A stretch of 64,000 nucleotides of DNA, from contig JAKQIT010000088.1 in assembly GCA_029556915.1 (NCBI GenBank), positions 1 through 64,000 of the forward strand. The letters are read 5' to 3'. Made by a program: the position numbers and the translations under genes. This DNA is from Pseudomonadota bacterium. GTDB lineage: Bacteria; Pseudomonadota; Gammaproteobacteria; Burkholderiales; Methylophilaceae. This document shows positions 1 through 64,000 of the stretch, piece by piece; positions within the stretch are counted from its first letter, which is position 1; the number at the start of each line of letters is the position of its first letter. A model generated the notes under the pieces. That model was not told the origin of the DNA. It ran no database searches and was given only the letters and a program-made list of their open reading frames with translations.

Positions 1-462
1 AAATACGTTGCTGGTCAACCATGGGTTGGTGCGACATTGACCATGTTCCCAGGTCCAGACGGTGTAATGGGTGGTTTTGCTGCCTATGACCCAATGACTA
101 ACAAAAAAGTATGGTATAACAAAGAGAAATTCTCTGCTTGGGGTGGTGCTTTAACTACTGCTTCAAACTTAGTATTCTTTGGTACTTTAGATCGTTGGTT
201 CAAAGCAGTTGATGCTCAAACAGGTAAAGAACTATGGAAATTCCAAGTAGGTTCAGGTGTGATTGGTAATGCATTCACATACGGCCTAAAAGGTAAACAA
301 CACGTTGGCGTGCTATCAGGTATCGGTGGCTGGGCTGGTGTGGCGATGAACCTTGGTATGACTACACCAACAGACGCTTTAGGTGCTGCGGGTGGTTATG
401 CTGAACTCGTTAAATACAACGCGGCTCCTGGCGGCGGTGCATTAACAGTGTTCACACTATAA
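1..462 (+). CDS. xoxF: PQQ-dependent methanol dehydrogenase large subunit, XoxF-type, C-terminal part
   Basis: The frame is open from base 1, so the 5' end lies outside the window; about 153 C-terminal residues are visible. They show the quinoprotein beta-propeller pattern, with Trp-rich blades (WYNKEKFSAWGGALTTAS, then TLDRWFKAVDAQTGKELW), and a Gly-rich end typical of methanol dehydrogenase large subunits. The enzyme oxidises methanol to formaldehyde in the periplasm and passes electrons to cytochrome cL. The Xox rather than Mxa type is inferred from the following xoxJ and cL genes with no small-subunit mxaI between them. The residues that would prove lanthanide use are not in the window. 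A strong terminator follows. Confidence 0.88.
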   Translation, partial: KYVAGQPWVGATLTMFPGPDGVMGGFAAYDPMTNKKVWYNKEKFSAWGGALTTASNLVFFGTLDRWFKAVDAQTGKELWKFQVGSGVIGNAFTYGLKGKQHVGVLSGIGGWAGVAMNLGMTTPTDALGAAGGYAELVKYNAAPGGGALTVFTL

Positions 463-504
463 TTCAATCGCAAGATTAAGTTTTAGCGTTACACATTAGT
501 TCAT

Positions 505-534
505 AAACACCTCGTTTCGACGGGGTGTTTTTTT
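505..534 (+). terminator. Rho-independent terminator after xoxF
   Basis: A 10-bp stem (505-514 with 521-530, including one G-T wobble) with a 6-nt loop is followed by a run of T to 534. It lies 42 bases after the xoxF stop, so xoxJ probably has its own promoter or depends on read-through. Confidence 0.85.
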
Positions 535-744
535 ATTTAAGGGTCATGTAGGTAAGTTTATTTTGCCAGCTAAGATGATGATGGTCTTTAAATAAAAAAT
601 CTTAATAATCTACAATTTAGATACAATAGTAGTTAATTTTTTGCTATTAATTAGTAAATTCTGATAAAGAACTTTTAATTAAAACAGCACTCTATTAAAC
701 AAGCGGAAAATTAAAACCGTATATTTAACGATAAGGAACTTACA

Positions 745-1662
745 ATGTTGAAGCATGTTAATAAGCAATTGGCAATAGTCGCGTTGCTAGCGATTACAAA
801 TAATTTCAGTTATGCCGCCGAGCCTGTATTGCCATCACTTAATCCAGATGAGGGTCGCATAGGCGAAGTTAGACGTGTGGCAGATGACTCAGAGTTTAAA
901 GTTTGTGCAGACCCAGATAACATGCCATTCTCAAACTTAAAGCAAGAAGGGTTTGAAGATAAAATTGCTGAGATATTAGCAAAAGATTTAGGTAAAAAGC
1001 TCACATATGCTTATGCATACAATCGACAAGGCTTTTTGAGAAACACACTCAATGCTAATCGATGTGATGTTGTTATGAGCACAACCTCTGATATTGATAC
1101 CATGCGAACATCAAAACCTTATTATCGCGCTGGGCACGTATATGTATGGCGTAAAGACAGTAACTTCAATATCACCAATTGGGATTCCCCAGATTTAAAA
1201 AAAGGTTTTATTGGTGTGGTTGATCACAGCCCAGCCACCATTCCAATGGATGCACATGGCTTAATTGCAAATGCACGTCCATATCGTATTCAACGTGATC
1301 TAAATCTGCCTCCTAGTTTCATGATTGATGATTTAGCTAAAGGTGAAATAGATATAGCAATTGCTTGGGGTCCAATCGGCGGCTACTATGCAAAACAATC
1401 TAAAATACCGATGGTGGTAGCACCTATTCCAGAGTACGAAAATGAAAATGTAAAAGGTAAGGAATACTGGAATATTTCAGTAGGTGTGCGCAAAAAAGAT
1501 AAAGAGCGCATGGCGATGATAAATGCAGCACTTGAAAGAAATCACGACAAAATAATGAAAGTATTAGATGACTATGGTATTCCACATGTTCCAGTAGTTG
1601 AAGGCGATAGCATTATGAAAGCCTATCAAAAGACAGGTGCAAGCACTATTGACAAAAAATAG
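745..1662 (+). CDS. xoxJ: XoxJ, periplasmic solute-binding-like protein of methanol dehydrogenase
   Basis: 305 residues. An N-terminal Sec signal (about residues 1-25, ending SYAA) is followed by a type II solute-binding fold with the family signature VCADPDNMPFSN near residue 52 and CDVVMSTTSD near residue 107. This is the quinoprotein dehydrogenase-associated binding protein family (MxaJ/XoxJ). Its members sit beside methanol dehydrogenase genes and are thought to help enzyme activation or maturation in the periplasm rather than to serve ABC uptake. No ABC transporter genes are nearby, which fits. The start is supported by AAGGA about 7 bases upstream. It is followed by two cytochrome cL genes. 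Confidence 0.88.
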   Translation: MLKHVNKQLAIVALLAITNNFSYAAEPVLPSLNPDEGRIGEVRRVADDSEFKVCADPDNMPFSNLKQEGFEDKIAEILAKDLGKKLTYAYAYNRQGFLRNTLNANRCDVVMSTTSDIDTMRTSKPYYRAGHVYVWRKDSNFNITNWDSPDLKKGFIGVVDHSPATIPMDAHGLIANARPYRIQRDLNLPPSFMIDDLAKGEIDIAIAWGPIGGYYAKQSKIPMVVAPIPEYENENVKGKEYWNISVGVRKKDKERMAMINAALERNHDKIMKVLDDYGIPHVPVVEGDSIMKAYQKTGASTIDKK

Positions 1663-1739
1663 TCAGTAAAATTGGTGAATTACATTTTATAAGTAACTAA
1701 AATGTAATCGATTTATCAATTAAGTGTAAAATAACAAAA

Positions 1740-1778
1740 TTATTTCAGGATGTACTGTCAACTGAAATAAATTATAAT
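1740..1778 (+). promoter_or_regulatory. Inverted repeat with adjacent TATAAT box upstream of xoxG
   Basis: A perfect 9-bp inverted repeat (1740-1748 and 1762-1770, 13-nt spacer) is followed at once by TATAAT at 1773-1778, about 85 bases before the cytochrome start. There is no T run after the hairpin, so it is not a normal terminator. It occupies the place of a -35 region, which suggests an operator over the promoter of the cytochrome gene. This is inference from layout only; the -35 match is weak. Confidence 0.35.
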
Positions 1779-1863
1779 ACGTTGAATGACTACACGGTCA
1801 GTAATGCTCTAGCATGAAAAAAATCGTAGCTCATTTTTAATAGTTTAAAGATTAGGAGAAGGC

Positions 1864-2349
1864 ATGTTAGGCAACAAAGCGTTAAAATCAGCGGTATTGG
1901 TTGGTTTGCTATCTTTGACAGGTTTTGCAAATGCAGACATTACATTAACAACAACCCAAGATGGCTCACCATTAAAGATCGATCCAGCATTGTTTGATAC
2001 GCCAGCAGCTAAAGAGTTTTTGGCAACAGGTAAAAACCCGTATATTGGCAAAGAAGATGCCATTCTAATGGGTAAGAAAAAGTTTAACTTGTACTCATGT
2101 GTAGCTTGCCATGGTGGCAAAGGTGAAGGTGCGGTAGCGCCTGGCTTGCAAGGGCCAAACTTTAAATATGCTAAAAATGCGACAAACAAGGGAATGTTTG
2201 AAACGATTTGGAATGGCACTAACGGCGGCATGGGTGCAAAAGGCTTTGGATTAATGCAAGCGGATCCACCAGATGGCTTAAAACCAGATGAAGTGCTAAA
2301 AGTAGAAGCATGGATTCGTAGTAACTCAAAAATCACTGGCAACGAATAA
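1864..2349 (+). CDS. xoxG: Cytochrome cL family electron acceptor of methanol dehydrogenase (XoxG-like), Sec-exported
   Basis: 161 residues with a Sec signal (about 1-23, cleavage after FANA). One haem site, CVACH, lies near residue 79, with a distal Met candidate in the GGMGAKGFGLM segment. The pattern NAT-KGMFETIW and the C-terminal DEVLKVEAWIRS match cytochrome cL (MxaG/XoxG), which takes electrons from PQQ methanol dehydrogenase. The start has a strong AGGAGAAGG site just upstream. It is followed by a terminator and then a close paralogue, so the pair is a tandem duplication. The assignment as xoxG rests on family features and position. Confidence 0.82.
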   Translation: MLGNKALKSAVLVGLLSLTGFANADITLTTTQDGSPLKIDPALFDTPAAKEFLATGKNPYIGKEDAILMGKKKFNLYSCVACHGGKGEGAVAPGLQGPNFKYAKNATNKGMFETIWNGTNGGMGAKGFGLMQADPPDGLKPDEVLKVEAWIRSNSKITGNE

Positions 2350-2372
2350 TAGTTAGGTGCTTGTTGTATAGA

Positions 2373-2402
2373 AAAAGCGGTCATGAAAATGACCGCTTTT
2401 TT
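2373..2402 (+). terminator. Rho-independent terminator between the two cytochrome genes
   Basis: A perfect 12-bp stem (2373-2384 with 2389-2400) with a GAAA tetraloop ends in TTTTTT. It separates the two cytochrome paralogues into different transcripts, or attenuates the second. Confidence 0.88.
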
Positions 2403-2456
2403 ACATTTTGTTGTAAAATGTTACAGCTTTTGCTTAATACAATTTTTAGGGAAAAT

Positions 2457-2999
2457 ATGATGAAGAAATATTTACTTGTCGGTTTGGCGCTTGCATTGGT
2501 TGCATGTGGTGAAAAAACTGAAACGGCAGCAACGGGTAACGCATCCACTGCTACAGCAGAGGCAACTTCTGCCGCCGGCGGCAAGGTGATTGATTTGGTC
2601 ACAACCCAAGATGGATCACCATTGAAAATTGATGTTGCTATGTTTGATACGCCAGCAGCTAAAGAGTTTTTAGCCACAGGTAAAAACCCTTACATTGGTC
2701 AAGAAGCTGCGATTGCAGAAGGTAAAAAGAAATTTAACTTGTACTCATGTGTAGCTTGCCACGGTGGTAAAGGTGAGGGTGCAGTTGCCCCAGGTTTACA
2801 AGGTCCTAACTTTAAATATGCTAAAAATGCGACAAACAAAGGGATGTTTGAAACGATTTGGCATGGCACTAACGGTGGCATGGGTGCAAAAGGCTTTGGT
2901 TTAATGCAAGCTAATCCACCAGATGGTTTAAAACCAGATGAAGTGCTTAAAGTACAAGCATGGATTCGTAGTAATTCTACAGTTACTGGCAACGAGTAG
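2457..2999 (+). CDS. Cytochrome cL-like lipoprotein, paralogue of the upstream XoxG
   Basis: 180 residues from the ATG at 2457 (AGGG just upstream; an ATG directly after it at 2460 is an alternative). The frame extends further 5' but that part is not plausible coding. The N-terminus is a lipoprotein signal with lipobox LVAC near residue 19, then an Ala/Thr-rich linker of about 30 residues. From the QDGSPLKID motif onward the protein is almost identical to the preceding cytochrome, with the same CVACH haem site and cL-type C-terminus. It is probably a membrane-anchored electron acceptor or relay next to the soluble one. Changes between the copies are few and mostly conservative, so the duplication is fairly recent or kept uniform by gene conversion. 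Confidence 0.85.
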   Translation: MMKKYLLVGLALALVACGEKTETAATGNASTATAEATSAAGGKVIDLVTTQDGSPLKIDVAMFDTPAAKEFLATGKNPYIGQEAAIAEGKKKFNLYSCVACHGGKGEGAVAPGLQGPNFKYAKNATNKGMFETIWHGTNGGMGAKGFGLMQANPPDGLKPDEVLKVQAWIRSNSTVTGNE

Positions 3000-3012
3000 T
3001 TATTAAAGAATT

Positions 3013-3051
3013 AAAAAGCACTTACCGTTAAACGAGGTAAGTGCTTTTTTT
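3013..3051 (+). terminator. Rho-independent terminator after the second cytochrome
   Basis: A 13-to-14-bp stem (3013-3026 with 3036-3049) and 9-nt loop with a T-rich 3' end. It lies directly after the cytochrome stop codon. Confidence 0.88.
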
Positions 3052-3090
3052 ATTGACATTCGGTAAACCAATATCAACTATAAATTGAAT

Positions 3091-4434
3091 ATGCAATCTA
3101 CAGAAAATAATTTGCATCACGTCGTGATTGTTGGCGGCGGTGCTGGTGGGTTAGAGCTTGCGACGAAGCTGGGTGATTCTCTTGGCCGTAAGGGTAAAGC
3201 TTTAGTTACGCTGATTGACCAGTCTAAAACGCACGTTTGGAAGCCCCTGCTGCATGAAATTGCTGCAGGCAGTATGAACCCAGAAAAGCATGAGCTGGTA
3301 TATTTGGCACAAGCGCATTGGCATCATTTTAAGTTTCGCTTGGGTAGTATGGATAACTTAAACCGTGCGACACGTGAAATATCCATTGCACCAAATTATG
3401 ATGAAGATGGCGTTGAAGTGATTCCGCGTCGTACCATTAAATACGATACCTTGGTGATTGCCGTAGGTAGCACAACCAATGATTTTGGCATCAAAGGGGC
3501 AAGTGAGTATTCTATTGCGCTGGACACGCAAGACCAGGCGGAAAAGTTTCATCGCCGATTACATAATTCGTTGCTTCGTGCGCAGACACAAGCCGCACCT
3601 ATTCAACAAGGCCAATTAGATGTCGTGATTGTGGGTGCCGGTGCAACTGGCGTTGAGTTATCGGCAGAGTTACACAACACCACTCGTGAGTTAGCTGAAT
3701 ATGGCTTAGATAAAATTGATGCAGAACACGATGTTAAAATTTCACTTATAGAAGCGGGTGAGCGCGTATTGCCAGCCTTACCAGATAAGCTGTCGGCTTC
3801 AGTAGAGTTGGAACTTAAAAAGTTAAATGTCAACCTCTTTACGAGTGAGCGTGTGACAGAGGTTACAGATAAAGGTATTTTTACGCACAGCGGAAAATTT
3901 ATCCCATCAAGTTTAGTTGTGTGGGCTGCGGGTATTAAAGCGCCCAACTTTTTGCATGAAATTGATGGGTTAGAAACAAACCGCATCAATCAATTAGTGG
4001 TTAAGCGTACGCTACAAACCACCTTAGATGACAATATTTTTGCATTTGGTGATTGCGCTGCTTGCCCTATGCAAAGCAATGCGCCAGATAAAGCTGGGCA
4101 TAATGTACCTCCGCGTGCGCAGGCTGCCCACCAGCAAGCATCTCTGTTATACAAAACCATGAAAATGCGGGTAGCGGGGAAAACGCATTATCCAGAATAT
4201 ATCTACCGTGACTATGGTTCGTTAGTGAATTTGGGTCGTTATTCAACCGTGGGAAACCTAATGGGATCCATTTCTGGCGGTAGCCTGTTTATTGAAGGGC
4301 TAGTAGCGCGCATTATGTACCGCTCGCTATATAAAATGCATTTAATTGCCTTGCATGGCTTTTGGTGCACAGCGTTGCAAACATTGGCACGGACAATTTC
4401 ACGGCGTACTGAGGCTCGGGTAAAACTACATTAA
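3091..4434 (+). CDS. ndh: Type II NADH dehydrogenase (non-proton-pumping)
   Basis: 447 residues. The N-terminal FAD-binding Rossmann motif VVIVGGGAGGLELATKLG is followed by a second NAD(H)-binding motif VVIVGAGATGVELSAEL near residue 183, then AAGIKAPNFL and the FAD-contacting segment FAFGDCAACP near residue 324. The C-terminus is amphipathic and contacts the membrane. It oxidises NADH and reduces quinone without pumping protons, and so could take up NADH made by the formate dehydrogenase encoded downstream. The ATG at 3091 is preferred over an in-frame TTG at 3085; neither has a clear Shine-Dalgarno site. A dispersed hairpin repeat follows, between this gene and the convergent lplT. Confidence 0.9.
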   Translation: MQSTENNLHHVVIVGGGAGGLELATKLGDSLGRKGKALVTLIDQSKTHVWKPLLHEIAAGSMNPEKHELVYLAQAHWHHFKFRLGSMDNLNRATREISIAPNYDEDGVEVIPRRTIKYDTLVIAVGSTTNDFGIKGASEYSIALDTQDQAEKFHRRLHNSLLRAQTQAAPIQQGQLDVVIVGAGATGVELSAELHNTTRELAEYGLDKIDAEHDVKISLIEAGERVLPALPDKLSASVELELKKLNVNLFTSERVTEVTDKGIFTHSGKFIPSSLVVWAAGIKAPNFLHEIDGLETNRINQLVVKRTLQTTLDDNIFAFGDCAACPMQSNAPDKAGHNVPPRAQAAHQQASLLYKTMKMRVAGKTHYPEYIYRDYGSLVNLGRYSTVGNLMGSISGGSLFIEGLVARIMYRSLYKMHLIALHGFWCTALQTLARTISRRTEARVKLH

Positions 4435-4450
4435 AAAAACCTAAAATTAG

Positions 4451-4530
4451 CACATCTTCTTTTTGATGCTCTGGAAGCCGCATGGATACTGGCTTGCAGG
4501 GCATTAATTTTTTCACGGGCGCATTTAAGC
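4451..4530 (+). repeat. Dispersed hairpin repeat, copy 1
   Basis: The core is a stem of about 12-15 bp (TGCTCTGGAAGCC pairing with GGCTTGCAGGGCA) around a GCATGGATACT loop, followed by a T run and a tail CACGGGCGCATTT like the CTCGGGCG tail of other copies. It lies between the convergent 3' ends of ndh and lplT. Eight copies occur in the window in both orientations. Confidence 0.8.
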
Positions 4531-4539
4531 GTGTTAGAA

Positions 4540-5721
4540 CTAAGCTTCTAAGCCTTTTAACCGCACATGTTTTCGGTAAAGATGCGTGATTGTCCCCATG
4601 CTAACAATAATAAAAGCACCAAAAATAATCACGATGCTGTTAATGCTCATTTGATAATGTACCATCAGCGCATATGCACCAAGCATCACAGCAATGCCGA
4701 TATTTTCATTAAAGTTTTGTACCGCAATCGAGTGCCCAGCGCCGAGTAGTGTATGCCCGCGATGTTGCAAAAGCGAATTGAGCGGCACCAAAAAATAACC
4801 TGCCAACACACCAATAATAAACAGCAAAATAGCGGCAATAGCAGGGTTCAAGACAAAAATCATGCAGATGACTAATATGCCCATATAAATGCCTGAAGGC
4901 AGAACTTTGGCGGTATCTTCTAACTTAACGTATAGCGAGGCGAGTACAGAGCCAAACGCGATGCCCACTGCAAGAATGCCGATGAGGATGGCTGAAGCTT
5001 CTTTGTCAAAACCCAGTCGAATTTGCGCCCAACTTAACACCACAAATTGTAATGTTGCACCCGCACCCCAAAAAAGCGTAGTCACGGCCAAAGATACTTG
5101 ACCTTGAGTATCGCGCCATAACGTGGTGAATGCATGCCAAAAATCATGCAATAAAAAGTTTAAACTACGTTTGGGAATCGCGTGGTCAATAGGCATTTTG
5201 GGAATACGGAAATTAAAAAATGCGGCTAATAAATATGTTCCAGTAATAATCGCAACACCCAGCATGGGATTATTTTTTGAAATCATGGTGCCTAAAATAG
5301 GCCCTATAACAATCGCGGCTACCGTGGTGCCTTCCATCCAAGCATTGGCTTTAATAAGCAAATGAGAGGGCAACATTTCAGTCAAAATGCCGTATTTAGC
5401 TGGCGAATAAGCGGCCGCACCAAATCCTACAATGGCATAAACATAGAGTGGAGGTAAACCAAGAAGCGCTAATGCACAACCAAAAAACTTGATGCCATTA
5501 CTTAAAAACATGACGCGGCCTTTGGGTTGCGCGTCTGCAAATGGGCCAACAAAAGGGGCAAGCACGATGTAAGAAATGACAAAAACCCACTTGAGCATTG
5601 GCGTGTGCCACAAAGGAGCATCCATCGTTGATAGCATGGTGATTAAGGCAAAAAGCAGGGCATTATCAGCAATGGCCGATAAAAATTGCGCAATCAGTAA
5701 AGTATAAAAGCCCTTGGTCAT
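4540..5721 (-). CDS. lplT: LplT-like lysophospholipid transporter, MFS
   Basis: 393 residues with about 12 predicted membrane helices of the major facilitator superfamily. The N-terminus FYTLLIAQFLSAIADNALLF and the segment YSPAKYGILTEMLP near residue 106 are typical of LplT, which flips lysophospholipids across the inner membrane for re-acylation. The usual partner aas (acyltransferase) is not adjacent. It starts 3 bases after the phoH stop and is last in a bcp-phoH-lplT minus-strand operon, with repeat copy 1 at its 3' end. Family assignment is good; substrate is inferred. Confidence 0.8.
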   Translation of the reverse strand: MTKGFYTLLIAQFLSAIADNALLFALITMLSTMDAPLWHTPMLKWVFVISYIVLAPFVGPFADAQPKGRVMFLSNGIKFFGCALALLGLPPLYVYAIVGFGAAAYSPAKYGILTEMLPSHLLIKANAWMEGTTVAAIVIGPILGTMISKNNPMLGVAIITGTYLLAAFFNFRIPKMPIDHAIPKRSLNFLLHDFWHAFTTLWRDTQGQVSLAVTTLFWGAGATLQFVVLSWAQIRLGFDKEASAILIGILAVGIAFGSVLASLYVKLEDTAKVLPSGIYMGILVICMIFVLNPAIAAILLFIIGVLAGYFLVPLNSLLQHRGHTLLGAGHSIAVQNFNENIGIAVMLGAYALMVHYQMSINSIVIIFGAFIIVSMGTITHLYRKHVRLKGLEA

Positions 5722-5724
5722 GGT

Positions 5725-7122
5725 TTATAAGGCTTCGGCAGCAAAATCTGCCAAGCGTGAGCGCTCACCACGTACCAATGTGATATGTCCGTTATGCGGC
5801 CAACCTTTAAATCGATCTACCACATAGGTAAGACCTGAACTACCTTCGGTTAAATAGGGCGTATCAATTTGTGCAATATTGCCTAAACACACGACTTTTG
5901 TGCCTGGTCCAGCGCGTGTAATAAGGGTTTTCATTTGTTTAGGCGTTAAATTTTGTGCTTCATCAATAATCAAAAATTTATTTAAAAAAGTACGCCCACG
6001 CATAAAGTTGAGTGATTTTATTTTAATACGGCTGCGAATCAAATCTTGTGTGGCTGCGCGCCCCCACTCGCCGGCTTCAGAATCGCCTTTATTTAACACA
6101 TCCAAGTTATCATCTAATGCGCCCATCCAAGGACCCATTTTTTCTTCTTCAGTGCCAGGTAAAAAGCCGATGTCCTCGCCTACCGAAACCGTAACGCGCG
6201 TCATGATGATTTCAGAATAGCGTTTAGAATCTAATACTTGAGTGAGTGCTGCTGCCAGTGTCAGCAAGGTTTTTCCTGTGCCCGCTTGACCAAGCAAACT
6301 GACGAAGTCAATTTCAGGATCTAATAGCAGGTTGAGTGCAAAATTTTGCTCACGATTACGTGCATTGATGCCCCAGACATTATGTTTTGGCAGTAAATGG
6401 TCTTTCACAACCTCAAGCACGGCGGTGTTACCTTCTACGCTACGCACAGTGGCGTGAAAAGGTTTTTCAAACTCATAATATACAAACTGATTAACGATTA
6501 AACTTTTGCAAAGTGGCCCGGAAATGCGGTAAAACATGCGCCCAGCTTCTTGCCATGACTCCATAGCCTTGCTGTGTTTTTCCCAAAAATCAGCGGGCAA
6601 CTCTAACAATCCGCTATAGAGTAAATCAGTGTCCTCAAGTACTTTATCGTTAAAGTAATCTTCAGTAGGCATACCCAACGCACGCGCCTTAATACGCACG
6701 TTAATGTCTTTGCTGACTAAAATCACTTGGCGCTCAGGATATTTATTTTTAACATCAAGCGCAGCTAGTAAGATTTGATTATCTGCTTTAAAGCCGGCTA
6801 AATTAGGCAGTTCAAAAGAAACAGGCTTTGTTTGCAAAAACAAACGACCAGTGACATGCTTATTGCCACCAACACTTAGTGGGCAACCTAATTCTAAATT
6901 GACTAAATTCTGTCCAACCACCTCTTCTAAATTACGGCTGGCTTGGCGTGCGTTGCGTGCTACTTCAGAAGTGCCTTTTTTATTGTTATCAAGCTCTTCA
7001 AGGGTTACCATGGGCAAGAAAATGTCATGTTCCTCAAAGCGATAAAGCGATGATGGATCGTGAATCAGCACATTAGTGTCTAATACAAAAAGTTTATTGC
7101 CTATTGCTTGATTTTTAGCCAT
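5725..7122 (-). CDS. PhoH-family ATPase with N-terminal PIN domain
   Basis: 465 residues. The N-terminal PIN nuclease domain (about 1-140) shows the acidic signature VLDTNVLIHDP and EELDNNKKG. The C-terminal PhoH domain has Walker A LGQAGTGKTLLTLAAAL near residue 275 and Walker B FLIIDEAQNLTPKQMKTL near residue 382. PIN-PhoH fusions (PhoH2 type) are RNA helicase/ribonuclease proteins. The gene lies between bcp (11-base gap) and lplT (3-base gap), so all three are probably co-transcribed. The exact substrate is not known. Confidence 0.88.
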   Translation of the reverse strand: MAKNQAIGNKLFVLDTNVLIHDPSSLYRFEEHDIFLPMVTLEELDNNKKGTSEVARNARQASRNLEEVVGQNLVNLELGCPLSVGGNKHVTGRLFLQTKPVSFELPNLAGFKADNQILLAALDVKNKYPERQVILVSKDINVRIKARALGMPTEDYFNDKVLEDTDLLYSGLLELPADFWEKHSKAMESWQEAGRMFYRISGPLCKSLIVNQFVYYEFEKPFHATVRSVEGNTAVLEVVKDHLLPKHNVWGINARNREQNFALNLLLDPEIDFVSLLGQAGTGKTLLTLAAALTQVLDSKRYSEIIMTRVTVSVGEDIGFLPGTEEEKMGPWMGALDDNLDVLNKGDSEAGEWGRAATQDLIRSRIKIKSLNFMRGRTFLNKFLIIDEAQNLTPKQMKTLITRAGPGTKVVCLGNIAQIDTPYLTEGSSGLTYVVDRFKGWPHNGHITLVRGERSRLADFAAEAL

Positions 7123-7133
7123 ATATAAATTTT

Positions 7134-7592
7134 TTAACTTAGAGATTTAATGAAACCGAGCACTTCTGCTACGTGGTTTTCTACTTTTACGCCGCGCCAT
7201 TCTTTGATTAGCATTCCTTCTTTATTGATAATAAAAGTGCTGCGTTCAATACCGCGCACTTGTTTACCGTACATATTTTTCATTTTGATGACATTGAACA
7301 AATTGCAGGCAAGTTCTTCTGTATCTGCAAGTAATTCAAACGGGAAGCTGAATTTTGCTTTGAAACTTTCATGAGACTTTAAGCTATCGCGCGAAATACC
7401 AAAAATCTCGGTATTCAGCGCTTGAAAATCACCATAAGCATCTCTAAATTGAACACCTTGTGTGGTGCACCCTGGTGTTGAGTCTTTTGGGTAAAAGTAG
7501 AGAATAATATTTTTACCCAAATATTGACTCAGTTGAAAAGTGATGCCGCTGGTGGCAGGAAGTTTAAAGTCAGAAACTAATTGGTTAAGCAT
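7134..7592 (-). CDS. bcp: Peroxiredoxin, BCP/PrxQ type
   Basis: 152 residues, normal for the family. The thioredoxin-fold peroxidatic motif YPKDSTPGCTTQG is near residue 34-46, with the catalytic Cys in PGCT. The second Cys found five residues later in E. coli Bcp is missing (QGVQ there), but a Cys in TEELACNLF near residue 94 sits where the resolving Cys of other PrxQ proteins lies. RSTFIINKEG is the usual C-terminal signature. It reduces peroxides using thioredoxin. First gene of the bcp-phoH-lplT group. Confidence 0.88.
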   Translation of the reverse strand: MLNQLVSDFKLPATSGITFQLSQYLGKNIILYFYPKDSTPGCTTQGVQFRDAYGDFQALNTEIFGISRDSLKSHESFKAKFSFPFELLADTEELACNLFNVIKMKNMYGKQVRGIERSTFIINKEGMLIKEWRGVKVENHVAEVLGFIKSLS

Positions 7593-7693
7593 GGCTGTTT
7601 TTAGTATTGAGTATGTTTACACATTGTTGATAAAAAGTATGATTAAGGCAATAGCTAAAGCTAATTTATTATGTTCATTTAGTCTTATATTGA

Positions 7694-9169
7694 TTATTGC
7701 GTATTTGCTTCAATTGGCAAATCCAGTTTTTTGGGTAGCAAAATAGTGATTTCAGTACCGCCACCATCACGAGCATTAAATTTAAGCTCCCCATCGAGTG
7801 CATCACATACTTTAAACGCAAAGGGAATGCCAATGCCAGTGCCAAACCTTTTGGTTGTTGGCGCACTAATAGCACTAGGGTCTGGCTTAAAGGGCATTCC
7901 AGAACCACGGTCTAATAATCGAACAAAGTAACTGTGCGCTGAAACATTTAAGCGCACTTCGATTTCACCAGAAACTTTTGATGCATCTATAGCGTTTGAC
8001 AGCAAGTTGTAAATAACTTGCTCTAGTAGATGTTGGTCTGTAAAAATTGCAGTATCTACAGGCCACATAGGTAGAATGAGTTTAATAGATTTTTCTTTTA
8101 TTTTTTGCTGCAGTGGTCCTAATGCACCGTCGGTAATGGTCTGAACGCTGGTGTGGCTAGGGCTTGGTTTTAAAGGTAGCAGGTAAGCTAAAAGAGCGCC
8201 AGTCCAACGTTCTAACCTATCTACCGTGTTAATAATGCCATGTAAAGACTCGCGGGTCTCAACATCATGTTCGGGATCATCCAACACTTGCGCAGTGGCG
8301 CGAATGCTTGCAAGAGGGTTGCGAATATTATGGGCAAGCATTGGCACTAGCAACCCTTGAGCCGCCTGTTTTTCTGTGCGAATTAGGGCTTCTTGGCTTT
8401 CTGTTAGCTTCATAGCCATTTGGTTAATCGCTTTTGAGACTTCGGCCAACTCTTCAACACCCTCTTCATTGGCTCGATAGCTCAAATTTCCCGCGCTGAT
8501 TTCAGACGTTGCTTTTAATACCCCAGCGATTGGTTGCACAATGGCGCGTTTTAAAAATAGCCGCGAAAAAAGTAACAACAATATTGCTAATAATAATGGA
8601 ATAATCAACAGTAAAGATGTAATGCGTTTGGTATTGGCTAATTGCTTATCTAACTGCGCTTGCTTTTGGCTAAGTAACTGCTCGGTGCGTGCTAAAATCT
8701 TTTCATAGCGTTCAAATAAACCTGTCTCGATGTCTGTATTAAGGGCGTGTTTGGTTTCTGCGGTATTATTATTCTGAAATTGTTCAAAAAGCATCGGTGT
8801 TTCCACCACAAACTGCTTGTAATTTGAGTGAAGATCATCGATAACAGCTTTTTCTTCCTTGTCTATTACCAATGAGTTAAGTAATGTAAAGTGATTTTCA
8901 ACCGAAACGGTGAAAGTATTATATTCATCTTGGGCAGTGCTATCTTCTAAAAAATAAATGTCAAATAGCTCTTTCATTTGTCGATACAAGTCACCACGCG
9001 TCTGTTGCACCTCAGAAACAAGGGCACTAATTCGGCTTGCCTCTTGGCTAGATTTTTCCCATAAGTGGATGCCGTAAGCGCCAGAAGCTGCAGCAAGGCT
9101 TATTAGTAGAATAAAAGCAAATTGATGGAGCAGCAATAAGTCTTTTAGGGATTTGTTTTTGTTTAGCAT
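7694..9169 (-). CDS. Orphan membrane sensor histidine kinase
   Basis: 491 residues. Two membrane helices (about 15-37 and 185-207) flank a helical periplasmic sensor domain, followed by a HAMP region. The H-box LAHNIRNPLASIRA is near residue 280, the N-box NLLSNAIDAS near residue 388, and the ATP lid motifs DRGSGMPF and FGTGIGIPFAF follow, so it looks active. No response regulator is encoded nearby. It starts 35 bases after moeA and may be co-transcribed with the Moco genes. The signal sensed cannot be read from the sequence. Confidence 0.82.
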   Translation of the reverse strand: MLNKNKSLKDLLLLHQFAFILLISLAAASGAYGIHLWEKSSQEASRISALVSEVQQTRGDLYRQMKELFDIYFLEDSTAQDEYNTFTVSVENHFTLLNSLVIDKEEKAVIDDLHSNYKQFVVETPMLFEQFQNNNTAETKHALNTDIETGLFERYEKILARTEQLLSQKQAQLDKQLANTKRITSLLLIIPLLLAILLLLFSRLFLKRAIVQPIAGVLKATSEISAGNLSYRANEEGVEELAEVSKAINQMAMKLTESQEALIRTEKQAAQGLLVPMLAHNIRNPLASIRATAQVLDDPEHDVETRESLHGIINTVDRLERWTGALLAYLLPLKPSPSHTSVQTITDGALGPLQQKIKEKSIKLILPMWPVDTAIFTDQHLLEQVIYNLLSNAIDASKVSGEIEVRLNVSAHSYFVRLLDRGSGMPFKPDPSAISAPTTKRFGTGIGIPFAFKVCDALDGELKFNARDGGGTEITILLPKKLDLPIEANTQ

Positions 9170-9204
9170 AGAAAAATTATACCGTAAGCTTACGCAGAAT
9201 CTTG

Positions 9205-10464
9205 TTATATCAAGCCATCAAGCAACTGAACCTTTACCAGCGCGCCAGCTTCAAGGTTGCCTACCGATTCGCCCAGAACGATAAAGCAATTAGCTTGACT
9301 CATGCTACTTAGCATAGCTGAGCCTTGCAATCCTGTTGGTTTCACCTTCCATACACTATGCTCTTCAAATAGAATTCCCCGCTGAAATTCAGTACGACCA
9401 GTGGCTTTTTTTATTGCCTGCGTGCATTCCACACTAAAAGTAGGTAATGGTTTAGCTGTTGCACCCATCAGGCTCATTAAAGCTTCGCGGACAAACTGGT
9501 AAAATGTCACCATGGCAGAAACAGGATTGCCAGGTAGTCCAAAATAGTGAGCATTTGCTATTTTGCCATATGCTAATGGACGACCAGGTTTCATGTTGAT
9601 TTTCCAAAACAACACCTCACCGTGTTTCGCTAATAGCGCTTTCATATGGTCTGCTTCACCTACTGATACCCCGCCACTAGTAATCACCACATGATGATTA
9701 CTAGCCGCCATAATTAAGGTGTCTTCTAATTGTTGCACATTGTCTGGGATAGCGCCTAAATCAGCAACTTCAACACCAAGTCTGGTTAGCATTCCAAACA
9801 AAGTATAGCGGTTGCTGTCGTAGATTTGTCCTTCATTAAGCGGTTTATCCACGCTAACAAGTTCATCGCCCGTACTGAAAAAAGCCACTTTAAGCTTTTT
9901 GTAGACACTCACTTTTGCGATACCAAGCGAAGCGATTAAACCCAAATCAGCAGGGCGCATTAAGTGACCTTTACTCAAGACAGTTTGCCCAAGCTTTAAA
10001 TCTTCGCCAGCAAAACGCACATTGGCAGCCTGTTTTACATCATTTAGTAAAGTAATATGCTCACTGTTTACAGTTACATGTTCTTGCATTACTACGGTAT
10101 CGGCGCCTAAAGGTAACATTGCACCAGTCATAATCTTGACGCATTCACCCGCATTCACCGCCCCTCTAAAAGGCTTACCAGCAAAAGCTGTGCCGATTAC
10201 TTTAAAAGTTTTCAAATCTTCTGAAAACTTAAATGCAAAACCATCCATTGCAGAGTTATTGTAATTTGGTACGTTGCTAGGAGAAATTACATCAGCTGAT
10301 AAAACGCGCCCAAGGGTCTCTCGAATAGGTAATTCTTCATGGGCGGAAACTGGACTTAAAAACTGCTGAATGTAATGCCGCGCTTGCTCAACGGACATTG
10401 CGTTGGGATCGTAATCATCTACACCACAAGGGTTAGTCGAAAGTTGAGAAAGTGTGTGTTTCAT
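9205..10464 (-). CDS. moeA: Molybdopterin molybdotransferase MoeA
   Basis: 419 residues, normal length. Motifs seen include NYNNSAMDGFAF, IMTGAMLPLGADTVVMQEH, the MPT-binding TSGGVSVGEADHMK near residue 265, and FGLPGNPVSAMVTFYQF near residue 310. It inserts molybdate into adenylylated molybdopterin, the last common step of molybdenum cofactor synthesis. It sits 26 bases after mobA in a moaA-unknown-mobA-moeA operon that faces away from the molybdenum-dependent formate dehydrogenase operon, which is the likely client. Confidence 0.92.
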   Translation of the reverse strand: MKHTLSQLSTNPCGVDDYDPNAMSVEQARHYIQQFLSPVSAHEELPIRETLGRVLSADVISPSNVPNYNNSAMDGFAFKFSEDLKTFKVIGTAFAGKPFRGAVNAGECVKIMTGAMLPLGADTVVMQEHVTVNSEHITLLNDVKQAANVRFAGEDLKLGQTVLSKGHLMRPADLGLIASLGIAKVSVYKKLKVAFFSTGDELVSVDKPLNEGQIYDSNRYTLFGMLTRLGVEVADLGAIPDNVQQLEDTLIMAASNHHVVITSGGVSVGEADHMKALLAKHGEVLFWKINMKPGRPLAYGKIANAHYFGLPGNPVSAMVTFYQFVREALMSLMGATAKPLPTFSVECTQAIKKATGRTEFQRGILFEEHSVWKVKPTGLQGSAMLSSMSQANCFIVLGESVGNLEAGALVKVQLLDGLI

Positions 10465-10490
10465 AAATAATAGTAAATTGAATTACAAGG

Positions 10491-11084
10491 TTAACTGGAT
10501 GCATTGCTTAGTTTTGATTCTAGCGCAGCTAAATCTTCATAGGTATTTAAGTTTACAAATGCATCGCTAGCGTCACTGAAGTCAACTTCAACATAACGCA
10601 GGCCTTTTTGCCAACTACTCACGCGTCGATCACCTTGAGCGATATAGTCAGTAAGTGAGGGCAATACGCTCTTTTTGCACAAACAAAATACAGGATGGAC
10701 ATTGTCATCGCTAGCGACCACGGCAATATCTGCGCTGTGTGCCAAAAGTCCAGCCATTAAACGGTGCACTAAATCGAGAGGTAGTAGGGGCGAATCACAA
10801 GGCACAGTGAGCAAATAATCACTTTTACAGTATTTTAGACCTAAGCTAAACCCAGCCAGCGGTCCAATAAAATTTGCATGCTCATCTTGCAACACGGGTA
10901 AACAAAACGATTTATATTGTGAAATATCTCGGTTAGCATTGATTAAAATCTCATTAACTTGAGGCGTTAAACGGGTAATCACATGCGCAATCAGAGGTTT
11001 TTGTTGAAGTAAAATAAAGCCTTTATCTGCACCATTCATTCGTGTGGCGCGACCCCCTGCGAGGATGATTGAGGAGATAGACAT
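10491..11084 (-). CDS. mobA: Molybdenum cofactor guanylyltransferase MobA
   Basis: 197 residues from the ATG at 11084. The frame opens further upstream but that would overlap the preceding gene and add residues absent from the family. The nucleotidyltransferase signature IILAGGRATRMNGADKG is at the N-terminus, and VPCDSPLLPLDLV near residue 95 supplies metal-binding Asp. It adds GMP to Mo-molybdopterin to make the bis-MGD form required by formate dehydrogenase. It follows the small unknown gene with a 1-base gap, indicating translational coupling. Confidence 0.9.
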   Translation of the reverse strand: MSISSIILAGGRATRMNGADKGFILLQQKPLIAHVITRLTPQVNEILINANRDISQYKSFCLPVLQDEHANFIGPLAGFSLGLKYCKSDYLLTVPCDSPLLPLDLVHRLMAGLLAHSADIAVVASDDNVHPVFCLCKKSVLPSLTDYIAQGDRRVSSWQKGLRYVEVDFSDASDAFVNLNTYEDLAALESKLSNASS

Positions 11085-11085
11085 A

Positions 11086-11424
11086 CTAGCTTGATATAGC
11101 AATGATAATGCCAAGCAAGGTTGTAATATGTGTTCTATGTATCGCGTTCCAGCCACTATCAGTAAGTCTGTAAATATTCTTTTTATTATTTTGAGTTAGC
11201 TCTGGAATTTTTCCTATGCTTAAATCTATCTTCTCAGTAGGAACTGATTCATGTAGCACTTCCACCCAGCCACGCATTAAGCATGTTTGGATATTTTCAT
11301 TGTTTTGTTCAGTGTCAGGCATAGCTTTTTCTATTACCCAGACATTCCCAGGTTGCAAAACAATCGCCACTCTTTGTTTTGAAAGAAACTTTAAAGTTTT
11401 ATAAGTGGAGTATTCACGTTGCAT
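11086..11424 (-). CDS. Small protein of unknown function in the Moco operon
   Basis: 112 residues, not recognised. It fits exactly between moaA (3-base gap) and mobA (1-base gap) on the same strand, which is strong evidence that it is a real operon member. The C-terminal half contains MRGWVEVL and IYRLTDSGWNAIHR, reminiscent of the strand-turn pattern of small winged-helix proteins (compare Y-x-L-T-x-x-G-W). A DNA-binding or regulatory role is possible but only an inference. There is a moderately hydrophobic end, ITTLLGIIIAISS, and no signal peptide. Confidence 0.65.
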   Translation of the reverse strand: MQREYSTYKTLKFLSKQRVAIVLQPGNVWVIEKAMPDTEQNNENIQTCLMRGWVEVLHESVPTEKIDLSIGKIPELTQNNKKNIYRLTDSGWNAIHRTHITTLLGIIIAISS

Positions 11425-11427
11425 ATT

Positions 11428-12432
11428 TTACCCACCTGTATGTGACATAAACCGCACGATAGACGGTTCGGCACGTCGCAAATCAAAATCATGCCCTTTC
11501 GGTTTAATCGCCATGCTATTTAGAATAGCGGCAATTAAAGGTGCATCATCAATTGGGTGTTCACGCAGTAGCGGCATTAAATCTATCTTATCTTCTTGTC
11601 CTAAGCATAAATACAGCTCACCTTTACAGGTAATACGCACACGATTACAACTTTCGCAAAAATTATGGCTGTGTGGTGAAATAAAGCCTATTTTTGTGGA
11701 AGTATCAGTCACGCGCCAGTAACGAGCAGGGCCGCCAGTCGTCTCGGTGCTTGGCAGTAGCGAATACTTACTCTGCAGTAATGACAACGTGTCTGCGTTA
11801 CTCACAAATGTGCTTTCACGCGCATGGTCAACCACGCCTAATGGCATTTCTTCAATAAAGCTAATATCAATTTTTTTGTCGATGGCAAACTGGACTAAGT
11901 TGGCAGTTTCGTCATCGTTTATACCACGCATTAACACAGTATTAATTTTGATGCCTCTGAAACCCGCATGGATACTGGCTTCCAGCCCTGCTAAAACTTG
12001 CTCGAGGTTTCCTGTACGGGTAATTTGTTTAAATTTATCAGCATTTAAACTATCAATTGAGATGTTAATACGCCTTACACCAGCCTTTTTTAAAGCCATT
12101 GCTTGTTTAGCAAGTTGGCTTCCGTTAGTGGTCACTACTAGCTCATTTAAGCCATTTAGCTTGCCTATTTCATCAAATAACCATAACGCATTTTTGCGTA
12201 CTAATGGTTCGCCACCTGTGATGCGCACCTTACTCACCCCTAAGCTTACAAATACTTTTACCAAGCGTGCGCATTCTTCAAGACTAAGCACCTCATCACG
12301 AGGTAAAAACTGCATATTTTCGCTCATACAATAGGTACAACGAAAGTCGCAGCGGTCAGTAATGGATAGTCGTATGTAGTTGACCACTCGTCCAAACTGG
12401 TCAGTCAACAAATTTGTATCTGATGGCTTCAT
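11428..12432 (-). CDS. moaA: GTP 3',8-cyclase MoaA
   Basis: 334 residues. The radical-SAM cluster motif ITDRCDFRCTYCMSE is near residue 25-39, the SAM-binding RITGGEPLVRK near residue 71, the second iron-sulphur cluster site CESCNRVRITCKGELYLC near residue 263, and the protein ends in the conserved Gly-Gly. It converts GTP to the cyclic intermediate that begins molybdenum cofactor synthesis. Leader gene of the minus-strand Moco operon, divergent from fdsG. A stretch of about 40 bp in the middle (around GLEASIHAGFRGIKIN) is nearly identical to the core of the dispersed repeat. Confidence 0.93.
   Translation of the reverse strand: MKPSDTNLLTDQFGRVVNYIRLSITDRCDFRCTYCMSENMQFLPRDEVLSLEECARLVKVFVSLGVSKVRITGGEPLVRKNALWLFDEIGKLNGLNELVVTTNGSQLAKQAMALKKAGVRRINISIDSLNADKFKQITRTGNLEQVLAGLEASIHAGFRGIKINTVLMRGINDDETANLVQFAIDKKIDISFIEEMPLGVVDHARESTFVSNADTLSLLQSKYSLLPSTETTGGPARYWRVTDTSTKIGFISPHSHNFCESCNRVRITCKGELYLCLGQEDKIDLMPLLREHPIDDAPLIAAILNSMAIKPKGHDFDLRRAEPSIVRFMSHTGG
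11946..11990 (-). repeat. Repeat-like segment inside moaA
   Basis: On the coding strand this segment reads GCTGGAAGCC, then AGTATCCATGCGG, then GTTTCAGAGGCATCAAAA. It shares an uninterrupted 18-base word (AAGCCAGTATCCATGCGG) with repeat copies 1, 2 and 4, and matches the rest of their cores with few differences and one indel. It encodes EASIHAGFRGIKI, which aligns with the family pattern AGF-x-x-(V/I)-K-(V/I)-N, so the frame and function seem kept. Confidence 0.7.
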
Positions 12433-12497
12433 TTTTCGTTGAATTATGTCGTAAAAGAGTAGTCAAACTAAGGTAGTTTATTGCGTCTTATTTGGCT

Positions 12498-12525
12498 TTG
12501 ATAAGGCTTCAATAAGGTATATGAT
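12498..12525 (+). promoter_or_regulatory. Probable sigma-70 promoter of the fds operon
   Basis: TTGATA at 12498-12503 and TATGAT at 12520-12525 with a 16-bp spacer, in the 129-bp divergent gap between moaA and fdsG. The expected start site is about 30 bases before the fdsG start. Confidence 0.55.
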
Positions 12526-12561
12526 ACGCAGAATTAAAAATATTTGGGAGTTTTTGTGGTG

Positions 12562-13035
12562 ATGGCGTTATCTACACAACAAGCAACAAAAATTGCTGCA
12601 CATATTGAGCAGCATAAAAGCAGGCCGGGCGCGCTGTTACCTATGCTACACGCTATTCAAGATGATGTTGGCTACGTGCCAGAAGAAGCCTATTTGCCTA
12701 TTTCAAAAGCGCTGGCCTTATCGGTGGCAGAAGTGCATGGTGTGGTGACTTTTTACCACCATTTTCGCCGACACCCAGCAGGCAAGCATATTTTGCAGGT
12801 TTGCAGGGCTGAATCATGCCAGGCGATGGGGTCAGAAAAACTAGAGGCAAATATTAAAGCAAATTTGGACATTGATTATCATCAAACAACAGAAGATGGT
12901 GCGATTACTTTAGAGCCAGTTTATTGTTTAGGTAACTGTGCATGTTCGCCAGCGGTGATGATGGATGGCGAAGTTTACGGGCGCATGGATGCTGAAAAAG
13001 TAGCTGCATTGATCAAAGAGGCGAGGAGTAAATAA
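12562..13035 (+). CDS. fdsG: NAD-dependent formate dehydrogenase gamma subunit FdsG
   Basis: 157 residues from the ATG at 12562; GTG codons at 12556 and 12559 are alternatives, since GGGAG at 12546-12550 is spaced better for them. A NuoE-like protein: helical N-terminus, then a thioredoxin-like [2Fe-2S] domain with ligands in CRAESC and [15 protein letters not shown]. It passes electrons between the FdsB flavin site and the rest of the soluble Fds complex, which oxidises formate to CO2 and makes NADH. First gene of fdsGBA-fdhD-fdsD; its stop overlaps the fdsB start by one base. Confidence 0.9.
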
Positions 13036-14585
13036 TGGTAAAAGTTTATGTGCCATGTGACTCTACCGCGCTTTCGTTAGGTGCAAATAGAACGGCGGAT
13101 GCCATTGTGGCAGAAGCAAAAAAACGTGGCTTAACGATTGAGTTGGTTCGTAATGGATCACGAGGTTTATTCTGGTTGGAGCCGATGGTGGAAGTGGCGA
13201 CTGAAAAAGGCCGAGTAGCTTATGCGCCTGTGCAGCCGAATGATGTGCCGAGTTTGTTTGAGGCCAACTTTTTAGCCGGCGGCGCGCACCCACTGAATTT
13301 GGGCTTAACGGAAGAGCTGACTTGGTTGAAAAAACAGCAACGGCTTACTTTTGCTCGTGTAGGCATTACAGACCCCATTTCGCTAGAGGATTATCTCGCT
13401 CACGATGGCTACAATGGCCTTAAAAATGCACTTAAATTATCAGGTGCAGAAATTGTTAAAGCCGTGACAGATTCTGGTTTGCGTGGTCGCGGCGGTGCAG
13501 CTTTTCCTACCGGCATTAAATGGAATACAGTGTTAGGCTGCCAAGCCGACCAAAAATATATTGTATGTAATGCGGATGAAGGCGATTCTGGCACTTATTC
13601 AGACCGCATGGTGATGGAAGATGATCCTTATGTGCTAATTGAAGGGATGACCATAGCAGCGGTTGCAGTAGGTGCAACACAAGGGTATATCTACCTGCGT
13701 AGTGAATACCCGCATGCACTTAAAACCCTAAATGAAGCCATTGGACGTGCTGAAAAGGCAGGTTATTTAGGTCAAAATATTTGCGGTTCAAGCCACACAT
13801 TTAAATTAGAAGTGCGCCGTGCAGCTGGTGCTTATGTTTGTGGTGAAGAAACAAGTTTGCTTGAAAGCTTAGAAGGTAAACGCGGTTTGGTGCGCTTTAA
13901 ACCACCACTGCCAGCTATAGAGGGGTTGTTTGGCAAGCCAACTGTAGTAAACAACGTTATCTCATTTGCAACAGTCCCGATTATTTTAGATAAAGGCGCA
14001 CAGTTTTATGCTAATTATGGCATGGGGCGTTCGCGTGGCACATTGCCCATTCAGTTAGCGGGTAATCTTAAGCAAACAGGCTTGGTTGAATTGGCTTTTG
14101 GCACCACTTTACGTGAGTTGCTTTATGACTTTGGTGGGGGCTCGGCAACAGGTAAGCCGATACGTGCGGTACAGGTTGGCGGCCCATTGGGCGCTTATTT
14201 ACCAGAAAGCCAATTTGATACACCGCTAGATTACGAAGAATTTACTAAGATTTGGGCTGTGGTAGGGCATGGTGGCATCGTAGCATTTGATGACACCGTT
14301 GATATGGCTAAAATGGCACGTTACGCCTTTGAATTTTGCGCGATTGAAAGCTGTGGTAAATGTACGCCTTGCCGCATTGGCTCAACACGCGGTGTGGAAG
14401 TAATAGATAAAATCACATCAGGCAAAGATCATGCTAAAAACATTACGTTAGTGCGCGATTTAAGCGACACCATGTTAAATGGCTCGCTTTGCGCCATGGG
14501 TGGTATGACGCCATACCCTGTGTTGAGTGCACTCAATCACTTTCCTCAAGATTTTGGACTACCTGAAAATTCTAAAGCAGGTTAG
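13035..14585 (+). CDS. fdsB: NAD-dependent formate dehydrogenase beta subunit FdsB
   Basis: 516 residues. The N-terminal about 110 residues form a thioredoxin-like region, followed by a NuoF-type domain. FMN/NADH-binding motifs are GLRGRGGAAFPTGIKW near residue 151, NADEGDSGTYSDR and GAYVCGEETSLLESLEG near residue 265. The [4Fe-4S] site ESCGKCTPCRIGSTRG is near residue 438. This is the diaphorase subunit that reduces NAD+ with electrons from formate. It is translationally coupled to fdsG and lies 8 bases before fdsA. Confidence 0.93.
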   Translation: MVKVYVPCDSTALSLGANRTADAIVAEAKKRGLTIELVRNGSRGLFWLEPMVEVATEKGRVAYAPVQPNDVPSLFEANFLAGGAHPLNLGLTEELTWLKKQQRLTFARVGITDPISLEDYLAHDGYNGLKNALKLSGAEIVKAVTDSGLRGRGGAAFPTGIKWNTVLGCQADQKYIVCNADEGDSGTYSDRMVMEDDPYVLIEGMTIAAVAVGATQGYIYLRSEYPHALKTLNEAIGRAEKAGYLGQNICGSSHTFKLEVRRAAGAYVCGEETSLLESLEGKRGLVRFKPPLPAIEGLFGKPTVVNNVISFATVPIILDKGAQFYANYGMGRSRGTLPIQLAGNLKQTGLVELAFGTTLRELLYDFGGGSATGKPIRAVQVGGPLGAYLPESQFDTPLDYEEFTKIWAVVGHGGIVAFDDTVDMAKMARYAFEFCAIESCGKCTPCRIGSTRGVEVIDKITSGKDHAKNITLVRDLSDTMLNGSLCAMGGMTPYPVLSALNHFPQDFGLPENSKAG

Positions 14586-14593
14586 GAGTCATC

Positions 14594-17464
14594 ATGGACG
14601 ATATTAAATACGACAAAAACATTGACTACGGCACGCCAAATAGTGCTTCAACAAAGCCAATCACATTAACTATTGATGATAGGCAAGTCACTGTGCCCGA
14701 TGGTGTTTCAATTATGCATGCCGCCGCTGTGGCTGGTGTGATGGTGCCAAAATTATGTGCTACCGATAGCTTGGAGCCATTCGGCTCATGTCGCCTTTGC
14801 TTAGTCGAGATTGAAGGCCGCCGTGGCTACCCAGCTTCTTGTACCACGCCCGTGGCTGAAGGTTTAAAAATACATACGCAAACGCCAAAACTGGCTGATA
14901 TTCGCCGTGGCACGATGGAATTGTACATCTCAGATCATCCACTAGATTGCCTCACTTGCGCGACTAATGGCGATTGCGAGCTACAAGATATGGCGGGCGC
15001 TGTTGGCCTGCGCGAAGTGCGGTATGGTTATGAAGGTGAAAATCACCTTAAGTCAGTAAAAGATGAAAGTAATCCTTACTTTAGTTTTGATCCAAGCAAG
15101 TGTATTGTGTGCTCACGTTGCGTGCGCGCATGTGAAGAAACACAAGGTACGTTTGCGCTCACTATCTCAGGGCGTGGCTTTGAATCTAAAGTATCCGCGG
15201 GCATTACAGACTTTATGGAGTCTGAATGCGTTTCGTGTGGCGCTTGTGTGCAAGCTTGCCCAACGGCCACTTTGATAGAAAAAACCGTGATTGCCGCTGG
15301 TACGCCAGAACATTCAGTGACTACAACTTGTGCTTATTGCGGCGTAGGCTGTAGCTTTGATGCTGAAATGAAAGGCGAGGAAGTAGTCCGTATGACGCCA
15401 AGCAAGCAAGGCGGCGCAAATCATGGGCACTCATGTGTGAAAGGACGTTTTGCTTGGGGATATGCAACCCATCAAGACCGTATTACAACACCGATGATAC
15501 GCAAAAGTATTAAAGATGCTTGGCAACAAGTCAGCTGGGATGAGGCAATTAACTATGCGGCAAGTGAGCTGACGCGTATTAATCAGAAGTATGGCAAAGA
15601 TGCCATTGGTGGAATTACATCAAGCCGTTGTACCAATGAAGAAGTGTACGTTACACAAAAGTTGATTCGCGCAGTATTTGGCGTAAATAATGTGGATACT
15701 TGCGCACGTGTTTGTCATAGTCCAACAGGCTACGGCCTAAAGCAAACATTAGGTGAGTCTGCGGGTACGCAAACATTTGATTCTGTGATGCAATCAGATG
15801 TTATTTTTGTAATCGGTGCCAACCCAACCGATGGACACCCTGTATTCGCTAGCCAGATGAAACGCCGCTTGCGTGAAGGCGCAAAACTAATTGTGGCTGA
15901 TCCACGTGAGATTGATTTGGTTAATAACTCGCCGCATATTCGTGCGGACTATCATTTAAAATTGCGCCCAGGCACGAATGTAGCCTTGATTTCCGCATTA
16001 TCACATGTGATTGTGACTGAAGGCTTGGTAAAAGAAGATTTTGTTAAGGCGCGTTGTGAGTGGGATTCATATGTTGAATGGCGTGATTTTGTGGCTAAGT
16101 CAGAAAACTCACCAGAAAGCTTATCAAGCGAGTTAGGTATAGATGCAGAAACTATCCGAGCAGCGGCAAGGTTGTATGCAACTGGTGGAAATGCGGCGAT
16201 TTATTATGGCTTAGGCGTGACAGAACACTCTCAAGGCTCAACTACAGTCATGGGCATTGCCAACTTGGCGATGGCTACAGGTAATGTTGGCCGTGAAGGT
16301 GTGGGTGTGAATCCCTTGCGTGGTCAAAATAACGTACAAGGCTCATGCGATATGGGTTCTATGCCACATGAGTTCCCTGGCTATCGCCATGTGTCAGATG
16401 ATGCTACACGTGCTTTATTTGAGTCAGCTTGGGGAAAACCCCTAAGCAAAGAGCCTGGCTTGCGTATTCCAAATATGCTCGACCAAGCTTCAGAGGGAAG
16501 TTTTAAGGCATTGTATTGTGTGGGCGAGGATATAGTGCAATCAGACCCCAATACGCAGCATGTCACGCACGCCCTAGAGCAAATGGAGTGTGTGATTGTA
16601 CAAGACTTGTTCTTGAATGAAACCGCAATGTTTGCGCATGTATTTTTCCCAGGGGCTTCGTTTTTAGAAAAAAATGGCACATTTACCAATGCTGAACGTC
16701 GTATTTCACCTGTGAGACGTGTGATGGCGCCTAAAAATGGCATGGAAGATTGGCAGGTAACCGCAAAACTTTCTGCAGCTTTAGGTTACCCAATGAATTA
16801 CAGCCACGCATCTGAAATTATGGATGAAATAGCAACCTTAACGCCTACTTTTAAAGGTGTGAGCTTCAAAAAATTAGATGAACTTGGCAGTATTCAGTGG
16901 CCTTGCGATGATGAAAATCCTACAGGTACGCCGATTATGCATATTGATGAATTTGTGCGCGGTAAGGGTAAATTCTTTATTACGCAATACGTGCCGACCA
17001 CTGAAAAAGTAAATGCTAAATATCCGCTGATATTAACTACTGGCCGTATTTTGTCGCAATACAATGTAGGTGCGCAAACTCGCCGCACCAAAAACGTGGC
17101 TTGGCATAGTGAAGATATTGTGGAAATTCACCCACATGACGCAGAAGATCGCGGGATTAAGGACGGTGATTGGATAGGCGTTAAGAGCCGTGCGGGTGAA
17201 ACTGTTTTGCGAGCAAAGATAACTGAGCGTGTGCAAGTGGGCGTAGTTTATACGACATTTCACCACCCCGAGTCTGGCGCGAACGTGATTACCACCGAAA
17301 ATTCAGATTGGGCGACTAATTGCCCAGAGTTTAAAGTGACCGCAGTACAGGTTACGCGAGTGAATCAGCTTTCTGATTGGCAAAAGCACTATAAAACCTT
17401 TAGTGAGGCGCAGTTGGCTTATGCGGGTAGAGATTTAGAAGCTGCCAAAATTGAGCTTAATTGA
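14594..17464 (+). CDS. fdsA: NAD-dependent formate dehydrogenase alpha (catalytic) subunit FdsA
   Basis: 956 residues. In order: a [2Fe-2S] ferredoxin domain (GSCRLCLVEIEGRRGYPASC), the HPLDCLTCATNGDCELQ cluster site, two [4Fe-4S] ferredoxin motifs (CIVCSRCVRAC and CVSCGACVQAC), then a molybdopterin oxidoreductase domain beginning TTCAYCGVGCSFDAEM. The catalytic metal ligand is Cys374 in RVCHSPTGYG, encoded by TGT and not by a selenocysteine TGA. The C-terminal domain binds the bis-MGD cofactor. It oxidises formate to CO2 in the cytoplasm. Molybdenum rather than tungsten is inferred from the neighbouring Moco genes. It overlaps fdhD by 14 bases. Confidence 0.95.
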   Translation: MDDIKYDKNIDYGTPNSASTKPITLTIDDRQVTVPDGVSIMHAAAVAGVMVPKLCATDSLEPFGSCRLCLVEIEGRRGYPASCTTPVAEGLKIHTQTPKLADIRRGTMELYISDHPLDCLTCATNGDCELQDMAGAVGLREVRYGYEGENHLKSVKDESNPYFSFDPSKCIVCSRCVRACEETQGTFALTISGRGFESKVSAGITDFMESECVSCGACVQACPTATLIEKTVIAAGTPEHSVTTTCAYCGVGCSFDAEMKGEEVVRMTPSKQGGANHGHSCVKGRFAWGYATHQDRITTPMIRKSIKDAWQQVSWDEAINYAASELTRINQKYGKDAIGGITSSRCTNEEVYVTQKLIRAVFGVNNVDTCARVCHSPTGYGLKQTLGESAGTQTFDSVMQSDVIFVIGANPTDGHPVFASQMKRRLREGAKLIVADPREIDLVNNSPHIRADYHLKLRPGTNVALISALSHVIVTEGLVKEDFVKARCEWDSYVEWRDFVAKSENSPESLSSELGIDAETIRAAARLYATGGNAAIYYGLGVTEHSQGSTTVMGIANLAMATGNVGREGVGVNPLRGQNNVQGSCDMGSMPHEFPGYRHVSDDATRALFESAWGKPLSKEPGLRIPNMLDQASEGSFKALYCVGEDIVQSDPNTQHVTHALEQMECVIVQDLFLNETAMFAHVFFPGASFLEKNGTFTNAERRISPVRRVMAPKNGMEDWQVTAKLSAALGYPMNYSHASEIMDEIATLTPTFKGVSFKKLDELGSIQWPCDDENPTGTPIMHIDEFVRGKGKFFITQYVPTTEKVNAKYPLILTTGRILSQYNVGAQTRRTKNVAWHSEDIVEIHPHDAEDRGIKDGDWIGVKSRAGETVLRAKITERVQVGVVYTTFHHPESGANVITTENSDWATNCPEFKVTAVQVTRVNQLSDWQKHYKTFSEAQLAYAGRDLEAAKIELN

Positions 17465-18290
17465 TGAAAAAGCACCGCAAATTGCGGTGCTGGATGTGTC
17501 GCTGAGTACTTTTAATGTTGCGCAGTGGCAAAGTGGTGATGTCGTAAAAACAGAAGATTTTTTGGCTGAAGAAACACCGATAGCCTTAATTTACAACGGT
17601 GTTTCGCATGCTGTGATGCTGGCAACAGCACAAGATTTAGAAGATTTTGCACTGGGATTTTCATTGTCAGAGGGCATACTGCAGCACGCAAGTGAGCTTT
17701 ATGAGGTGGAAATTAAAACGCAATCAAATGGTATAGAAGTTCATTGTGAAATAGCAAGTGAGCGTTTTGCGAAATTAAAAGAACATCGCCGTACTTTAGC
17801 GGGAAAAACAGGCTGCGGGCTTTGCGGCGCAGAAAACTTAGCTCAGGCAATGCGTTACCCTGCTGTGCTAAAGCGCCAGCAAAAGTTTGAAGTTAGTGCA
17901 ATAGCAAAAGGTTTACAGGGTATTAAAGCGCATCAAGTCTTGCAGCAAAAAACGGGTGCAACGCATGCCAGCGCCTATGCGTTGGCAGACGGTGAAGTGG
18001 TATTAGTGCGTGAGGATGTGGGCAGGCATAATGCGCTAGATAAGTTAATTGGTGCCTTAGCCAAAGCTAAGCTAGATAAAAATGGTTTTATCATTACAAC
18101 CAGTCGTGCGAGTTTTGAAATGGTGCAAAAAACAGCCAGTGCAGGGGTGAGCATGTTAGTAGCGGTTTCAGCCCCCACAGGCCTAGCAGCGCGAGTAGCA
18201 ACAGCGTGTGGACTTACTTTGGTAGGGTTTGCATGTGAAAGCAGATTTGTGGTGTACAGCTTTGCTGAAAATGTATTAACAGAAAAATAG
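17451..18290 (+). CDS. fdhD: Formate dehydrogenase accessory sulfurtransferase FdhD/FdsC
   Basis: 279 residues. The sulfur-transfer Cys motif GKTGCGLCGAENL is near residue 122, and REDVGRHNALDKLIGAL near residue 187 is a strong family signature. FdhD moves sulfur from IscS to the Mo-bis-MGD cofactor, which makes formate dehydrogenase active. It overlaps the end of fdsA, consistent with the fdsGBACD order known in Cupriavidus and other proteobacteria, and is followed 11 bases later by fdsD. Confidence 0.92.
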   Translation: MSLIDEKAPQIAVLDVSLSTFNVAQWQSGDVVKTEDFLAEETPIALIYNGVSHAVMLATAQDLEDFALGFSLSEGILQHASELYEVEIKTQSNGIEVHCEIASERFAKLKEHRRTLAGKTGCGLCGAENLAQAMRYPAVLKRQQKFEVSAIAKGLQGIKAHQVLQQKTGATHASAYALADGEVVLVREDVGRHNALDKLIGALAKAKLDKNGFIITTSRASFEMVQKTASAGVSMLVAVSAPTGLAARVATACGLTLVGFACESRFVVYSFAENVLTEK

Positions 18291-18301
18291 AGTCAAATAT
18301 T

Positions 18302-18517
18302 ATGGATATTCAACGCTTAGTGACGATGGCCAATCAAATTGGGGATTTTTATGAGTCCTACCCAAATCAAAGCCATGCTCAGCAAGATATTGCAGGGCAT
18401 TTAAATAAATTTTGGGCATTGCCAATGCGCAAACAAATTGCAGAATACGTGCGGCAAGATGGTGCTGGGCTTCACGCGCAAGTGGTAAGCGCAATAAAAT
18501 TGCACTTGCAAGTTTAA
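18302..18517 (+). CDS. fdsD: Formate dehydrogenase delta subunit FdsD
   Basis: 71 residues, a normal size for this small cytoplasmic subunit. It has the family pattern: N-terminal LVTMANQIGDFYES, then HLNKFWALPMRKQI and a C-terminal helix. It is needed for assembly or activity of the soluble NAD-dependent formate dehydrogenase. Last gene of the operon. No canonical T-run terminator follows, only repeat copy 2 about 160 bases on. Confidence 0.87.
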   Translation: MDIQRLVTMANQIGDFYESYPNQSHAQQDIAGHLNKFWALPMRKQIAEYVRQDGAGLHAQVVSAIKLHLQV

Positions 18518-18670
18518 TTAGTTATCAATTGCCATTTTCAACATGTTATACAAGGACATGGCTGATACTCTTCTGCCTTTTGTTGTATTTAGCGTTGCGC
18601 GCTGAATTTTATTCAGCACATTTCTTTTTAATTCCCTAGGAATGCTTTAAAAATTAGTTATTTCACATTT

Positions 18671-18745
18671 AAAAACACCCGAGAAAAAATAATGCCTCTG
18701 CAAGCCAGTATCCATGCGGCTTACATGGCATCAAAATGAAGTTGT
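18671..18745 (-). repeat. Dispersed hairpin repeat, copy 2
   Basis: Reverse orientation relative to copy 1: the tail ACACCCGAGAAAA comes first, then the core with AAGCCAGTATCCATGCGGCTT. The right arm is degenerate (ACATGGCATC). It lies in the 326-bp gap between the convergent fdsD and GT39-like genes. The rest of that gap holds no credible gene or terminator. Confidence 0.75.
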
Positions 18746-18843
18746 GGTTTTTTTATGTGAAATAGGCTTTATATTTAATGTATTTTAGCGCTTGGTTTTG
18801 AGTAAATTTTTGCTAGATAAACGCTTAAATTTACATATGGAAT

Positions 18844-20505
18844 TTAGCCATTTTCAGAGATACGCTTAAATAATCTAAAACCTTCTTTTCTATCAGCGTT
18901 ACGTCGCCCCGCCCAAATCTTTTGCCATTCGGTGCCTGGCTGCATAATGCCATTGCCTTTTGTGTCTTGCAAAAGATAAAAATCGCAATTCAAAGTTTGA
19001 CTACCTTCAAACGGTATAAGCGTGATGTTGGTGTGGTAGTTAAGCAATAGCCTTTGGTGCAATCCAACATTTAAGCTGTTTATACACTGATAATTTTTAG
19101 GTAACGCAAGTTGCATGTTGGTAAAAGCTTGTTGGTAACTTTTGGCAGAATCTATCATTGGTAGCCATAAAGTCATCAGCAAAACCCAGCTAAACGTCAT
19201 GCCAACAGCCCAGTTAGTGACGCTGGATTTATTCGTTTGCTTGGCGCGGATGCAAACAAAAGCCCAAATGAGTGTCATGAGCAACGCTAAGGCCAGCGCC
19301 ACCCAATTAAAAGCAAGTCCATCTAGCCCAGATAAAAACTGCATTCTTTCTTTTAATTTTGCAGGAAAATCTGTGAGCATGGCAAACCATCCCAGCCAGA
19401 TTAAGCCGCCAATAATGCCAAACAGCAACACACCAAACCAATTTAAAGCAGCAGCGAAGCCTCTTTTAAGATGCTCCACACTGCCTGCACCTAGCGCCAC
19501 TAAAGGAAGTAGCAGAGGCATAGCACTGATGTCTTTTGCGCTGGCACATAATCCTAAAAATGTTAAGCAACAGATAAAAAACACGAGAGTTAGTTGAAAT
19601 TTAGGTTTGATGAGCAGTTGATAGCGGTAATGCCACAAGCCCAAAAGCGCTAATGGCAACGCTGGCCAAGCGTACCAAACCAAAATGCGCGCAAAATAAA
19701 GATGGTTGGAAAACTGAAAAATATCAAATTGTACTTGCCACCAATTAGCATAAAGCGCAGGGTTTGTTTGTTGCAGCGCTATTAACCATGCCGCAATCGG
19801 CACACTGGCAAAAGCGAGTGAAGACGTTAAAAATTTGCTATAACTACTACTGCGCCAAGCGCTAAATATAAGTGGCAACACAATAGCGGTGCTGAGCAAA
19901 ATGAGCAACGGTAGGATGCCATAAGATAAAAAGCCAGAGGCTAACGCTGCACCAAACAAGCCACTGGCACGCCAAGGGCGACGCTTACTAAGGGCAAGCG
20001 CATAAAAGCCAGTAGCAAGGCTGGTAAGGTGCGCCACCTCAATGTTTAAGCTGTGCGCATTAAGCACCAAGCCTATCGTGCCAATCATAATAAACGTGGC
20101 ATGGCGGCCAACACCTTGCGACCACATTTCGCGCCCCGTCATGCCCACCATAAGAAGCATGATGGAAAGCCAAATCGCGTTAATTAATCTTGCGCCGTCA
20201 TGGATGTCTAATATTGGTGACAACAAAAATGCACTCGCCGCAGCAGTTAAATAATAAAGTGGGGGCGACTCAAGCGTGTGAACACTATGTGGTAAAGGGG
20301 CAATAAAACTGCCGTCATTGAGCATGCCATGTACGATGCTAATGCTGGATGATTCTAGTGGCTTCCATGGGCTGTGGCCAATAAGACCAAGCAAAATCCA
20401 AATGGCGCATAATGCGAGCAATAATTGTGTTTTTACACCTTCACCCACGCGTGCACGCGGGGCGGACATATTGCCTTGCCAGTCGTGATCTAATTGAAAA
20501 CGCAT
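18844..20505 (-). CDS. ArnT/GT39-like integral membrane glycosyltransferase-family protein
   Basis: 553 residues with about 11-12 hydrophobic segments. The N-terminal region resembles GT39/ArnT enzymes, which transfer sugars from polyprenyl-phosphate donors at the outer face of the inner membrane; the SPPLYYLTAAASAFLL segment matches the K/S-PPLYYW motif. The acidic DE-x-R motif that normally carries the catalytic Asp appears as ESSSISIVHGML here, so activity is uncertain. An internal ATG at 20469 with AAGG just upstream is an alternative start. It stands alone between fdsD and rpmE2. Confidence 0.65.
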   Translation of the reverse strand: MRFQLDHDWQGNMSAPRARVGEGVKTQLLLALCAIWILLGLIGHSPWKPLESSSISIVHGMLNDGSFIAPLPHSVHTLESPPLYYLTAAASAFLLSPILDIHDGARLINAIWLSIMLLMVGMTGREMWSQGVGRHATFIMIGTIGLVLNAHSLNIEVAHLTSLATGFYALALSKRRPWRASGLFGAALASGFLSYGILPLLILLSTAIVLPLIFSAWRSSSYSKFLTSSLAFASVPIAAWLIALQQTNPALYANWWQVQFDIFQFSNHLYFARILVWYAWPALPLALLGLWHYRYQLLIKPKFQLTLVFFICCLTFLGLCASAKDISAMPLLLPLVALGAGSVEHLKRGFAAALNWFGVLLFGIIGGLIWLGWFAMLTDFPAKLKERMQFLSGLDGLAFNWVALALALLMTLIWAFVCIRAKQTNKSSVTNWAVGMTFSWVLLMTLWLPMIDSAKSYQQAFTNMQLALPKNYQCINSLNVGLHQRLLLNYHTNITLIPFEGSQTLNCDFYLLQDTKGNGIMQPGTEWQKIWAGRRNADRKEGFRLFKRISENG

Positions 20506-20577
20506 GATTTAATTATTGGTTATGCAGTGATGCTAATTCTAACTGATTGTCTCTTGAACAGAGCCAATATAATGCAG

Positions 20578-20611
20578 TAAAAAAATAAAAAAGGCAGCAT
20601 AAAGCTGCCTT
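20578..20611 (-). terminator. Rho-independent terminator after rpmE2
   Basis: Read on the minus strand, an 8-bp GC-rich stem (20604-20611 with 20591-20598, 5-nt loop) is followed by a long T run through 20578. It lies 18 bases after the rpmE2 stop. Confidence 0.85.
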
Positions 20612-20629
20612 AGCAATATCATTGTGCGA

Positions 20630-20872
20630 CTACATGCCGTATTTTTTACGGAATTTATCCACGCGACCAGCGGTATCTAAAATCATTTGTTTGCCAGTGT
20701 AAAATGGGTGAGATTTTGAAGAAACTTCAATTTTAACCAATGGATATTCTTTACCGTCAGTCCATTTAATGGTGTCTTTTGCGGCAATGGTTGAACGTGT
20801 TAAAAAGCTAAAGTCAGCGCCGATGTCTTGAAAAACAACTTCGCGATATTCTGGGTGAATTCCATCTTTCAT
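20630..20872 (-). CDS. rpmE2: Ribosomal protein bL31, type B (zinc-free)
   Basis: 80 residues. It starts [16 protein letters not shown] and has the type B insertion with [12 protein letters not shown] and [10 protein letters not shown]. The four zinc-binding Cys of type A L31 are absent. A GAGG site lies 9 bases upstream of the start. Position next to rho is the common proteobacterial arrangement. A strong terminator follows. Confidence 0.95.
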
Positions 20873-20975
20873 TTGGTAAGCCTCAATGTTTGCCGAATGA
20901 TACGGCAGGTTTATTAAAATAGCCGCGTATTATATTGATTTTTAAGTGCTTAAGCAAGAATAATCAGCATTAAAA

Positions 20976-21049
20976 ACACACATCATCTTTTAGATGTCCT
21001 ACAAGCGGCCTAGAATGCGGCTTCCAGAGCAACTAAAATTTCACGTGTG
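20976..21049 (-). repeat. Dispersed hairpin repeat, copy 3 (divergent)
   Basis: GCGGCTTCCAGAGC and CATCATCTTTTAGATGTCC match the family, but the left arm is altered (ACAAGCGGCC) and the tail is reduced to TTTCACGTGTG. It lies between the rho stop and the rpmE2 start. The most degraded of the eight copies. Confidence 0.6.
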
Positions 21050-21056
21050 TTATAAG

Positions 21057-22316
21057 TTACCCGCGACGCATGCTTTCAAAAAAGTCTGCATTGTTTTTAG
21101 TCGATTTAATTTTGTCCAGCAAGAATTCCATCGCTTCAATATCATCCATTGGGTAAAGCAATTTACGAAGCACCCAAATTTTCTGTAACACATCTTTTTC
21201 GATAAGTAATTCTTCGCGGCGCGTACCAGATTTATTAACGTTGATGGCTGGATATTGGCGTTTTTCCGCCATTTTACGGTCAAGATGGATTTCCATATTA
21301 CCCGTACCCTTGAACTCTTCGTAAATCACGTCATCCATGCGTGAGCCAGTATCCACCAGTGCTGTAGCGATGATGGTGAGTGAGCCACCTTCTTCTACGT
21401 TACGTGCGGCACCAAAAAAACGTTTTGGGCGTTGTAAAGCATTTGCATCCACGCCACCTGTTAACACTTTGCCCGATGACGGAATGACTGTATTGTAGGC
21501 ACGAGCCAGGCGCGTGATAGAGTCCAGCAAAATGACAACATCTTTTTTGTGTTCAACTAAGCGTTTGGCTTTCTCTAGCACCATTTCCGCTACTTGCACA
21601 TGGCGTGTAGCAGGCTCATCGAAAGTGGAAGCAACGACTTCGCCTTTGACTGAGCGCGTCATTTCGGTCACCTCTTCAGGGCGCTCATCAATCAATAATA
21701 CAATTAAAATCACATCGGGGTGATTGGCGGTAATGGCATGGGCAATATTTTGCATCATCACCGTTTTACCACTTTTGGGACTTGCAACTAGCAACCCGCG
21801 CTGACCTTTACCAATTGGCGCAATCATATCAATTACGCGGCTGGTAATATTCTCTGTGCCTTTTATATCACGCTCTAAAGTAAGTGGAATTGTCGGGAAA
21901 AGGGGCGTTAAGTTTTCAAATAAAATCTTATGTTTGGTGTTTTCAGGCGCTTCACCATTAACGCTATCCACTTTTACTAATGCAAAATAACGTTCGCCAT
22001 CTTTAGGAATACGAATTTCACCCTGAATGCTATCGCCAGTATGTAGGTTAAAACGGCGGATTTGCGAGGGAGAAACGTAAATGTCATCAGGCCCAGCTAA
22101 ATATGAGGTGTCAGGTGAGCGCAAAAAGCCAAATCCATCCTGCAACACCTCGAGCGTGCCATCGCCAAAAATACTTTCGCCCTTTTTTGCTTTATTTTTC
22201 AATATTGCAAAAATCAAATCTTGCTTGCGCATTCGGCTCGCATTTTCAATTTCGCTAGAAATTGCCATTTCAACTAATTGTGTAACGGGTAGATGTTTAA
22301 GTTCGGATAAGTGCAT
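21057..22316 (-). CDS. rho: Transcription termination factor Rho
   Basis: 419 residues, standard length. The N-terminal Rho domain ([17 protein letters not shown]) is followed by a cold-shock RNA-binding domain ([18 protein letters not shown]) and an ATPase domain with Walker [17 protein letters not shown] near residue 178 and [16 protein letters not shown] near residue 261. It is the RNA-dependent hexameric helicase that ends transcription. Located downstream of trxA and upstream of rpmE2. Confidence 0.97.
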
Positions 22317-22436
22317 GAAAGCTCGCTAGGGCAAGAGTTTTGAGGAAGTTGAAGCTAAGTAGATGAAAAATCAGAATAAAAATTAATGGTCTTAAGGTTA
22401 GACGAAAATTAAATTTTGGAATTTTGGCAAGAAATG

Positions 22437-22476
22437 CTTGGTTTTACCTGTTAAATCTAACGGTCATAAAACCAAG
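22437..22476 (-). promoter_or_regulatory. Long-loop inverted repeat in the rho leader
   Basis: A perfect 10-bp inverted repeat (CTTGGTTTTA at 22437-22446 and its complement at 22467-22476, 20-nt loop) lies in the 191-bp gap between trxA and rho. There is no T run, so it is not an ordinary terminator for trxA. Rho is autoregulated through its leader in other bacteria, so an attenuation element is possible; this is inference. Confidence 0.35.
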
Positions 22477-22507
22477 CTTGGTACTTATTACGATAAGAGT
22501 AATCGGT

Positions 22508-22834
22508 TTAGAGGTTGCTGTCAATAAAAGCGGTTAATTGTGATTTTGACAATGCTCCCACTTTAGTAGCCTCAACATTACCATTTTTAAATAACATCAG
22601 TGTTGGGATGCCACGAATGCCATATTTAGGTGGTGTTTGATTATTGTCGTCAATGTTAAGCTTGCCGATTTTTAAGCGACCGGCATATTCTTTAGAGATT
22701 TCGTCTAGGATAGGTGCAATCATTTTGCAAGGGCCACACCATTCTGCCCAATAGTCAACTAAAACAGGCAGTTGCGATTGCAGGACTTCCTGCTCAAAGC
22801 TTGCATCGCTTAAATATGTAATATGTTCGCTCAT
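22508..22834 (-). CDS. trxA: Thioredoxin 1
   Basis: 108 residues. The active site [10 protein letters not shown] is near residue 32-41, cis-Pro in [14 protein letters not shown] near residue 75. General dithiol reductant in the cytoplasm and probable partner of the Bcp-type peroxiredoxin. A GAGG site lies 6 bases upstream of the start. The trxA-rho order is common in betaproteobacteria. Confidence 0.95.
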
Positions 22835-22909
22835 AAAAACCTCTTTTATAAATAATGCTTAAAATGTTAAGTGTCTATCGTAACTAAAAAACTGGCTTTA
22901 GTGAAGTGC

Positions 22910-24424
22910 TTACCCAATTAAATCGTATTGTATTTGTTCAAATAGATGTGTGCGCTCTACACATTTAGTCATGATGGCGTAGTTAGTTTCATTGCCAATA
23001 TTAAGTGCAACTTTTCGTGATGCCTCAAAGCTGCCTCGAGGGACGATAATGCTTGCGCCAACTTTATTAGCGGCTATAGGCGCAATTGTAATAACAGGCT
23101 CATCATAATCACGCTTATCAATACGTGCAGAAGCACTTTTTATTTGAGGCGCAATGAGTTGCACGCCTATGTCAAGTTTGTCTCGTGCGCCACAATTTGC
23201 CCAGCGCACCACGCCAAGCGACCAGTGTTTTTCGGATTTGGTTTTGATGGCAATTAAGCTGCCAATTTGGATGTTCTTTTCAGCAGTTGGATGGCGGCGC
23301 AAAGCAATGCCTGTGGCACTAATGTTCAGTATTTGCCAACGCGATGGTAACAAGGGCTTAGCTTCATTGTTGAATGCAGATGTCATGTTGGCGCTGAGGT
23401 GAATTGCCGCAATACCTGCAACCAACTCTAAATCCCCATTTTTTGCCAATCTTCTAAATACCCGTTTTGGTGGAATACCCCAGTGCTTAATTAAATGGGT
23501 GAGTAAATCCATTTCATTGTCGCGACTTTCGCTTGCTAATTGGTTGTTTTGTAAGCGATTTAATTGGGAATGCAAGGCTTTTACTAAATCGATAGTCAGC
23601 AATAAAATGTCAGTTGCTGGGTCAGGAAAAGCTTGCTGCTTGTTGTAAGCAATGGGCGGCTCATTTGACTGCAAATGAATAATAAAAGAAGCTGCTGGCG
23701 AATCAAGCGGTGCAACAGCTGATATGTGCGCCTTGCTCAAATGTGCGGCCAATAGCTCAACGGTGTAACGAATATTTCTGGGCGATAAACGCTGTGTATC
23801 CGCCAAAAATATGAGCATGGCCTGTTTGTAGGTGTTTTCAATGGAGGGGGCGATGGCCTGGTTTTTATTTTTAGCAACTTTGGTTTCGCTGTCGTGCTGT
23901 ATGCCAAGTTGCACCGCGCAAAAATAAAGCTGGTGCAAATCACTCCACACATGGTTAGGCGGTGTGGTGTAGGTTTGGTAGTGTGTTAAGGCATATTCGG
24001 TGATGGCTTGCATAGCACTTTGTATGCAATGAGCAGCGGTTTTGTTGGATTTAATGAGTTGGTTTTGCAAATCAACAAAGGCCAATTTATAACCGTAGCC
24101 AAGCTCAAGCCATAATGATTCCACCATATTGGCAGCCGCTTTCACTTGACCATCCAGCGGTAGGGTTGCGCTGATATATTTTTCTGACAAAATTTCGGCG
24201 AGTCTCATCACCACGGGGCGATAAAGGTCTAACACTTGAACTCTATTACTAGGCGCAACTTTTTGACGATTGAGTTCGACAAGTTGACGTTGCAGACTAG
24301 AGGAGCCAACTTGAATCGATTGCGCTTGTAGGTTTTCTAAAAATGCGGCAAGTTTCTGCGGACGCGTCTCAGCCACAATGACAGGATTATCTTTTAAAAC
24401 AGGTAAATGAAGTGCTATCGCCAT
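22910..24424 (-). CDS. Uncharacterised protein with C-terminal PilZ-like domain
   Basis: 504 residues, mostly helical and without signal or membrane segments. The C-terminal part around residue 370-440 (WQILNISATGIALRR, then WSLGVVRWANCGARDKLDIG) resembles a PilZ domain: N-x-S-x-x-G is present, but the preceding R-x-x-x-R that binds cyclic di-GMP is not obvious. Large PilZ-bearing proteins of this layout occur in betaproteobacteria without known function. It lies upstream of trxA (75-bp gap) on the same strand. A cyclic di-GMP role is possible but binding may be lost. Confidence 0.6.
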   Translation of the reverse strand: MAIALHLPVLKDNPVIVAETRPQKLAAFLENLQAQSIQVGSSSLQRQLVELNRQKVAPSNRVQVLDLYRPVVMRLAEILSEKYISATLPLDGQVKAAANMVESLWLELGYGYKLAFVDLQNQLIKSNKTAAHCIQSAMQAITEYALTHYQTYTTPPNHVWSDLHQLYFCAVQLGIQHDSETKVAKNKNQAIAPSIENTYKQAMLIFLADTQRLSPRNIRYTVELLAAHLSKAHISAVAPLDSPAASFIIHLQSNEPPIAYNKQQAFPDPATDILLLTIDLVKALHSQLNRLQNNQLASESRDNEMDLLTHLIKHWGIPPKRVFRRLAKNGDLELVAGIAAIHLSANMTSAFNNEAKPLLPSRWQILNISATGIALRRHPTAEKNIQIGSLIAIKTKSEKHWSLGVVRWANCGARDKLDIGVQLIAPQIKSASARIDKRDYDEPVITIAPIAANKVGASIIVPRGSFEASRKVALNIGNETNYAIMTKCVERTHLFEQIQYDLIG

Positions 24425-24527
24425 AGTGAGTGCTAACTTAAATAGTAGAAAAGTGTGAAAACAATATTTTACGATAATGTTATTCGCATCACTATGATAA
24501 CTACTTTAAAAATAGAAAGAAACTGCT

Positions 24528-24683
24528 GTGTTTAAAAAAGTGACCATAAGTTTGCGTCATTTTGTGATGTTGACAGAAGTTGCGTCAATAGGCGCAGGTG
24601 AAAAATCTGCAAAAAACAACTTTACTGTAATGGGAAAATGGCGAGAGATATACGCGCTAGTGAATGCGAAGTTGGCTAAATAA
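24528..24683 (+). CDS. Possible small protein, 51 residues
   Basis: A GTG-started frame preceded by AGAAAGAA encodes MFKKVTISLRHFVMLTEVAS, then a Gly/Lys-rich middle and MGKWREIYALVNAKLAK, ending in TAA. Composition (basic, balanced, no low complexity) looks protein-like, and it fills most of an otherwise empty 385-bp gap. No homologue recognised, no ATG start. It could be the remnant of a longer gene. Confidence 0.3.
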   Translation: MFKKVTISLRHFVMLTEVASIGAGEKSAKNNFTVMGKWREIYALVNAKLAK

Positions 24684-24695
24684 AAGTGGCTTAAA

Positions 24696-24793
24696 TCGCC
24701 CTAAAACACATGCTCTTCTTTGCCGCTGCTCTGCAAGCCAGTATCCATGCGGCTTCCAGAGCATCAAAAATCGCTCGGGCGATATTAGGGCGA
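24696..24793 (-). repeat. Dispersed hairpin repeat, copy 4, with outer inverted repeat
   Basis: The core GCTCTGCAAGCC-loop-GGCTTCCAGAGC is at 24729-24763, followed by ATCAAAAATCGCTCGGGCG. An outer 9-bp inverted repeat (TCGCCCTAA at 24696-24704, complement at 24785-24793) encloses the unit, so the whole could fold into one long stem. It lies just beyond the 3' end of the DUF3579 gene. Confidence 0.8.
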
Positions 24794-24809
24794 AATTTTA
24801 ATACGTTTT

Positions 24810-25124
24810 TTAGTGCGGTACTTCAATGCTATTGCCAGCATCGTCCAGCACATTGAGCTGATTTTCGTCAGCAAAATACATGAGTTGCTCAAAACCTTCT
24901 GGATTTACATCTTTGAGTTTTAAATCAACGGCTAAACATCTAATGCCATCCATGACTTTCGGTTTTAGGTAAGGGGAATATCTAAGCTTGCGGTCTTCGC
25001 CAAAAGTGGCGTAAGTGCTGCACATTCTGTCCACCCAATCACTGGGGCGAAAAGGCTTGCCAGCGCGCGTGTTGCTTTGAATGATGATTTCGCGCTTTGG
25101 CGCTGTAGTTGCTTGATTTTGCAT
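24810..25124 (-). CDS. DUF3579 family protein
   Basis: 104 residues, cytoplasmic. The sequence REIIIQSNTRAGKPFRPSDW, then SPYLKPKVMDGIRCLAVD, matches the DUF3579 family of small beta- and gammaproteobacterial proteins, whose function is unknown. It follows the BON-domain lipoprotein gene by 37 bases on the same strand and may be co-transcribed. Repeat copy 4 lies directly downstream. Confidence 0.75.
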   Translation of the reverse strand: MQNQATTAPKREIIIQSNTRAGKPFRPSDWVDRMCSTYATFGEDRKLRYSPYLKPKVMDGIRCLAVDLKLKDVNPEGFEQLMYFADENQLNVLDDAGNSIEVPH

Positions 25125-25161
25125 TGTGTGTTTACCGTTTCAATGAGTTGAAAATTGCTGC

Positions 25162-25731
25162 TTATTCAATATATTCAAATACTTTAACCACTTTGGTTAC
25201 GCCATCAACATTGCTGGCGATTTCGGTGGCGGCATCGCCTTCCGCTTTTGTAACCACGCCAAGTAAGTAAACTACGGAATTTTCTGTCACAACTTTAACG
25301 TGGTTGGCGGCAAATTTGTTTTCTGTCACAAATTTAGTTTTAACTTTTGATGTAATTAAAGTGTCGTTGCTACGTGAGCCGATAGAAGATTTTGGCCCAA
25401 CTACAATTTCGTTTGTGATGTTACGCACGTTGCTAATTTCTTTTATCAGTGTTGAAGCTTTAGCTTTAGACTCATCTACAGGCACTTCACCTGTTAACAA
25501 CACATTACGATTGTAACTTGTCACATTTACGTGTGCGTCTTCACCTAAATTAGACTCTACTTTTTTAACGCCTTTGAGTTCGATATTTTCATCTTCAACA
25601 TAAATTCCTGCGCTACGTCTATCAGCTGCCATGGCGCCTGTTGCTGCTGCGCCACCTACAATCGCTGGTGCACAGGCGACAACTTGGCTTATTAAAAGTG
25701 CAGATAAAATGAGTTTGGTCATGTTACGCAT
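25162..25731 (-). CDS. BON-domain outer-membrane lipoprotein (DolP/OsmY-like)
   Basis: 189 residues. A lipoprotein signal with lipobox QVVAC near residue 20 is followed by two BON domains, about residues 55-120 (VNVTSYNRNVLLTGEVP) and 125-189 (VTENSVVYLLGVVTKAEGD). DolP (YraP) is an envelope-integrity lipoprotein. The neighbouring yraN and rsmI complete the yraN-dolP-rsmI context known from E. coli. AGGAG upstream supports the start. Confidence 0.85.
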   Translation of the reverse strand: MRNMTKLILSALLISQVVACAPAIVGGAAATGAMAADRRSAGIYVEDENIELKGVKKVESNLGEDAHVNVTSYNRNVLLTGEVPVDESKAKASTLIKEISNVRNITNEIVVGPKSSIGSRSNDTLITSKVKTKFVTENKFAANHVKVVTENSVVYLLGVVTKAEGDAATEIASNVDGVTKVVKVFEYIE

Positions 25732-25864
25732 TGATTACTCCTAAATAATGGATGTTTTTAATGTCATAGATAAAAGATGAAGGTGATGCTTTGCTTGGTA
25801 AATTGAAACACTTAAATGTAAACAAAATATATCCAAAAAGTAATTTTTGCGCATCATACCCTGA

Positions 25865-26218
25865 TTACGCGCTAATTGCATTATGTATCCATTCAATATG
25901 TTGCAAGTTGGCTTTATCCATCAAAATGGCATCAATTCGGCATGCGCAATCGCCATGCTGCTGCAAATAATGTTGGGCAGTACGCAATATTTTTTCTTGC
26001 TTATGTGGAGTAATGCTAGCGGCAGCACTGCCAAACTGGCTATTTGTGCGTAGTCGCACTTCTACAAACACCAGTGTTTTGCCGTCTTGCATAATCAAAT
26101 CAATTTCGCCAAATTTGCAATGGTAATTTTGCATCACTAGCTTAAGGCCATGATTGAGCAAAAAAGTTGCAGCAAGCTGCTCCGCCGCCAGCCCTGCATT
26201 GTTTTTACTTAATTTCAT
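25865..26218 (-). CDS. yraN: YraN/UPF0102 endonuclease-fold protein
   Basis: 117 residues. Family signatures GLAAEQLAATFLLNHG at the N-terminus and the nuclease-like motif CKFGEIDLIMQDGKTLVFVEVR near residue 34-56 (Asp and E-x-R residues of a PD-(D/E)xK-like fold). Biochemical role not established. It is divergent from rsmI with only 36 bases between starts, the usual arrangement in proteobacteria. Confidence 0.9.
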   Translation of the reverse strand: MKLSKNNAGLAAEQLAATFLLNHGLKLVMQNYHCKFGEIDLIMQDGKTLVFVEVRLRTNSQFGSAAASITPHKQEKILRTAQHYLQQHGDCACRIDAILMDKANLQHIEWIHNAISA

Positions 26219-26254
26219 AGGCGAGTAAGGTACTTTAGCTTAAAATCGTGACTT

Positions 26255-27112
26255 ATGAGCGATTTGAAAATAAACGAGGTTGGCATATTATACGTGGTGG
26301 CCACACCCATTGGCAATTTGGCTGACATCACTTTACGCGCACTTGAAACGCTTAAGAAGGTTGATGCGATTGCCGCAGAGGATACGCGTCATACGGCAGG
26401 TTTACTCAACCACTACGGCATTTCAAAAAAATTGATTGCGGTGCATGAGCATAACGAACATCAATCCGCCGAGAAATTATTGGCGCTGTTGCAACAAGGT
26501 GAAAGTATTGCGTTAGTGACAGATGCAGGTACGCCAGGCATAAGCGATCCTGGAGCAGTGGTCGTGAACGTTGTGCGCAACGCCGGCGTTAAAGTGATTC
26601 CTATTGCAGGGGCTAGTGCGGTAATCACGGCGCTATCTGCGAGTGGAATTACGCAAAATGGATTTTATTTTCATGGTTTTTTGCCTGCGAGTGGTGCTGC
26701 GCGGCGCAAAGTGCTGGAACATTTGAAGTCGCAAACCGTTACTTTGGTTTTTTATGAAGCGCCGCATCGGATTGTGGAGTGTGTGAATGATATTGCAACA
26801 GTTTTAGGCGGTGAGCGAATGCTTACTATCGCGCGTGAGCTGACAAAAACGTATGAAACTATTTACTCTTGCACAGCCGAACAAGCAGAAGTTTGGTTAA
26901 AGTCTGATCTAAATCATCAGCGAGGCGAATTTGTTTTGCTTGTAGAGGCGGCAATAAAAGCTGAAAGTGAAGCAGTCCCAGAAGAAACTGTCAATGTGCT
27001 TAAATTGTTGCTCAATGAGTTGCCGCTTAAACAGGCGGTGAAATTAGCAACTGAAATTAGCCATGAAAAGAAAAATGCGCTATATGCGCTAGCGCTCAAG
27101 ATAAAAGAATAG
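26255..27112 (+). CDS. rsmI: 16S rRNA (cytidine-1402-2'-O)-methyltransferase RsmI
   Basis: 285 residues. The tetrapyrrole-methylase fold is shown by YVVATPIGNLADITLRAL near residue 13, AEDTRHTAGLLNHYGI, VTDAGTPGISDPG near residue 88 and FYFHGFLP near residue 136. It uses SAM to methylate the 2'-OH of C1402 in the ribosomal decoding centre. Divergent from yraN; pyrC follows after 9 bases and is probably co-transcribed. Confidence 0.95.
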   Translation: MSDLKINEVGILYVVATPIGNLADITLRALETLKKVDAIAAEDTRHTAGLLNHYGISKKLIAVHEHNEHQSAEKLLALLQQGESIALVTDAGTPGISDPGAVVVNVVRNAGVKVIPIAGASAVITALSASGITQNGFYFHGFLPASGAARRKVLEHLKSQTVTLVFYEAPHRIVECVNDIATVLGGERMLTIARELTKTYETIYSCTAEQAEVWLKSDLNHQRGEFVLLVEAAIKAESEAVPEETVNVLKLLLNELPLKQAVKLATEISHEKKNALYALALKIKE

Positions 27113-27121
27113 GATAAACGT

Positions 27122-28162
27122 ATGTCACAAACCTTAACAATTACGCGCCCAGATGATTGGCACGTGCATTTACGCGATGGCGAAGCGCTCAAATCGGTAT
27201 TGCCCGATACTGCAAGGCAATTTGCTCGGGCAATCATCATGCCAAATTTGCGTCCGCCTGTTACCACAACCGCGCTAGCGCTTGCTTACAGGCAGCGTAT
27301 TTTAGAGGCTTTACCAAAAGGAATGTATTTTGAGCCGCTGATGACACTTTACTTGACAGATAATACCCCAGCAGAAGAGATTGTTAAAGCTAAAGCAAGC
27401 GGCATGATACATGGTGTTAAGCTTTATCCTGCAGGCGCAACCACCAATAGTGATTCTGGTGTCACCAGCCTTGATAAATGTGCAAATACGTTAGATGCGA
27501 TGCAAAAGCACGGCTTGCCTTTGCTAGTGCATGCGGAAGTGACTGACAGTGATGTGGATGTGTTTGACCGAGAAAAAGTGTTTATAGAGCGCAATATGGT
27601 GCCATTACTCAAAAATTTTCCCGAGTTGAAAGTGGTTTTTGAGCATATCACCACCAAAGAAGCGGCTGACTTTGTCAAAAGCGCATCAAAAAACGTGGCG
27701 GCCACCATCACTGCGCACCATCTTTTGATGAATCGTAATGATATGTTCACTGGGGGGGTTCGCCCGCATCATTATTGCCTGCCTGTTTTGAAGCGTGAAG
27801 ATCATAGGCTTGCCTTAGTAGAAGCGGCTACTTCTGGCAACTCTAAGTTTTTCTTGGGTACTGATAGTGCGCCACACGCCAAACACACTAAAGAAGCTGC
27901 TTGTGGTTGCGCAGGTATATACACAGCCCACACCGCGATAGAGCTGTATATAGAAGCTTTTGAAAATGCTAATGCACTCGATAAATTAGAAGGGTTTGCC
28001 AGTTTTTATGGGGCAGATTTTTATGGATTGCCTAGAAATAATGAAAAAATGACGCTGGTAAAAGAAAGTTGGAAAGTGCCTGATAGCTTGTTTTTTGCTA
28101 ATAACGCAGAAGCACTTATTCCATTTAGAGCGGGTTATCTAATGCAATGGTCTATCAAGTAA
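27122..28162 (+). CDS. pyrC: Dihydroorotase PyrC (class II)
   Basis: 346 residues. The zinc ligands are in [12 protein letters not shown] near residue 10-21, the Lys that becomes carbamylated in [18 protein letters not shown] near residue 99, and further His in [15 protein letters not shown] and [13 protein letters not shown]. It closes carbamoyl aspartate to dihydroorotate in pyrimidine synthesis. A bidirectional terminator follows. Confidence 0.95.
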
Positions 28163-28193
28163 AGCTAAAATATTAGTTGCATGCATACAAAAT

Positions 28194-28219
28194 AAAAGCC
28201 CCGCAACTGCGGGGCTTTT
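28194..28219. terminator. Bidirectional terminator between pyrC and the PEP-CTERM gene
   Basis: A perfect 11-bp stem AAAAGCCCCGC / GCGGGGCTTTT with a 4-nt loop, carrying A's 5' and T's 3', so it works on both strands for the convergent genes. Confidence 0.88.
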
Positions 28220-28240
28220 GTCGAAGTAAGAGCTAGTAAA

Positions 28241-28717
28241 TTAAGCTTGACGACGACGCGCTGAGAAGCCAACTAAAGCCAAACCAGCTAACATTAATGC
28301 ATAAGTTTCTGGCTCTGGAACTGCATTTAAAGTTCCAGTAAATGCGCCAGTTGTTGATTTAAAATCAACTTGGTAGTTACCTGCAGCTAGCCATTTCGTA
28401 AAATTTACTGGGGCAGTAAAGTCGCCAGCAATGAACGAGTAAGTGGTTGCTCCATCGTTTAATAATCCTGCGAATGCACTAGTGCTTGCAGTAAATGTTA
28501 CATATGCATCACCCAAAAGGTTAAATGCAAATGAATCATGATAAATACCTGCACTCGCACCAGTTCCTAGATAGCTTTCGCTGGTAATAAAGTCATGTGT
28601 AAAAAAAGTACCACCTGGAGTTGGTGTAACGTTACCAAGGTCTAGCACAAGAGCATTGGCGTTGAGGCTTAATGCAAGCGGTGTCGCAACTGCTAAAAGC
28701 TTAATTAATTTTTTCAT
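28241..28717 (-). CDS. PEP-CTERM sorted exported protein, FxDxF-like
   Basis: 158 residues. A Sec signal (about 1-22, ending NANA), a beta-rich central domain and a C-terminal sorting signal: VPEPETYALMLAGLALVGF then Arg-rich SARRRQA. Such proteins are processed by an exosortase/archaeosortase-type enzyme and are linked to extracellular polysaccharide in Gram-negative bacteria. No exosortase is encoded in the window. GGGGA upstream supports the start. Function of this member unknown. Confidence 0.85.
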   Translation of the reverse strand: MKKLIKLLAVATPLALSLNANALVLDLGNVTPTPGGTFFTHDFITSESYLGTGASAGIYHDSFAFNLLGDAYVTFTASTSAFAGLLNDGATTYSFIAGDFTAPVNFTKWLAAGNYQVDFKSTTGAFTGTLNAVPEPETYALMLAGLALVGFSARRRQA

Positions 28718-28783
28718 AGAAATCCCCTAAACAAACAAAAATAACTTAAATTTGCGTCACAGCTTTAATTAGTTTTATCTACA

Positions 28784-28885
28784 AAATTAAACTACTTCTT
28801 GGCAGTGTCAAATTACGATTGCAGTATCTGAAATATCGGGAGGGTTAGCAATCACCCGTTTGGGTCAATCTGGAGGAGTTTGGGT
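28784..28885 (-). promoter_or_regulatory. Candidate promoter and direct repeats upstream of the PEP-CTERM gene
   Basis: On the minus strand TTGACA (complement of 28806-28811) and TAATTT (complement of 28784-28789) are 16 bp apart. Further upstream two identical 8-bp words, plus-strand GTTTGGGT at 28858-28865 and 28878-28885, repeat at a 20-bp period, close to two helical turns, as for an activator site. The rest of the gap up to 29042 shows nothing I can name. Confidence 0.35.
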
Positions 28886-29042
28886 GGATATTACTTAAAT
28901 TTACAATTTGGCGCTAATGTAGAACTACTCTAACATTGTTTATTCAACAAGGCTGGTAAAAATGTTGGGTTTCAGAACTGGCGTGCGTTATAGAAAAATA
29001 TGCTACTTAAATTATGTAAGAATTCAGTCATATTTTTGCATC

Positions 29043-29118
29043 AAATCATTTGATCTGCCTGCTAAGCCAGTCTGCATGCGGCTTACGGAGGGGTGATTTT
29101 CTCTCGGGCGAATATTTT
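29043..29118 (-). repeat. Dispersed hairpin repeat, copy 5
   Basis: Core CTAAGCCAGTCTGCATGCGGCTTACGG, then the conserved tail GATTTTCTCTCGGGCGAATATTTT. It lies about 100 bases upstream of the RNase P RNA gene. Stem arms are partly degenerate. Confidence 0.75.
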
Positions 29119-29218
29119 GTGGATTTTAATGCGTTTATTCCGTGATTTTTTGCTGGGCTTAGAACATCCATATTCAAGTTAATTTTTGAATGAATTGCTG
29201 GCGTGATAAAATGACTAT

Positions 29219-29550
29219 GAAGCTGACCAGACAGTCGCTGCTTGGTTTTTTCCAAGGAGAGGAAAGTCCGGGCTGCATAGAGCAGGATGACGGCTAACGG
29301 CCGTACGCTGAAATCTGGTAACAGTATAAGGCGCGGAATAGGGCCACAGAGACGAGTAAATTGCGGTACGCCGCAGTGGACGTGAAACGCGGTAACCTCC
29401 ATCTGCAGCAAGATCAAATAGGCTGGCAATAGGCGTGGCTCGCGCTGCCAGCGGGTAGGTTGCTTGAGTGCATCAGTAATGGTGCGCCTAGATGAATGAC
29501 TGTCAGCCTTAGCAATAAGGCCTACAAAACCCGGCTTATCGGTCAGCTTC
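29219..29550 (+). ncRNA. rnpB: RNase P RNA, bacterial class A
   Basis: About 332 nt. The terminal P1 helix is formed by GAAGCTGACC (29219-29228) and GGTCAGCTTC (29541-29550). Conserved blocks include GAGGAAAGTCCGGGCT near 29258, CAGGATGACGGCTAACGGCC, GGTAACAGTATAAGG-like P10/11 sequence, AGGGCCACAGAGACGAGT near 29340, and the 3' segment CTACAAAACCCGGCTTATCG. It is the catalytic RNA that matures the 5' ends of tRNAs. Confidence 0.95.
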
Positions 29551-29838
29551 AACTTTTATTCCCTTTACTTTGTCGATTCGACTTGCCATGCTTATCGCAC
29601 TGTCATTGGCTCATCTTCGCGTCATAAGTAATAAAATGCTTCTGAATTTTCATCTCTTAGCCCTGCTAATTATAATTCAATCGCTTTCATCATTGTATTC
29701 ATAATTTACATTCACTAAATTTTGTATGTTATTAATTTATAACGATATTATTTTTTTCAAAAAAATGCGCTAAGTCATTGAGAAATATAGAAAAACAGTC
29801 AAAAAAGGCTTGCTTTGCCCTATTTTTTTATTTATAGT
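29551..29838 (+). promoter_or_regulatory. AT-rich gap with probable promoter of the dcw cluster
   Basis: TTGCTT at 29810-29815 and TATAGT at 29833-29838 with an exact 17-bp spacer form a good sigma-70 promoter, placing the start site about 29845, right at the MraZ boxes. The remainder of the gap after rnpB (29551-29800) is AT-rich and holds no gene I can support. Confidence 0.6.
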
Positions 29839-29846
29839 GCTTGTTA

Positions 29847-29914
29847 GTGGGAAAAAGTGGTGTTTTGTGGGAATTTTAAGCAAAATATCAACTTCTTAGT
29901 GATTTGCTAGTGGG
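29847..29914 (+). promoter_or_regulatory. MraZ-binding boxes
   Basis: Three GTGGK boxes at 29847-29851, 29857-29861 and 29867-29871 repeat at exactly 10 bp, the pattern bound by MraZ upstream of mraZ in other bacteria. A fourth GTGGG at 29910-29914 is off register. The position at the presumed transcription start suggests autorepression of the cluster. Confidence 0.75.
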
Positions 29915-29928
29915 CGCTAAAATAAAAA

Positions 29929-30375
29929 ATGTTTCGTGGTGCAACTTCTTTAAGTTTGGATGCAAAAAATCGTTTGGCGATTCCGACCAAGCATAGAGAG
30001 GCTATGTACGTGGAAAGTGCTGGCAACTTGGTGCTAACGGCACATCCCCACCGATGCCTATTGCTGTACCCGCAACCAGCTTGGGAGCCTATTCAGGCAA
30101 AGATGATGGCGCTATCCTCGTTTGATAAGCAATCAAGCGCCTTGCAAAGACTGTTGGTGGGATACGCGGAGGATATTGTTTTAGATAGCGCGGGGCGCAT
30201 GCTGGTGTCGCCAGTGTTACGAGATTTTGCTGGGTTAAGTAAGGACGTGATGTTGGTGGGTCAAGGTAGTCACTTTGAGCTGTGGAGCTTAGAAGCTTGG
30301 CGTGCACAATTGGCGCAAGTTTTACAAGGGGAAGATTTCACAATGCCTGCAGAATTAGAGGGCTTTTCGCTGTGA
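29929..30375 (+). CDS. mraZ: Transcriptional regulator MraZ
   Basis: 148 residues. Two SpoVT/AbrB-like halves: MFRGATSLSLDAKNRLAIPT at the start and AEDIVLDSAGRMLVSPVLRD near residue 75, each with the D-x-x-x-R(L/M)-x-(I/V)P pattern. It is a DNA-binding regulator of the division and cell wall cluster that it heads. Three GTGGK boxes lie upstream. Confidence 0.95.
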   Translation: MFRGATSLSLDAKNRLAIPTKHREAMYVESAGNLVLTAHPHRCLLLYPQPAWEPIQAKMMALSSFDKQSSALQRLLVGYAEDIVLDSAGRMLVSPVLRDFAGLSKDVMLVGQGSHFELWSLEAWRAQLAQVLQGEDFTMPAELEGFSL

Positions 30376-30488
30376 TTAAAGGCGTGGATCCCACGCCGCC
30401 AATAGTGGAGTTGTCTCCAAAAAGTGCAACAGGACACTATGCAAGCGTTAACTCTGAATTAACTTCAACGAGTAAGTCGGCAGCAATT

Positions 30489-31415
30489 ATGGAGCATACA
30501 ACCGTCATGTTGAGCGAGGCGGTGCAAGCGTTGGCGGTAAAGTCGGATGGAATTTATATAGATGGTACGTTTGGCAGAGGTGGCCATTCAAAAAAAATAC
30601 TAGCTCAATTGGGTGCTAATGGGCGGTTAATAGCGTTTGACCGCGATTTAAGCGCAATTGAATCTAGCAAAACAATAAGAGATGCGCGCTTTAGCATGGT
30701 GCATAGTCATTTTTCGCAGATTAAGGCAAAGCTGGCTGAGCTGAATGTGTACAAAGTTGATGGAATATTGCTGGATTTGGGTATTTCGTCGCCTCAAATT
30801 GATGAGGCGAGTCGTGGTTTTAGTTTTCGATATGATGCGCCATTAGACATGCGCATGGATCAAAGTAGCGGTCAAACAGCGGCAGAGTATCTTGCTGGTA
30901 CAACAATGCAGCATTTAGAGGGGGTTATAAAAAATTATGGTGAAGAACGGTTTGCTAAGCAGATTGCAAGGGCGATTATTAAGGAGCGCGATGACGGGCG
31001 CGCAATCTCCACTACAGGGCAACTTGCCAAGATCGTGGCAGGGGCAGTCACGCGGTTTGAGCCAGGGCAAAACCCCGCAACGCGCACATTTCAAGCTTTA
31101 CGGATTTACATCAATCAAGAGCTTGAGGAGTTATCGCTAACTATGCCACAGTGCTTGGAACTATTAAGTCCCAAAGGACGTTTAGCTGTGATTAGTTTTC
31201 ATTCGCTGGAAGACCGTATGGTAAAGCAATTTATTCGACAGCATGAGGATGTGGATAATTTGCCCACTAATTTCCCAGTGCGGGCGGCTGATTTGCCGCA
31301 ACCTAAATTAGTAAGTCTAGGGCGTGCGATTAGACCAAGTGCAGAAGAGGTGAAAGCCAATCCACGTTCGCGTAGTGCGGTGTTACGTGTAGCAGAAAGA
31401 ACGCTAGTAATATGA
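30489..31415 (+). CDS. rsmH: 16S rRNA m4C1402 methyltransferase RsmH
   Basis: 308 residues from ATG 30489, which matches the family length (MEHTTVMLSEAVQAL). The frame is open upstream to a GTG at 30372 that overlaps the mraZ stop, giving a possible 39-residue extension; I prefer the shorter form because the extension is not family-like. SAM-binding YIDGTFGRGGHS near residue 22, LLDLGISSPQID near residue 95, and C-terminal NPRSRSAVLRVAE. It methylates C1402 N4, the same base RsmI methylates at 2'-O. It overlaps ftsL by 4 bases. Confidence 0.94.
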   Translation: MEHTTVMLSEAVQALAVKSDGIYIDGTFGRGGHSKKILAQLGANGRLIAFDRDLSAIESSKTIRDARFSMVHSHFSQIKAKLAELNVYKVDGILLDLGISSPQIDEASRGFSFRYDAPLDMRMDQSSGQTAAEYLAGTTMQHLEGVIKNYGEERFAKQIARAIIKERDDGRAISTTGQLAKIVAGAVTRFEPGQNPATRTFQALRIYINQELEELSLTMPQCLELLSPKGRLAVISFHSLEDRMVKQFIRQHEDVDNLPTNFPVRAADLPQPKLVSLGRAIRPSAEEVKANPRSRSAVLRVAERTLVI

Positions 31416-31729
31416 CGCGTTTAAATTTAATTTTATTTTTTTCGCTGATACTTTCAGGCTTGGGTTTGGTGAGCTCACAGCATAAAGCGAGAAACCTATA
31501 TTTTGAGTTAGAGAAGTTGCACCAAGCGGAAAAGCAATATGAACAAGAGTACGGACAATTGCAGTTAGAGCAAAGTACTTGGGCCATGCACTCGCGTATA
31601 GAGCAAGTGGCTACGCAGCAGTTACAAATGCAGGTGCCAGAAGCAGCGCGTGTGCAGGTGGTAACTTTGGACGCGAAGTTAGAAGCTTTGAATGTTGGTG
31701 ATGCAGAAGTGAAAAAGGTGGTGCCTTAA
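31412..31729 (+). CDS. ftsL: Cell division protein FtsL
   Basis: 105 residues: short cytoplasmic tail, one membrane helix (about 4-22, LILFFSLILSGLGLVS), then a periplasmic coiled coil (EKLHQAEKQYEQEYGQLQLE) and MHSRIEQVATQQLQMQVP. FtsL forms the FtsQLB complex that activates FtsWI. Stop and start overlap with rsmH and ftsI (ATGA-type and shared base), showing translational coupling. Confidence 0.92.
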   Translation: MTRLNLILFFSLILSGLGLVSSQHKARNLYFELEKLHQAEKQYEQEYGQLQLEQSTWAMHSRIEQVATQQLQMQVPEAARVQVVTLDAKLEALNVGDAEVKKVVP

Positions 31730-33474
31730 TGGCGTTGCATAAAACACCTGTGATTGTGAAGTTGCCTGCTTGGCGCAGGAGGGTGTTGCTCATCGCCGTA
31801 TTGTTAGGCCTGGCAGCTCTATTGGTGCGAGGCATATATTTACAAAGCTTTCATAAGCAATTTTTGCAGGCTAAAGGAGATGCGCGATACAGCCGCACAA
31901 TTACATTACAGTCACATCGTGGAAAGATTACAGATCGTTTTGGCGATTTGCTGGCTATTAGCTCTCCAGTAGAGTCAGTGTGGGCTAGCCCCCCAGATGT
32001 GAAAATTACTCAGGCGCAAACCAAAGAAATTGCAACTTTATTGGGCATTAAAGCTTCGGATATTGATAAAAAACTAGTAAATACTGAACGTGAGTTTGTT
32101 TACTTAAAGCGAAGAGTCTCTCCTGAATTGGCCGCCAAAGTCATGAAAGTGGGGGTGTCAGGAATTTACTTGCAGCGTGAATACAAACGTTATTACCCTG
32201 CAGGAGAGGTGGCTGCTCATTTAGTGGGATTTACGGGGATTGACGACAATGGTCAAGAAGGTTTTGAGTTGGCAAAGAATGACTCTTTGTCAGGTAAGGC
32301 TGGGAGCCGCCGTGTTATCAAAGATCGCTCAGGACATATCGTTGAAGATCTGGAGGCTGTAAATGTGCCAAAAGATGGAAGTGATTTGGTTTTATCAATA
32401 GACAATCGAATTCAATACTTGGCACATCGTGAAATAGCTAAGGCTGTTGATGCTAGTAATGCGTTGGCAGGCTCTGTGGTGGTGCTGGATGCAAAAACAG
32501 GTGAAGTTTTAGCAATGGCCAATATGCCTACATACAACCCCAATAACCCTATCAATATTAGAGGTAAGACGAGAAATCGGTCTATTACAGATGTATTTGA
32601 ACCTGGCTCAACGATGAAGGCGATTTCAGTGTCTGCTGGTCTGGAGTCTGGTTTGTATCAAGCAGACACTAAAATAAACACGGCACCTGGTTATATGAGC
32701 ATTGGCCCTGCCACCATTCACGACTCACATGCACATGGTGTTTTGTCTGTATCTCAGGTAATTCAAGTGTCGTCCAATGTTGGAGCATCAAAAATCGCAC
32801 TGTCCCTAGATAATTTATATTTGTGGAATATCTTTAACCAAATAGGTTTTGGTGCTAAGACTGGTATTCACTTTCCAGGCGAGGCGGCTGGCAGAGTGCG
32901 GGATTATAAAAAATGGCGGCCTATAGAAAAAGCAACTATGTCATATGGTCATGGCATCAGCGTGACATTGCTGCAGCTAGCGAGATCTTACACTGTGTTT
33001 GCAAATGAAGGTGAGCTAAAGCCAGTGTCACTCATCAAGTTGCAAGAACCTCCGGTTGGAACGCAAGTGTTCAGCCCGAACACAGCAAACGATATGAAAG
33101 CGATGCTTGAATCGGTTGTGATGCCTGGCGGCACAGCGTTGAGAGCGCAAGTGGTGGGCTACCGTGTAGCTGGTAAAACTGGCACAACCCATAAATTGGG
33201 TGCTCAAGGTTATGAGGATAACAAGTATGTGGCATCATTTGTTGGGATGGCTCCAGCTTCAAATCCTCGTTTGATAGTTGCGGTTATGATTGATGAACCA
33301 AATATTGCTAACAAACAATACTTTGGTGGCGTAGTAGCTGCGCCAGTATTTAGCGCAGTGATGGGTGATGCATTGCGTATTTTGGCTGTGCCACAGGATT
33401 CGCCTAGCACAAATGTTGTAATTCCACCTGAAGAAGTGATTGAGTCAGTAGATGATGTGAAAGAAACTACATGA
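31729..33474 (+). CDS. ftsI: Peptidoglycan D,D-transpeptidase FtsI (PBP3)
   Basis: 581 residues. One N-terminal membrane helix (about 18-37), a pedestal domain, and a transpeptidase domain with S-x-x-K in EPGSTMKAISV near residue 290, S-x-N in VSSNVGASK near residue 346 and K-T-G in VAGKTGTTHK near residue 483. It cross-links septal peptidoglycan with FtsW. Co-transcribed within the dcw cluster; overlaps murE by 4 bases. Confidence 0.96.
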   Translation: MALHKTPVIVKLPAWRRRVLLIAVLLGLAALLVRGIYLQSFHKQFLQAKGDARYSRTITLQSHRGKITDRFGDLLAISSPVESVWASPPDVKITQAQTKEIATLLGIKASDIDKKLVNTEREFVYLKRRVSPELAAKVMKVGVSGIYLQREYKRYYPAGEVAAHLVGFTGIDDNGQEGFELAKNDSLSGKAGSRRVIKDRSGHIVEDLEAVNVPKDGSDLVLSIDNRIQYLAHREIAKAVDASNALAGSVVVLDAKTGEVLAMANMPTYNPNNPINIRGKTRNRSITDVFEPGSTMKAISVSAGLESGLYQADTKINTAPGYMSIGPATIHDSHAHGVLSVSQVIQVSSNVGASKIALSLDNLYLWNIFNQIGFGAKTGIHFPGEAAGRVRDYKKWRPIEKATMSYGHGISVTLLQLARSYTVFANEGELKPVSLIKLQEPPVGTQVFSPNTANDMKAMLESVVMPGGTALRAQVVGYRVAGKTGTTHKLGAQGYEDNKYVASFVGMAPASNPRLIVAVMIDEPNIANKQYFGGVVAAPVFSAVMGDALRILAVPQDSPSTNVVIPPEEVIESVDDVKETT

Positions 33475-34886
33475 CAGTATCGCTACCACTTGCACAACAG
33501 TTCAGCTCCATCACCTCAGATAGTCGCAATGTCGAAGTGGGTGGATTGTTTTTGGCTTATGAAGGTGCAAGTGCTGATGGCAGAAAATATATTCCTCAGG
33601 CTATTGCGGCTGGAGCAAGAGGTGTGTTTTGGGATGATGAGGATTTTGCTTGGCAAGATAATTGGCGGGTAAATAACAAGCCAATAAAAAACCTCAAACA
33701 ACATGTAGGGGAATTGGCTGCAGAGTTTTATGGGCATCCATCAGAAAAATTGCACGTGATAGGCGTGACAGGGACGAATGGTAAAACATCGGTAAGCCAA
33801 TGGATAGCGCAATGCTTAAATTTTTTAGGTGAAAAAACAGCTGTACTAGGCACGATAGGTAATGGTTTTTTTGATTCTCAGACAGAGTCGGCTAATACCA
33901 CTCCTGATGCCTGTTTGCTGCAAAAAATGCTTTCAGAGTATTTAAATCTAGGCGCGAAATCCGTGGCGATGGAAGTGTCTTCACACGGATTAGAACAAGG
34001 TCGAGTCAATGGCGTGGTCTTTGAAGTGGCAGTCCTTACTAACCTAAGTCGTGATCATTTGGACTATCACAAAACCATGGATGCTTATGCCGCAGCTAAG
34101 CAAAAACTATTTACTTGGGATAATTTAGGCATAGCGATTTTGAACGTGGATGATGATTTTGGGAAAGCAATCGCTACAAAATCTAAAACCAAGGTGGTGA
34201 CCTATGGCCTGAATGCAGGTGATGTGCTAGGTCAAGATTTGAAGTTGAATGATAGTGGCATTGTTATGCAAGTGAGTACGCCCTTTGGTGAGACGTGTGT
34301 CACCGCTCCAGTATTAGGGCGTTTTAACGCTTATAACGTATTGGCAGTACTTGCTACCCTATTGGCGCTCAATGTAAGTTTACATAATGCGGTAAAAAGT
34401 ATTGCCAACATTACCCCAGTTCGTGGCCGTATGCAGCAGTTTGGTGGGGGCGAAAAACCCTTGGTAGTCGTTGACTATGCACATACGCCTGATGCGCTCG
34501 AAAAGGTGCTAAGTACGTTGCGATTTCAAACGCAAGGTAAGCTGATTTGCGTGTTTGGCTGCGGAGGTAATAGAGATGCAGGTAAACGTCCATTAATGGG
34601 GCAAGTGGCGGAAAATTTTGCAGATTACGTGGTGGTGACTTCGGACAATCCCAGAAATGAAGATGCAGCTAGCATCATCAAAGCTATTACCGAGGGTATG
34701 AAAACTTTGCCAATCGTTGAGTTGGATCGTGCAAAAGCAATAATGCTAGCTGTGCAACAAGCAAAAAAACATGATGTGGTGCTAGTAGCAGGTAAAGGTC
34801 ATGAGGAATACCAAGAAATTGCAGGTGCGAAACTTTTTTTTAGTGATGCATTTCAAGTAAAAGCTGCTTTGGAGGCACTAGTATGA
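33471..34886 (+). CDS. murE: UDP-MurNAc-tripeptide synthetase MurE
   Basis: 471 residues. ATP loop GVTGTNGKTSVSQW near residue 99, carbamylated-Lys region, and the substrate motif TSDNPRNEDA near residue 390. DNPR is the signature of enzymes adding meso-diaminopimelate, so the wall is of the Gram-negative mDAP type. Overlaps ftsI and murF by 4 bases each. Confidence 0.96.
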   Translation: MTVSLPLAQQFSSITSDSRNVEVGGLFLAYEGASADGRKYIPQAIAAGARGVFWDDEDFAWQDNWRVNNKPIKNLKQHVGELAAEFYGHPSEKLHVIGVTGTNGKTSVSQWIAQCLNFLGEKTAVLGTIGNGFFDSQTESANTTPDACLLQKMLSEYLNLGAKSVAMEVSSHGLEQGRVNGVVFEVAVLTNLSRDHLDYHKTMDAYAAAKQKLFTWDNLGIAILNVDDDFGKAIATKSKTKVVTYGLNAGDVLGQDLKLNDSGIVMQVSTPFGETCVTAPVLGRFNAYNVLAVLATLLALNVSLHNAVKSIANITPVRGRMQQFGGGEKPLVVVDYAHTPDALEKVLSTLRFQTQGKLICVFGCGGNRDAGKRPLMGQVAENFADYVVVTSDNPRNEDAASIIKAITEGMKTLPIVELDRAKAIMLAVQQAKKHDVVLVAGKGHEEYQEIAGAKLFFSDAFQVKAALEALV

Positions 34887-36253
34887 TGTTGCTGTCAAAA
34901 GCTGCCCGTGCGATGAGTGGATGTTTATTAGGGGATGATGCTGTATTTAATGATGTCGGTACGGATAGCCGCAAAGTTCAACGTGGAGAACTATTTTTTG
35001 CGCTTAAAGGCGAACATTTTGATGGTCATCAGTATGCTGAGCAAGCTCTAAAACTGGGAGCGGTAGCAGTGGTCGTGAGTGATGAAGCTTGTTTGGCACG
35101 TCCAGCAATATTGGTTAAAGATACATTATTGGCACTTGGTGAGTTTGCAAAAGCATGGCGTCTCCAATTTAACGTGCCTGTTATTGGGGTGACAGGTAGC
35201 AACGGTAAAACCACAATTAAAGAGATGATAACGGCCATCTTGGTGGCTAAAACGGGCAGCACAAAAGAGGTGCTAGCTACCGTAGGTAACTTAAATAATC
35301 ACATAGGATTGCCGCTAACTTTGCTAAAAATGCGTGAGCATCATCAATATGCAGTTCTTGAAATGGGTATGAATCATCTAGGTGAAATTGATTACTTGAC
35401 GCACATTGCAAAGCCAACTGTGGCACTGATAGGTAATGCAGGCACGGCACATATAGGTGAATTAGGCTCGCGCGATAATATTGCAAAAGCAAAAGGGGAG
35501 ATTTTTGCTGGTTTAGACAATAAAGGTGTGGCGATTATCAATGCGGATGATGCTTATGCCAATTATTGGTTTAGCCTTAACGTGAATAGAAAAGTTCTTA
35601 GTTTTGGATTGAAAAATAATGCTGATGTGAGTGCACGGGTGGAAATAAATGTTGACGGTCGTCAGCAAATTCAATTGCAAAGCCTGGTGGGAGAATTTGA
35701 ATTTTCTTTAGATTTAATGGGCGAACACAACGTGCGTAATGCGTTGGCTGCATGTGCGGTAGCGATAGCTCTCAATATCCCACTTAAAGTTATTGCACAA
35801 GCTTTTGAGAAGTTTGGTGGTGTGGCTGGGCGATTAACGCGGATTGCAGGTTTTAACGGCGCCTTAGTAATTGATGACACATATAACGCTAACCCAGACT
35901 CAATGAAAGCGGCTATTGATGTGCTTGCCACACAAGCTGGAACGAAAGTGATGATTATGGGTGACATGGCAGAGCTTGGTGTTGATGCGCCACAGCTTCA
36001 TGCGGAAATAGGTAAATATGCCAAGCAAAAAGGGATTGAAATGTTTTATACCTTGGGAGAAAACAGTCAGCTGGCTGCAGAAGCTTTTGAAGGTTGCGCA
36101 CAAGCATTTAGTGAAGCAGAGTTGTTGGTTAATGCAGTTAAAAATAAGATGAATGAGCGGTCTGTGGTGTTGGTTAAAGGTTCACGTTTTATGAAAATGG
36201 AGCGCATTGTGAATTCCATCATTCAACATCCAATATATAGGGAGGCGCACTAA
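34883..36253 (+). CDS. murF: UDP-MurNAc-pentapeptide synthetase MurF
   Basis: 456 residues. Mur ligase layout with N-terminal SRKVQRGELFFALKGEHFDG, ATP loop GVTGSNGKTTIKEM near residue 103, MGMNHLGEI and VIDDTYNANPDSMKAAID near residue 331. It adds D-Ala-D-Ala to the UDP-MurNAc-tripeptide. Ends directly before the mraY start. Confidence 0.96.
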   Translation: MMLLSKAARAMSGCLLGDDAVFNDVGTDSRKVQRGELFFALKGEHFDGHQYAEQALKLGAVAVVVSDEACLARPAILVKDTLLALGEFAKAWRLQFNVPVIGVTGSNGKTTIKEMITAILVAKTGSTKEVLATVGNLNNHIGLPLTLLKMREHHQYAVLEMGMNHLGEIDYLTHIAKPTVALIGNAGTAHIGELGSRDNIAKAKGEIFAGLDNKGVAIINADDAYANYWFSLNVNRKVLSFGLKNNADVSARVEINVDGRQQIQLQSLVGEFEFSLDLMGEHNVRNALAACAVAIALNIPLKVIAQAFEKFGGVAGRLTRIAGFNGALVIDDTYNANPDSMKAAIDVLATQAGTKVMIMGDMAELGVDAPQLHAEIGKYAKQKGIEMFYTLGENSQLAAEAFEGCAQAFSEAELLVNAVKNKMNERSVVLVKGSRFMKMERIVNSIIQHPIYREAH

Positions 36254-37363
36254 ATGTTACTAATGCTATCTCAGTGGCTAGCAAAAACTCAGCAAATTCG
36301 CGGCTTTTATGTATTTGATTACATTACCCTACGCGCTGTATTGGCAATGCTAACGGCATTAGCGATTTCGCTAATTGTGGGGCCTTCCATGATTCGTAAA
36401 TTAACGGAGTACAAAGTAGGGCAAGCAGTTCGTGATGACGGCCCACAAACACACTTAATTAAGGCCGGTACGCCTACGATGGGTGGTGCGTTGATATTAG
36501 TGGCTATCGCAATTTCCACCATACTGTGGGTGGACTTAAGTAATAGATTTGTGTGGGTAGTTCTATTTACCACTCTAGGTTTTGGTGCCATCGGCTGGGT
36601 GGATGACTATCGTAAAGTGGTTTATAAAAACCCGAAAGGTTTATCAGAAAGAGCTAAGTTTTTTTGGCAAAGCGTGATTGGGATAATTGTGGCAGTGTTT
36701 TTGTTTAAAACAGCAAAAACTACCGTTGAAACCACGCTAATAGTGCCATTTTTCAAAAACTGGGTAGTACCATTGAGTGGGCTGAGTTTTATGGTTCTTA
36801 CATACCTAGTTATCGTTGGTAGCAGTAATGCGGTGAATTTAACAGATGGTCTTGATGGCTTGGCGATTATGCCTACAGTCATGGTGGCTAGTGCATTAGG
36901 CATTTTTGCTTATGTTGCCGGACACTTATATTTCTCAAAATATTTACATATTCCCTATGTAGCTGGTTCAGGCGAATTATTAGTATTTTGCGCCGCTATG
37001 GCCGGAGCCGGACTGGGGTTTTTATGGTTTAACGCTTATCCAGCTGAGGTGTTTATGGGAGATGTTGGCGCATTAGCTTTGGGCGCTGCATTGGGCGTGG
37101 TTGCAGTGATTGTGCGTCAAGAAATCATCCTGTTTATTATGGGTGGTGTATTTGTAATGGAGACGTTCTCAGTAGCGGCACAAGTGCTGTATTTCAAATA
37201 TACGAAACGTAAATACGGGGTAGGCAGACGTATTTTCTTGATGGCACCACTACACCATCATTATGAGCAAAAAGGGTGGAAAGAAACGCAAGTGGTGGTG
37301 CGCTTTTGGATTATTAGCATGATGCTGGTGTTGATTGGTTTGGCTAGCCTAAAAATTAGATAA
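36254..37363 (+). CDS. mraY: Phospho-MurNAc-pentapeptide translocase MraY
   Basis: 369 residues with ten predicted membrane helices. Conserved cytoplasmic motifs: [10 protein letters not shown] near residue 75, [16 protein letters not shown] near residue 115, [17 protein letters not shown] near residue 190 and [14 protein letters not shown] near residue 330. It makes lipid I from UDP-MurNAc-pentapeptide and undecaprenyl phosphate. Confidence 0.96.
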
Positions 37364-37366
37364 ATT

Positions 37367-38734
37367 ATGATCACAATCAAAGACAAAAACGTGTTGGTAC
37401 TAGGTCTTGGGGAAACGGGGTTATCCGCTTTGCGCTGGCTACAAGCCCAGCATGCACATTTGTCGGTGGCAGACTCACGTGAGAACCCACCTAATTTTGA
37501 TAAGCTTAAAGCTGAATTTCCCTCAGTAAAATTTTACTCAGGCGCATTTACACCAGCAATGTTTAGAGGGGTGAATTTAGTAGTGGTTAGCCCAGGGGTG
37601 CCACTTAATGAGCCAGAAATTCAGAATGCTGTTGCAGATGGTGTGCCAGTAGTGGGTGACGTAGAGTTATTTGCACAGTATCGCAACAAAGACGCCAAAG
37701 TAATTGCCATTACAGGTGCAAATGGCAAGACAACCGTCACCACTATGGTGGGTGAAATGTGTAAGGCTGCTGGTTTGAAAACTATTGTTGCGGGCAATAT
37801 AGGTTTGCCAGTGCTAGACACTCTAAATATGGACGCTCCCGATGTTTATGTGCTTGAACTCTCTAGCTTTCAATTGGAAAGCACAAGCTCATTAGAGGTT
37901 GATGCTGCGACCATGCTCAACCTATCTGAAGATCACATGGATAGATATACAAGCTTTCAAGATTATGCGATAGCAAAAGCACGGGTTTTTTACAACGCTA
38001 AGTTGCAAGTCCTTAACCGCGACGATGCCTGGAGCATGATGATGGCACGTACAAAATTAGCGCAAGTTACTTTCGGGCTATCTGAAGTTCAAGATGAAAC
38101 ATCTTATGGCTTAAAGCAATTTGATGGTGAAATATGGTTGTGCGAAGGTAAAAAAGAGCTTATCAACATGCAGGACTTAAAAATTACTGGCTTGCATAAT
38201 GCGGCTAATGCTCTGGCAGCAGTGGCATTGTGCAGAGGGATTGGTGTGGATTATGCTCCAATCATTCAAACCTTGTATAACTTTAAAGGATTGCCCCATC
38301 GGGTGGAATGGGTAGCAAATATAAATGAAGTTGATTATTACGATGATTCCAAAGGTACTAATGTAGGTGCAACTTGTGCGGCATTAGCTGGCATGGCTAA
38401 AAAAGTTGTGTTAATAGCGGGAGGGGATGGTAAAGGTCAAGATTTTAGTCCGCTTAGAAATGTTGTAGAGAGCAACGCCCGTGCAGTAGTCTTGATAGGT
38501 CGGGATGCGCCAATTATTGAAAATACATTATTACAAACTGGTGTGCCTATATATCAAGCCCAAGATTTGCCTGATGCAGTAAGTATCGCGCAGGGAGTTG
38601 CACAAAAATATGACGCAGTTTTGTTGTCTCCAGCGTGTGCAAGTTTTGATATGTTTAAAAACTATATACATCGTGCTGAAGTTTTTGTGGCTGCAGTGCA
38701 GGCACTGCAGACTTCCAATAAGGAGCATGCATGA
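37367..38734 (+). CDS. murD: UDP-MurNAc-L-alanine:D-glutamate ligase MurD
   Basis: 455 residues. N-terminal Rossmann-like [18 protein letters not shown] loop [17 protein letters not shown] near residue 115, LSEDHMDRY and the C-terminal [16 protein letters not shown]. It adds D-Glu to UDP-MurNAc-L-Ala. Three bases after mraY, overlaps ftsW by 4. Confidence 0.96.
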
Positions 38735-39894
38735 TAACAGCTATGCTCAATCGCAACCGACTAAACGCTCCAATTTATGACCAAAGCTTGCTTTGGACTG
38801 TACTAATACTATTGGGTTTAGGTCTGGTAATGGTTTACTCAGCCTCCATTGCAATTGCGGAATCAGAAAAGGCTGTGGGTTATAACAGCACTTATTACCT
38901 AGTACGCCAAGCAATCTTCATGGTTGTAAGCGTTAGCGCAGCATTTGTGGCTTTTAATATTCCTATTGCGTGGTGGCAAAAAATGGCACCATACCTCTTC
39001 CTGATAGGGTTAAGTTTACTAATTTTGGTACTCATTCCAGGTATAGGCCGTGTTGTGGGCGGGAGCCGTCGCTGGCTATCATTGTTTGTCATTAACTTAC
39101 AGCCCTCTGAACTTATGAAGCTGTTTGCCGCGATGTACGTTTCTGATTACACGGTGCGTAAGGCCGCGGTGATGGACAGCTTTACTAAAGGTTTTATGCC
39201 TATGTTGTTTGTAATGCTATTGGTGGGAGGGTTGTTGCTACGCGAACCAGATTTTGGTGCATTTGCAGTCATTGCTGCAATCTCTATTTCCATCTTGTGG
39301 TTAGGCGGTATTAATGGACGAATTTTTGCCGGATTGTTGGTGTTGTTAGTGGTGGGTTTTGTGTTTTTGATTTGGAGCTCACCTTACCGTCTGGAACGTG
39401 TCATTGGATTTATGGACCCTTGGGCAGATCCTTATGGTAAAGGTTATCAATTGTCGCATGCCCTAATTGCCTTTGGTCGTGGAGAGTGGTTTGGCGTAGG
39501 TTTGGGCGCAAGTGTAGAAAAGTTGCTTTACTTACCTGAAGCGCACACGGACTTTTTATTAGCAGTGATTGCTGAGGAGTTGGGTTTTGTGGGCGTATTA
39601 ACAGTGGTTGGTATGTTTGCTTGGATAGTGATTCGTGCTTTTAGCATAGCCAAAGAATGTATTGTAAATGAACGCTATTTCGGGGCTTTATTAGCGCAAG
39701 GTTTAGGAGTGTGGATGGGAGTGCAAGGCATCATCAATATGGGTGTAAATATGGGGCTGCTACCAACTAAAGGATTGACCTTGCCGTTACTCTCATTCGG
39801 AGGAAGCGGAATTTTGGCTAACTGTATTGCAATGGCTATTTTATTGCGCATTGACTATGAAAATCGTCGATTACAAAGAGGGTTACCTGCATGA
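38731..39894 (+). CDS. ftsW: Septal peptidoglycan polymerase FtsW (SEDS)
   Basis: 387 residues with about ten membrane helices. SEDS signatures: VYSASIAIA near residue 36, [18 protein letters not shown] near residue 112, [11 protein letters not shown] (with the catalytic-type Asp loop) and [18 protein letters not shown] near residue 271. It polymerises septal glycan with FtsI. Overlaps murD and murG by 4 bases. Confidence 0.95.
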
Positions 39895-40955
39895 GTAAAA
39901 CCTTAATGGTGATGGCTGGCGGCACAGGTGGGCATGTTTATCCGGCTATGGCGGTTGCTGACAATCTTAAGGCTTTAGGCTGGAGGGTTGTATGGTTATG
40001 CACAGAGGGGGGGATGGAAAATCGCCTAATAGATGGTAAAGGTTATGATAAAGCTACCATTTCTATGCAAGGGGTGCGAGGAAAAGGTCTGCTGGGTTGG
40101 CTGTTGCTACCTGTTAGATTGACTAAAGCTTTTACACAAAGTTTAAAAGCATTAAAACAGCACCAACCCAACGTGGTATTAGGCATGGGGGGCTTTGCGG
40201 CTTTTCCAGGCGGCTTAATGGCAAGATTTTTATGCAAGCCATTGGTGATACATGAGCAAAATTCTGTAGCAGGTTTAACCAACAAGTTATTAGCTAGAGT
40301 GGCGACTCGCGTACTAGCAGCTTTTCCTGCTGCATTTGGAAAAAAAGCGATGCTGGTGGGCAACCCTGTGCGGCAAGATATTGTAGATATACCATCCCCA
40401 GAGAGTCGTTTTGAAGGACGCAAGGACGCATTGCGGTTATTGATTATTGGCGGCAGTTTAGGAGCACAAGCATTAAACGAAGTAATCCCGTTGGCAATTG
40501 CACAGTTGCCTGAAGGACAACGCCCTGAAGTCATCCATCAAGCTGGGACGAAGCATATCGAAGCATTAAATGAAAACTATGCGGTTGCGGGTGTAAAAGC
40601 AGATACAAAAGCATTCATAGATGATATGGCAAGTATGTATGCGTGGGCGGATTTTATTATTTGCCGCGCAGGTGCGCTAACAGTAGCTGAGGTCTCCGCA
40701 GTTGGTTTAGGCGCGCTCATGGTGCCATTTCCACATGCTGTGGATGATCACCAAACCACTAACGCAGCATATTTGCAAAGTGGTGGTGCAGCTTGGGTGA
40801 TTCAGCAGAGTGAATTAACGGTTGACAAAATAGTGAAAATATTGACTGAACTAAACCGCGACAACTGTTTAGAAATGGCTAAAAAAGCCCGTGTTTTAGG
40901 CAAACCTGAAGCAACTGCAAATGTGGCGAAAATATGCATGGAGGTTGCGCTTTAA
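39891..40955 (+). CDS. murG: UDP-GlcNAc transferase MurG (lipid II synthesis)
   Basis: 354 residues, GT28. N-terminal [35 protein letters not shown] near residue 124, [17 protein letters not shown] near residue 182 and [15 protein letters not shown] near residue 258. It adds GlcNAc to lipid I. Followed 12 bases later by murC. Confidence 0.96.
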
Positions 40956-40967
40956 AGCGAAGTTGAT

Positions 40968-42377
40968 ATGAAACATAAAGTCAAAAATATTCATTTTGTA
41001 GGCATCGGTGGCGCAGGTATGAGTGGTATCGCAGAAGTCCTCATTAATCTGGATTTTAAAGTAACCGGCTCAGACTTGGCAGATAACGCTACAACACAAC
41101 GTTTAAAAGAATTTGGCGCAAATGTATTCCGTGGGCATGCAGCCGAGCATATCCAAGATGCAGACGTAGTGGTGGTTTCAAGTGCTGTAAATGAAACAAA
41201 TCCAGAAGTAAAAGCGGCAAGAGAAAGGAATATTCCAATTGTACCGCGTGCACTCATGTTGGCAGAGTTAATGCGTTTTAGGCAAGGTATTGCTGTAGCT
41301 GGTACGCATGGAAAGACTACAACAACAAGCTTAATCGCTAGCATTTTAGCTGAAGCGGGGATGGATCCAACTTTTGTAATTGGTGGAAAGTTAGAAGCGG
41401 CAAATGCCAATGCTAAATTGGGTACAGGTGAATATATTGTTGCAGAGGCGGACGAGTCAGATGCTTCATTCCTACACCTAACACCGGTAATGGCTGTGGT
41501 AACGAACATAGACCAAGACCATATGGATACTTATGAGCATAGCTTTGATAAGCTCAAAAGTGCGTTTGTGGAATTTTTACAGCAATTGCCCTTTTGGGGT
41601 ATGGCGGTAGTGTGTGTGGACGACGTGAATGTGCGTGAAATTTTGCCGCGCATTACTAAGCCGGTGATGACTTATGGCATGAGTGAAGATGCGCGTGTAC
41701 GTGCTGTAAATGTGAGAGCGGATGATGGAAAAATGCATTTCACAGCACAAATTATTAACGGTAAAACAACCGAGTTCGAAGTGACACTCAATTTACCTGG
41801 CAACCATTACGTGCTTAATGCATTGGCTGCTATTGCCATAGCATCAGAGTTAGATGTGCCTACAGAGGCGATGGCAAAGGCCTTAAAAGAATTTAAAGGC
41901 GTGGGTAGACGCTTTGAGCGTTATGGGGAGATTCCAGCCAAAAAAGGTGGCCAATTTACCTTGATAGATGATTACGGACACCACCCAGTTGAAATGCAAG
42001 CGGTAATTTCAGCGGCGCATGCGGCTTTCCCTAATCGTCGCCTAGTAATGGCTTTCCAGCCACATCGGTATACACGAACTCGTGATTGCTTTGAGGATTT
42101 TGTGCGTGTCCTTTCAGGTGCGGATGTGGTATTGCTTACTGAAGTATATTCAGCTGGAGAAGCTCCAATTGTTGCGGCAGACACACGTTCGCTGATACGC
42201 GCTATTCGGATTGCTGGCAGAGTTGAACCACATTTTGTAGAAACAACAGATGCGCTTCCAGAAAGTATTTTAGACGTGGTGCAGGCAGGAGATGTAGTGA
42301 TTGTAATGGGTGCAGGTTCAATCGGACAGGTAGCTCAAAAAACAAAAGTAAAAGCAACTAAAGGAACGGCGCATTGA
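40968..42377 (+). CDS. murC: UDP-MurNAc:L-alanine ligase MurC
   Basis: 469 residues. N-terminal [21 protein letters not shown] loop [18 protein letters not shown] near residue 109, [13 protein letters not shown] and the C-terminal [10 protein letters not shown] near residue 329. First amino-acid addition to UDP-MurNAc. Overlaps murB by 4 bases. Confidence 0.96.
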
Positions 42378-43285
42378 ATGCTAAACGCCAATTGTTTTAT
42401 GGGGATGTGCAAGTGACGCAAGGCGAACTTCTTTATAACGAGCCAATGTCGCGCTATACCAGCTGGCGTGTTGGAGGCACGGCTGACTGCATGTATATCC
42501 CAGCAGGAATAGAAGATTTGTCTGCTTTTATGCACAGCATGGAGGATGGTGAGCCCCTACATTTTGTTGGGTTGGGATCTAATTTATTAGTGCGTGACGG
42601 TGGTATTCGGGGTACTGTGATTTTGATGCACAACGCACTCACTGATATGGCAATGACAGACGGTTTACTCTATGCAGAGGCTGGAGTGACTTCTTCTAAA
42701 GTGGCTAAATTTAGTGCAAAACAGCATCGGCATGGCGCTGAGTTTTTAGCAGGTATTCCAGGCACGGTTGGCGGAGCACTGGCAATGAACGCTGGATGTC
42801 ATGGCGCTGAAACTTGGGATGTTGTGGCCAAGGTGATGACTATCAACCGTAAAGGCATGATATCTACACGTGATAGAAAAGCATATAAAGCGAGTTATCG
42901 TCACGTGGAAATGCCAGCAGAAGAGTGGTTTTTGGCTGCATGGTTTGCTTTACCTGAAGGTGATATGACTGAAGCCGAAAAACGTATTAAAGCCTTGCTA
43001 GCTAAACGGTTAGAAACACAACCTCTAAATTTGCCTAATGCTGGATCAACTTTTAGAAATCCTGAAGGAGATTACGCAGCAAGATTGATAGAGGCATGTG
43101 GGTTAAAGGGTTTTTTAATTGGCGGTGCACAGGTATCAGAAAAACATGCCAATTTTATTGTGAATGTAGGAAATGCCACAGCGCTGGACATTGAATTATT
43201 GATTAAGCACATGCGCGATACCGTGCTAGAACTGCAGGGTGTGGCGTTGCAGCAAGAAGTGAGAGTGATAGGTGAATATGCTTAA
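42374..43285 (+). CDS. murB: UDP-N-acetylenolpyruvoylglucosamine reductase MurB
   Basis: 303 residues, type I. FAD-binding [18 protein letters not shown] near residue 24, [14 protein letters not shown] near residue 64, [19 protein letters not shown] near residue 131, and the catalytic-Ser loop [14 protein letters not shown] near residue 222. It makes UDP-MurNAc with NADPH. Overlaps ddl. Confidence 0.95.
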
Positions 43286-44186
43286 TAAGTTTGGAAAAGT
43301 AGCGGTGCTTTTGGGTGGTAACTCAGGGGAGCGAGAGGTGTCGCTAAAGAGCGGTACAGCGGTGCTAAAAGCATTGCAGGCACAAGGAATAGATGCGCAT
43401 GCTTTTGACCCAAAAGAACAACCGCTGCATGACTTAGAAAGCTTTGACCGCGTGTTTATTAATTTGCATGGGCGCTTTGGTGAAGATGGTTGCATGCAGG
43501 GTGCGCTTGAGATGTTGCATATTCCGTACACGGGCAGTGGAGTGATGGCATCTAGCATAGGGATGGATAAGTGGCGCACAAAAATGTTGTGGACTGCGGC
43601 TGGGCTCAGCACGCCCGCCTTTGACTTAGTGAGTGCAGACTCTGATTTTGCAGCAATTGAAAAGCGCTTAGGTTTACCTTTATTTGTGAAACCTGCTAAT
43701 GAAGGTTCAAGTATTGGCATCAGCAAGGTTAAAAATGCAGGAGGATTAAAGGCAGCTTATGAACTAGCCGCAAAATCTGATCCGCTGGTAATAGCAGAGC
43801 AGTTTGTAGGGGGTGGTGAATATACCGTCGGCATATTAGGTGAGCAAGCTTTACCAATTATTCGCATCGTGCCCAAAAATGAATTTTATGACTATGAAGC
43901 TAAGTACTTACGCGACGACACTGAGTATCTTTGCCCAAGTGGCTTGAGTGCAGATAAAGAGGCGCAAATACAAGCGGAGGCATTATTGGCCTTTAAGACG
44001 ATAGGTTGCAGAGGTTGGGGAAGAGTGGATTTTTTAATGGATGAAGCAGGACAACATTACTTTTTAGAAATCAACACAAGTCCGGGTATGACAGACCATA
44101 GTTTAGTTCCTATGGCGGCAAAAGTAGCTGGCATAGATTTTGAAGATTTGGTGATACGCATTTTGGAGCTGGCGGATGTGGGATAA
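43278..44186 (+). CDS. ddl: D-alanine:D-alanine ligase
   Basis: 302 residues from ATG 43278, which has AGG 5 bases upstream; the in-frame GTG at 43272 is possible. [19 protein letters not shown] at the N-terminus, [18 protein letters not shown] near residue 135 and the C-terminal ATP-grasp metal site [20 protein letters not shown]. It makes the D-Ala-D-Ala used by MurF. Overlaps murB and ftsQ. Confidence 0.95.
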
Positions 44187-44970
44187 ACCTACATTGTTAA
44201 ATTGGATTGCAAATCTGCTATTTGCATTAAGCGTCGTGGCAATGTTGTACGCGGCGCTGTATGCAGTAGTGCATTTGCCTATATTCCCGTTACGCGAGGT
44301 GAAAATTGATGGACAGCTTAATCATGTAAATCGTGACCAAATAAAGTTGATTGTGGGCAAACATTTAAAGGGTAATTTTTTTACGCTTGATTTAGCTAAG
44401 GCGCGCGATGCATTTGAGAAGTTGCCGTGGGCGCGCAAAGTGAGTCTTCGCCGCCGTTGGCCGGACACACTAGAAGTTATGGTTGAGGAGCACCAGCCGC
44501 TGGCGCGTTGGGGATCTGTAGCTTTGGTGAATACGCATGGGGAGTTATTTCAAGCTGCATCTAATGCAGATTTACCAACGTTTTATGGTCCTGGTGAGGG
44601 TGTTAATGAGGTTGCATTGCAATATGGTGAGTTTAGCAAAATCTTGCAAAAAGCAAATTTGCATATTGCGAGTATTACGCTAACCCCAAGAAGAGCATGG
44701 CAAATAAATACTGAGAGCGGAATGTTGATTGAGCTTGGAAGAGTAGAAATGCTTCCTAGGATAGAGAAATTTGTGAATGTTTATGTGAGTACGATTGCTA
44801 AGTTAAATAGAAAAATCACATATGCAGATTTGCGCTACCCCAATGGGTTTGCTGTGCGCAGACCAGCAAATATGCAACTACCAGCAGATAAAAATCGTGT
44901 GAGTAGTTCTAAACCAGCTGGCGTAGTTAAACATAAACAAGCAATAAAACCAGAAGATGCAGATATTTAA
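44176..44970 (+). CDS. ftsQ: Cell division protein FtsQ
   Basis: 264 residues. One N-terminal membrane helix (about 10-32), a POTRA domain ([18 protein letters not shown] near residue 38, [19 protein letters not shown] near residue 89) and a beta-rich C-terminal domain with [11 protein letters not shown] near residue 218. Part of FtsQLB at the septum. Overlaps ddl by 11 bases; 42 bases before ftsA. Confidence 0.93.
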
Positions 44971-45012
44971 TGGATGTGAAAAAGCGTGCGAAAACTACGC
45001 AGGGAGTAAGAA

Positions 45013-46251
45013 ATGAAGAAAGTTAAAGAAGATAAAAATTTAATTGTTGGCCTAGATATTGGCACCTCGAAGATTGTAGCTATCGTAGCTGAGCTTCAAC
45101 CAGAGGGCTCAGTCAAAGTGATTGGGTTGGGACAGCATGTATCGCGTGGTCTTAAAAAAGGTGTGGTGGTCAATATTGAATCGACTATGCAATCTATTCA
45201 GCGCGCTTTAGAAGAAGCTGAGTTGATGGCTAATTGCAAAATTAATACGGTATTTACTGGGATTGCTGGTAGCCATATCAAGAGTTTAAATTCTCACGGT
45301 ATGGTGAAAATTAAAGATGCGGAAGTTTCGCAGATGGATGTTGATAAAGTGGTCGAAACTGCGCGTGCCATAGCACTGCCAGCTGACCAGCAAATATTAC
45401 ACATTTTGACGCAAGAGTTCATTATTGACGGTCAAGAAGATGTGCGTGAACCACTAGGTATGAGTGGCATGAAGCTCGAAGTAAAAGTGCATATTGTCAC
45501 AGGCGCTGTGGCTGCTGCGCAAAATATTGTGAAGTGTATTAAACGCTGCGGTATAGAAGTGAGTGATTTGATTTTGCAACCATTAGCTTCTAGTTTGGCG
45601 GTGCTTACAGAAGATGAAAAAGAGTTAGGTGTTTGCTTAGTAGATATTGGTGGCGGTACAACCGACATTGCAGTGTTTAAGCAAGGCGCTATTCGCCATA
45701 CGGCGGTGGTGCCAATTGCAGGTGACCAAATGACCAATGACATCGCAGTAGCTTTCCGCACACCTACACAAGCGGCTGAAGATATTAAGGTTAAACATGG
45801 CTGTGCGCTTCGCCAGCTTGCGGATGCACGTGAAATTATTGAAGTTCCTGGCGTGGATGGCCGCGAAGCTAAACAACTTTCAGTTCAAACGCTCGCAGAA
45901 GTACTAGAGCCTCGGATTGTTGAATTGTATGAATTGGTGCTTAGTGAGTTACGTCGTAGTGGCATGGAAGACATGATTGCGTCTGGCATTGTCATTACAG
46001 GTGGCTCGGCCATGATGAAAGGCATGGTGGAACTGGGCGAAGAGGTTTTTCACATGCCAGTTCGCATGGGCTTGCCTAGATATGTAGGCGGTTTGTCTGA
46101 GGTGGTTGGAAACCCGCGTTTTGCAACGGCTGTGGGCCTAGTGCTGATGGGCAAACAACAGATTGAGAAAATGCTTAATGATCAATCTGACATTGGCTCT
46201 TTTGGACGTATTTTGGAAAAAATGAAGCGCTGGGTTCAAGGCAACTTTTAG
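45013..46251 (+). CDS. ftsA: Cell division protein FtsA
   Basis: 412 residues, actin fold. IVGLDIGTSKIVAIVAEL at the N-terminus, VDIGGGTTDIAVFKQGA near residue 214, VITGGSAMMKGMVELGEE near residue 327, and a C-terminal amphipathic membrane-targeting helix (LEKMKRWVQGNF). It tethers FtsZ to the membrane. GGGAG upstream supports the start. Confidence 0.96.
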   Translation: MKKVKEDKNLIVGLDIGTSKIVAIVAELQPEGSVKVIGLGQHVSRGLKKGVVVNIESTMQSIQRALEEAELMANCKINTVFTGIAGSHIKSLNSHGMVKIKDAEVSQMDVDKVVETARAIALPADQQILHILTQEFIIDGQEDVREPLGMSGMKLEVKVHIVTGAVAAAQNIVKCIKRCGIEVSDLILQPLASSLAVLTEDEKELGVCLVDIGGGTTDIAVFKQGAIRHTAVVPIAGDQMTNDIAVAFRTPTQAAEDIKVKHGCALRQLADAREIIEVPGVDGREAKQLSVQTLAEVLEPRIVELYELVLSELRRSGMEDMIASGIVITGGSAMMKGMVELGEEVFHMPVRMGLPRYVGGLSEVVGNPRFATAVGLVLMGKQQIEKMLNDQSDIGSFGRILEKMKRWVQGNF

Positions 46252-46371
46252 CAAGAGATGATTTTTTGTAGTAGTTAGCTGTTGGGGAGTAGTTGTTTTT
46301 TTAAGTCGTCATGCGTTGCGGCATCAACAAGTGACATTTGTTAAGTTAATTAAAAAAAGAGGAGAGGTACC

Positions 46372-47544
46372 ATGTTTGAGATTATGGAAAAAAACGCGCA
46401 AGAAGCTGTCATTAAGGTGATTGGCGTGGGCGGTTGTGGTGGAAACGCAGTGGCGCACATGATTGAAAAAAATGTGAGCGGCGTAGAGTTTATTTGCGCG
46501 AACACTGATATGCAAGCACTTAAAAAGAGCCAAGCGAAAACCATTTTACAAATGGGTGTGGAGATGACCAAAGGTTTAGGTGCAGGAGCTCGCCCAGAAG
46601 TTGGCCGTGAGGCTGCGATTGAAGATCGAAATGCAATAGCTGAGTTGATTGATGGCGCTGATATGTTGTTTATTACCGCAGGTATGGGAGGTGGTACAGG
46701 TACTGGCGCAGCTCCAGTGATTGCTCAAGTAGCAAAAGAAATGGGTATTTTAACGGTTGCAGTGGTAACTAAACCGTTCTCATTTGAAGGTAAACGTACT
46801 AAAGTAGCTGTAGATGGATTGGAAGAGCTTTCAAAATACGTGGACTCATTGATTGTGATTCCAAACGAGAAGTTGATGGAAGTTTTGGGCGAAGATGTGC
46901 CTTTCTTAGAGGCATTCCGTGCGGCAAATGATGTATTACACAATGCAGTTTCTGGCATTGCTGAAATCATTAATTGCCCTGGTTTGGTGAACGTGGACTT
47001 TGCTGATGTGCGCACTGTCATGAGCGAAATGGGTATGGCGATGATGGGCTCAGCGATTGCAACAGGCCCAGACCGCGCGCGTATTGCTGCTGAGCAAGCC
47101 GTTGCAAGTCCATTGCTTGAAGATGTCAACTTGGCAAACGCACGTGGCGTGCTGGTCAATATCACTTCTTCAGCTTCTTTCAAAATGAAAGAGTACTACG
47201 ACGTGATGAATACCATCAAAGAGTTTACTGCGGAAGATGCTACCGTGATTGTGGGTAATGTGTTTGACGAAACGATGGGTGATGGTTTACGTGTGACTAT
47301 GGTGGCAACAGGTTTGTCTGGTGCTGCTCGCCGTCAACAAAAACCTGAATTACGCGTGATGACGCAAGAAGTGGTGCGCAATGGTACAACAGGCCAACCG
47401 ATGTATGCTGGCTATGAAAATGCTGCATTTGAGGATGCACCTCAGGTGATGGGTTCAAACCGTCGTGCGCAAGTGGATGCGATGAAAAGTGCGGGTGTTG
47501 AAGAGTATGACATTCCAGCCTTTTTGCGTAAACAAGCAGACTAA
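46372..47544 (+). CDS. ftsZ: Cell division protein FtsZ
   Basis: 390 residues, tubulin-like GTPase. VIGVGGCGGNAVAHMIE near residue 17, the GTP-binding GMGGGTGTGAAPVIAQVA near residue 104, and the conserved C-terminal peptide EEYDIPAFLRKQAD that binds FtsA. The 120-bp gap upstream has GAGGAGAGG just before the start. Confidence 0.97.
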   Translation: MFEIMEKNAQEAVIKVIGVGGCGGNAVAHMIEKNVSGVEFICANTDMQALKKSQAKTILQMGVEMTKGLGAGARPEVGREAAIEDRNAIAELIDGADMLFITAGMGGGTGTGAAPVIAQVAKEMGILTVAVVTKPFSFEGKRTKVAVDGLEELSKYVDSLIVIPNEKLMEVLGEDVPFLEAFRAANDVLHNAVSGIAEIINCPGLVNVDFADVRTVMSEMGMAMMGSAIATGPDRARIAAEQAVASPLLEDVNLANARGVLVNITSSASFKMKEYYDVMNTIKEFTAEDATVIVGNVFDETMGDGLRVTMVATGLSGAARRQQKPELRVMTQEVVRNGTTGQPMYAGYENAAFEDAPQVMGSNRRAQVDAMKSAGVEEYDIPAFLRKQAD

Positions 47545-47704
47545 TTGCACTAAAAACTAAAAAAGTGTTCAAATTGCAATTAGATGCGTAGTTCAGCATT
47601 TTAATGCTACAGTTGCTTAGTTGACTGTATGATATTATTTGCTTGATTTATAACGCTATATTGTTATTTTATTTGCACACCACTGAGGTTTTAAAAACTA
47701 AAAA

Positions 47705-48631
47705 ATGTTAAAGCAGCGCACATTGAAAAAAGCGATTAGTGCCACAGGGGTTGGCTTGCACAACGGCGAAAAGGTTACTCTTACCCTGCGCCCGGCAGCA
47801 GCCGACACTGGCATTATCTTCAGAAGGGTTGATCTGCCTCAACCTAATGAACTCAAGGCAACGGCACAAGCGGTGCATGATACCCGCTTGTGCTCTGCGC
47901 TTGAGGCTGATGGTGTGCGTGTTGCTACGGTAGAACATGTGATGTCGGCATTGGCAGGCCTAGGCATTGATAATGTGGTTGTAGAAGTCGATGCATCAGA
48001 AATTCCTATCATGGATGGAAGTGCTGGACCTTTCGTCTATTTATTGCGCGAAGCTGGCGTAGCCGAGCTAGATGCGCCAAAAAAATTTATACGCATTAAA
48101 AAAACTGTTGAAATTAAAGACAAGGATAAATGGGTACGTTTTGAACCCTATCACGGCTTTAAAATTGACTTTACGATTGCTTTTAATCATCCCGTGTTTG
48201 AACAGTCTGGATGCCAAGTCACCATTGATTTTGCAACCGATTCGTATATTCAAGAAATAAGCCGTGCGCGCACATTTGGCTTTATGCACGAGGTGGAATA
48301 CCTGCGTAACAATGGATTAGCTCGTGGCGGCAGTTTAGAAAATGCGATTGTGCTAGATGAGTACCGCGTACTCAATGCAGATGGCTTGCGCTACGATGAC
48401 GAATTTGCCAAACATAAAGTGCTAGACGCCATTGGCGATTTATATATGCTTGGGCATCCCATTTTGGGGGCGTTTTACGCATATAAATCAGGTCACGCGC
48501 TCAATAATCAACTCATCCGTGCATTGATGCAGGATGCTTCGGCTTGGGAATATGCTACTTTTGACAAAGTAGAAGACGCCCCAAATGAATTCTCCACGGC
48601 TGAGAACAGCGCAGCTTTTGCCTTTGTCTAA
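47705..48631 (+). CDS. lpxC: UDP-3-O-acyl-GlcNAc deacetylase LpxC
   Basis: 308 residues. [17 protein letters not shown] at the N-terminus, zinc-binding His in [18 protein letters not shown] near residue 76, and the second site [18 protein letters not shown] near residue 238. It performs the committed step of lipid A synthesis. It is the last gene of the dcw block; repeat copy 6 lies downstream. Confidence 0.96.
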
Positions 48632-48744
48632 GTGTTTTTTAACGACAAAAATACACATTATAAGCACTAAAATTGACAACATTTTCTTGTGTATCTAAGC
48701 ATATCCACTTAGAATAAATTTGTTAAATTTAACAGCGTTTTTTA

Positions 48745-48826
48745 GAACATATCTTTTTGATGCTCTGGAAGCCGCTTAGAATAAGGCTTCCAGAGCATTA
48801 TTATTTTCTCGGACGTATTTTAAAGA
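48745..48826 (+). repeat. Dispersed hairpin repeat, copy 6 (best stem)
   Basis: A perfect 13-bp stem (48761-48773 with 48785-48797), 11-nt loop GCTTAGAATAA, then TTATTTTCTCGGACGTATTTT. It lies between lpxC and slt and ends 5 bases before the slt start, so it forms most of the slt upstream region. Confidence 0.85.
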
Positions 48827-48831
48827 TAAAA

Positions 48832-50796
48832 ATGCAATTTTTCACCCTGTTACTAGCAGCAATTTTGCTGGCGTTTTCTAGCCTAACATTAGCATTGTCA
48901 GACGAAGCGTTGTTTCAACATGCGCGTTCAGCTTTTGCGACTAAAAATGCACCGATATTAGCTGAGGATGTTAATCAACTTCAAATTCAGCAATATATTC
49001 TTACCCCTTATGCAGAGTATTGGCATATAGCTTTAGCACTTGAGCAACAGCAAGTGCGCGATGAAGAAGTGCAAAATTTTTTGGCACAATTTTCAGATAT
49101 GCCATTTACCGACAAAGTGCGAGGTGAGTGGCTAAAAAAACTAGCCAAAGATCAAAATTGGGGGCCATTTTTTAGCGAGTTAGTACTATTTAAGCGGGAT
49201 GACATTGCAGTGCAATGCTACGCCATGCAAGGGCATCAATTGCTCAACGATGCTGATATTACGGCACAAGCGACGGCTATGTGGCTTACCACGCTCGATT
49301 TAACCAGTAATTGCACGGCAGTTTTCGATAATATGCAAGCTGCAGGTAAGCTGAGTAATGATGATATTTGGGCGAGATTTAGACTAGCCTTGCAAGCAGG
49401 TAAATTAAGTGTTGCCAAAAATACTATTGCGCGATTACCGGGATTTGACAATGCAAATTTCAAATTGTTAGACCGTGCATACCAAGCGCCACAAGCGTTT
49501 TTAGATAAAAAATTGGCATCATTTAAAACGCGTTTTGGTGCAGAGGCAAATTTATACGCGGTAGATAGGTTGGCGCGTAATCAACTCAGCGATGCAATTC
49601 GTACTTATGAGAAAGTGCAAAATCAGTTTGAGGCGGATAATCGCGCTTTTGGCTGGGGTCGCTTGGCCTTTCATGCTGCGCGCAATCATCACCCGCAAGC
49701 CGTTAGTTATTATTATTTAGCGGAAGGCGCACAATTGGATGATGAGCAGCGCGAGTGGCAAGTGCGCGCCGCACTGCGCGACCAAGACTGGCAAACCGTA
49801 CTAAGTGCCACGAGTGCAATGTCTGCTAGACAGATGGAAAAAGGGGCGTGGCGTTATTGGAAAGCGCGCGCAATGCAGGTGGTGGATGCTAGTAATCCAG
49901 AAATTGGGCAGTTGCTTAGCAAACTTTCGACTGAGCGACATTTTTATGGTTGGTTAGCGCAAGATTTAGTGGGGGCCGTTGCAACTAATCCTGTTTTTGA
50001 TTTTGTGCCTAATAATGATGAAGTAAATGCGGTGGCAAGTTTGCCTAGTATTCAACGTGCACTTGAATTGCAAAAATTAGATTTACGTATTGAAGCTAAA
50101 ACAGAGTGGGCATGGGCTACACGCAATTTTTCAGATGAGCAATTGCTTGCAGCAGCTGAGCATGCGCAACGTAAAAAATGGTATGAAATGGCCATCAATA
50201 CCGCAGATAACACCAAAGTGACGCATAATTTTAACTTGCGTTATCCCACACCTTATCGTGAAATGTTTCGTACTTCAGCTAAAAGTGTGGGTTTAGATGA
50301 AGCTTGGGTGTATGGTATCACGCGCCAAGAAAGCCGCTTTATGCACTACGCAAAGTCAAATGTAGGCGCAGCCGGCCTGATGCAATTGATGCCTGCCACC
50401 GCCAAGTGGACAGCGAATCGCATGGGAATGAATGGCTATCATAATGGACTGATACACGATTTGGAAACGAATATTGAATTGGGCACTAACTATATGCGTT
50501 ATATATTTGACCAACTGGGTGGTAAAGCGGTGTTAGCCACTGCAGGCTATAATGCAGGCCCTAGCCGCGCTAAAAAATGGATGGCAGCAAAACCCTTAGA
50601 GGCGGCGATTTATATTGAGAGCATTCCTTTTGCAGAAACCAGGGGTTATGTGCAAAAAGTCATGGCCAATGCGCAAATGTATGCGCCACGACTTAACAAC
50701 GGCAAGCAAATGCTGAAAATACAAACGCTCACTGAGCGAATTGGCACTATTCCAGGCACTGGGTTAACTGCGGTTGTGGATAATGGCAGTGAATAA
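48832..50796 (+). CDS. slt: Soluble lytic murein transglycosylase Slt
   Basis: 654 residues from ATG 48832, where a Sec signal begins (MQFFTLLLAAILLAFSSLTL). The longer frame upstream is translated repeat copy 6 and is rejected. An alpha-superhelical U domain occupies about 30-480; the C-terminal catalytic domain has GITRQESRFMHYAKSNVGAA near residue 500 (catalytic Glu in QES), LMQLMPATAK and TAGYNAGPSRAKKW. It cleaves peptidoglycan with 1,6-anhydro ends in the periplasm. Confidence 0.92.
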   Translation: MQFFTLLLAAILLAFSSLTLALSDEALFQHARSAFATKNAPILAEDVNQLQIQQYILTPYAEYWHIALALEQQQVRDEEVQNFLAQFSDMPFTDKVRGEWLKKLAKDQNWGPFFSELVLFKRDDIAVQCYAMQGHQLLNDADITAQATAMWLTTLDLTSNCTAVFDNMQAAGKLSNDDIWARFRLALQAGKLSVAKNTIARLPGFDNANFKLLDRAYQAPQAFLDKKLASFKTRFGAEANLYAVDRLARNQLSDAIRTYEKVQNQFEADNRAFGWGRLAFHAARNHHPQAVSYYYLAEGAQLDDEQREWQVRAALRDQDWQTVLSATSAMSARQMEKGAWRYWKARAMQVVDASNPEIGQLLSKLSTERHFYGWLAQDLVGAVATNPVFDFVPNNDEVNAVASLPSIQRALELQKLDLRIEAKTEWAWATRNFSDEQLLAAAEHAQRKKWYEMAINTADNTKVTHNFNLRYPTPYREMFRTSAKSVGLDEAWVYGITRQESRFMHYAKSNVGAAGLMQLMPATAKWTANRMGMNGYHNGLIHDLETNIELGTNYMRYIFDQLGGKAVLATAGYNAGPSRAKKWMAAKPLEAAIYIESIPFAETRGYVQKVMANAQMYAPRLNNGKQMLKIQTLTERIGTIPGTGLTAVVDNGSE

Positions 50797-50858
50797 TTTT
50801 ATAGCGTAGCAGTGTTGCGCTTTATTTCAGCTAAAAATTGTAGAAAGTAGTATTTATC

Positions 50859-51809
50859 ATGCAAGCTAAAGAAATATGTGTATTAGGTGGTTCAGGTTTT
50901 GTCGGCAGTGCGATTGTGAATAAATTAGCAGCAGCGGGCTATATTGTGCGAGTACTCACTCGCCGTCGTGAATCTGCAAAACACTTAATTTTATTGCCTA
51001 ATACTAAAGTGCTGGAATGTAATGTGCTTGATTATAAAGCGCTTAATAATGCATTGCGGGGTGCTGATATTGTTATTAATCTATTGGGCATTTTGCACCA
51101 AACTAAAGGTCAAAGCTTCAGCACTATTCATCAACAGTTGCCGAGCCAGTTGACTAAAATATGTGCTGATTTACATATTCCTCGCTTGGTTCAAATGAGC
51201 AGTTTGGGCGCAAGTAGAAATGCCCCTAGCCAGTATTTGCGTAGTAAAGGTGCGGGCGAAGAAGCGCTGAACGCTGCGCGCGATGTGCTCAACATTACCA
51301 TATTTAAGCCATCCATTATTTTTGGTCGCGGCGATAAATTTATCAATTTATTTGCTAGCTTAATCAAGACGCTGCCTTTTATCTTGTTGGCAAAACCCAA
51401 TGCTAAATTTCAACCTATTTGGGTAGAAGATGTAGCCACTTGCGTAGTGAATAGTTTGGAGAAAAGCGCTACTTTTGGCAAAACTTATGAATTGGCTGGG
51501 CCTAAAGTGTACACATTTAAGGCGCTAGTACAGACTATTATGCAAACATTGAAAACAAAACGCCCGATTATTGGGCTGGGTGACGGCTTATCGTACGCGC
51601 AAGCTTTTTTTATGGAGCTATTACCGGTTAAATTAATGTCTCGCGATAATATTCGCTCTATGGAACTAGATAATATGAGTGCCAGTGCTTTTCCCGCAGA
51701 ATTCGGTATTCTGCCAACTGCACTTGAGTCGGTCATCCCGCAATATTTAATCAACGACACGCAGCGTGGTGATTATGACCGTTATCGTCAAAGTGCAGCG
51801 AGATTTTAA
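50859..51809 (+). CDS. NDUFA9-like atypical SDR (NAD(P)-binding) protein
   Basis: 316 residues. Rossmann motif ICVLGGSGFVGSAIVNKLA at the N-terminus, then INLLGILHQ and MSSLGAS with YLRSKGAGEEAL near residue 126. This is the atypical short-chain dehydrogenase family that includes the complex I subunit NDUFA9. The slt-this gene-cca order is seen in many betaproteobacteria. Physiological substrate not known; it ends 9 bases before cca. Confidence 0.82.
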   Translation: MQAKEICVLGGSGFVGSAIVNKLAAAGYIVRVLTRRRESAKHLILLPNTKVLECNVLDYKALNNALRGADIVINLLGILHQTKGQSFSTIHQQLPSQLTKICADLHIPRLVQMSSLGASRNAPSQYLRSKGAGEEALNAARDVLNITIFKPSIIFGRGDKFINLFASLIKTLPFILLAKPNAKFQPIWVEDVATCVVNSLEKSATFGKTYELAGPKVYTFKALVQTIMQTLKTKRPIIGLGDGLSYAQAFFMELLPVKLMSRDNIRSMELDNMSASAFPAEFGILPTALESVIPQYLINDTQRGDYDRYRQSAARF

Positions 51810-51818
51810 ATAATTAAA

Positions 51819-53048
51819 ATGAGCATAGACCCCAAGCAAACTTACTTAGTCGGTGGTGCAGTCCGCGATGAATTGTTGGGTATTGCCGTACAAGATAAAG
51901 ATTACGTTGTGGTCGGCAGCACGCCAGAAGCCATGATGGCGGCTGGTTTTAAGCCAGTTGGTAAAGACTTCCCAGTTTTTTTACACCCAAACAATCACGA
52001 TGAATATGCGCTAGCACGCGCTGAGCGAAAAACCGCACGCGGCTATAAAGGTTTTATTGTGGATGCGGCAATCGATGTGACGCTTGAAGAGGATCTCGCC
52101 CGCCGTGATTTAACCATCAATGCAATAGCCAAAAATCTGGATGGCAGATTGATAGACCCTTATGGTGGTTTGGTTGATATTCAATCTAAAACATTGCGCC
52201 ATGTAAGCGCAGCTTTTGCAGAAGATCCAGTGCGTATTTTGCGTACAGCACGTTTTGCAGCGCGCTATGCTGACTTTACAGTTGCCCCTGAAACCATGCA
52301 GCTGATGCAAAAAATGGTACAAGATGGTGAGGTAGATGCTTTAGTGGCTGAGCGAGTATGGCAAGAGTTAGCCAAAGGCTTAATGGAAAGGGCGCCCAGT
52401 CGCATGTTTGAGGTGCTTCGTGCATGTGGTGCATTGCAAAAAATATTGCCTGAATTAAACAAACTGTGGGGTGTGCCGCAACCCGCTCAGTATCACCCAG
52501 AAATTGATACAGGTGTCCATATCATGATGGTGATAGATTACGCCGCCAATCAGCAGTTTAGCTTGCCAGTGCGCTACGCGGCATTGATGCACGATTTAGG
52601 TAAGGGGACAACGCCTGTAGAGGTGCTCCCCAGACATATTGGGCATGAAGCGCGTAGTGTGCACTTACTTAATGTTATAAATAAGCGTTTGCGAGTGCCC
52701 AATGAATGTAAAGAATTGGCAGTCATGGTGGCAAAATTTCACGGTAAATTACACACTGTTGAAGAAATGCGCCCAAGTACTTTGCTTAATTTTTTAATAG
52801 AATTAGATGCAATTCGCCAGCCAGAGCGCTTAAAAGATTTTTTGAAAGCTTGTGAAGCAGACTCACGTGGAAGAACAGGTTTTGAAAACCGATTATTGCC
52901 AGAAGCTGAAAAGTTAATGATGGCATTAGAAGCAGCTATGCGCATTGACGCAGGAAAGATTGCCAGCGGCATAGAGTTGCCAGAAAAAATCAAGCTAGCA
53001 GTGTATGAGGCCAGATTGATGGCTATCAAGCAAAGGCTAAAAAGTTAA
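51819..53048 (+). CDS. cca: CCA tRNA nucleotidyltransferase with HD domain
   Basis: 409 residues. The nucleotidyltransferase signature VGGAVRDELLGIAVQDKDYV is near residue 8, DLARRDLTINAIAKN near residue 91, and the C-terminal HD phosphohydrolase motif ALMHDLGKGTTPVE near residue 254. It adds or repairs the CCA end of tRNA; the HD domain gives phosphodiesterase/phosphatase activity. Confidence 0.95.
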   Translation: MSIDPKQTYLVGGAVRDELLGIAVQDKDYVVVGSTPEAMMAAGFKPVGKDFPVFLHPNNHDEYALARAERKTARGYKGFIVDAAIDVTLEEDLARRDLTINAIAKNLDGRLIDPYGGLVDIQSKTLRHVSAAFAEDPVRILRTARFAARYADFTVAPETMQLMQKMVQDGEVDALVAERVWQELAKGLMERAPSRMFEVLRACGALQKILPELNKLWGVPQPAQYHPEIDTGVHIMMVIDYAANQQFSLPVRYAALMHDLGKGTTPVEVLPRHIGHEARSVHLLNVINKRLRVPNECKELAVMVAKFHGKLHTVEEMRPSTLLNFLIELDAIRQPERLKDFLKACEADSRGRTGFENRLLPEAEKLMMALEAAMRIDAGKIASGIELPEKIKLAVYEARLMAIKQRLKS

Positions 53049-53131
53049 TTTTAAGTAAAAAATGATTGTAAACATTGTGTTATATTCATTTTGTGATATA
53101 AAGTGGCAAGATGTTTAAGGAGTTAATTAAG

Positions 53132-53455
53132 ATGCTTAACAAATTAAAAGTAATGCTATTTGGAGGTAAGCCAGATGTTGAGCGCCGAAGGGTCGCACGC
53201 GCAGGCAAAGCCCCCAAAGTGGGCGCACACATTGCACGGCAAAATATGGTGATAAAAATCACAGAAGCAATATCCGCAGACTTGTGGGAATGGTTTGTGT
53301 TGATGGGATGGCGCGAAGTGAGCATGCGGACTAATCGGCGCAAGTTGACCATGTTGCCACAATCTACTTATGTGACTATTGCGGGTGCAACAGTATCTGA
53401 TCGCGAAGCGATTTATAAAAAACTGATTAAAACTCACCAAAAACCTGACGCATAG
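53132..53455 (+). CDS. Small basic protein of unknown function
   Basis: 107 residues from ATG 53132, which has a strong AAGGAG 9 bases upstream; an ATG at 53111 in frame is less likely. Very basic, with RRRVARAGKAPKVGAHIARQ near residue 18, then a compact C-terminal half (LWEWFVLMGWREVSMRTNRR, YVTIAGATVSDREAIYKKL). No membrane segment or signal. Not recognised. It lies between cca and the ECF sigma factor, 54 bases before the latter, and could be a nucleic acid-binding protein. Confidence 0.6.
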   Translation: MLNKLKVMLFGGKPDVERRRVARAGKAPKVGAHIARQNMVIKITEAISADLWEWFVLMGWREVSMRTNRRKLTMLPQSTYVTIAGATVSDREAIYKKLIKTHQKPDA

Positions 53456-53509
53456 TCATGCTTCTTTCAAAATGTATTTGAGCATTTTGTATGTTGAAAA
53501 CTTGATGTA

Positions 53510-54064
53510 ATGACTTTGTCAGCCCACAATGACTGGCTAGAGGCGCACGGTGATTATTTGTATCGCTTTGCGTTGGCACGTTTACGTGACCCTCATTGGG
53601 CTGAAGATGCCGTACAAGAAACATTTTTGGCTGCGATTAAAGCGACTAATTTTGCTGAGCAGTCTTCTCAACGGACTTGGTTAACAGGCATTCTCAAACA
53701 CAAAATAATAGATGTGATGCGCAAAAGTCAACGTGAAGTCGTTGCATCCGATTTAATCAGCGATGAAGACGCTAATATGGATGATTTTTTTGACGATAAA
53801 GGGCACTGGCTGGAGCCGATACAAGCTTGGGGAATACCTGAAAACACATTGGAACAAAAGCAGTTTTTAAGCATCTTACAAGCTTGCATGGATAAGTTGC
53901 CACAAAAATTGTCGGCACTTTTTATCATGCGGGATGTGCATGAAGAAAATAATGAAGAAATTTGTAAGGAACTTGAAATTAGCACGACCAATGCTTGGGT
54001 GATGTTATATCGCGCCCGAATGCGTTTAAGAAAATGTTTAGAAATTAATTGGTTAGCGAGTTAA
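53510..54064 (+). CDS. ECF-type RNA polymerase sigma factor
   Basis: 184 residues. Region 2 at about 10-80 (DYLYRFALARLRDPHWAEDA, then QETFLAAIKA and TWLTGILKHKIIDVMRK); region 4 at about 120-180 (LPQKLSALFIMRDVHEENNE, then a helix-turn-helix ending YRARMRLRKCLE). No extra domains. It heads a five-gene run with anti-sigma, Cys-rich peptide, MNIO enzyme and partner, so it probably controls this cluster and itself. The upstream gap has a 7-bp inverted repeat (53468-53474, 53483-53489) but no clear housekeeping promoter. Confidence 0.88.
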   Translation: MTLSAHNDWLEAHGDYLYRFALARLRDPHWAEDAVQETFLAAIKATNFAEQSSQRTWLTGILKHKIIDVMRKSQREVVASDLISDEDANMDDFFDDKGHWLEPIQAWGIPENTLEQKQFLSILQACMDKLPQKLSALFIMRDVHEENNEEICKELEISTTNAWVMLYRARMRLRKCLEINWLAS

Positions 54065-54076
54065 AGACTTCATCAA

Positions 54077-54334
54077 ATGCGAATATTTATTTCATGTAAA
54101 TCTGCTAGCCAATTAGTTTCGCAATCGTTAGATGCGCCACTTACATGGCAAAGTCGCTTGGTTTTACGTTTGCATTTAGTCATATGTAAGTATTGCCGGC
54201 GATTCAGTCAGCAGTTAGCGGTATTGCGAAAAGCAGTTCAAAACATGGTGCAACTTACAGAAGCAGATGAAAGCATTCAACTTAAACCTGAAGCAAGACA
54301 GCGCATCATTAATGTAATAAAGCAAAACCAGTAG
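54077..54334 (+). CDS. Small zinc-finger-type anti-sigma factor
   Basis: 85 residues with no membrane segment. The H-x3-C-x2-C motif HLVICKYCRRF near residue 33-43, preceded by a Cys in ISCKSASQLVSQSLD, is the zf-HC2/ZAS arrangement of ECF anti-sigma factors. It starts 12 bases after the sigma gene. Being soluble and Cys/His-based, it may respond to metal or thiol stress in the cytoplasm. Partner is inferred from position. Confidence 0.78.
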   Translation: MRIFISCKSASQLVSQSLDAPLTWQSRLVLRLHLVICKYCRRFSQQLAVLRKAVQNMVQLTEADESIQLKPEARQRIINVIKQNQ

Positions 54335-54368
54335 TTATTTTTAATATTGATTAAAGGAATTATTCACA

Positions 54369-54749
54369 ATGAAAAACACACAAAAAGCATTATTAGTATC
54401 AGTAGGCGCAGCATTTGCACTTTCAGTGGCAGCGCCTGTCATGGCAGTTGAGAATCCATTTGCGCTCAAAACATTATCTTCAGGTTACCAAGTGGCGGAT
54501 AATCACGATACAAAAATGAAAGATGGCAAATGTGGCACTGGCAAATGTGGTGCTAATAAAAAATCTAAAGATGGCTCATGCCACCATGACAAAGCCAAAG
54601 AAGGCTCATGTAGCCATGATAAAGCCAAAGAGGGTTCATGCAGTCACGATAAGGCAAAAGAAGGTTCATGCTCAGCAGAGAAAATGAAAGAGGGCTCTTG
54701 TTCTGCTGAAAAAATGAAAGAAGGTAGCTGTGGTGGTGAGAAAAAATAA
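54369..54749 (+). CDS. hvfA: HvfA-like secreted Cys-rich RiPP precursor (candidate oxazolone/thioamide metallophore)
   Basis: 126 residues. A Sec signal (about 1-26, ending PVMA) is followed by a short linker and a core from about residue 55 with eight Cys: two GKCG motifs, one DGSC and five EGSC, set in near-identical 10-residue units such as HDKAKEGSCS. HvfA family peptides carry EGKCG motifs whose Cys are turned into oxazolone/thioamide copper ligands by HvfB-HvfC. Here Ser replaces Lys before most Cys. The next two genes encode the matching enzyme and partner. AAAGGA upstream supports the start. Modification and metal are inferred. Confidence 0.82.
   Translation: MKNTQKALLVSVGAAFALSVAAPVMAVENPFALKTLSSGYQVADNHDTKMKDGKCGTGKCGANKKSKDGSCHHDKAKEGSCSHDKAKEGSCSHDKAKEGSCSAEKMKEGSCSAEKMKEGSCGGEKK
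54571..54740 (+). repeat. In-frame 30-bp tandem repeats in the hvfA core
   Basis: Five full and one partial 30-bp unit, each encoding ten residues with one EGSC or DGSC. Units 1-3 (HDKAK type) and 4-5 (AEKMK type) are most alike within each group, which suggests stepwise local duplication. Confidence 0.85.
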
Positions 54750-54776
54750 TTTCACATGGCTGATTGAAGTAGCCTT

Positions 54777-55628
54777 GTGGCATTATTAAGCAACATTCAA
54801 GGCGTGGGTTTGGGGTTAAAGCGTGAGCTGATACCTCAAATCCAAACGCTTTATGGCGAAGAAGTCATTCGCAATATCAACTTTCTAGAAATCGCTCCCG
54901 AAAATTGGATTAACGTAGGTGGAAAATATAAAGACCAGCTGGATTGGTTTTTAGCACGTTACCCTATCATTTGTCATGGGCTTTGTCTTTCACTCGGTGG
55001 TTTAGAGCCACTCAATGTGGCCTTTATCAAGCAAGTCAAAGAATTTTTGCGCCAACATGAAATCCCCCTTTATACAGAACACTTAAGTTTTTGCAGTGAC
55101 GGTGGCTATTTGTATGACTTATTGCCAATTCCCTTTACTGAAGAGGCGGTGCATTATGTAGCGCAGCGTATTAAGCAAACCCAAGATATTCTGGGTCAGC
55201 AAATTGGCATTGAGAATGCCTCCAGCTATGTGGCCGCCCCAGTTTCTGAAATGGACGAACTCACTTTTCTTAAGGCGGTGATTGAAGAAGCCGATTGCTT
55301 GCTACATTTAGACATCAATAATATTTACGTAAACAGCGTGAATTTTAACTACGATCCACATCTGCTCTTGCGCGGGATTCCAAGCGAGCGGATTGTCTAT
55401 GCGCATGTAGCTGGGCATTATCAGGAGTCGCCAAATTTATTGGTGGATACGCATGGTGAAAATATAATTGACCCTGTATGGCAACTGCTTGAAGCAGCCT
55501 ACAAGCAATTTGGTGTATTTCCCACTTTGCTTGAGCGTGATTTAAACATTCCACCACTCACCACGCTCATGGCAGAGGTTGATAAAATCGCGAGTATTCA
55601 GCAAAAGTACTCGCTGAATCATGGCTGA
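54777..55628 (+). CDS. hvfB: HvfB-like DUF692 multinuclear non-heme iron (MNIO) RiPP enzyme
   Basis: 283 residues, starting at GTG 54777, 27 bases after the precursor gene. TIM-barrel DUF692 with the expected metal-ligand motifs in order: FLEIAPENWIN near residue 36, CHGLCLSLGG near residue 66, YTEHLSFCSDGG near residue 97, GIENASSY, LHLDINNIYVNSVNFNYDPH near residue 180, HVAGH and DTHGENI near residue 223. MNIO enzymes use two or three irons and oxygen to modify Cys in peptides. Overlap of 8 bases with the DUF2063 gene shows coupling. The substrate is presumably the neighbouring Cys-rich peptide. Confidence 0.88.
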   Translation: MALLSNIQGVGLGLKRELIPQIQTLYGEEVIRNINFLEIAPENWINVGGKYKDQLDWFLARYPIICHGLCLSLGGLEPLNVAFIKQVKEFLRQHEIPLYTEHLSFCSDGGYLYDLLPIPFTEEAVHYVAQRIKQTQDILGQQIGIENASSYVAAPVSEMDELTFLKAVIEEADCLLHLDINNIYVNSVNFNYDPHLLLRGIPSERIVYAHVAGHYQESPNLLVDTHGENIIDPVWQLLEAAYKQFGVFPTLLERDLNIPPLTTLMAEVDKIASIQQKYSLNHG

Positions 55629-56409
55629 TATGATGAAAACCGCAGCGTCTAAAATACAAGAACCTAGTTTTCAAGCATATCAACGTGCATTTACCCAGCA
55701 TATTCGCGACCCAAAAGCGCATTCGCGACCCCCAAACGTCCCTGCAAAGCGCATGGCGATATACACTGAAATCGTCTATAACAATATTGACAGCACCCTA
55801 TCTGCTTGTTTTCCTGTAGCAAAAAGCTTGCTTAGCGCAAAAAAGTGGCAGGTGCTGGTGCGCAGTTTTATGGCTGACTATCGCGCGAGCACCCCTTTTT
55901 TTAGAGAAATTTCTCAGCAGTTTTTACAGCATTTAGCGGCAATGGAAACAACAAAGCTAAAGTTGCCAGAATTTTTGCCTAGTTTATTGCACTATGAATG
56001 GGTAGAGCTAGCATTGTCTGTGCTTGATGTGGCGGTTGCGGATAACGCGCCACAAGATGTTTTACTCGCGCCATTAATCCTCAACCCAGCGCTATATTTA
56101 TTGCAATATGCTTATCCCGTGCATCAAATATCTGTGGATTTTCAGCCAAAAAAACCCGCCAAAATGCCCACGTATTTATTGGTCTTTAGAAACGCCAATC
56201 ATCAAATACAATTTATAGAACTTAACCCGATTACGTTTCAGCTTGCGAGCATATTGCAAAACGCAAGCCTGACGGGTGAGCAAGTTTTGCAAAAATTAGC
56301 CGCTCAAAATCCACAAATTACCCCTGAAGTTGTACTGCAATTTGGTGCACAAACACTTGCCGAACTCGCTAAAAAAGAAGTGATTTTTAGTACAAAAAAA
56401 GCCCAATAA
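55621..56409 (+). CDS. hvfC: HvfC-like DUF2063 partner protein of the MNIO enzyme
   Basis: 262 residues. N-terminal DUF2063 helical domain (about 10-120): SFQAYQRAFTQHIRDP, RMAIYTEIVYNNIDSTLSAC, then FPVAKSLL and STPFFREISQQFLQHL. The C-terminal half is a beta-rich domain resembling a RiPP recognition element. It binds the precursor and delivers it to HvfB. Last gene of the cluster: the DoxX-like hvfD of Haemophilus is absent. A short hairpin overlaps its stop codon. Confidence 0.85.
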   Translation: MADMMKTAASKIQEPSFQAYQRAFTQHIRDPKAHSRPPNVPAKRMAIYTEIVYNNIDSTLSACFPVAKSLLSAKKWQVLVRSFMADYRASTPFFREISQQFLQHLAAMETTKLKLPEFLPSLLHYEWVELALSVLDVAVADNAPQDVLLAPLILNPALYLLQYAYPVHQISVDFQPKKPAKMPTYLLVFRNANHQIQFIELNPITFQLASILQNASLTGEQVLQKLAAQNPQITPEVVLQFGAQTLAELAKKEVIFSTKKAQ

Positions 56410-56420
56410 ATGGGCGTTAT
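56394..56420 (+). terminator. Weak terminator at the end of hvfC
   Basis: Stem GCCCA (56401-56405) with TGGGC (56411-56415), flanked by A's 5' and GTTATTTT 3'. The stem is short and includes the stop codon, so efficiency is doubtful. Confidence 0.4.
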
Positions 56421-56435
56421 TTTACAGATATCAAT

Positions 56436-56506
56436 TCAGCACCTCTGTAAGCCAGTATCCATGAGGCTTCCAGAGGCATAAAAATCTCTCGAGAGATTTT
56501 ATAGCA
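56436..56506 (-). repeat. Dispersed hairpin repeat, copy 7
   Basis: Core CCTCTGTAAGCC-loop-GGCTTCCAGAGG, then ATAAAAATCTCTCGAGAGATTTTA, where the tail has become a palindrome of its own. Located between the convergent hvfC and DUF1289 genes. Confidence 0.8.
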
Positions 56507-56570
56507 AAAATAAAACTTATTTTAACGCATCAAAATCGGCTGGTGAGTGCCATTAAATTAGCAAGGAATG

Positions 56571-56762
56571 CTAATCAAAACTATCATTCATTCGCGTATC
56601 TAGCGCACGTAAAACCGCAATCTTTTCGGCATTGGTTTTATCCCACCAATTTTTTATTTCATCAGCAGTACGGTAGCAACCCAAGCAAAAACCCGTAGCT
56701 TCATCTAAAGTGCACACCCCAACACAGGGGCTTTCAACTTCTTGATCTGTTTCGTTCGACAT
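56571..56762 (-). CDS. DUF1289 family Fe-S-type small protein
   Basis: 63 residues. The four-Cys pattern SPCVGVCTLDEATGFCLGC near residue 11-29, followed by YRTADEIKNWW, defines DUF1289, a common proteobacterial family of unknown function. It starts 25 bases after secA on the same strand, so it is probably co-transcribed. Repeat copy 7 lies beyond its 3' end. Confidence 0.88.
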   Translation of the reverse strand: MSNETDQEVESPCVGVCTLDEATGFCLGCYRTADEIKNWWDKTNAEKIAVLRALDTRMNDSFD

Positions 56763-56787
56763 GATTAAAGTTTCACTTAACTTTTAA

Positions 56788-59514
56788 TTAACTTAACTGG
56801 CCATGGCAACTTTTATATTTTTTGCCAGAACCGCATGGACATGGGTCATTTCGACCAACTTTAACCCCTTCGCGAATAATCGGCTCGCCTTTGGCTAACT
56901 TCACCGCTTCGTCATCTGTTGGATTTGCAAGGGCTTCATCAAAGTCCGCATGTTGATAGTGGACGTTTTCAACCGCTACAGGCTGTTCTACAGCTTCAAC
57001 ATCTGCTTCTGTTTTAACTTGTACCAACATAGTGATTTTAGTCACTTCGGCTTTTACTGTGTTGAGCAAGCCTTCAAAAAGCTGAAAGGCTTCACGCTTG
57101 TATTCCTGCTTAGGATTTTTTTGCGCATATGAGCGTAAATGGATGCCTTGGCGTAGGTGATCTAGCGCTGCTAAATGCTCACGCCAGTGATTGTCCAAAC
57201 TTTGCAACATGACGGAACGTTCAAACTGACGCATCACGTCTGGGCTCGCTAGCTGCTCTTTTTCAGAATAGGCTTTATTGGCGGCCTCAATCACGCGTTC
57301 GCGCAAAGTTTCTTCATGCAAATCTGGATTATCTTCAAGCATTTGTTGCAAAGGTAAATCTAGATTGGCTTCTGATTTGAGTTCTCGTTCTAAGCTTGGC
57401 ACATCCCATTGTTCTTCAACCGAGCCGGGTGGAATATGCGTAGCTATCGTGCTGGTGAGCACATCTTCACGCATGGCTTGAATGGTTTCACCCACGTCGG
57501 CGGCCTCTAGCAATTCATTACGTTGCTCGTAAATCACTTTTCGTTGGTCGTTGGCAACATCATCAAACTCAAGTAACTGTTTGCGAATATCAAAGTTGCG
57601 ACCTTCAACCTTGCGTTGTGCGTTTTCAATCGCACGGGTCACCCACGGATGCTCAATCGCTTCACCTTCAGGCATATTGAGTTTTTCCATGATGGCAGAA
57701 ACGCGGTCTGAGGCAAAAATACGCAGCAGTTGGTCTTCAAGTGAAAGATAAAAACGGCTTGAACCGACGTCACCCTGACGTCCAGAGCGACCACGTAATT
57801 GATTATCTACGCGGCGAGACTCATGGCGCTCGGTACCCGCAATATGCAAGCCCCCAGCGGCCAATACTGCATCGTGGCGTTGTTGCCATTCCGCCTTAAG
57901 TTGTGCGATTTTGGTTTCTTTTTGAGTGTCTGATAGCGATTCATCATGCTTCACCGCTTCAATATCCGTTTCAGGGTTGCCACCCAACACAATATCGGTA
58001 CCACGGCCTGCCATATTGGTGGCAATTGTAATCACACCGGGGCGACCCGCTTGCGCAATCACATGTGCTTCACGTTCATGCTGTTTGGCGTTTAATACTT
58101 GATGCTCGAGTTTTTCAGCATTGAGTAAATTTGAAATAATTTCCGAATTTTCAATGGATGTGGTGCCCACTAACACTGGCTGACCACGACTTTGGCAATC
58201 TTTAATGTCTAAAATCACCGCCGCATATTTTTCTGCCGTAGTGCGGAAAACCTTATCCATATTGTCTTTACGCAACATAGGGCGGTGGGTTGGAATGACC
58301 ACTGTTTCTAGTCCATAAATTTGGTTAAATTCATAAGCTTCTGTATCGGCAGTGCCCGTCATTCCCGATAGTTTTTTGTACATACGGAAGTAGTTTTGGA
58401 ACGTGATAGATGCCAAGGTTTGGTTTTCTTTTTGAATTTCCACACCTTCTTTGGCTTCTACCGCTTGATGCAAGCCGTCTGACCAGCGGCGACCAGGCAT
58501 CATACGGCCGTTAATCTCGTCCACAATGATAATTTCGCCATCGCGCACTACATAATGTTGGTCGCGATGATAGAGATTTTGCGCACGCAAAGAAGCATAC
58601 AAATGATGCACTAATGTAATATTGGCAGCATCGTATAAGCTGCTTCCAGCCGGCAGCATGCCTGAAGATTCAAGCAAATTTTCTGCGTGTTCGTGGCCCT
58701 GCTCAGACAGGATAACGTTGTGGCCTTTTTCATCCACCCAGAAATCTCCCGCACCATCTTCAACCTCTTGCTTGGTGAGTTTGCCAGCAATGGCGTTAAT
58801 TTGGTTATAAAGCGCAGTGCTGTTATCTGCTTGCCCAGAAATAATGAGTGGTGTGCGGGCCTCATCAATCAAAATGGAGTCCACTTCATCGACCAAAGCG
58901 AAGCTTAGGCCGCGCTGCACACGTGCTTCGCGCTCATGCACCATATTGTCACGCAAGTAATCAAAGCCGTATTCGTTATTGGTGCCGTAGGTAATGTCGG
59001 CGGCGTAGGCTTCACGTTTTAGCTCATTGGGCATTTGCGATAAATTGATACCCACGCTTAAGCCTAAGAAATTGTAGAGTTTACCCATCCACTCTGCATC
59101 ACGTTTGGCGAGGTAATCGTTCACAGTCACCACATGTACGCCTTTACCTGCAATTGCGTTGAGGTAAACTGGCAAAGTTGCAACCAGCGTTTTACCTTCA
59201 CCCGTACGCATTTCAGCGATTTTGCCAGCGTTCAGTACCATGCCACCTATCATTTGCACATCAAAATGGCGCATGCCCAGTGCACGCACGCCACCTTCGC
59301 GCACCACGGCAAAAGCTTCAGGCAATAATTGCTCTAGTGTTTCGCCATTTTGAAAGCGTTGTTTAAATTCTGCTGTTTTAGCCCTAAGTTCATCGTCGCT
59401 CAAAGCTTGCATAGCGGGTTCTAATGCATTGATTTTTTGAACTTTTTGTGAGTATTGTTTAACGAGCCTATCATTACGACTGCCAAATATTTTTTTGAAC
59501 AACGAAGAAATCAT
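56788..59514 (-). CDS. secA: Preprotein translocase ATPase SecA
   Basis: 908 residues, full length. Walker [18 protein letters not shown] near residue 102, [19 protein letters not shown] near residue 208, [10 protein letters not shown] near residue 510, and the C-terminal zinc-binding [17 protein letters not shown] that contacts SecB. It drives export through SecYEG. Encoded on the strand opposite to the dcw cluster. Confidence 0.97.
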
Positions 59515-59610
59515 GAAGTATGGCGCTTTCCGCTTTACAAGGATAAAAGACTTTTAAATGAGGGTAATAAAATTATTTGTGATTAAATGATTGGGTTGAA
59601 ATTTTAAAAT

Positions 59611-60549
59611 TCAACCCCCAGCTTTCAAGTATTGTCTTGGGTCTAGCGCATTGCCATTGAGCCTAATTTCATAATGCAAATGCGGCCCTGTTGAGCGCCC
59701 TGTGCTACCCATTTCAGCAATCACTTGGCCCTTTTCAACACGCTCACCCGCTTTAACTAATAGTTTTGAGTTGTGTGCGTAGCGTGTTTCTAAACCAGCA
59801 CCATGCTCAATTTTTAGTAGTTTACCATAACCCGCTGACTCTTCCGAAGTTGAGACAATACCGCCAGCAGCTGCGTAAATCAGCGTCCCAGTAGGCGCAG
59901 GGAAATCTAAACCCTCATGAAAAGCATTTTCACCTGTAAATGGATCAGAGCGCCAGCCATAACTGGATGAGCGATAAGCTACCGCCACAGGGCTACTGTT
60001 AGGCAACATGTCTTTAAGCACGCTTTGTTGCAAAATTTTAGCTTCTACTTTACCCAAGTAATCGGTATTGAATTGAATTTTTTCAGTAAGTTCTGCAATA
60101 CTTTTTTGCAAATCATCTTCAGTCATGGGGTTGGCCAGAGGCGCTAGTGGCGGGTTTAGTATGAGTGGGCCACCTTTGCCATCTAACTTCACCTGTTTAT
60201 CTGCATTAGCTTTACTTTCAGTTGGTGAGACGGGTTGAGAAGCAGATTTTTCACCCGCCAGCTTGGCTAGGCGCTCGCTTTGGGCATCTAAACGCATCAT
60301 ACGGGCTTGCATTTCGCCTAGTTGTACAGCGTAAGCATCCAAATGTTTTTGAGAGTGGTTAAAGGAAAAACGCAGTTGTTTGGGAATCAGCGAGTTGCCG
60401 CTCTTCTGTGCGGTGGCTTCCTGTGGCACAATAAACAACAATGTGAGCAACACTGGCACCGCAACCAAAGCAAGTGTAATCAGGGCGACTTGCCAAGTGG
60501 ATAGCGTTCTGGCCTTTGCCATGTTGTTTGAAACAAAAATGATGTTCAT
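59611..60549 (-). CDS. M23 family metallopeptidase (LytM domain)
   Basis: 312 residues. One N-terminal membrane helix (about 17-40), a coiled-coil stretch, then a LytM domain with zinc ligands in FHEGLDFPAPTG near residue 211 and GPHLHYEIRLNG near residue 285. It is a peptidoglycan endopeptidase or an amidase activator. Position next to secA is common in betaproteobacteria. It faces away from the DciA-like gene with a 38-bp gap. Confidence 0.9.
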   Translation of the reverse strand: MNIIFVSNNMAKARTLSTWQVALITLALVAVPVLLTLLFIVPQEATAQKSGNSLIPKQLRFSFNHSQKHLDAYAVQLGEMQARMMRLDAQSERLAKLAGEKSASQPVSPTESKANADKQVKLDGKGGPLILNPPLAPLANPMTEDDLQKSIAELTEKIQFNTDYLGKVEAKILQQSVLKDMLPNSSPVAVAYRSSSYGWRSDPFTGENAFHEGLDFPAPTGTLIYAAAGGIVSTSEESAGYGKLLKIEHGAGLETRYAHNSKLLVKAGERVEKGQVIAEMGSTGRSTGPHLHYEIRLNGNALDPRQYLKAGG

Positions 60550-60587
60550 AATTTAGTCACTTTTAACGCAACGAATTGACATAAGCC

Positions 60588-61004
60588 ATGCGCCAGTTAA
60601 ATACTTTGCTCCGTCAGCCTGAACTCAATACGCTGACCAAACAAGCAAAACAAGCCGCCACAGCACAAGCTTTATGGCAAACTGTTGCCCCTATCGAAAT
60701 AGCGCGATTTAGTCATGCTATTGGTGTTAAAAGTCAACAATTACTATTGTTTGCTGACAATAACGCTGTGGCTGCCAAAATTAAGCTTTTGTTGCCTAGC
60801 TTGTTGATTCAGCTTGAAAAGCAAGGCTGTGAAGTTACTGCAATTCGCGTAAAAGTGCAAGTAAAATCTACCCCACAACCGCCCAAAAAAGCGACTAAAA
60901 AACTCAGCAGTAAGGCTGCGGTGAATATTAAACATTTGGCTGAAAAGTACGCTGGTTCGCCATTGGGGGATGCGTTAGCAAGGCTAGCCGATAGGGCAAA
61001 TTAA
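60588..61004 (+). CDS. DUF721/DciA-like protein
   Basis: 138 residues. The N-terminal domain LWQTVAPIEIARFSHAIGVK near residue 31, then LLLFADNNAVAAKIKLLLPS, matches DUF721, which includes the DnaB helicase operator DciA. The C-terminal part is Lys-rich and followed by AEKYAGSPLGDALARLA. A role in helicase loading is inferred from the family. It lies divergent to the M23 gene. Confidence 0.75.
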   Translation: MRQLNTLLRQPELNTLTKQAKQAATAQALWQTVAPIEIARFSHAIGVKSQQLLLFADNNAVAAKIKLLLPSLLIQLEKQGCEVTAIRVKVQVKSTPQPPKKATKKLSSKAAVNIKHLAEKYAGSPLGDALARLADRAN

Positions 61005-61211
61005 CTGTTTTTTCAGCGCATCATACATCCTCAAAAATAACGCTTACTCGGCATTTAAAAAGATTGTGAGCGACGCATAATGGTGTAATAATGCGTCATT
61101 GTTACCAATTATTTACATTTTAATTTCTCGGTAGCTTTATAAAGTTTTTGTTCAGGCTTGGTTCTAGTTCGTACTTGTTTTTAATAAAATTTAGTTGATT
61201 AGGGAGAGATT

Positions 61212-63245
61212 ATGCCAGTTGAATTGATGTTAATCATAGGCGCTGCGGTGCTTGCAGTGCTCTATGGGTTAGTAATGAGTAAATGGATTACTGGGTTGCC
61301 AGCAGGTAATGCACGTATGCAAGAAATTGCGGGTGCAATTCAGCAAGGAGCAGCGGCCTACTTAGCTCGGCAATATAAAACGATTGCAATTGTTGGGGTG
61401 GTGCTTGCGGCATTGATATGGTGGCAACTTGGGGCTAATACCGCTGTAGGATTTATTATCGGGGCAGTTTTATCAGGGGCTTGTGGCTTTATTGGCATGA
61501 AGGTTTCTGTAAAAGCCAATGTACGCACCGCACAAGCTGCAACGCACGGTATTGTGCAAGCGTTTGATGTGGCCTTTAAGGGGGGCGCGATTACTGGCAT
61601 GCTGGTGGTAGGCTTGGGCTTATTAGGCGTGGCTGGTTTTTACTGGTTTTTAGGTGGACAAAGAGATACCGACTTAAATCCGCTGATTGGTTTAGCGTTT
61701 GGTTCATCCCTTATTTCAATTTTCGCGCGTTTGGGTGGCGGTATTTTCACAAAAGGTGCAGACGTTGGGGCCGATTTGGTGGGTAAGGTTGAAGCGGGAA
61801 TTCCTGAAGATGACCCTCGCAACCCAGCGGTGATTGCAGATAACGTAGGCGACAACGTAGGCGATTGCGCGGGTATGGCGGCTGACTTATTTGAAACTTA
61901 TGCAGTCACTTTAATTGCCACCATGGTGCTCGGTAGCTTGATGACTGAAAATGCGGGCAATAATACGATTATTTATCCGTTGTTATTGGGTGCAGTCTCA
62001 ATTATTGCCTCCATTATTGGCTGCTTTTTTGTTAAAGCCTCTGCAGGTACAAAAAATGTGATGCCAGCCTTATATCGCGGGCTAGCAGTTGCAGGCTTAT
62101 TATCTTTAGGTGCATTTTATTTTGTATCGCACCAAATGTTTCCAGAAGGGTTCAATCATGCGCCTAGCTTAGTGTCTTCAGCCAATGCCTTGTTTGGCGC
62201 TTGTGCGGTTGGCTTGGTATTAACTGCGGCATTAGTTTGGATTACCGAATACTACACAAGTACTGAATATGCGCCTGTTAAGCACATTGCGCAGGCTTCA
62301 ACCACTGGTCATGCTACAAATATCATTGCAGGTATTGGTATTTCAATGAAATCTACTGCATTGCCAGTGATTTGTGTGTGTATTGCAATCTTAGTGGCTT
62401 ACAAATTGGCTGGCTTATACGGTATTGCCATTGCAGCAACTTCTATGTTGAGTATGGCCGGCATTATTGTGGCCCTTGATGCTTATGGCCCTATTACTGA
62501 TAACGCGGGCGGTATTGCGGAAATGGCTGGTTTGCCAGCTGAAGTGCGCGATGTGACTGATCCATTAGATGCGGTTGGTAATACGACTAAAGCAGTTACT
62601 AAAGGTTATGCGATTGGTTCTGCTGGTTTGGCGGCGCTAGTGTTATTTTCAGATTACACGCACAAACTAGACGGCATGGGTATTGCCGCTTCATTTGATT
62701 TAAACGACCCAAAATTAGTTGTCGGCCTATTTATTGGCGGTATGATTCCATTCTTATTCGCTTCAATGGCGATGGAAGCAGTCGGACGTGCGGCAGGCAG
62801 CGTGGTTGAAGAAGTGCGTCGTCAGTTCCGTGAAATCAAAGGCATTATGGAGGGCACCACCAAGCCGGAATACGGCAAAGCAGTAGATATGCTCACTATT
62901 GCTGCTATTAAAGAAATGATGTTGCCATCACTCTTGCCAGTCGCAGTGCCGATTTTGGTGGGCTTGTTGCTTGGCCCAGTGGCTTTAGGTGGACTGCTCA
63001 TGGGGACTATTGTGACAGGTTTATTTGTGGCAATATCCATGTGTACAGGCGGCGGCGCGTGGGATAACGCTAAAAAATACATCGAAGATGGACATTTTGG
63101 TGGTAAGGGTTCTGAGGCGCACAAAGCAGCTGTGACTGGTGATACCGTAGGCGACCCTTACAAAGATACGGCTGGCCCAGCGGTAAACCCATTGATTAAA
63201 ATTATTAACATTGTGGCGTTGCTAATTGTGCCATTGTTAACTTAG
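61212..63245 (+). CDS. hppA: K+-independent membrane-bound H+-pyrophosphatase
   Basis: 677 residues with about 16 membrane helices. Pyrophosphate and Mg binding motifs: [20 protein letters not shown] near residue 183, then [20 protein letters not shown], and the C-terminal [20 protein letters not shown]. In [17 protein letters not shown] near residue 455 the Lys and Thr stand where K+-dependent enzymes have Ala, the established marker of K+-independent H+ pumps. It couples pyrophosphate hydrolysis to proton export. AGGGAGAG upstream supports the start; a terminator follows. Confidence 0.95.
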
Positions 63246-63265
63246 AGTTTTGCATTAAGTAAAAG

Positions 63266-63298
63266 GCGACCCATCTTAAAAAATGGGTCGCTTTTTTT
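63266..63298 (+). terminator. Rho-independent terminator after hppA
   Basis: Stem GCGACCCAT (63266-63274) with ATGGGTCGC (63283-63291), 8-nt loop, then seven T's. Confidence 0.88.
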
Positions 63299-63367
63299 AT
63301 GGAAAAAACAATCTGGCTTATATTTAAAATAAAGAAAATTTTTAGTTAAATATGCTCTAAAATAACA

Positions 63368-63446
63368 GTATCTTCTTTTTAATGCGCTGGAAGCCGCATA
63401 AAATAAGGCTTGCAGAGGCAATGTTTTTTCTCGGGCACTTTTATGG
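63368..63446 (+). repeat. Dispersed hairpin repeat, copy 8
   Basis: TTCTTTTTAATGCGCTGGAA, then GCC-loop GCATAAAATAA-GGCTTGCAGAGGCA and the tail TTTTTTCTCGGGCACTTTT. Same orientation as copies 1 and 6. It lies between the hppA terminator and the VIT/CCC1 gene start. Confidence 0.8.
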
Positions 63447-63489
63447 GTATTATTTTTTCGTGTTGTTAAAAATTTTATAGGAATCATTT

Positions 63490-64000
63490 TTGAAACATTC
63501 TGAAAAACATCGCTCACATCATATTGGCTGGTTACGCGCAGCCGTACTAGGTGCCAATGATGGCATTGTTTCTACCGCCAGCTTGGTGGTAGGGATTGCC
63601 GCCGCCCACGCCACACATGAAACTATTTTGCTCACTGGCGTGGCCGGTTTGGTAGCAGGAGCCATGTCGATGGCAGCTGGTGAATATGTTTCGGTGAGTT
63701 CGCAATCTGATACTGAAAATGCAGATTTGTCTAGAGAGCGTGAAGAATTAGCCACTCAGCCTGAGCATGAACTTGATGAACTCACTGGCATATATGTAAA
63801 GCGCGGCTTAACGCCAGAACTTGCAAGGCAAGTGGCTGTTCAAATGACAGAACATGATGCGCTAGGTGCGCACGCGCGTGATGAATTGGGAATAATAGAG
63901 GCGACCAGTGCTAACCCCATTCAAGCAGCACTTTATTCGGCGGTCACTTTTGCTATTGGCGCCGCTTTACCCTTAATCGTGGCTTGGTTGATGCCAAGAC
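63490..64000 (+). CDS. VIT1/CCC1-family Fe2+/Mn2+ transporter, N-terminal part
   Basis: 170 residues visible; the gene continues beyond the window. The likely start is TTG 63490, with AGGAA 6 bases upstream and no ATG nearby. The His-rich start (HSEKHRSHHIGWLRAA) is followed by the family motif VLGANDGIVSTASLVVGIA, LVAGAMSMAAGEYVSVSSQ (membrane helices 1 and 2, with metal-path Asp, Met and Glu), then a cytoplasmic helical domain with HELDELTGIYVKRGLTPELA. These proteins move Fe2+ or Mn2+ out of the cytosol. Confidence 0.88.
   Translation, partial: MKHSEKHRSHHIGWLRAAVLGANDGIVSTASLVVGIAAAHATHETILLTGVAGLVAGAMSMAAGEYVSVSSQSDTENADLSREREELATQPEHELDELTGIYVKRGLTPELARQVAVQMTEHDALGAHARDELGIIEATSANPIQAALYSAVTFAIGAALPLIVAWLMPR

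Follow-up and report, generated by a model that had tools for sequence, protein, structure and literature searches.

A probable five-gene metallophore locus in Methylophilaceae

Within the window, by which we mean the whole 64,000-nucleotide stretch of DNA analyzed here, five consecutive genes encode a sigma factor, its putative anti-sigma factor, a Cys-rich peptide, and a two-protein maturase (Table 1). An earlier note, made from the sequence alone, had described five same-strand genes in tight order, taken them for an HvfABC-like RiPP metallophore cluster, and pointed out a soluble anti-sigma factor with an H-x3-C-x2-C motif. All five frames are open on the plus strand where that note placed them, their reading is correct, and the genes form one unbroken row. 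The genes for the MNIO and its DUF2063/HvfC partner adjoin with an 8-nt overlap; the nearest solved chains are 3bww and 3dee, respectively. The cluster type is borne out by profile scores and by the anti-sigma zinc motif, C7-x25-H33-x3-C37-x2-C40, which fits the C/H-x23-26-H-x3-C-x2-C pattern of the MseR/HrsE type in a protein that, judged by eye, has no membrane segment. The ZAS pattern is present in 84 of 89 anti-sigma open reading frames of family loci.

Table 1. Features of the locus in the window
Feature	Position	Strand	Evidence
ECF sigma factor, TIGR02943 family, 184 aa	53510-54064	+	Sigma70_r2, Sigma70_r4_2, TIGR02943 206.3 bits (cut-off 162.2)
Candidate intragenic ECF-type promoter TGTAAGG-N15-CGACCAA	53963-53991 (-35 53963-53969; -10 53985-53991)	+	conservation and position
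Soluble zinc-type (ZAS) anti-sigma factor, 85 aa	54077-54334	+	zf-HC2; NF052368 70.4 bits (cut-off 50)
Precursor peptide (HvfA-like), 126 aa, 8 Cys	54369-54749	+	HvfA NF050188 25.6 bits (cut-off 95)
30-nt tandem repeats coding ten-residue EGSC units	54567-54725	+	two TRF rows, period 30, 3.5 + 2.3 copies
MNIO (DUF692, HvfB family) RiPP maturase, GTG start	54777-55628	+	PF05114; HvfB NF003818 398.1 bits (cut-off 360)
DUF2063/HvfC (PME1) partner, NGO1945 C-terminal domain	55621-56409	+	HvfC NF050145 271.9 bits (cut-off 142)

As judged from sequence, the locus is a captophorin-type (MNIO-PME1) cluster, having an HvfB-family MNIO, an adjoining PME1 partner, and a Cys-rich precursor with a predicted Sec signal. 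This biosynthetic kind, the "captophorins," is already known from oxazolin, fontiphorin, and gonophorin, and the new part of the finding is the control element described below. Because the peptide does not reach the cut-off of the HvfA equivalog model, it is called HvfA-like and not filed as HvfA. A bufferin (Buf1) was rejected on the lack of a DUF2282 match and a BufB NF050167 score of 257.6 bits, below the cut-off of 310, and a methanobactin was rejected on a score of 41.5 bits with the MbnB-type maturase model TIGR04159 (cut-off 325). The operon's sigma factor is the one place over the TIGR02943 cut-off among the matches listed for the genome, in which the Sigma70_r4_2 cut-off is exceeded at 18 places.

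The view of the host as a methylotroph is supported by a MoxJ-2-type gene (274.6 bits; cut-off 212.15), two genes that match cytochrome c(L) below its cut-off (90.9 and 93.5 bits; cut-off 147.8), a formate dehydrogenase, and relatives named Methylotenera and Methylophilus. The suggestion of a special metal need tied to quinoprotein methylotrophy found no support: records under the names Thiobacillus, Sulfurisoma, and Gallionellales, groups not known as methylotrophs, also have the module.

The earlier note had proposed a search for the same five-gene order in related genomes, and counted a peptide consistently apart from the DUF692/DUF2063 pair as evidence against its reading. No such separation was seen: sigma, anti-sigma, hvfA, hvfB, and hvfC keep this order, beyond chance, in 87 of 103 hvfB-type loci from Methylophilaceae, the window included. 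Among these 87, four (L051, L058, L070, L078) have a disrupted or shortened sigma frame, one (L106) has a split hvfC, and another (L133) has 1.4 kb between the anti-sigma gene and hvfA. The remaining 16 loci, several of them at contig ends, have no TIGR02943 sigma gene in the stretch fetched, and 14 of these also have no anti-sigma gene. BufB-type loci (L135-L151) and L134, where no MNIO frame was called, lie outside the 103.

The precursor peptide and its predicted modification

The peptide begins with a signal peptide (recognized by eye), followed by a stretch reading NPFALKTLSSGYQVAD, DGKCGTGKCG, one DGSC, and five EGSC repeats. Its eight Cys thus stand in the contexts DGKCG, TGKCG, DGSCH, EGSCS (four times), and EGSCG, so that, compared with the repeated EGKCG of Buf_EGKCG/oxazolin precursors, DGKCG and TGKCG occur once each, the other six being D/EGSC, and Gly directly follows Cys at only three of eight positions. 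Precursors of relatives range from EGKC to EGSC. The oxazolone/thioamide chemistry assumed in the earlier note is out of date: published accounts now assign 5-thiooxazole to oxazolin, a revision of the oxazolone/thioamide structure, and describe the same group in fontiphorin and gonophorin (PMC13097082, PMC13419390).

Whether 5-thiooxazoles would form along the whole repeat depends on what the enzymes accept. In the experiments described for FonBC, little except Gly or Ala was accepted after Cys; tested non-Ala replacements of this Gly blocked the reaction, one Cys-Tyr variant being modified once (PMC13097082). Since only three Cys of the window peptide precede Gly, modification of every Cys is not required. 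A rival reading, which we consider unlikely, is that most Cys carry no 5-thiooxazole, the Ser-Cys repeats serving as an unmodified thiol sponge for oxidants or metals and the two Lys-Cys-Gly sites being the sole targets of the MNIO. The predominance of D/EGSC contexts, the blocking replacements in FonBC, and a motif before msrPQ that points to oxidant stress (see below) speak for it. Against it, the residue after Cys across the family is Gly in 273 and Ser in 225 of 573 cases, beside MNIO and HvfC genes, and the cognate enzymes therefore probably accept Ser; FonBC itself tolerated Ala, Arg, and Thr ahead of Cys (PMC13097082).

A promoter-like element in sigma region 4.2 codons

The earlier note placed the cluster under its own stress sigma factor. 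This would hold only in an unexpected form: in 84 of 86 family loci the ECF-type motif falls within the sigma gene itself, in the region 4.2 codons (CKELEISTTN in the window), upstream of anti-sigma-hvfABC. Copies matching at 11/14 or better are almost always missing in front of the genes, as 85 of 86 loci have none in the 400 nt before sigma and 100 of 101 have none in the 160 nt before hvfA. The exception in both searches was L133, where sigma and hvfA each have an upstream copy with a CGT-type -10, at 111 nt in the case of hvfA. L364 has lost its intragenic copy and carries one in the sigma/anti-sigma gap instead. When run upstream of sigma, an unbiased search for dyads mainly picked up, as judged by reading, the coding end of the neighboring gene, and upstream of hvfA it gave a weak excess only. 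A scan of 52900-56600 for sigma-70 promoters and terminators found no excess over shuffles (7 versus 9.0; 4 versus 4.2).

Codon usage in 82 of the 86 family sigma genes (score of at least 200) revealed only three invariant third bases among 166 codon columns, all inside the element. Residue 152 is TGT in 82/82, residue 153 is AAG in 82/82 (27.9 expected with G), and residue 159 is NCG in 82/82 (20.5 expected), even as its amino acid varies among Ala, Thr, Pro, and Ser. Among 34 same-clade sigma genes from outside the family, Cys152 is TGT in 33 whereas Cys126 of the same genes is TGC in 29, and relatives with G/C-rich third positions keep TGT against their own codon bias. The -10 reads CGACC in 71 of 82 genes; a synonymous ACT codon, found in two, would yield CGACTAA, the -10 of most msrP and hvfX sites. 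Exact CGACTA matches within sigma occur only in L043, L057, and L070, and nearly all loci match once CGACCAA is allowed; a reading of the intragenic match as coding coincidence, drawn from those three loci, was dropped after the CGACCAA matches and the codon test. The element could also reflect a DNA-level constraint of another sort.

In the genome as a whole, TGTAAGK-N15-CGACYAA has four sites (reversed-pattern control, 0): before msrPQ, before hvfX, before a gene for a secreted DUF1223 protein, and inside the sigma gene. HvfX, the functional partner missing from the operon, is thus encoded beside msrPQ with the same motif upstream. Across loci, a match of at least 13/14 lies upstream of msrP in 32 of 36 and of hvfX in 25 of 41, these 41 being the window genome's own locus plus 40 taken by score order from 74 genomes over the cut-off (loci collected already were passed over, and two genomes are represented by two loci each). 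Of 36 msrQ genes, none reached 12/14, with 0.06 expected per class at 12/14 or better under a mononucleotide shuffle. A TIGR02943 sigma over the cut-off is found in 65 of 69 genomes with HvfX at 100 bits or more, versus 29 of 118 others. A few genomes that yielded no intact TIGR02943 sigma (for example G166, 89% complete) also have copies of the motif, and because of these, together with the 18 Sigma70_r4_2 places in the window's genome, other sigma factors may read the motif. Variants with N14 and N16 spacers are also found in this genome (C4, C16).

Outside the family, a survey of 61 loci, none dropped, found the intragenic element in 15 of 16 sigma-first loci versus 0 of 12 sigma-last loci, the latter from the order and beyond. 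On a tree that combines these 61 loci with 17 of the 18 family rows chosen for it (L133 was left out by score), the contrast amounts to two changes and two independent pairs. The link between gene order and element is phylogenetically confounded, close to a single-clade trait, and is not relied on here, decisive as it had looked.

Proposed control and its relation to known systems

From the genes, their families and order, and the conservation and positions of the motif, all read from sequence, we consider it quite probable that the five genes make up a metallophore operon of the captophorin (HvfABC-like) type whose switch is self-nested; from these we infer promoter activity, reading by the operon's sigma factor, the signal, the modification, and the metal. 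We propose that the codons for region 4.2 of the sigma factor contain the promoter from which that sigma factor drives the anti-sigma gene and the peptide operon. In the unstressed cell, sigma would be made and held by the cytoplasmic zinc-thiol anti-sigma factor, until a thiol-reactive stress, perhaps a metal or an oxidant, frees it to start transcription with RNA polymerase at TGTAAGK-N15-CGACYAA. The copy within sigma would drive anti-sigma-hvfA-hvfB-hvfC, so that peptide and maturase are induced along with the brake and sigma is not amplified, while further copies would drive msrPQ for periplasmic methionine-sulfoxide repair, hvfX, and the DUF1223 gene. HvfB-HvfC would convert peptide Cys, most likely to 5-thiooxazoles, ahead of Sec export, and the product would be a periplasmic peptide that presumably binds copper.

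Two other accounts of the element were considered. If the conserved bases were a by-product of the conserved CKELxIxxTN sequence and codon habit, the hvf operon could be read from a housekeeping promoter upstream of sigma, independently of sigma control. Such a view accommodates the near absence of the motif ahead of sigma and ahead of hvfA, an intragenic -10 that differs from the commonest form, and a sigma gene that often directly abuts the gene upstream (by eye). We regard it as very improbable, given the three invariant third bases, the NCG held through four amino acids at residue 159, the TGT kept against codon bias, the same motif ahead of msrP, hvfX, and the DUF1223 gene, and no sigma-70-like match on the plus strand upstream of sigma (52900-53510). 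Only slightly less improbable, in our view, is a genuine promoter that serves negative feedback through the anti-sigma factor alone, with read-through into hvfABC incidental. The element is present in many sigma/anti-sigma pairs that lack an MNIO gene within the stretch examined (19 of 26), which fits this account, as does SigH-controlled PrshA, which lies inside sigH of Corynebacterium glutamicum and drives rshA alone (PMC3489674). In the window, however, hvfA follows the anti-sigma gene by 34 nt with no motif in the 160 nt upstream, and the separated hvfA of L133 carries its own copy.

Returning to the self-nested switch, we think it likely, with a little less assurance than for the operon itself, that throughout a large TIGR02943 clade of Burkholderiales and relatives the DNA for the -35-reading domain doubles as the promoter that this sigma reads, locking coding and regulatory information together, with stress inducing brake and output but not sigma. 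If so, protein changes would be tolerated mainly where the promoter is kept, and a promoter concealed by the sigma coding sequence would explain why searches upstream of the operon come up empty. Other ECF sigma factors described as "not autoregulated" may deserve a second look for promoters of this kind, and the element is a rarely clear example of DNA-level constraint on a coding sequence. Although thiooxazole metallophores are common, the switching of their operons has been worked out in few species. The predicted four-site regulon puts HvfX, MsrPQ, and a DUF1223 protein together with a copper-peptide operon, and so ties metallophore making to periplasmic oxidative repair and makes the question of the signal testable in harmless methylotrophs.

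The locus shares a Sec-exported Cys-repeat precursor, an HvfB-type MNIO, an HvfC/PME1 protein, and an HvfX in the same genome with oxazolin/HvfABCX of Haemophilus, fontiphorin FonABC, gonophorin NgoABC, and Buf_EGKCG; like EGKCG precursors of other Pseudomonadota its peptide has an NPF...GY stretch ahead of the repeats. Unlike in the captophorins, six of eight Cys follow Ser rather than Lys, the repeats are of ten residues, HvfX lies outside the operon beside msrPQ, and sigma and anti-sigma genes head the operon.

Sigma/anti-sigma control of such a cluster is already known from Neisseria, where the sigmaE-MseR operon (NMB2140-2145/NGO1948-1943) is described as encoding an ECF sigma, a ZAS anti-sigma, DoxX, DUF692, and DUF2063 proteins, and a periplasmic protein that we take as the precursor, and where the regulon includes methionine sulfoxide reductase (msrA/B) (PMC2893595, PMC3240639, PMC2954202). 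The published sigmaE promoter (-35 GTMAGBWTT, -10 CGTCTAAH; PMC2893595) resembles the motif here. As published, it lies upstream of the DoxX gene and sigma and MseR close the operon, whereas here the two genes come first and the sigma gene contains the element. In Caulobacter, one ECF sigma, sigmaF, is reported to control DUF692/DUF2063/DoxX operons and the MsrP-like YedY, but with NrsF as the anti-sigma factor, DUF2282 precursors (bufferins), and the promoter GTAACC-N16-CGAA (PMC3511200); NrsF has no match in the window's genome, and SigF/NrsF-type control was rejected for it. The sigH-rshA pair of C. glutamicum differs in promoter sequence and in making rshA only, with no biosynthetic operon, and codon-level conservation is not reported in the portions of PMC3489674 drawn on here; the likeness is that a sigma-dependent promoter within the sigma gene makes the anti-sigma factor.

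The biosynthetic cluster and its precursor peptide

Five same-strand ORFs had been claimed at 53510-56409, and all five are present there with exact coordinates. Curated models identify four of the products (see the table), and the ZAS pattern of the anti-sigma factor is complete. The peptide scored 25.6 against the HvfA model, below the cut-off of 95, and is thus HvfA-like rather than HvfA by the curated model test. Among solved structures, the MNIO is closest to chain 3bww and its DUF2063 partner to chain 3dee, and PF05114 has one match in the window's own genome (GCA_029556915.1).

Features of the cluster, its internal element, and a predicted distant target
Feature	Position	Strand	Basis
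Sigma factor	in 53510-56409	+	TIGR02943, 206.3 bits (cut-off 162.2)
Intragenic element	53963-53991	+	window sigma gene
Anti-sigma factor	in 53510-56409	+	NF052368, 70.4 (cut-off 50); C7-x25-H33-x3-C37-x2-C40
MNIO (DUF692)	in 53510-56409	+	HvfB NF003818, 398.1 (cut-off 360)
DUF2063 protein	in 53510-56409	+	HvfC NF050145, 271.9 (cut-off 142)
Secreted DUF1223 protein, CSSC motif	688-1473 of own-genome locus L371	-	203.2 bits (cut-off 30.7)

An MNIO match occurs in 113 of 187 Methylophilaceae genomes. We fetched 120 loci from relatives, which with the window gave 103 of hvfB type. The order sigma, anti-sigma, peptide, MNIO, and HvfC, which the earlier note had suggested looking for in related genomes, recurs in 87 of the 103 (window counted), with the sigma frame short or broken in 4 of those 87. 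The other 16 lack a TIGR02943 sigma and 14 of them also the anti-sigma, absences that apply to the fetched stretches, several of which end at contig ends. Relatives carrying names include Methylotenera, Methylophilus, and Methylovorus. Long ORFs for the MNIO (553 and 579 aa in loci L144 and L145) and for HvfC (579 aa in the Thiobacillus locus L284) suggest fused proteins.

After the signal peptide, 99 of 102 peptides found carry NPF-x4-L-x2-GY in a lenient form. Across 573 cysteines, the preceding residue is most often Lys (320), Ser (149), or Ala (49), and the following one Gly (273), Ser (225), or His (42). The window peptide, whose repeats are 30-nt tandem repeats, lies at the Ser end of this range, with contexts DGKCG, TGKCG, DGSCH, EGSCS (four times), and EGSCG. 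Precursors found by pattern outside the family, for example in Thiobacillus (L284), Nitrosomonas (L296), Marinobacterium (L297), and Microbulbifer (L319), have mostly EGKCG repeats behind a similar NPF...GY stretch. Biosynthetically, the cluster belongs to a known kind, and its peptide is divergent.

HvfABC-like clusters yield captophorins, and 5-thiooxazoles are described in fontiphorin, oxazolin, and gonophorin (PMC13097082, PMC13419390). The conversion of Cys into oxazolone/thioamide pairs, cited earlier as established, no longer holds, as the oxazolin assignment has since been revised to 5-thiooxazole in the same sources. FonBC is reported to tolerate Ala, Arg, and Thr before the cysteine; in the position after it, little beyond Gly and Ala was accepted, though a Cys-Tyr variant was modified on one occasion (PMC13097082), so modification of the Cys-Ser sites in the window peptide is a real question.

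A conserved element inside the sigma gene

We scanned the loci with a Neisseria-like promoter pattern. When CGACCAA was also permitted, 84 of 86 family loci proved to carry the element within the sigma gene, where it is in frame with the CKELxIxxTN codons of region 4.2; in the window it reads TGTAAGG-N15-CGACCAA. With the exception of locus L133, the 400 nt before sigma and the 160 nt before hvfA hold no motif of at least 11/14. L133 lacks the intragenic element, has hvfA 1.4 kb from the anti-sigma gene, and carries copies with a CGT-type -10 before sigma (-240) and hvfA (-111). Locus L070, counted as lacking the element, has a broken sigma frame with the element still in the DNA past the break. 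The Sulfurisoma gene (L304) has Ser in place of Thr, and its element reads CGTCTAA, the Neisseria form.

We do not think that protein conservation by itself accounts for the element, judging from codon usage. When 82 family sigma genes were aligned by codon, the third base was invariant in only 3 of 166 columns tested: Cys152 (TGT in 82/82), Lys153 (AAG in 82/82; 27.9 expected with G), and position 159 (NCG in 82/82; 20.5 expected), where the residue itself is variable (Ala, Thr, Pro, or Ser). Four third positions lie on fixed element bases; these columns account for three, and the fourth is the variable -10 base. The chance of three of 166 columns falling in those four is 4 in 748,660, with kinship ignored. 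In a set of 34 sigma genes that belong to this clade but lie outside the family (third-position G/C of 42-90%), Cys152 is TGT in 33, with Cys126 of the same proteins TGC in 29, and the third base is G at position 159 in 32 and at position 153 in 31. A few other columns there are equally uniform along the G/C bias, so the weight rests on TGT, which runs against it.

Gene order offers a further comparison. The element was scored as present when an in-frame match close to the 3' end reached at least 12/14. Among 61 further sigma genes, it was present in 15 of 16 with a same-strand downstream MNIO (the exception being L361), 0 of 12 with the MNIO upstream in Neisseria-like order, 3 of 7 with the MNIO on the opposite strand, and 19 of 26 with no MNIO in the stretch examined. 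Placed on a tree of 78 sigma proteins, the contrast reduces to two changes and offers two independent pairs; gene order and element could thus be inherited together, and the contrast is without full weight. Locus L364 is informative here, with no intragenic copy but one in the gap just before the anti-sigma gene. In locus L335, from another family of the order, the same sigma/anti-sigma unit is followed by thioredoxin and DsbD_TM genes, not hvfABC, and carries an intragenic copy and further copies of the motif.

Sigma/anti-sigma control as such is already known. A single Neisseria operon holds sigmaE, the ZAS anti-sigma MseR, DoxX, DUF692, DUF2063, and a periplasmic protein, with sigmaE/MseR controlling msrA/B (PMC2893595, PMC3240639, PMC2954202), and Haemophilus msrAB is under RpoE2-HrsE (PMC7907618). 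Buf1 clusters are described with sigma and NrsF genes and Buf2 clusters without, and the accessible EGKCG cluster text names no sigma (PMC12452194). A SigH-controlled promoter within sigH of C. glutamicum, PrshA, is a precedent for a sigma-controlled promoter inside a sigma gene (PMC3489674). No report of a conserved promoter in sigma region-4.2 codons turned up in a literature search that covered few subscription papers. What we regard as the new variant is the control element, a putative promoter whose conservation at the DNA level has strong support.

Motif copies elsewhere and the proposed circuit

On another contig of the own genome, two motif sites lie 1.8 kb apart. The first begins about 60 nt before msrP (NF003767, 479.3; cut-off 207), which is followed by msrQ (NF003831, 179.2; cut-off 130), and the second lies about 60 nt before an HvfX gene (NF050144, 132; cut-off 80), so that the partner missing from the operon adjoins msrPQ. 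Among 41 HvfX loci (that of the own genome and 40 fetched in score order), msrP-msrQ-hvfX is collinear in 36. TGTAAGG-N15-CG[AT]CTAA at 13/14 or better precedes msrP in 32/36 and hvfX in 25/41, but as the motif was partly derived from these sites, more weight belongs to the controls: 0/36 msrQ upstream regions reach 12/14, and mononucleotide shuffles give 0.06 expected per class at that threshold or better. Elsewhere hvfX follows hvfC or diverges from sigma; two loci, L214 (1605-2988) and L219 (2582-3965), both numbered in hvfX orientation, have an additional sigma/anti-sigma pair directly before it, with no intragenic element of at least 12/14, and L219 has a TGTAAGK-N15-CGATTAA site upstream of that sigma.

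The strict pattern TGTAAGK-N15-CGACYAA, which weaker sites would escape, has four matches in the own genome, at sigma, msrP, hvfX, and the DUF1223 gene, and its reversal has none. At the DUF1223 gene, the predicted fourth target, 27 nt separate the end of the -10 from the gene start. In its exact CGACCAA form the pattern is present in 91 of 187 genomes, against 2 matches overall for the reversed pattern. BufB-like MNIO genes are also preceded by GTAAGG-N15-CGACTA, at a distance of 483-823 nt, in 6 of 17 such loci (L136-L140, L147), and one sigma may therefore control two metallophore families. The Caulobacter sigmaF regulon, uniting bufferin operons, DoxX, and YedY, is a precedent for the circuit proposed below (PMC3511200). 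Oxidored_molyb and ferric-reductase genes, whose domains are those of MsrP and MsrQ, are reported in small numbers of EGKCG clusters (PMC12452194).

Several observations bear on which sigma reads the motif. TIGR02943 exceeds its cut-off at one place among those listed for the own genome, the window sigma, and NrsF has no match there (over cut-off in 6 of 187 genomes). The sigma is present in 65 of 69 genomes that have an HvfX at 100 bits or more, versus 29 of the remaining 118, and among hvfB genomes HvfX is present in 65 of 86 with the sigma and 2 of 18 without, kinship being uncorrected in both comparisons. A few genomes, such as G166, have the motif without an intact TIGR02943 sigma, and Sigma70_r4_2 exceeds its cut-off at 18 places in the own genome, so the site may also be read by a different sigma.

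If the window sigma is the reader, free sigma would drive transcription of anti-sigma-hvfABC from inside its own gene, as well as msrPQ, hvfX, and the DUF1223 gene. Brake and output would rise jointly, with no amplification of sigma. No sigma-70-like match was found upstream of sigma on the + strand between 52900 and 53510. CGACC is kept in 71 of 82 genes, although an ACT codon, which 2 of the 82 have, would turn the sequence into CGACTAA; this is a hint that the intragenic -10 may be held weaker.

Neighboring features

The hvfC stop codon falls within a stem-loop of 5 pairs, GCCCAATAAATGGGC, at 56401-56415; stem-loops of this type are not commoner in the scanned stretch than in shuffles. A 114-aa ORF at 53111-53455 has no Pfam or NCBIfam match and no relative among the 120 fetched loci. 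Many relatives hold in its place a gene ending ...AETIWQAQRN, a putative DUF1841 gene. Two adjacent cytochrome c(L)-like genes at 1864-2999 are very similar by eye over about 130 C-terminal residues and look like a duplication.
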